A DNA stretch of 17,880 bases from an archaeon (GTDB taxonomy: Archaea > Hydrothermarchaeota > Hydrothermarchaeia > JALTZZ01 > JALUTC01), in contig JALTZH010000079.1 in NCBI GenBank assembly GCA_027051265.1, positions 1-17,880 of the forward strand. The letters are read 5' to 3'. Positions 1-17,880 of this stretch are shown here, in pieces. The notes under the pieces are model-generated. The model saw nothing but the letters and a program-made list of their open reading frames with translations. It had not been told where the DNA came from and did not search any database. The first letter of the stretch is position 1; every line of letters begins with the position of its first letter. Made by a program: the position numbers and the translations under genes.

Positions 1-1
1 T

Positions 2-310
2 TTATTAAGGATCGCTGAAACTCGGATTAAAAATTTTTACATAAAATATCTTGTTTTTAAGGATTTAATGAATAAGAATTTTATTGTTAAAACCGGATAT
101 AAATTCGGATTTGATTTCAGAGTATATGACAGAAAGGAAACGCATTCCAAATATTTGGTTAAAGTTTTTTATGAAGAAGAATCTATAAATTTGAACGAAA
201 TATCTTCAATGATTAGACTTGCAACTTTTTCGAGAAAAGAAACAATAATAGCTGTTGTTGATAAAGATTTTTCAATAAACTACTATACGATTTTGAGAGG
301 AATGAAGTAA
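2..310 (+). CDS. endA: tRNA-splicing endonuclease EndA, C-terminal part (5' end outside window)
   Basis: The enzyme cuts the exon-intron boundaries of precursor tRNAs at a bulge-helix-bulge fold. The frame is open from base 2 with no stop, and the residues before the first ATG (position 68) already match the family (an NFYIKYLVFKDL stretch), so that ATG is internal and the gene continues off the left edge. Numbering from base 2, the catalytic-domain signatures are KTGYKFGFDFRVYDR (about 30-44), HSKYLV (48-53) and IRLATFSRKE (71-80). The proposed catalytic triad is Tyr42, His48 and Lys79. The His-Lys spacing of 31 equals that of the Methanocaldococcus enzyme (family knowledge). The loop between Tyr and His is a few residues shorter than in that protein. 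It is the first visible gene of a run of close-packed plus-strand genes. Because the N-terminal half is missing, the subunit architecture cannot be judged. Confidence 0.9.
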   Translation, partial: LLRIAETRIKNFYIKYLVFKDLMNKNFIVKTGYKFGFDFRVYDRKETHSKYLVKVFYEEESINLNEISSMIRLATFSRKETIIAVVDKDFSINYYTILRGMK

Positions 311-344
311 TATGTTTGCAATAATTATGTTTATCTTTAATTTT

Positions 345-617
345 ATGCCTATAAGTAAAGATCTTCTTGAAATACTGGCATGTCCGATGTGTAAAGGTGA
401 TTTGGAGTATAAATTAAAAGAAGATTTTTATTACTGTAAGTCATGTGACATAAGATACTACAAGATTAAAAAACTTGAAAAATGTCCGAAGTGTAATAGT
501 GAGTTGGATATAATTAAGGGAGAAGTTTTGATATGTAAAAACTGTAAGAGATGGTATCCAGTAATAGATGATATCCCACATATGTTACCTGATGAATTGA
601 GAGATGATTTGATATGA
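345..617 (+). CDS. Trm112/UPF0434-like zinc protein with an extra zinc-binding insert
   Basis: Small zinc proteins of this family act as partner subunits that stabilise and activate class I methyltransferases for tRNA and release factors. The family ends are clear: PISKDLLEILACPMCKGDLEY at the start and CKRWYPVIDDIPHMLPDELR at the end. Between them lies an insert of roughly 25 residues with two further pairs, so the 90-residue protein has four CxxC pairs (CPMC, CKSC, CPKC, CKNC), enough for two zinc ions where the usual family member has at most one. I chose ATG 345 because family homology begins there. An upstream in-frame ATG at 312 would add 11 mostly hydrophobic residues (MFAIIMFIFNF) that are not family-like, although it has a better-placed purine run upstream. 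The stop overlaps the moaE start as ATGA. A methyltransferase gene lies two genes downstream, which fits a partner role, but that is inference. Confidence 0.75.
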   Translation: MPISKDLLEILACPMCKGDLEYKLKEDFYYCKSCDIRYYKIKKLEKCPKCNSELDIIKGEVLICKNCKRWYPVIDDIPHMLPDELRDDLI

Positions 618-1024
618 TTAAGTTACAGAAAGAAGATATTTCTGTTGAAAGCGTTGTTGAAGAATTAAGAAAAAGAAGTAGAAATATTGGTGCGATTGTT
701 TTATTTCTAGGTGTAGCTAGAGAATTTTCAAGAGGTAGAAAGGTAAAGATGCTATACTATGAAACTTTTAAAGAAATGGCACTGAAAAAACTTGAAGAAT
801 TAAGACAAGAAGCTATAAGAAAATATAATCTGATAGATATGATTGTTATACATAGGTATGGATATATTGATATAAATGAAAAAATCGTTGCAATAGCAGC
901 GGCAGCAATGCATAGGAGACAAGCATTTGAAGCATGTATGTTTTATATTGATGAATTAAAGAAAATTGTACCAATATGGAAGAAAGAAATAACGGAAGAA
1001 GGTGAATATTGGATAAGGGAATGA
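614..1024 (+). CDS. moaE: Molybdopterin synthase catalytic subunit MoaE
   Basis: MoaE is the large subunit of molybdopterin synthase. It puts two sulfurs, delivered on the MoaD C-terminal thiocarboxylate, onto precursor Z (cyclic pyranopterin monophosphate) to make molybdopterin for Mo or W enzymes. The 136-residue length is normal. Family landmarks appear in order: GAIVLFLGVARE (about 26-37), LYYETFKEMA (47-56), IHRYGYIDINE (79-89), HRRQAFEAC (100-108) and DELKKIVPIWKKE (113-125). Lys116 and Lys123, seven residues apart, correspond to the active-site lysines 119 and 126 of E. coli MoaE. ATG 614 overlaps the previous stop as ATGA, and a GAGATGAT sequence at 601-608, close to the archaeal anti-Shine-Dalgarno complement, lies 5 bases before it. 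No moaD is in the window. Methanogens commonly need pterin cofactors for formylmethanofuran or formate dehydrogenases. Confidence 0.93.
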   Translation: MIKLQKEDISVESVVEELRKRSRNIGAIVLFLGVAREFSRGRKVKMLYYETFKEMALKKLEELRQEAIRKYNLIDMIVIHRYGYIDINEKIVAIAAAAMHRRQAFEACMFYIDELKKIVPIWKKEITEEGEYWIRE

Positions 1025-1395
1025 AAGTTAAAGGTATTGTAACCTCTGGTCGAGGTGAGGGAAAAAAATTTTTGAGTATGGAGGAATATCTTAATATATT
1101 TTATAGAGAGTTTAATTTGAAACCATATCCGGGAACTCTTAACGTAAAGGTTAGCAAAGATATATTTAACAAAATAAAATCAATTGGTAATAAAATAGAA
1201 GGTTTTTATAAGAATGGTAAATATTTTGGTGGTTTCTTTTATTTAAAAGGAAGAATAAAAAACATTCCTGTTCTAGTAATAATACCAGAACTAACAAGAC
1301 ATGAAGACATAATAGAAATAGTTTCTGAGGAACATTTAAGAAGTTTACTAAAGTTAAAGGATGGAGATTTTATTATTATAGAAGTTTATGATTGA
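1021..1395 (+). CDS. ribK: Archaeal CTP-dependent riboflavin kinase (DUF120/RibK)
   Basis: This enzyme phosphorylates riboflavin to FMN using CTP, the archaeal counterpart of bacterial RibF kinase (MJ0056 is the founding member). The protein is 124 residues and matches along its length: GIVTSGRGEGKKF near the start (nucleotide-binding region), a PYPGTLNVKV block around residues 35-44, and a C-terminal RHEDIIEIVSEEHLR then LKDGDFIIIEV block that matches the family's EI..E.LR..L.LKDGD signature. I chose ATG 1021 because it forms an ATGA overlap with the moaE stop and begins right at family homology. An in-frame TTG at 1009 would add four residues. Its 3' end overlaps the next gene by 8 bases, so translation of the set is probably coupled. 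FMN supply fits a cofactor-oriented operon. Confidence 0.92.
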   Translation: MKVKGIVTSGRGEGKKFLSMEEYLNIFYREFNLKPYPGTLNVKVSKDIFNKIKSIGNKIEGFYKNGKYFGGFFYLKGRIKNIPVLVIIPELTRHEDIIEIVSEEHLRSLLKLKDGDFIIIEVYD

Positions 1396-2389
1396 AAATA
1401 TATTAAAAAATGAGATTAAGAAGAATGGAATAATATCCTTCGAAAGATTTATGGAAACATGTTTATATCATGAAAAATACGGATATTATATGAAAAAATT
1501 ATATACCGAAGATTATCTTACACCACAATACGTTACGAATCTATATGGAAAGATTTTGTTCAAGTTCTTTGAAAATTTCCTTAAAAAACTTAACAAATCA
1601 GTATTGGTTGAAATTGGAGCTGGTGAAGGTATTCTAGCAAAACATATATTAGATGCTGCTAAAAAGGAAGGTGTTGATTTAAGATATATAATAGTTGAAA
1701 GAAGTGAGTTTTTACTTAACAGAGCAAAAGCATTATTAGAAGGATATGATGTTGAATTTCATAAAAATTTGAAAGGTTTGAACAATATTTCAGGTATAAT
1801 ATTTTCAAACGAACTTTTCGATTCTTTACCAGTACGTATTTTTAAACGTATTAATAATAGGATATATGAATTATATCTTAACGAAAATCTGGAAGAAGTT
1901 TACATTGAAGTTAACGATTCGATTGTTAACGAGTATTTAAGAGTTATAAACGTATCTGTTCCTAATAATTTTAAATTTGAAATAAATTTGAAAGCTATTG
2001 ATATGTTAAGGGAGATATCAAAAAAACTTTCCAACGGTTATTTGGTAACGATAGATTACGGTTATTCTGCGGATGAGCTCTTTAAGGAATATAGAAAAGA
2101 GGGAAATGTTATATGTCATTACAGAAGAAATGCTCATTATAATCCTTATATAAATTTAGGAAATCAAGATATAACTTGTTTGGTAAATTTTACCTCTTTA
2201 ATAAAATACGGTGAAAAATTTTCTCTTAAGTGTATAATGTTTAAATCTTTAAAAGATATTATTAATGATATAATTTCTGAAGAGTTTTTAACAAAATATA
2301 TAAATAATATCAAGAAGAAATTTGAATTTTTATATCTTCTACTAAATTTTGGTGATAAGTATAAAGTTTTAGTACAAAAAAAGATATAA
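1388..2389 (+). CDS. MidA/NDUFAF7-family SAM-dependent methyltransferase (COG1565)
   Basis: This is a class I methyltransferase of the family whose mitochondrial member NDUFAF7 symmetrically dimethylates an arginine on complex I subunit NDUFS2. Visible landmarks are CLYHEKYGYYM (about 25-35), a TPQYVTNLYGKIL segment (45-57), the SAM-binding motif VLVEIGAGEGILAKHIL (72-88), an acidic end of strand 2 (IIVERSEFLLNRA, about 101-113), and SNELFDSLPVRIF (140-152), which corresponds to the family NELlDAlPv motif. The usual GDFxT motif is altered to EDYLT (41-45). The 333-residue length is near the family norm. It is the last gene of the operon and starts 8 bases before the ribK stop. A Trm112-like protein, a kind of methyltransferase partner, is encoded upstream in the same operon. 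The substrate is unknown. Subunits of complex I-like hydrogenases or Fpo complexes would be natural guesses from homology only. Confidence 0.85.
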   Translation: MIENILKNEIKKNGIISFERFMETCLYHEKYGYYMKKLYTEDYLTPQYVTNLYGKILFKFFENFLKKLNKSVLVEIGAGEGILAKHILDAAKKEGVDLRYIIVERSEFLLNRAKALLEGYDVEFHKNLKGLNNISGIIFSNELFDSLPVRIFKRINNRIYELYLNENLEEVYIEVNDSIVNEYLRVINVSVPNNFKFEINLKAIDMLREISKKLSNGYLVTIDYGYSADELFKEYRKEGNVICHYRRNAHYNPYINLGNQDITCLVNFTSLIKYGEKFSLKCIMFKSLKDIINDIISEEFLTKYINNIKKKFEFLYLLLNFGDKYKVLVQKKI

Positions 2390-2455
2390 AAATCATGATA
2401 TAGTTTTTTAATATTGCTCTTTAATCATAGAGATAATGATAATTAAAATATAATT
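2390..2455 (+). promoter_or_regulatory. Intergenic T-run and AT-rich leader before the AAA ATPase gene
   Basis: This 66-base gap separates the endA-to-methyltransferase operon from the ATPase gene. It has a T6 run at 2404-2409, a plausible archaeal terminator, which also begins a TTTTTTAATATT stretch that could serve as a TATA box for a transcript starting near 2435. No Shine-Dalgarno-like sequence precedes ATG 2456. Both roles are inference from base composition only. Confidence 0.3.
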
Positions 2456-3562
2456 ATGAATATAACAAAAATAATCGAATATCTCAGAAATACACCGAAG
2501 ACTCATAGCGTTATATTCCTAGGAAGACCTGGTATAGGAAAGACAGAAATGGTCAGGAAATTTGCTGAAATTGAAGCTAAAGAGGAAGGAAGAACGTTTT
2601 ACGATTTTCATGAGATAAAAGACTATGATGAAATATTTAGAAATCCTCAAAAATATTACATTTATCTTGATTTGAGAATGACAGAATTTTCGGAACCATC
2701 TGAAATCTTAGGTATACCTAGAATCGATAACGTACGTCACTACTTTACATATGAACCACCTATTTGGGCTAGAATGTTATCTCTTGAAAAAATATCCGGA
2801 TTAATATTTCTTGATGAATTAACTAATGTGCAAAGAGATGATATAATTTCAGCTGTATATAAGCTTGTTTTAGATAGAAGAGTAGGATTCCTAAAGTTAA
2901 GCAACAACGTTCGAATAATTGCTGCAGGAAACACATTGGATACAAGTGAAATCGTACGAGAATTACCTAGACCGTTAAGAAATAGATTCGAAGTCGTTAA
3001 AGTTACGTTGCCAACGATTGATGAATGGAGAAAATATATGGATGAAAATTATGGAAATTGGGATCATAGAATTTTGAATTATTTGTTAAGATTTCCTGAA
3101 GATTTTTATAAGGAACCAAGAGATGATGAGGAAAATTTTCCAACACCAAGGTCTTGGACAAGATTAGCGATACAGACTTTAAATATAAATAACGGTGAGA
3201 TATTAAAAGCAAAAGCTCTAAGCTTATTAGGTAGAGAAATTGGTATGAAAGTTTATAAATTCTTAACTACAAAAATCCCCGAAATACGAGAACTACTGAA
3301 AAATGAAAAGCTGTTTAAGAATTTAAACGATGATGAGAAGTATTTATTAGTTGTAGAAATTAGTAAAAATTTAAACAATCTTAACGATAGAGAGTTGGAG
3401 AAGATTGTAAAAATTTTATCGGATGATTCCTTTGAATGGATTGTACTGTTATCAAAACTGAACAAAAATTTTGACAAAAGGGTAAAGAGTATTATTGAAA
3501 CAAAAGGACATATTAAGAAAATTTTTGACAGACTATCAAAGATTTTATCCAAATATAGATAA
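2456..3562 (+). CDS. MoxR-type AAA+ ATPase
   Basis: This is an ATP-driven chaperone-like remodelling protein of the MoxR class. Members usually work with VWA-domain partners in metal insertion or complex assembly. The 368-residue protein shows Walker A GRPGIGKT (23-30), Walker B LIFLDE (116-121), sensor 1 AAGN (156-159) and an arginine-rich RPLRNRF (172-178) that is the likely arginine finger. An aromatic- and proline-rich stretch around 96-104 is probably the substrate-facing loop region. A lid domain follows, with a PTPRSW motif. The last 100 residues are Lys/Asn/Leu-rich and predicted helical. No VWA or DUF58 gene lies beside it, which is unusual for the family. The nearest neighbour downstream is a small membrane protein 33 bases away. 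The target cannot be told from the sequence. The start is the first ATG after the intergenic gap and lacks a ribosome-binding site. Confidence 0.85.
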   Translation: MNITKIIEYLRNTPKTHSVIFLGRPGIGKTEMVRKFAEIEAKEEGRTFYDFHEIKDYDEIFRNPQKYYIYLDLRMTEFSEPSEILGIPRIDNVRHYFTYEPPIWARMLSLEKISGLIFLDELTNVQRDDIISAVYKLVLDRRVGFLKLSNNVRIIAAGNTLDTSEIVRELPRPLRNRFEVVKVTLPTIDEWRKYMDENYGNWDHRILNYLLRFPEDFYKEPRDDEENFPTPRSWTRLAIQTLNINNGEILKAKALSLLGREIGMKVYKFLTTKIPEIRELLKNEKLFKNLNDDEKYLLVVEISKNLNNLNDRELEKIVKILSDDSFEWIVLLSKLNKNFDKRVKSIIETKGHIKKIFDRLSKILSKYR

Positions 3563-3595
3563 TCTTTAGCTAATGTTAAGTTTTCTTTACATTAT

Positions 3596-3970
3596 ATGAT
3601 TAGGAAACGTTTCATAATTATAATCGTAGGAGTAATTTTGGGTGCAATCTGTTTAAAATTTATAGAAGCTCCGTTATCTTATTTAGTGTTTGCAATAATC
3701 TTCACATTAACTTTCCTTGCATACAGGTATTATAAGGAAAAGGAGCTCGGTATACTTGAAGATGAGAGAGAGCAATACTTTTATTTATTATCATTTAAAT
3801 ATACATTTGCAATTGTATCAATAATTTTTCTGTTGTTATTTTATTTAAGAGAATTTAACATTATACAGGTTTCTAAAGGCTATTATTTAGGATTTTTTAC
3901 GGCCTATTTTCTATTCTTATGTATACACTTTTTAATTTATAAATTATTGTTATGGTTAAATGCAAGATAA
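3596..3970 (+). CDS. Small four-helix membrane protein paired with a repressor gene
   Basis: I do not recognise an assigned function. The 124-residue protein has four likely membrane helices, at about 5-22, 27-44, 66-85 and 96-120. A cytosolic-looking loop between helices 2 and 3 contains the charged motif LEDEREQ (54-60). That loop, the size and the gene order recall DUF2178/DUF3796-like membrane proteins, which are commonly encoded next to a small XRE repressor. The assignment rests on this layout and is moderate. The downstream repressor gene starts 19 bases before this gene ends, so the two are almost surely co-expressed. No ribosome-binding site is seen before the ATG. Confidence 0.7.
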
Positions 3971-4161
3971 AAATCAGATTAAAAAAACTCAGAGAAGAAA
4001 GAAAGATAACTCAAGAAGAACTTGCAAGGTTGTTGGGTGTTACAAGACAGACGATAATAGCTATTGAGAAAGGTAGGTATAAGCCTTCCCTATGTTTAGC
4101 TTTGAAAATTGCAAGAATATTTAACTTAAGGGTTGAAGATATTTTTATTCTGGAAGATTAA
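3952..4161 (+). CDS. XRE-family helix-turn-helix regulator (YozG-like)
   Basis: This 69-residue DNA-binding protein is essentially a single Cro/CI-type helix-turn-helix domain. The pattern [21 protein letters not shown] (about 10-30) followed by [27 protein letters not shown] (31-57) is textbook: helix 2 is [10 protein letters not shown] and recognition helix 3 is [11 protein letters not shown]. The end VEDIFILED matches the short YozG-like group. It overlaps the membrane-protein gene by 19 bases, and its product probably represses their shared promoter or answers to the membrane partner (inference from similar gene pairs). It converges on the ACT-domain gene with only 6 bases between the stop codons. 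Confidence 0.88.
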
Positions 4162-4167
4162 ATTTGT

Positions 4168-4665
4168 TTAGATTTCTCGTATAAGTAATAGGTTTTTTTC
4201 TTTACAAATTTTTTCTAACTCTTTGTAAAATTTTGCTAGATCAACATTCTCATCCAAAGAAATCTCAAATATTGCCGATGATTCTTTTTCGGGACTTGGC
4301 ATGCTTAAGGAAACATCTTCAACCAAAGCATATTTGAGATCGTTTATTCTGTCAATTGTATCTCTTAGATCCGTATCTACTATATGTCCAACCAAAGCAA
4401 CGGTTACGATTCTTTTCTTTTTGACTTCACCAACCTTTGATACAATAATTCCTTTCTCTTCGATTTCTTTTATCATGTTTTCTAAAGCCTTTTGTGAAGG
4501 TACCTCCACTATAAGATTAACCTTAACTCTCTGACTAGGTTTAAGAAGTCGTTCTCTTAAATGAATTATGCTTACAATATTTCCTCCATATTTAGCTATT
4601 GGATCCAATACTCTTAAAAGTTCTCCGGGTATATCTCTCAAATTAACTTCTAAATTTATTCTCAT
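4168..4665 (-). CDS. Tandem ACT-domain regulatory protein (COG2061-like)
   Basis: This 165-residue protein has no catalytic domain and appears to be two ligand-binding ACT domains. The first (about 1-75) begins with the typical NLRDIPGELLRVLDPIAKYGGNIVSI. The second (about 85-160) begins VTVALVGHIVDTDLRDTIDRI. It matches the archaeal group predicted to control homoserine dehydrogenase allosterically; in several methanogens that group is encoded beside hom. No hom gene is within this window, so the target is inferred from the family. The ATG is chosen because homology starts at the first residue. The gene is transcribed away from the UPF0285 gene, with just 10 bases between the two start codons, and converges on the repressor gene at its 3' end. 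Confidence 0.82.
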   Translation of the reverse strand: MRINLEVNLRDIPGELLRVLDPIAKYGGNIVSIIHLRERLLKPSQRVKVNLIVEVPSQKALENMIKEIEEKGIIVSKVGEVKKKRIVTVALVGHIVDTDLRDTIDRINDLKYALVEDVSLSMPSPEKESSAIFEISLDENVDLAKFYKELEKICKEKNLLLIREI

Positions 4666-4706
4666 AAATAATATTATGTTTCTTGGTATTGATCATGGGT
4701 ATAAAT
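4645..4706. promoter_or_regulatory. Overlapping divergent promoters of the ACT-domain and UPF0285 genes
   Basis: The two start codons are separated only by the 10 bases 4666-4675, so each promoter must lie inside the other gene's coding sequence. For the plus gene an AAATTTAT at about 4650-4657 lies near the expected TATA distance for a leaderless or short-leader mRNA. For the minus gene a TATA-like sequence, seen on the plus strand as GGTATAAAT at about 4696-4704, is suitably placed. Neither gene has a ribosome-binding site. The positions come from the sequence; the function is inferred. Confidence 0.35.
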
Positions 4707-5605
4707 CTGTAAGATTTTACATAGAACCAATTGGAGATTTCTTTGAATATAATAGGAAAGAAATTCTCAGGATAGACTTTATGAAAAAATTGGAGAATTA
4801 CAATATAAAGATTGCAGCAATTGCTTATTCAATGGGTGATGGTATTGATAAGATAATTGATACTAGATATGTTAAAAACAGAGGCCTCCTTGAACAAACT
4901 GTTGGAGATTATATCGGTGGAGGAACAAGAGTATATGATGAGGTTACGAAGAGATATTTAACATATCAAATTCCCGGAATGCATAAAAATTTAAAGGTAT
5001 TAGATAAGAGGTTTAGAGTCTTATTCTCACATATGGCTGCTAGTGATAAGGTTGCGTTATCATACTATTGTTTTAAAAAATATAAAAAGAAAAATATGAT
5101 AATATCTGATATTTCATCTAATATAGTTACCGTAGCAATAAAAGATTCTAAATTATTCGGCGGAATTGATGCCTGTATATTGTCGCGTGGATTATATCAT
5201 GGCGTTCTTGATTTAGAGGAGATAAGGAGAATTGATAAATCCGTTATAAAAGCTGGAGAAGCTTTTTATAGAAGTGGTTTAATCTATAGATTAAATTTAT
5301 CTGAAGACGAATTTTTCAAAAACTCTTTTGCAATGGAATGTTTGAAACTTTCAGCTCTTTTACAAATATTTGCCATGTATAATATTATTGAACCTGATAT
5401 TATTGTACTTGCAGGTTCTGCTATCGAGAAAGAATCCTTTAGAAATTTAATTTTAAAAGATTTAGAGAAATTCTGCGAAATTCGTACTGAAAATAATAAA
5501 GTACAAGCTATTGGAGCATCTTATATTGCTAGAGATATATATACAGGTATAAGAAGTATTCTTGGTATAGAAGTTTTTCCTTCTTCTCCATCTTCAATAC
5601 AATAA
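4676..5605 (+). CDS. UPF0285 family protein (methanogenesis marker 12)
   Basis: This ASKHA-fold (sugar kinase/Hsp70-like) protein belongs to a family tied to methanogenesis by phylogenetic distribution, with its biochemical role unassigned. Landmarks in the 309-residue product are MFLGIDHG at the start (phosphate-1 loop), YSMGDGIDKIIDTR, VKNRGLLEQTVGDYIGGGTRVYDEV, the PG-H and SH--AS-K segments, DISSNIVTVAI (phosphate-2 loop), GGIDACIL then YHGVLDLEEIR, VLAGSA, and the ending QAIGASYIARDIYTG then ILGIEVFP. ATG 4676 is right because homology starts there; an open frame extends back to 4568 but only antisense to the ACT gene. The likely leaderless gene diverges from that regulator. Presence of this family is the best hint here that the organism makes, or descends from organisms that make, methane. 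Confidence 0.88.
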   Translation: MFLGIDHGYKSVRFYIEPIGDFFEYNRKEILRIDFMKKLENYNIKIAAIAYSMGDGIDKIIDTRYVKNRGLLEQTVGDYIGGGTRVYDEVTKRYLTYQIPGMHKNLKVLDKRFRVLFSHMAASDKVALSYYCFKKYKKKNMIISDISSNIVTVAIKDSKLFGGIDACILSRGLYHGVLDLEEIRRIDKSVIKAGEAFYRSGLIYRLNLSEDEFFKNSFAMECLKLSALLQIFAMYNIIEPDIIVLAGSAIEKESFRNLILKDLEKFCEIRTENNKVQAIGASYIARDIYTGIRSILGIEVFPSSPSSIQ

Positions 5606-5704
5606 GTATAGTTTAAACTTTCATGAAATTATAATTTCTGATAGGAGACTACTAACTCTTACGAAAATTTTGAAATTCTAATTAAAAAGTTTTTTGATTA
5701 TTTT
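5606..5704 (+). promoter_or_regulatory. Upstream region of rpoH with two short palindromes
   Basis: This 99-base gap contains a perfect 10-bp palindrome AGTTTAAACT (5610-5619) and a perfect 14-bp palindrome GAAATTATAATTTC (5625-5638), whose centre is also TATA-like. A second A-rich candidate, TTAAAAAG, lies at 5682-5689. No Shine-Dalgarno sequence precedes ATG 5705. The region probably holds the rpoH promoter and possibly a terminator for the gene before it. Palindromes this short can occur by chance in AT-rich DNA. Confidence 0.35.
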
Positions 5705-6049
5705 ATGGCTACGAAAAAAAGAAAAAAAACTGCTAGAAAAGCGGTTAAAGTAAAGAGAGAAAGAAAACGTAAAGAAACGAAGATTAAAGAACGTGTCGTT
5801 GAATTAAAGAAAAGAGAGATAAATATATTGGAACATGAATTGGTTCCTAAACATGAAATATGTAGTGAGGAAGAAGTTAACGAACTGCTAAAAAGATATA
5901 ATATAAGTAAGGAGCAACTACCTAAGATTTTATTAACAGATCCTGTTGTAAAAGCTTTAGGAGCTAAACCTGGAGATGTAATAAAAATAATAAGGAACAG
6001 TAAAATTTCAGGTAAAAGTATTTATTACAGAGTTGTTGTTGAAAAGTAG
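5705..6049 (+). CDS. rpoH: RNA polymerase subunit Rpo5/H with a basic N-terminal extension
   Basis: Subunit H (eukaryotic RPB5 C-terminal domain) helps place downstream DNA in the polymerase jaws. Residues from about 39 on are the standard domain: NILEHELVPKHEI (40-52), then LLKRYNISKEQLPKIL and DPVVKALGAKPGDVIKIIR, ending in YYRVVV. The family is usually near 75-85 residues. Here 114 residues are encoded because the first 37 or so form a Lys/Arg-rich segment (ATKKRKKTARKAVKVKRERK at residues 2-21) with almost no hydrophobic content. No in-frame ATG lies at the domain boundary, so the long form is the natural reading. It is the first gene of the RNA polymerase set, but transposon debris separates it from rpoB2 by over 1.8 kb. 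Confidence 0.92.
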   Translation: MATKKRKKTARKAVKVKRERKRKETKIKERVVELKKREINILEHELVPKHEICSEEEVNELLKRYNISKEQLPKILLTDPVVKALGAKPGDVIKIIRNSKISGKSIYYRVVVEK

Positions 6050-6166
6050 TTATCGGTTATAAATTACACTTTATCCTTATTAACTTTGTTCTAAAAAAAG
6101 GTTTTATAGAAAAATTTGCAGGTTAAAATCCTTTTTATGTTTTAAGCAGATGAATAAATCTCATAC

Positions 6167-6211
6167 TTTCTACTGATCTCATGGATTTTCTCACAAATTT
6201 TTTCTACTGAT
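6167..6211. repeat. Direct repeat of 11 bp in the rpoH-downstream gap
   Basis: TTTCTACTGAT occurs at 6167-6177 and again at 6201-6211, 34 bases apart. It lies in the gap 6050-6298, which has no gene I can support. The rest of the gap is AT-rich, holds a T-rich stretch after rpoH that may end its transcript, and contains the palindrome at 6222-6238. The repeat may be part of the left end of the decayed insertion element or chance. Confidence 0.4.
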
Positions 6212-6221
6212 GACAAAAGAT

Positions 6222-6238
6222 AAGGCAAGCCTTGCCTT
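6222..6238. repeat. Perfect 8-bp palindrome, candidate insertion-element end hairpin
   Basis: AAGGCAAG (6222-6229), a single C, then CTTGCCTT (6231-6238) form a perfect inverted repeat followed by TT. It sits about 60 bases before the first recognisable TnpB frame. IS200/IS605 elements carry subterminal hairpins, so this may mark the left end. It could equally act as a terminator hairpin for rpoH. The 1-base loop means it would open further if folded. Confidence 0.45.
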
Positions 6239-6298
6239 TTAAAGCGGGTAAAATTTGCGTTTTGTAAAATTTAAATTGGATATTCTAATATTTATAGC

Positions 6299-7602
6299 GT
6301 GGCGAAGGGTGGAATTGAGTAAATCACGAGAAAAGTTAAAATTAAGGATACAAAGAGGAAACGAGAATTGATCTTAACGAGGACATGTAGAGTAAGATTA
6401 GCCGTGGATAAGGAAACGGAGGCAAAACTTTCCGAGCTTGGAGATATATTTGCGAAGTGTTGGAACTAGATAAATTATTTAAGGAGGAGGCAATTTTTCA
6501 GCGAAGTAGGAGCGGATTTTGCGACAACTGAGAAAAATGATTTATGAAAAGTACAAGAATGTTTTAAAGGTTAATGCTCAGCAAGTTTCGAGAAAGAGTA
6601 CTGAGGCTTGGAAGTCTTTTTTCAAACTTCTTAAACTTAAGAAGGAAAACAAACTACTATGCTTCATAATTCCAAGACTACCGGGATATAGAAAAGATAG
6701 AAAAAATAATAAAAGAGAATCCTTTTTGATCGTAAGGAACGATAGGTATGAGATTAAGGATGATTATATTTATCTGAAAGATTTTAAACTTAAGCTAAAG
6801 TACAGAGGTAGAATTCATTTAAAAGGAAAGCAAAGACGTCTCGAAATCCACTACAACAGTGTAAGGAAGAGATGATATGCACATATACCTTTCTACGTCA
6901 AGGAAAAAATCGTAAGAAACGAGTGGAGAAAAGTTCCATTAACACCTCGTGGAAATAAACAAGCAGGTATCGATTTAGGCGTCAATAACTTGTTCACAGG
7001 ATTCGTAGAAGATGGAACCACATTTTTAATTAGTGGAAGACTTTTGAAAACGGAAGCATTCTACTGGAGGAAAAGGATTGCCAAAGCTCAATCTAAAGGA
7101 GATTTAGATAGAGTTAGAAAGTACTACATCATCTGGAGAAGCAGGTTCGAAGCTTACGTTAGATCTAACTTAGGAGACTTATTCGAAAAATTGTATCATA
7201 TCGGCGTCTCGGTAGTAAAGGTTGGTTATCCTAAATACATTGCAATAGAACTAAATAAATGTTCAAAAGTTAACTTCGTAATAACAAGCCTCCGGAGCTA
7301 TAGAAAAATCCATCAGTCGATCAAAGATCATTGCGAGGAATATGGCATGAAATATATTCCAGTTGAAGAGAAGAGTACATCGAAGATTTGTCCTCTTTGC
7401 GGAGAAATCCATAACAATGGTAGAAAAATACAGGGGCTTATTTGTTTGTCCGAAGTATAGAAAAGCTGTGAATGCTGATCTAGTTGCCGCCCTCAACATC
7501 CTCCATAACGGCAAGTCCACCAATATGATGGATAGCCGTAATGAGTCTAAGACCGAACCCTTAAATTTACTCCTCGCTCTCGCTGGAACCCTTACCCTTT
7601 AG
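6299..7602 (+). pseudogene. tnpB: TnpB (OrfB) RNA-guided nuclease, inactivated by stops and frameshifts
   Basis: TnpB is the RNA-guided RuvC-like nuclease of IS605-type transposons and an ancestor of Cas12. Joining three frames restores a typical thermophile-type protein. Frame one gives LILTRTCRVRLAVDKE up to CWN, a TAG at 6467, then INYLRRRQFF and DFATTEK. A shift near 6530 enters the next frame: IYEKYKNVLKVNAQQVSRK to LEIHYNSVRKR, a TGA at 6873 where a Trp codon is expected (before YAHIPF), then the RuvC motif AGIDLGVNN with Asp at 6972 and SGRLLK. The zinc pair CPLC is at 7389-7400. A second shift near 7425-7435, in an A run, leads to RGLFVCPKY and NADLVAALNI with the last RuvC Asp at 7477. 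The second zinc pair reads CPKY, so a Cys has become Tyr (7456-7458). With two internal stops, two shifts and a lost zinc ligand, it is clearly dead. Confidence 0.9.
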
Positions 7603-7619
7603 GGTGGGGAGGAGGTCAG
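7594..7619 (+). other. Right-end hairpin and GGAGGAGG tail of the TnpB element
   Basis: ACCCT (7594-7598) and AGGGT (7601-7605) pair around a TT loop and overlap the last tnpB codons. They are followed by GGGGAGGAGGTCAG. In related elements the tnpB 3' end and this tail form the guide-RNA scaffold. Here it is probably a relic, given the broken protein. Confidence 0.5.
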
Positions 7620-7692
7620 ATACATCTTAGTAGAAAGATCAAAAACCACTTACACAATTAGGTTGCATTCTCACATTATTTATATAGGTTAC

Positions 7693-7760
7693 GAATACTG
7701 ATCTGCTCGCCGTCTTAGATATCCAGCATAGCAACGAATCCACGAACATTGTGAATCTCT
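7693..7760 (+). pseudogene. Fragment resembling a second TnpB C-terminus
   Basis: Read in one frame, this stretch gives NTDLLAVLDIQHSNESTN, which lines up without gaps with NADLVAALNILHNGKSTN of the tnpB pseudogene about 220 bases upstream. The DNA matches at more than half of the positions, including runs such as CTGATCT, GCCG and TCCAC. No further TnpB frame is found on either side. It may be the last piece of an older TnpB element, or a partial duplication that has drifted. It is too short to be certain. Confidence 0.45.
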
Positions 7761-7791
7761 TGGCCATTCATGTCGAAGAGGATGCCTTCCG

Positions 7792-7811
7792 AATTCAATA
7801 ATTTTTGAATT
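7792..7811. repeat. Inverted repeat in the rpoB2 upstream region
   Basis: AATTCAA (7792-7798) and TTGAATT (7805-7811) are perfect complements around a 6-base loop, followed by an A/T-only stretch. It lies between the transposon debris and the rpoB2 TATA box. It may be a terminator-like hairpin or a chance AT-rich palindrome. The rest of 7603-7883 holds only the TnpB-like fragment and the promoter. Confidence 0.35.
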
Positions 7812-7830
7812 TTAAAATTTTCTAACCAAA

Positions 7831-7878
7831 ATAAAAGAATTATATAATGTTATTTAAAGCTAGTTAATTTAACGTGAT
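7831..7878 (+). promoter_or_regulatory. Candidate promoter and ribosome-binding site of rpoB2
   Basis: TATATAA at 7841-7847 is preceded by purine-rich AAAAGAAT, a reasonable BRE plus TATA box. Transcription would then start near 7870. Just before ATG 7884, CGTGAT (7873-7878) resembles the archaeal ribosome-binding GGTGAT at good spacing. The site would drive rpoB2-B1-A1-A2 independently of rpoH. The evidence is by motif and spacing only. Confidence 0.5.
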
Positions 7879-7883
7879 TAGAT

Positions 7884-9413
7884 ATGTTAGATTTAAAACC
7901 TCTATCAATTGAATGGTTAAAAAAATCTGGAATTATAAAACATCATATAAATTCGTTTAATAGTTTCATAAGAAGAAAATTTCCACAAATTGTTAGAGAA
8001 CATGATAATATTCAGACAGGTACAGGTTACTTGATAAAATTCGGAGAAATAAAAGAACCTATATTCAAAGAAGACTATGTTGATTTCGGTGCGTTAAAAG
8101 TTTATAAACCTCTAGTTATCGAAGCCGATGGTTCAAAGAGGAAACTATATCCATTAGAAGCAAGGATAAGGAATCTCAATTATTTTGGGCCAATTACTCT
8201 TGAAATCGGTGTATATAAAAACGATGAAGAGTTGGATTATGGTGAAGTAACAATAGGAATGATGCCTGTTATGGTTAGATCGGAGTTATGTAATCTTTAT
8301 GGTTTGAGTTATGATGATTTTATAAGATTAAAAGAGGATCCTTTTGATCCTGGAGGATATTTCATAGTTAATGGTTCAGAAAGAGTTCTCATAATAATAG
8401 AAGATTTAACTCAGAACAGGATAATGTTAGAAAGAGAGGAAAAAGGTATGAAAGTTGTTGAGATTGCTAAAATTTTCAGCAAACGAGGTGGATTCAGAGC
8501 ACAGATAAAAGTTATAAGGGATAAGGATGGTATTCTTTACTGTGCATTCCCTTCTATTCCCGGTGGTGTTCCTTTAATAATTCTCATGAAAGCTCTAGGA
8601 TTAGAAAAGGATAAAGATATATACGATGCAATTATTTTAAGAGAGGATCCTGAAATTGCAAACGAAATATTAATAAACCTTGAAACCTTTGGTGATATAA
8701 AAACAAAGGATGAGGCAATGGATTATATAAGTAGAAAAATTGCTCCAGGACAAATTAAAGAATTTAGATTAAAAAGAACGGAACATGCTATAGATAAGTA
8801 TCTCTTACCACATTTGGGAGTAAATCCTGAAGATAGACTTAAAAAAGCAAAGTTTTTAGGTAGAATGGCATTAAAAGTTATAGAGTTTGGTCTTGGTAGA
8901 AGATTGGAAGATGATAAAGATCATTATCTAAATAAGAGATTAAGACTTGCGGAAGACCTTCTTGAAGATGTATTTAGAGTTGCTTTCTATAAATTTGTTC
9001 AAGATATGAAATATCAGTTAGATAGACTAATACATCGAGGGAAGAGAATATCCGTTAAAGTTATCGCTCGATCGGATATATTAACCGAACGTGTTAGGCA
9101 TGCACTTGCAACAGGTACGTGGGTTGGTGGAAGAACTGGTGTTTCTCAGCTTTTAGATAGAACGTGTTTCATGTCTACTATGTCTCATTTAAGAAGAGTT
9201 GTTTCTCCTTTATCAAGAAGTCAACCAAACTTTGAGGCAAGAGATTTACATGGTACTCATTGGGGTAGAATTTGTACTACAGAAACACCTGAAGGTCCAA
9301 ATTGCGGTTTGGTTAAAAATCTTGCTTTAGGATGTGAAATCACAACCGAAGTATCTGAAGAAAAGGTTGAAAAAGTTCTTAAAGATTTAGGTGTTATTTC
9401 TATAAGGAAGTGA
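7884..9413 (+). CDS. rpoB2: RNA polymerase subunit Rpo2 N-terminal half (B'')
   Basis: B'' is the N-terminal half of the second-largest polymerase subunit, forming the lobe, protrusion and fork parts of the catalytic cleft. The 509 residues carry GYLIKFGEI near the start, [21 protein letters not shown] around 158-178, and a C-terminal block [24 protein letters not shown], then [25 protein letters not shown], which is among the best-conserved stretches of all multisubunit polymerases. The protein stops right after that block, at the usual B''/B' split point, and rpoB1 begins within a few bases. The start is ATG 7884, preceded by CGTGAT. In archaea with an intact operon, rpoH is immediately upstream; here transposon remnants intervene. 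Confidence 0.97.
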
Positions 9414-9418
9414 TTGTT

Positions 9419-11230
9419 ATGGAAGGTTTTGTTTATTTGAATGGTAGATTGATAGGAATTCATCCCAATCCAAAAGAATTAGCTGAAAAAATAAGAGAAT
9501 TAAGAAGAAAAGGAATCTTACCCAATCAGGTTAATGTTGTTTATTATGAAGATTTAAACGAAGTATATATTAATACAGATGCAGGTAGAGCTAGAAGATT
9601 ACTCGTTATTGTTAAAAACGGAAAACCTTTGGTTTCTGAGGATGATATAAAAGCAATAATTCAAGGAAAAAAGACCTTAGATGATTTACTGAGAGAAGGA
9701 AAAGTGGAATTCTTAGATGCCGAGGAAGAAGAAAATGCTCTTGTAGCAATATTTCCTAACGAAGTAACAAAAGAACATACGCATCTGGAACTTGATCCAC
9801 TCTTAATCTTAGGTGTTTCAGCAGGTAATATATGTTATCCAGAGCATAATTCTTCTCCAAGAAATACAATGGGAGCTGCAATGCAAAAACAAGCACTTGG
9901 ATTATCAACAGCAAACTTTCGATTAAGAACAGATACCAGAAGCTATTTGTTACACTATCCTCAAATACCTTTAGTTAAAACAAGAGTAACCGAAGTAATA
10001 GGATATGATCGCAGAGCTTCTGGTCAAAACTTTATAGTAGCTGTTTTAAGCTATCATGGTTATAATATGGAGGATGCTCTAATTATAAATAAAGCAGCTA
10101 TTGAAAGAGGTTTATCGAGATCAACATTTTACAGAACTTATGAAACGGAAGAGAGAAAATATCCAGGTGGTCAAGAAGATAGAATTGAAATACCTAGTGA
10201 AGAAGTTATAGGATATAGAGGAGAAGATGCATACAAAGCCTTAGATGTAGATGGAATTGCTATACCAGAAACATGGGTTGAATCTGATCAAGTCATTATT
10301 GGTAAAACATCTCCTCCTAGATTTTTAGAAGAAATTGTTGAATTTGGAGTACCAAAGGAAGAAAGACGAGAGACATCGGTTGCTGTTAGACATGGAGAAC
10401 GAGGCTATATCGATCAGGTAATCTTAACAGTTAGTCAAGAAGGTAACAAATTGGTAAAAGTTAAAGTAAGAGAAGAGAGAATAACTGAGATCGGTGACAA
10501 GTTCGCTTCTCGACACGGACAAAAAGGTGTTGTTGGATTAATAGCTAGACATGAAGACATGCCATTTACCGAAGATGGTATTGTTCCCGATCTCATAATA
10601 AATCCACATGCCATACCTTCAAGAATGACAATAGGACATGTTTTGGAAATGTTAGCAGGAAAAGTTGCATGTTTAAAAGGTGAAAGAATAGATGGTTCGG
10701 CATTTTCAGGATTAAAAGAGGGAGATCTTCGAAAGATGCTTAAGAATCTTGGTTTTAAGAGTAATGGAAAAGAAATTTTATACGATGGTATAACGGGAAA
10801 AGCTTATGAAGCAGAGATTTTCATAGGTGTAATTTATTATCAAAAGTTACATCATATGGTTGCTGGTAAGATTCATGCGAGATCGAGAGGTCCGGTAACA
10901 TTATTAACACGACAACCCACAGAGGGTAAAGCAAAAGAAGGAGGTTTGAGATTTGGTGAAATGGAGAGAGATTGCCTTATAGCACATGGTGCTGCAATGC
11001 TTCTTAAAGAAAGATTACTTGAAGAAAGTGATAAATATAAGATGCTTGTATGTGAAAATTGTGGTGGAATTGCATATAAGGATCATGTTAGGAATAAAGT
11101 TATATGTCCAATATGTGGAGAGACATCTAGATTTTCGGAAGTAGAAGTTTGTTATGCATTTAAATTATTATTAGATGAATTAAAAAGTATGGGTATTTTG
11201 CCAAGATTATTACTTGGAGAAAAGAGGTGA
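9419..11230 (+). CDS. rpoB1: RNA polymerase subunit Rpo2 C-terminal half (B')
   Basis: B' completes the second-largest subunit and supplies the wall, hybrid-binding and clamp-anchor regions. It begins [12 protein letters not shown] then [10 protein letters not shown]. It includes [39 protein letters not shown] and the catalytic-core stretch [15 protein letters not shown]. The C-terminal zinc ribbon has Cys at about 545, 548, 563 and 566. The length of about 603 residues is normal. I prefer ATG 9419, which sits a few bases after GGAAGTGAT. A GTG at 9410, overlapping the rpoB2 stop, would add three residues and is possible. Spacing to both neighbours shows translational coupling in the operon. 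Confidence 0.97.
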
Positions 11231-13905
11231 TTCTTATCAGATTAGAACAAAAACAAATAATCGGTATAAAATTTAATATAATGTCTCCTGAAACAATAAG
11301 GAAAATGGCAGTCGTTAAAATAGTAACTCCAGAAACATACGATGAAGATGGTTATCCTGTAGATGGAGGTTTAATGGATAGAAGGCTTGGAACAGTTACT
11401 CCAGGGCTTAGATGTAAAACGTGTGGAGGAAAATTTGGTGAATGTCCAGGACATTTTGGAGTAATCGAATTAGCTAGACCTGTTATTCATATCGGATATG
11501 CAAAATATATTGCAAAGATTCTTAAGGTTATATGTAGGAACTGTTCTAGAGTTAGATTAACAAAGGAAGAGAGATCAAAATTTTTAGAAAGATTAAAGAA
11601 ATATAAAGGAAGCATATTATTGTTTGAAATATTTGATGAAATAATAAAAACTGTAAAAGATAGAAAAACCTGCCCACATTGCAATGCTGTCCAGTATGAA
11701 ATTAAATTTGAGAATCCTTATAACTATGTAGAAATAAATCCTGAAGAGCAAGATAAAAGAAAGAGAGAGCGAAAACTAACACCAATAGATATAAGAGAAA
11801 GACTGGAAAAAATACCAGACGATGATCTAATATTCTTAGGTTTAGATGAAAATAATAGACCGGAGTGGATGGTATTAACAGCTTTACCTGTTCCACCGGT
11901 AACGGTGAGACCTTCAATAATATTAGAAACAGGTGAGAGAAGTGAGGATGATTTAACACATAAACTCGTAGATATAGTTAGGATAAATAAAAAGTTGATG
12001 GATGCTCTTGAAGCTGGTGCTCCACAACCTATTATAGAAGATTTATGGGATTTACTCCAGTATCATGTTGCTACATACATAAACAACGAAATTTCGGGAA
12101 TGCCACCAGCAAAACATAGATCTGGAAGACCTTTGAAGACGTTGGCACAAAGATTAAAAGGAAAGGAAGGTAGATTTAGAGGGAATCTCTCTGGTAAAAG
12201 AGTAAATTATTCTGCTAGAACAGTGATTTCACCAGATCCAAACCTAAGTCTTAATGAAGTGGGTGTTCCATTAGAAGTTGCAAAGGAATTGACAGTTCCG
12301 GTTAGAGTTACGATGTTTAACAAGGAATTTCTTAAACAATTGATAAGAAACGGACCTCACAAATATCCTGGAGCAAATTATATTGAAAGACCTGATGGTG
12401 TAAGAATTAATTTGGCAAGAGTAAAGAATCTGGATGAAGTTGCAGATAAACTTGATATAGGATGGGTTGTTCACAGACATTTAATGGATGGGGATATAGT
12501 ATTGTTTAACAGACAACCATCGTTACATAGGATGAGCATGATGGCACATATTGTTAAGGTATTACCTGGTAGAACATTTAGATTAAATTTAACTGTCTGT
12601 CCTCCTTATAATGCGGATTTTGATGGAGATGAGATGAATCTTCATGTACCTCAAACAGAAGAAGCAAGAGCTGAAGCAAGAATATTGATGTTAGTACAAA
12701 CACAAATATTGTCACCGAGATTTGGAGGGCCTATAATAGGATGTATTCATGATCATATCTCTGGATCCTATCTTTTAACAAAAAGAGGAACAAAAATATC
12801 CAGAGAGGAATTAATCGATCTATTATATATAGCAGGTATACTTGAAGATGTTTATAATAAATTAGGAGATAAAAAAGAATTTACAGGTAAGGAAGTATTC
12901 AGTTTATTCTTACCAGATGATATAAATATCAAGTTTAAATCAAAATTATGTAAATCTTATGGTTGTGAAAAATGTTTGGAAGAAAATTGTCCACACGATG
13001 CTTTTGTAGTAATAAGAAATGGTAAACTCATAAGAGGAGTTATCGATGAAAAAGCAATAGGAGCATTCGCTGGAGAAGTTGTAGATATTATTGCGAAGAA
13101 ACATGGACTAGAAGCTGCAAGAAAATTTTTAGATTCATATACAAAATTCATAATTGCATTTTTAATGCGTAGAGGATTTACTACAGGTATAGATGATGAA
13201 GACCTGCCCCAAGAGGCTATAGAGAGAATTGAGGAAGTATTACAGGAATCTATAAAGAAGGTTAAAGAAGTTATAAAAATGTATGAAGAAGGTTTACTTG
13301 AACCTTTGCCTGGAAGAAGTTTGGAAGAAACTCTTGAAATGAAAATTATGCAGATATTGTCCGAAGCTAGAGATACGTCGGGAAGAATTGCAAACGAATA
13401 TCTTGAGAAACAGAGAAAAGAGAATCATGCAAGAATCATGGCAATAACTGGTGCACGAGGATCTTTGTTGAACATAACTCAGATGGCTGCTTGTTTAGGT
13501 CAACAATCAGTTAGAGGTGAAAGAGTCAAAAGAGGATTTATAAATAGAGTTTTATCACATTTCAAGAAAGGTGATTTAGGTGCTAAAGCAAGAGGATTTG
13601 TTGCAAGTAGTTATAAGAAAGGATTACACCCAGTAGAATATTTCTTCCATGCAGCCGGTGGAAGAGAAGGTCTTGTTGATACAGCTATAAGAACAAGTCA
13701 ATCCGGATATATGCAGAGAAGACTGATCAATGCTCTACAAGATTTAAAAGTTGAATATGACGGGACGGTGAGGGATGCTAGAGGAGTTATCGTTCAATTT
13801 AAATATGGTGATGATGGCATTGATCCATCGAGAAGTGATTGGGGTAAAACTTTAGATGTTAAAAAAATAATTGAAGGTATCATAGGTGAAAAGCGTGAAC
13901 GTTGA
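11227..13905 (+). CDS. rpoA1: RNA polymerase subunit Rpo1 N-terminal part (A')
   Basis: A' carries the polymerase active site. The 892 residues show the clamp zinc motifs [16 protein letters not shown] (about 63-78) and CRNC with a later CPHC, the [20 protein letters not shown] and [20 protein letters not shown] switch/rudder region, [13 protein letters not shown], and [15 protein letters not shown] with the three Mg-binding Asp at 464, 466 and 468. A Cys cluster ([17 protein letters not shown]) lies around 578-594, and the end matches the bridge-helix region ([24 protein letters not shown]). The start is unclear. The GTG at 11227 overlaps the rpoB1 stop and is buried in the near-perfect ribosome-binding sequence GAGGTGAT (11224-11231). 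The next ATG, 11281, would remove the conserved IIGIKF. The GTG is used as the least bad choice. Confidence 0.96.
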
Positions 13906-16297
13906 AGAATTCTTCAAAGATTTGAAAGAAAAAATTCCTGAAAATATTTATAACGAATTAATTCAAGAATTAAAAAAATATAAAGATTTGACTGAAGAAG
14001 ATTTAAAGAGAATAAAATCCGAAATTCTTAGAAGATTGGATTTCTCAACGATTCAACCTGGAGAAGCTGTAGGAATAATTGCAGCTCAAAGTATAGGAGA
14101 ACCAAGTACACAGATGTCACTACATAGAGATGAAAAAATTATAATAAAAAGAGGAGAGAACGTTGAATTTATTAAAATAGGAGACCTTGTCGATGGAATG
14201 ATCAAAAGATATGGATGCAAGCGTATAAATGACTCAGAGGTATGTGATATTGATACTGATATAGAGGTTCTCTCATTAACTGATGACGAAAAATTGGTAT
14301 GGAAGAGAGTATCGTCATTTATAAGACATAAATTCGATGGTTATCTCCTAAAGATAAGAACTAAAACAGGAAGAGAAATAGTGGCAACGCCTTATCACTC
14401 TTTTATTATTAGGAAGAATAACTCTATCCTACCAATTAGAGGTGAAAGACTGAAGATAGGGGATCGAATTCCTATAATAAGGAAGATATATTTAGATAAT
14501 ATAAACCATACTAACAATATAGAATCGAAAATAGAACTAAACGAGAAGTTGGGATATGTGGTTGGAGTTTATATAGCTAAAGGTTTTTTGAAAAATGGAA
14601 ACGTAACGATATCAAATTCTCGGAGAGAAATTATAAACAAAGTTTTAGAATGTCTTAAAGAACTTAAAATTAAAGATTTGAGTAAGAAAGAATATGAGAA
14701 AGAATTATCGTTAAATTCAAACATTTTAGTTGAATTTCTATCATATTTTGGAAAAAATTCAGATAAGAGATTACCTTCTTTCGTTTTATCTGCTAAGGAA
14801 GAATTTATAATAGGACTTATACGAGGAATCTTTGATTGTAATGGAAAAATATACAGGAATAAAATCATGTTAAAACTTCCTTCAAGAGAACTTTCTGAGC
14901 AAATGCTATTCTTACTCTCGAGACTTGGAATATATTCCGGTATTAAAGTAGCAGGAAATTCTTATATAATATATATATCCGATAGATATGTTGATACTTT
15001 TAAAGAAAAAGTTAAACCTTACGTAAATTTGAACGATATTAAAAGTAGTGGAAGAGATTATATTGATAGAATTCCAAACTTTGGTGATATCTTAAAAGTT
15101 GCTGCAAATAAACTTGGATATAAATGTTCTTCCATAAATAAATACACGAGAATTCAAGAAATTGGTAGAAATACTTTATTAAAACATATAAACAGGATGA
15201 AAAATCTTGGATATTGTGAGGAGCTTAATCTTCTGGAAAAGATTGCAAACAGTGATATTATTTGGGATAAAATAGTTGAAATAGAAAGAATACCTTATAA
15301 AGGTTATGTATACGATTTGTCAGTACCAGAAAGTGAAACGTTTGTTACTTCGCAGGGAGTCGTAACTCATAACACTATGAGAACATTTCATTACGCTGGA
15401 GTTGCTGAACTGAATGTAACTCTTGGACTACCTAGATTAATAGAACTTGTTGATGCTCGGAGTGAACCTTCGACACCTATGATGATAATATATCTCGAAC
15501 CAGAATATGCAAAAGACAGAGAGAAAGCTAAAACCATAGCTAGAGAAATTGAATATATTACGATACAGGATTTAACGGAAAAAACAGAGATAGACATTCT
15601 GGAATCAAAAATAGTGATATATTTAGATGTAAGAGAGTTGAGGAGGCATGAAGTATCGGCGGAGGATGTTGCGAGAAGAATTAAGTTAAAGAAGAGTAAT
15701 GTTGTTCCAAAAGAAGATAGAATAGAGATATATGTTGAAGGTGCAACATTAAAAGAACTGCGAAAAATTAGAGATAGCGTTCTTGATACTTATATAAAAG
15801 GTATAAAAGGAATCAAAAGAGTTGTTATAAGAAAAGAGGGTGATGAATATGTTATATATACACAAGGTACAAATCTCAAAGAGATACTAAAACTTGAAGG
15901 AATTGATTGGAGAAGAACAAGAACAAACAACATAAAAGAAATAGAGGAGGTTTTAGGTATAGAAGCTGCGAGAAATGCTCTCATACAAGAAATTGTAAAT
16001 ACTTTAGAAGAACAAGGTTTGGAAGTTGATTTGAGACATATAAGTTTATTAGCAGATATGATGACAGTAGATGGTGAAGTAAAACCAATAGGAAGACATG
16101 GTGTTGCTGGAGAAAAAGTTAGTACTTTAGCAAGAGCTGCATTTGAGATAACGGTTGAAAACTTGATACGTGCATCAATAGTTGGTGAAACAGATCGATT
16201 AGAAGGAATAATAGAAAATATTATAGTTGGAAAACCTATCAGATTAGGTACTGGTATTGTAGAGTTAATAGCAAAGAGAGAGTACTTCAAAATTTAA
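13895..16297 (+). CDS. rpoA2: RNA polymerase subunit Rpo1 C-terminal part (A'') precursor with intein
   Basis: A'' forms the trigger loop, jaw and part of the clamp. The coding sequence is 800 residues from this start, but 419 are an intein, leaving an A'' of about 381, the normal size. The first extein ends GIIAAQSIGEPSTQM, and the second resumes TMRTFHYAGVAELNVTLGLPRLIELVDAR and ends at VELIAKREYFKI. Joined, they rebuild the expected QM-TMRTFHYAG trigger loop. GTG 13895 has AGGTGA 5 bases upstream (13884-13889). GTG 13886 is an alternative with weaker AAGGT upstream and adds three residues. Either overlaps the rpoA1 stop. A Ser replaces the usual Gly in GEPGT, at a position that is Ala in eukaryotes. 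gatA follows after 41 bases, instead of the ribosomal L30e/nusA genes seen in many relatives. Confidence 0.96.
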   Translation: MNVEEFFKDLKEKIPENIYNELIQELKKYKDLTEEDLKRIKSEILRRLDFSTIQPGEAVGIIAAQSIGEPSTQMSLHRDEKIIIKRGENVEFIKIGDLVDGMIKRYGCKRINDSEVCDIDTDIEVLSLTDDEKLVWKRVSSFIRHKFDGYLLKIRTKTGREIVATPYHSFIIRKNNSILPIRGERLKIGDRIPIIRKIYLDNINHTNNIESKIELNEKLGYVVGVYIAKGFLKNGNVTISNSRREIINKVLECLKELKIKDLSKKEYEKELSLNSNILVEFLSYFGKNSDKRLPSFVLSAKEEFIIGLIRGIFDCNGKIYRNKIMLKLPSRELSEQMLFLLSRLGIYSGIKVAGNSYIIYISDRYVDTFKEKVKPYVNLNDIKSSGRDYIDRIPNFGDILKVAANKLGYKCSSINKYTRIQEIGRNTLLKHINRMKNLGYCEELNLLEKIANSDIIWDKIVEIERIPYKGYVYDLSVPESETFVTSQGVVTHNTMRTFHYAGVAELNVTLGLPRLIELVDARSEPSTPMMIIYLEPEYAKDREKAKTIAREIEYITIQDLTEKTEIDILESKIVIYLDVRELRRHEVSAEDVARRIKLKKSNVVPKEDRIEIYVEGATLKELRKIRDSVLDTYIKGIKGIKRVVIRKEGDEYVIYTQGTNLKEILKLEGIDWRRTRTNNIKEIEEVLGIEAARNALIQEIVNTLEEQGLEVDLRHISLLADMMTVDGEVKPIGRHGVAGEKVSTLARAAFEITVENLIRASIVGETDRLEGIIENIIVGKPIRLGTGIVELIAKREYFKI
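14117..15373 (+). other. Intein (419 aa) within rpoA2, splicing-competent look, decayed LAGLIDADG endonuclease
   Basis: The borders are set by the extein: after QM the intein starts SLHRDEK and ends VVTHN, with Thr as the first downstream extein residue. Splicing features visible are Ser1, block B ATPYHSF (Thr91, His94 of the intein), and block F GYVYDLSVPESETF then VVTHN with the penultimate His and final Asn. A Hedgehog/intein fold is split by a two-motif LAGLIDADG homing endonuclease. The first motif reads LGYVVGVYIAKG, the second LIRGIFDCNG. The positions normally holding the metal-binding acid are Lys155 and Asn242 in intein numbering. KRLPSF between them and LLSRLGIYSGIKV after them are also family-like. 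So the protein should splice but probably cannot cut DNA. A'' inteins are known in some methanogens (established knowledge). Confidence 0.93.
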
Positions 16298-16338
16298 TTT
16301 TTTACTCGATTGATGATGAAAGGAGCAGGTCTGAAATA

Positions 16339-17679
16339 ATGATGAATAGTTACCCGTCTGAAATAAATTTAAAGGAGAAAGTCGTTAAATATTTAGAAGA
16401 GATTAAAAAAAAAGAACATCTTAACGCATTCATTGAATTAAACAATAACATAATTAAGGATGTAGAAATTTTGGAAAAAAAAGATAAGAAGCGAAAACTA
16501 TATGGATTGGTACTTGCTATTAAATCAAATATAAATGTAAAAGGATTGAGAGCAACTTGTGCTAGTAAGACTTTAGAAAATTACGTCTCAACGTATGATG
16601 CAACTGTTGTTAAGAGATTAAAGAACGAAGACGCATTAATAATAGGAATGACAAATATGGATGAATTTGCATGCGGATCGAGTGGAGAAACAAGTTATTT
16701 TGGACCAACATTAAACCCAAGAAATGAGGAAATAATACCAGGAGGATCTTCAAGTGGTTCCGCAGCGGCGGTAGCTGCAAATCTATGCGATGCTTCTCTT
16801 GGTACAGATACAGGAGGATCGATCAGAAATCCATGTAGTCATTGCGGGGTTTATGGATTAAAACCGACATATGGTCTTGTTTCAAGACATGGTTTAATTG
16901 ATCTAGCTATGAGTTTTGATACGATTGGGCCAATAGCTAGAGATGTCGAAACGTTAGCAAAAATTTTAGAAGTAATTGCAGGATACGATGAAAAGGATTC
17001 CACAACATATCCGATACGTAAATATGATTTCACGAGTAAGTTGAAGAGAGATGTTACTGGATATAAGATTGCACTTGTTAAACAACTTCAAGAAATAACT
17101 GACAAGAAAATATTAAACATTATTGAAAAGGTTATAGAATTTTTACATGATAAAGGCTGCAGAATATATGAGATTTCAATACCTAATATTGAGAAAGGGT
17201 TACCTACGTATTATTTGATAAACTTTGTTGAATTTTTTTCTGCTACTAGGAAATACGATGGAAGGAGATACGGATATAGAATTGAAGAAGTATGTGGTGA
17301 AGAAGTTTTAAGAAGGATATTAATAGGCAGGTATATAAGCCAGAAGGAATACGTTGGTAAATATTACAGAAAAGCATTACAATTCAGAAATTTGATAAGA
17401 AAATCTGTTTTAAAAGCGTTAAAAGATATTGATGTGATAATCTCTGCTGTAACTCCAAAGTTACCACATAAATTGGGTGAGAAAATACCTCCGTTGGAGA
17501 TGTATAAGTATGATTTGTTGACGGTTATAGCAAATCTTGCCGGTATTCCAGCTGGCGTTGCTCCTGTTGGTAAAGTTGATAGGATACCAGTTGGTGTTCA
17601 AATAATGGCAAAAAGTTTAGAAGAACAAAAGATTCTCAATTTAATGTATTGTTTGGAAGAAATAAATCCCTTTAAATGA
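16339..17679 (+). CDS. gatA: Aspartyl/glutamyl-tRNA amidotransferase subunit A
   Basis: GatA is the glutaminase-amidase subunit of GatCAB, which converts Asp-tRNA(Asn) (and in some organisms Glu-tRNA(Gln)) to the amide form; archaea make Gln-tRNA with GatDE, so Asn-tRNA is the likelier job here. The 446-residue protein has the Ser-cisSer-Lys triad of the amidase signature family: Lys62 in VLAIKSNINVKG, Ser137 in PGGSSSGSAAAVAA and Ser161 in GTDTGGSIRNP, with the Lys-to-nucleophile spacing of 99 seen in the Staphylococcus enzyme. GVYGLKPTYGLVSRHGLI follows. An HCG replaces the usual AxxCG neighbourhood (RNPCSHCG). The start is ATG 16339 or the adjacent ATG 16342, with AGGT 8 bases upstream. 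No gatC or gatB is in the window. A membrane-protein gene starts 4 bases after the stop. Confidence 0.93.
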   Translation: MMNSYPSEINLKEKVVKYLEEIKKKEHLNAFIELNNNIIKDVEILEKKDKKRKLYGLVLAIKSNINVKGLRATCASKTLENYVSTYDATVVKRLKNEDALIIGMTNMDEFACGSSGETSYFGPTLNPRNEEIIPGGSSSGSAAAVAANLCDASLGTDTGGSIRNPCSHCGVYGLKPTYGLVSRHGLIDLAMSFDTIGPIARDVETLAKILEVIAGYDEKDSTTYPIRKYDFTSKLKRDVTGYKIALVKQLQEITDKKILNIIEKVIEFLHDKGCRIYEISIPNIEKGLPTYYLINFVEFFSATRKYDGRRYGYRIEEVCGEEVLRRILIGRYISQKEYVGKYYRKALQFRNLIRKSVLKALKDIDVIISAVTPKLPHKLGEKIPPLEMYKYDLLTVIANLAGIPAGVAPVGKVDRIPVGVQIMAKSLEEQKILNLMYCLEEINPFK

Positions 17680-17683
17680 TTAA

Positions 17684-17880
17684 ATGAAAAAAGGAATCAT
17701 AAGTCCTTTATCCTTGTTTATAGTTTCATATCTAATTTACCTTCTTTTTGGAGCTGTTGGATTAAAGATTGAAATTATAAAAAGATTTGTAGGTGATGTT
17801 TCCATAAAACCTTTTCTTTATTCTCTTTTGTTTTTAGCTTTAGTTTTATTCTCATACAAAATTTTTGAAACTTTTCAGAT
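17684..17880 (+). CDS. Membrane protein, N-terminal part (3' end outside window)
   Basis: I do not recognise a family. An open frame starts at ATG 17684, 4 bases after the gatA stop, and runs to the window edge for 65 codons without a stop. The visible product begins MKKGIISPLSLFIVSYLIYL, has a first hydrophobic helix at about 8-28, a short charged linker (LKIEIIKRF), and a second hydrophobic helix from about 45 to 60, so it is likely a multi-pass membrane protein. The close spacing suggests co-transcription with gatA. No distinct ribosome-binding site is visible; AAATGATTAA precedes the ATG. Confidence 0.6.
   Translation, partial: MKKGIISPLSLFIVSYLIYLLFGAVGLKIEIIKRFVGDVSIKPFLYSLLFLALVLFSYKIFETFQ

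Follow-up and report, generated by a model that had tools for sequence, protein, structure and literature searches.

Inteins in the archaeal RNA polymerase gene are a described class: rPol A' and A'' inteins have been named for Methanocaldococcus jannaschii and an rPol A'' intein for Natronomonas pharaonis (PMC1635734), and an rpolA intein allele has been reported in ten halobacterial sequences (PMC4071816). Intein-bearing A'' proteins already form an NCBIfam family (NF011491/PRK14898), the profile of which contains the intein. Among inteins in other hosts, the Pho VMA intein has kept its full length with a degenerate, inactive endonuclease, and this domain, which lacks the active-site Asp, showed neither cleavage nor binding of its site (PMC8966425).

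We analysed a 17,880-nucleotide stretch of contig JALTZH010000079.1 (hereafter the window), from a member of the Hydrothermarchaeota (assembly GCA_027051265.1), in which rpoA2 is interrupted in frame. Judged from its sequence, the insert is one more, unexceptional member of the archaeal A'' (rPol A'') intein allele already known, since many other archaea carry the same insert at precisely this position. A preliminary description of this locus, which remarked that A'' inteins were already known from some methanogens, was right on that point, as M. jannaschii is named in PMC1635734.

An intein in the trigger loop of subunit A''

The features of the locus are as follows.

13886..16297, forward strand: rpoA2, RNA polymerase subunit A'' with in-frame intein (from the list of open reading frames; 803 codons)
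13886..14116, forward strand: N-extein, ending ...AAQSIGEPSTQM, the trigger loop up to the equivalent of Rpb1 Met1079 (from the sequence and the clean boundary with genome G001)
14117..15373, forward strand: intein of 1257 nt and 419 aa, Ser1 to His418-Asn419 (PF14890, TIGR01445, TIGR01443 and an alignment of 35 inteins)
14117..14506, forward strand: N-terminal splicing region, with Ser1 and block B ATPYHSF (T91, H94) (invariant residues; TIGR01445 over residues 2-97)
14531..15016, forward strand: LAGLIDADG endonuclease domain with both catalytic acid positions lost (PF14528 in two stretches; residue table)
15257..15373, forward strand: C-terminal splicing region, blocks F/G GYVYDLSVPESETFVTSQGVVTHN (invariant Y399, D400, T417, H418 and N419; TIGR01443)
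15374..16297, forward strand: C-extein, opening with Thr+1 in TMRTFHYAG (alignment with solved archaeal A'' chains; numbering of PMC3737540)

The rpoA2 frame begins with GTG at 13886 or with an alternative in-frame GTG at 13895, and its product scores 835.8 bits against NF011491 (cut-off 783) and 473.4 bits against TIGR02389 (cut-off 420.65). Three intein profiles match the product far beyond chance, namely PF14890 (Intein_splicing; 85.0 bits, cut-off 35.8), TIGR01445 (62.0, cut-off 24.5) and TIGR01443 (24.8, cut-off 15.6), and PF14528 matches the intein above its cut-off (49.1 bits) in two stretches, corresponding to a LAGLIDADG domain with two motifs. The Ser1 codon (14117-14119) directly follows GEPSTQM, and the intein ends in ...VVTHN at 15373, followed by TMRTFHYAG. 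Its sequence thus carries a Ser1 nucleophile, a block B Thr-x-x-His (ATPYHSF) and a THN end before Thr, as expected of a cis-splicing intein, and the spliced A'' is predicted to have 381 residues (start at 13895) or 384 residues (start at 13886). With the insert left out, the extein sequence aligns with solved archaeal A'' chains over nearly its whole length; among solved structures, the insert itself is closest to other archaeal inteins. A single-sequence structure prediction of the intein reached a mean pLDDT of 44.6, and the model was left unused.

The borders are fixed independently by genome G001, which belongs to the same genus and has an rpoA2 with a clean empty site: its DNA alignment (80.9% identity) ends exactly at 14116 and resumes exactly at 15374 (80.6% identity). 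The A'' proteins of the two genomes are 88% identical, and flanking identity to G001 shows no clear dip or rise beside the site that would trace co-conversion. The site is likewise empty in all other members of the phylum that allow it to be read. The preliminary description had placed the intein at 14117-15373, joined the exteins as GEPSTQM-TMRTFHYAG and named Ser1 and Thr+1 as the splicing residues. The borders are correct to the base according to the DNA reading, the profiles and the G001 breakpoints, and the junction and both residues are confirmed in the sequence. Neither of the two findings that it named as arguing against it was made: the extein borders hold, and this genome (assembly 95% complete) has one rpoA2 only, with no second, intein-free copy.

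Published equivalences place the insertion within the enzyme. Residues Q80, L83 and H87 of Pfu A'' correspond to Q1078, L1081 and H1085 of Rpb1 (PMC3737540; PMC5127505), and the junction therefore falls between M1079 and T1080, with the equivalent of His1085, the catalytic His of the trigger loop, at C-extein residue 6. This is the nucleotide-interacting region (Rpb1 1078-1085), and the adjoining Met1079 has been called a linchpin of the trigger loop (PMC5127505). These equivalences bear out the position given in the preliminary description, six residues before His1085, and its statement that the trigger loop stays interrupted until splicing follows from where the insert lies. In recombinant Pyrococcus RNA polymerase, trigger-loop deletions or H87A abolished promoter transcription (PMC3737540), so an A'' with 419 extra residues in this loop would very probably be inactive until spliced; the earlier claim that A'' cannot function unspliced is, by this reasoning, well founded. 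A literature search, judged by titles and abstracts, apparently returned no paper discussing a trigger-loop intein.

Several observations concern the rest of the window and the genome. Broken TnpB (IS605-type) fragments lie at 6519-7523, between rpoH and rpoB''; in G001, rpoH directly precedes rpoB'' without them (L119). A methanogenesis marker 12 protein is encoded at 4568-5605; a methanogen host was considered on this account and rejected, no mcrA having been detected in the genome. A 5461-base public contig titled DPANN group archaeon (WAOB01000055.1) matches 9480-14940 base for base, a span that takes in the first part of the intein; the two may share a sample or an assembly. The same genome holds more inteins (L118, 3037-5802; L116, 2788-6642; L117, 1031-3424), and the further intein hosts, as named from sequence reading, are replication factor C small subunit (two inteins), DNA polymerase II large subunit (DP2; a short one) and translation initiation factor IF2 (one).

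Same-site inteins and the state of the endonuclease

A homologue search of about 850 archaeal genomes added 34 complete inteins, spread over many archaeal families, that occupy the identical position in A''. All 35 complete inteins compared share the site GEP.TQM/T (the slash marking the junction), Ser1, the HN end and Thr+1, and their alignment has S1, T91, H94, Y399, D400, T417, H418 and N419 invariant. Identity of this intein to the other same-site members is 31-44%, and its best same-site matches reach 319.5 bits, compared with ~90 bits for the best matches beyond the confirmed A'' inteins. Against NF011491, the cut-off of which was passed by one of 14 named control genomes, the intein by itself scores 348.6 bits. 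Some same-site members carry haloarchaeal-type TMNTFH exteins; from these members and from NF011491, rather than from the sequences themselves, we infer that the M. jannaschii and Natronomonas inteins occupy the same site. Viral contigs were also searched for the allele, and no relative was found in them.

The preliminary description had singled out the insertion site and the choice of residues as worth comparison. Neither is special, both being common to all 35 complete members, and Thr+1 was not chosen by the intein: it is present at empty rpoA2 sites too and is therefore the native A'' residue.

Departures from the full-length form were seen in some same-site inteins. Three (L105, L106 and L100) are shortened to about 310-335 residues, towards mini-inteins. 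A copy of the same allele in the near-complete genome G296 (L073) is frameshifted at a stretch of six A, both sides being otherwise intact; this is probably a sequencing error, and a broken or split rpoA2 in such a genome would, if true, be worth noting. Another A'' intein, in G694 (L109), has a frame shift within the intein, likely an error because that genome is incomplete.

Both LAGLIDADG catalytic acids of this intein are replaced, by K155 (14579-14581) and N242 (14840-14842), a point that the preliminary description had overlooked, as it had the empty sites in related genomes. Acids occupy both positions in 23 of the 35 inteins, one position in five and neither in seven, this one included, with the columns being unreliable for the shortened L080, L105 and L106. 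Asn at the second position also occurs in four inteins that retain the first acid. The endonuclease has, moreover, diverged beyond expectation, its identity to homologues lying ~0.11 below that predicted from the splicing domain. This deviation averages -0.09 in the six long acid-less inteins and +0.02 in the 22 others with both acids, although the points are non-independent and near-copies among the acid-less inteins leave a p-value of little use. Such over-divergence looks like relaxed selection after loss of cutting. The endonuclease is apparently dead, a loss of cutting that the loss of both acids predicts but does not prove; with both acids gone and the domain over-diverged, the intein is expected to have kept splicing and lost homing.

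Origin and retention of the intein

In the intein tree, this intein falls in a 15-row set (support 100/99) dominated by three families, f51 and f31, which we infer from extein features, intein numbers and genome sizes to be methanococcal, and f16, taken on the same grounds to be Archaeoglobaceae. The f51 and f31 inteins nest among those of f16. The A'' proteins of these genomes, by contrast, group cleanly by family, and the allele has therefore moved horizontally among archaea. The end branch leading to this intein is long (1.28), which prevents its donor from being named. Because the relatives are empty, gain in this lineage is the simplest interpretation, although a presence-absence pattern by itself does not separate gain from repeated loss. 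That the intein was ancestral in the phylum and precisely lost in all other members is compatible with the same pattern, and the long branch agrees with it. We regard this history as unlikely, as it needs many exact losses, every other readable member of the phylum being empty, and the intein tree departs from the host tree among the thermophile families. Most likely, the intein was acquired horizontally and is now stuck in an essential gene.

We hold it very probable that this is an ordinary cis-splicing LAGLIDADG intein of the A'' allele, acquired horizontally, with a decayed endonuclease, and that it persists as an immobile splicing passenger. On this account, its most likely route was homing from another archaeon into conserved codons of the rpoA2 trigger loop. 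Translation would yield the whole precursor, with the trigger loop split and A'' inactive before splicing. Ser1 and Thr+1 would act as the acyl-shift nucleophiles and Asn419 would cyclise with the assistance of His418, releasing the intein and ligating GEPSTQM to TMRTFHYAG as a normal A''. Decay of the endonuclease afterwards would have left the intein immobile and still splicing. It would be kept because only an exact deletion leaves A'' working, an imprecise one destroying the essential catalytic loop.

Other roles for the insert can be weighed against this passenger account. Retention through conditional splicing, for example by temperature or redox, which would gate the supply of active RNA polymerase, has a precedent in native exteins in the archaeal RadA intein (PMC5790916), and would suit both the insertion in an essential catalytic loop and the preservation of the splicing residues beside a dead-looking endonuclease. 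However, gating through splicing rate, which the preliminary description had raised, finds no support in these sequences. The locus shows no sign of regulation, relatives that include a genome of the same genus manage without the intein, and a stuck passenger covers the same facts; we therefore consider conditional splicing very unlikely and regulation probably absent. Its stronger form, in which co-option of an intein whose endonuclease is dead lets the rate of trigger-loop splicing adjust the amount of active RNA polymerase to the environment, seems to us a little less credible still. An endonuclease that remains active with altered catalytic residues, keeping the intein mobile, is the least probable of these proposals. 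Both LAGLIDADG motifs are recognisable, PF14528 scores above its cut-off, and Asn recurs at the second position in the four inteins with the first acid kept. Against this, Lys stands in place of the first acid, the domain has diverged more than expected and the similar Pho VMA domain was inert towards its site (PMC8966425).

As a passenger, the intein would be a clean example of a late stage in the intein life cycle, with splicing residues intact and the endonuclease apparently dead. Its insertion point is among the most constrained parts of the enzyme, a congeneric genome without the intein is available for comparison, and the case extends a widespread archaeal allele to another host lineage. 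Knowledge of inteins or of RNA polymerase in general is unchanged by this case.

Comparison with known inteins

By sequence, the closest solved structures are PI-PkoII (2cw7) and the TFIIB intein (5o9i). Both cover the splicing blocks and the PI-PkoII match also covers the endonuclease, but they come from other host proteins and match in part only. In its state of decay, the intein resembles the Pho VMA intein (PMC8966425), which is likewise full length and has kept a LAGLIDADG domain while losing the active-site acids. The Pho VMA intein differs in host gene and site and was tested in vitro, whereas the present intein is known as a sequence. The rPol A'' allele of M. jannaschii and N. pharaonis (PMC1635734) and the rpolA allele of Halobacteria (PMC4071816) share its host gene. 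What distinguishes it from known rPol A'' members is a host phylum in which no other carrier was found and the loss of both endonuclease acids, a loss that only some members share.
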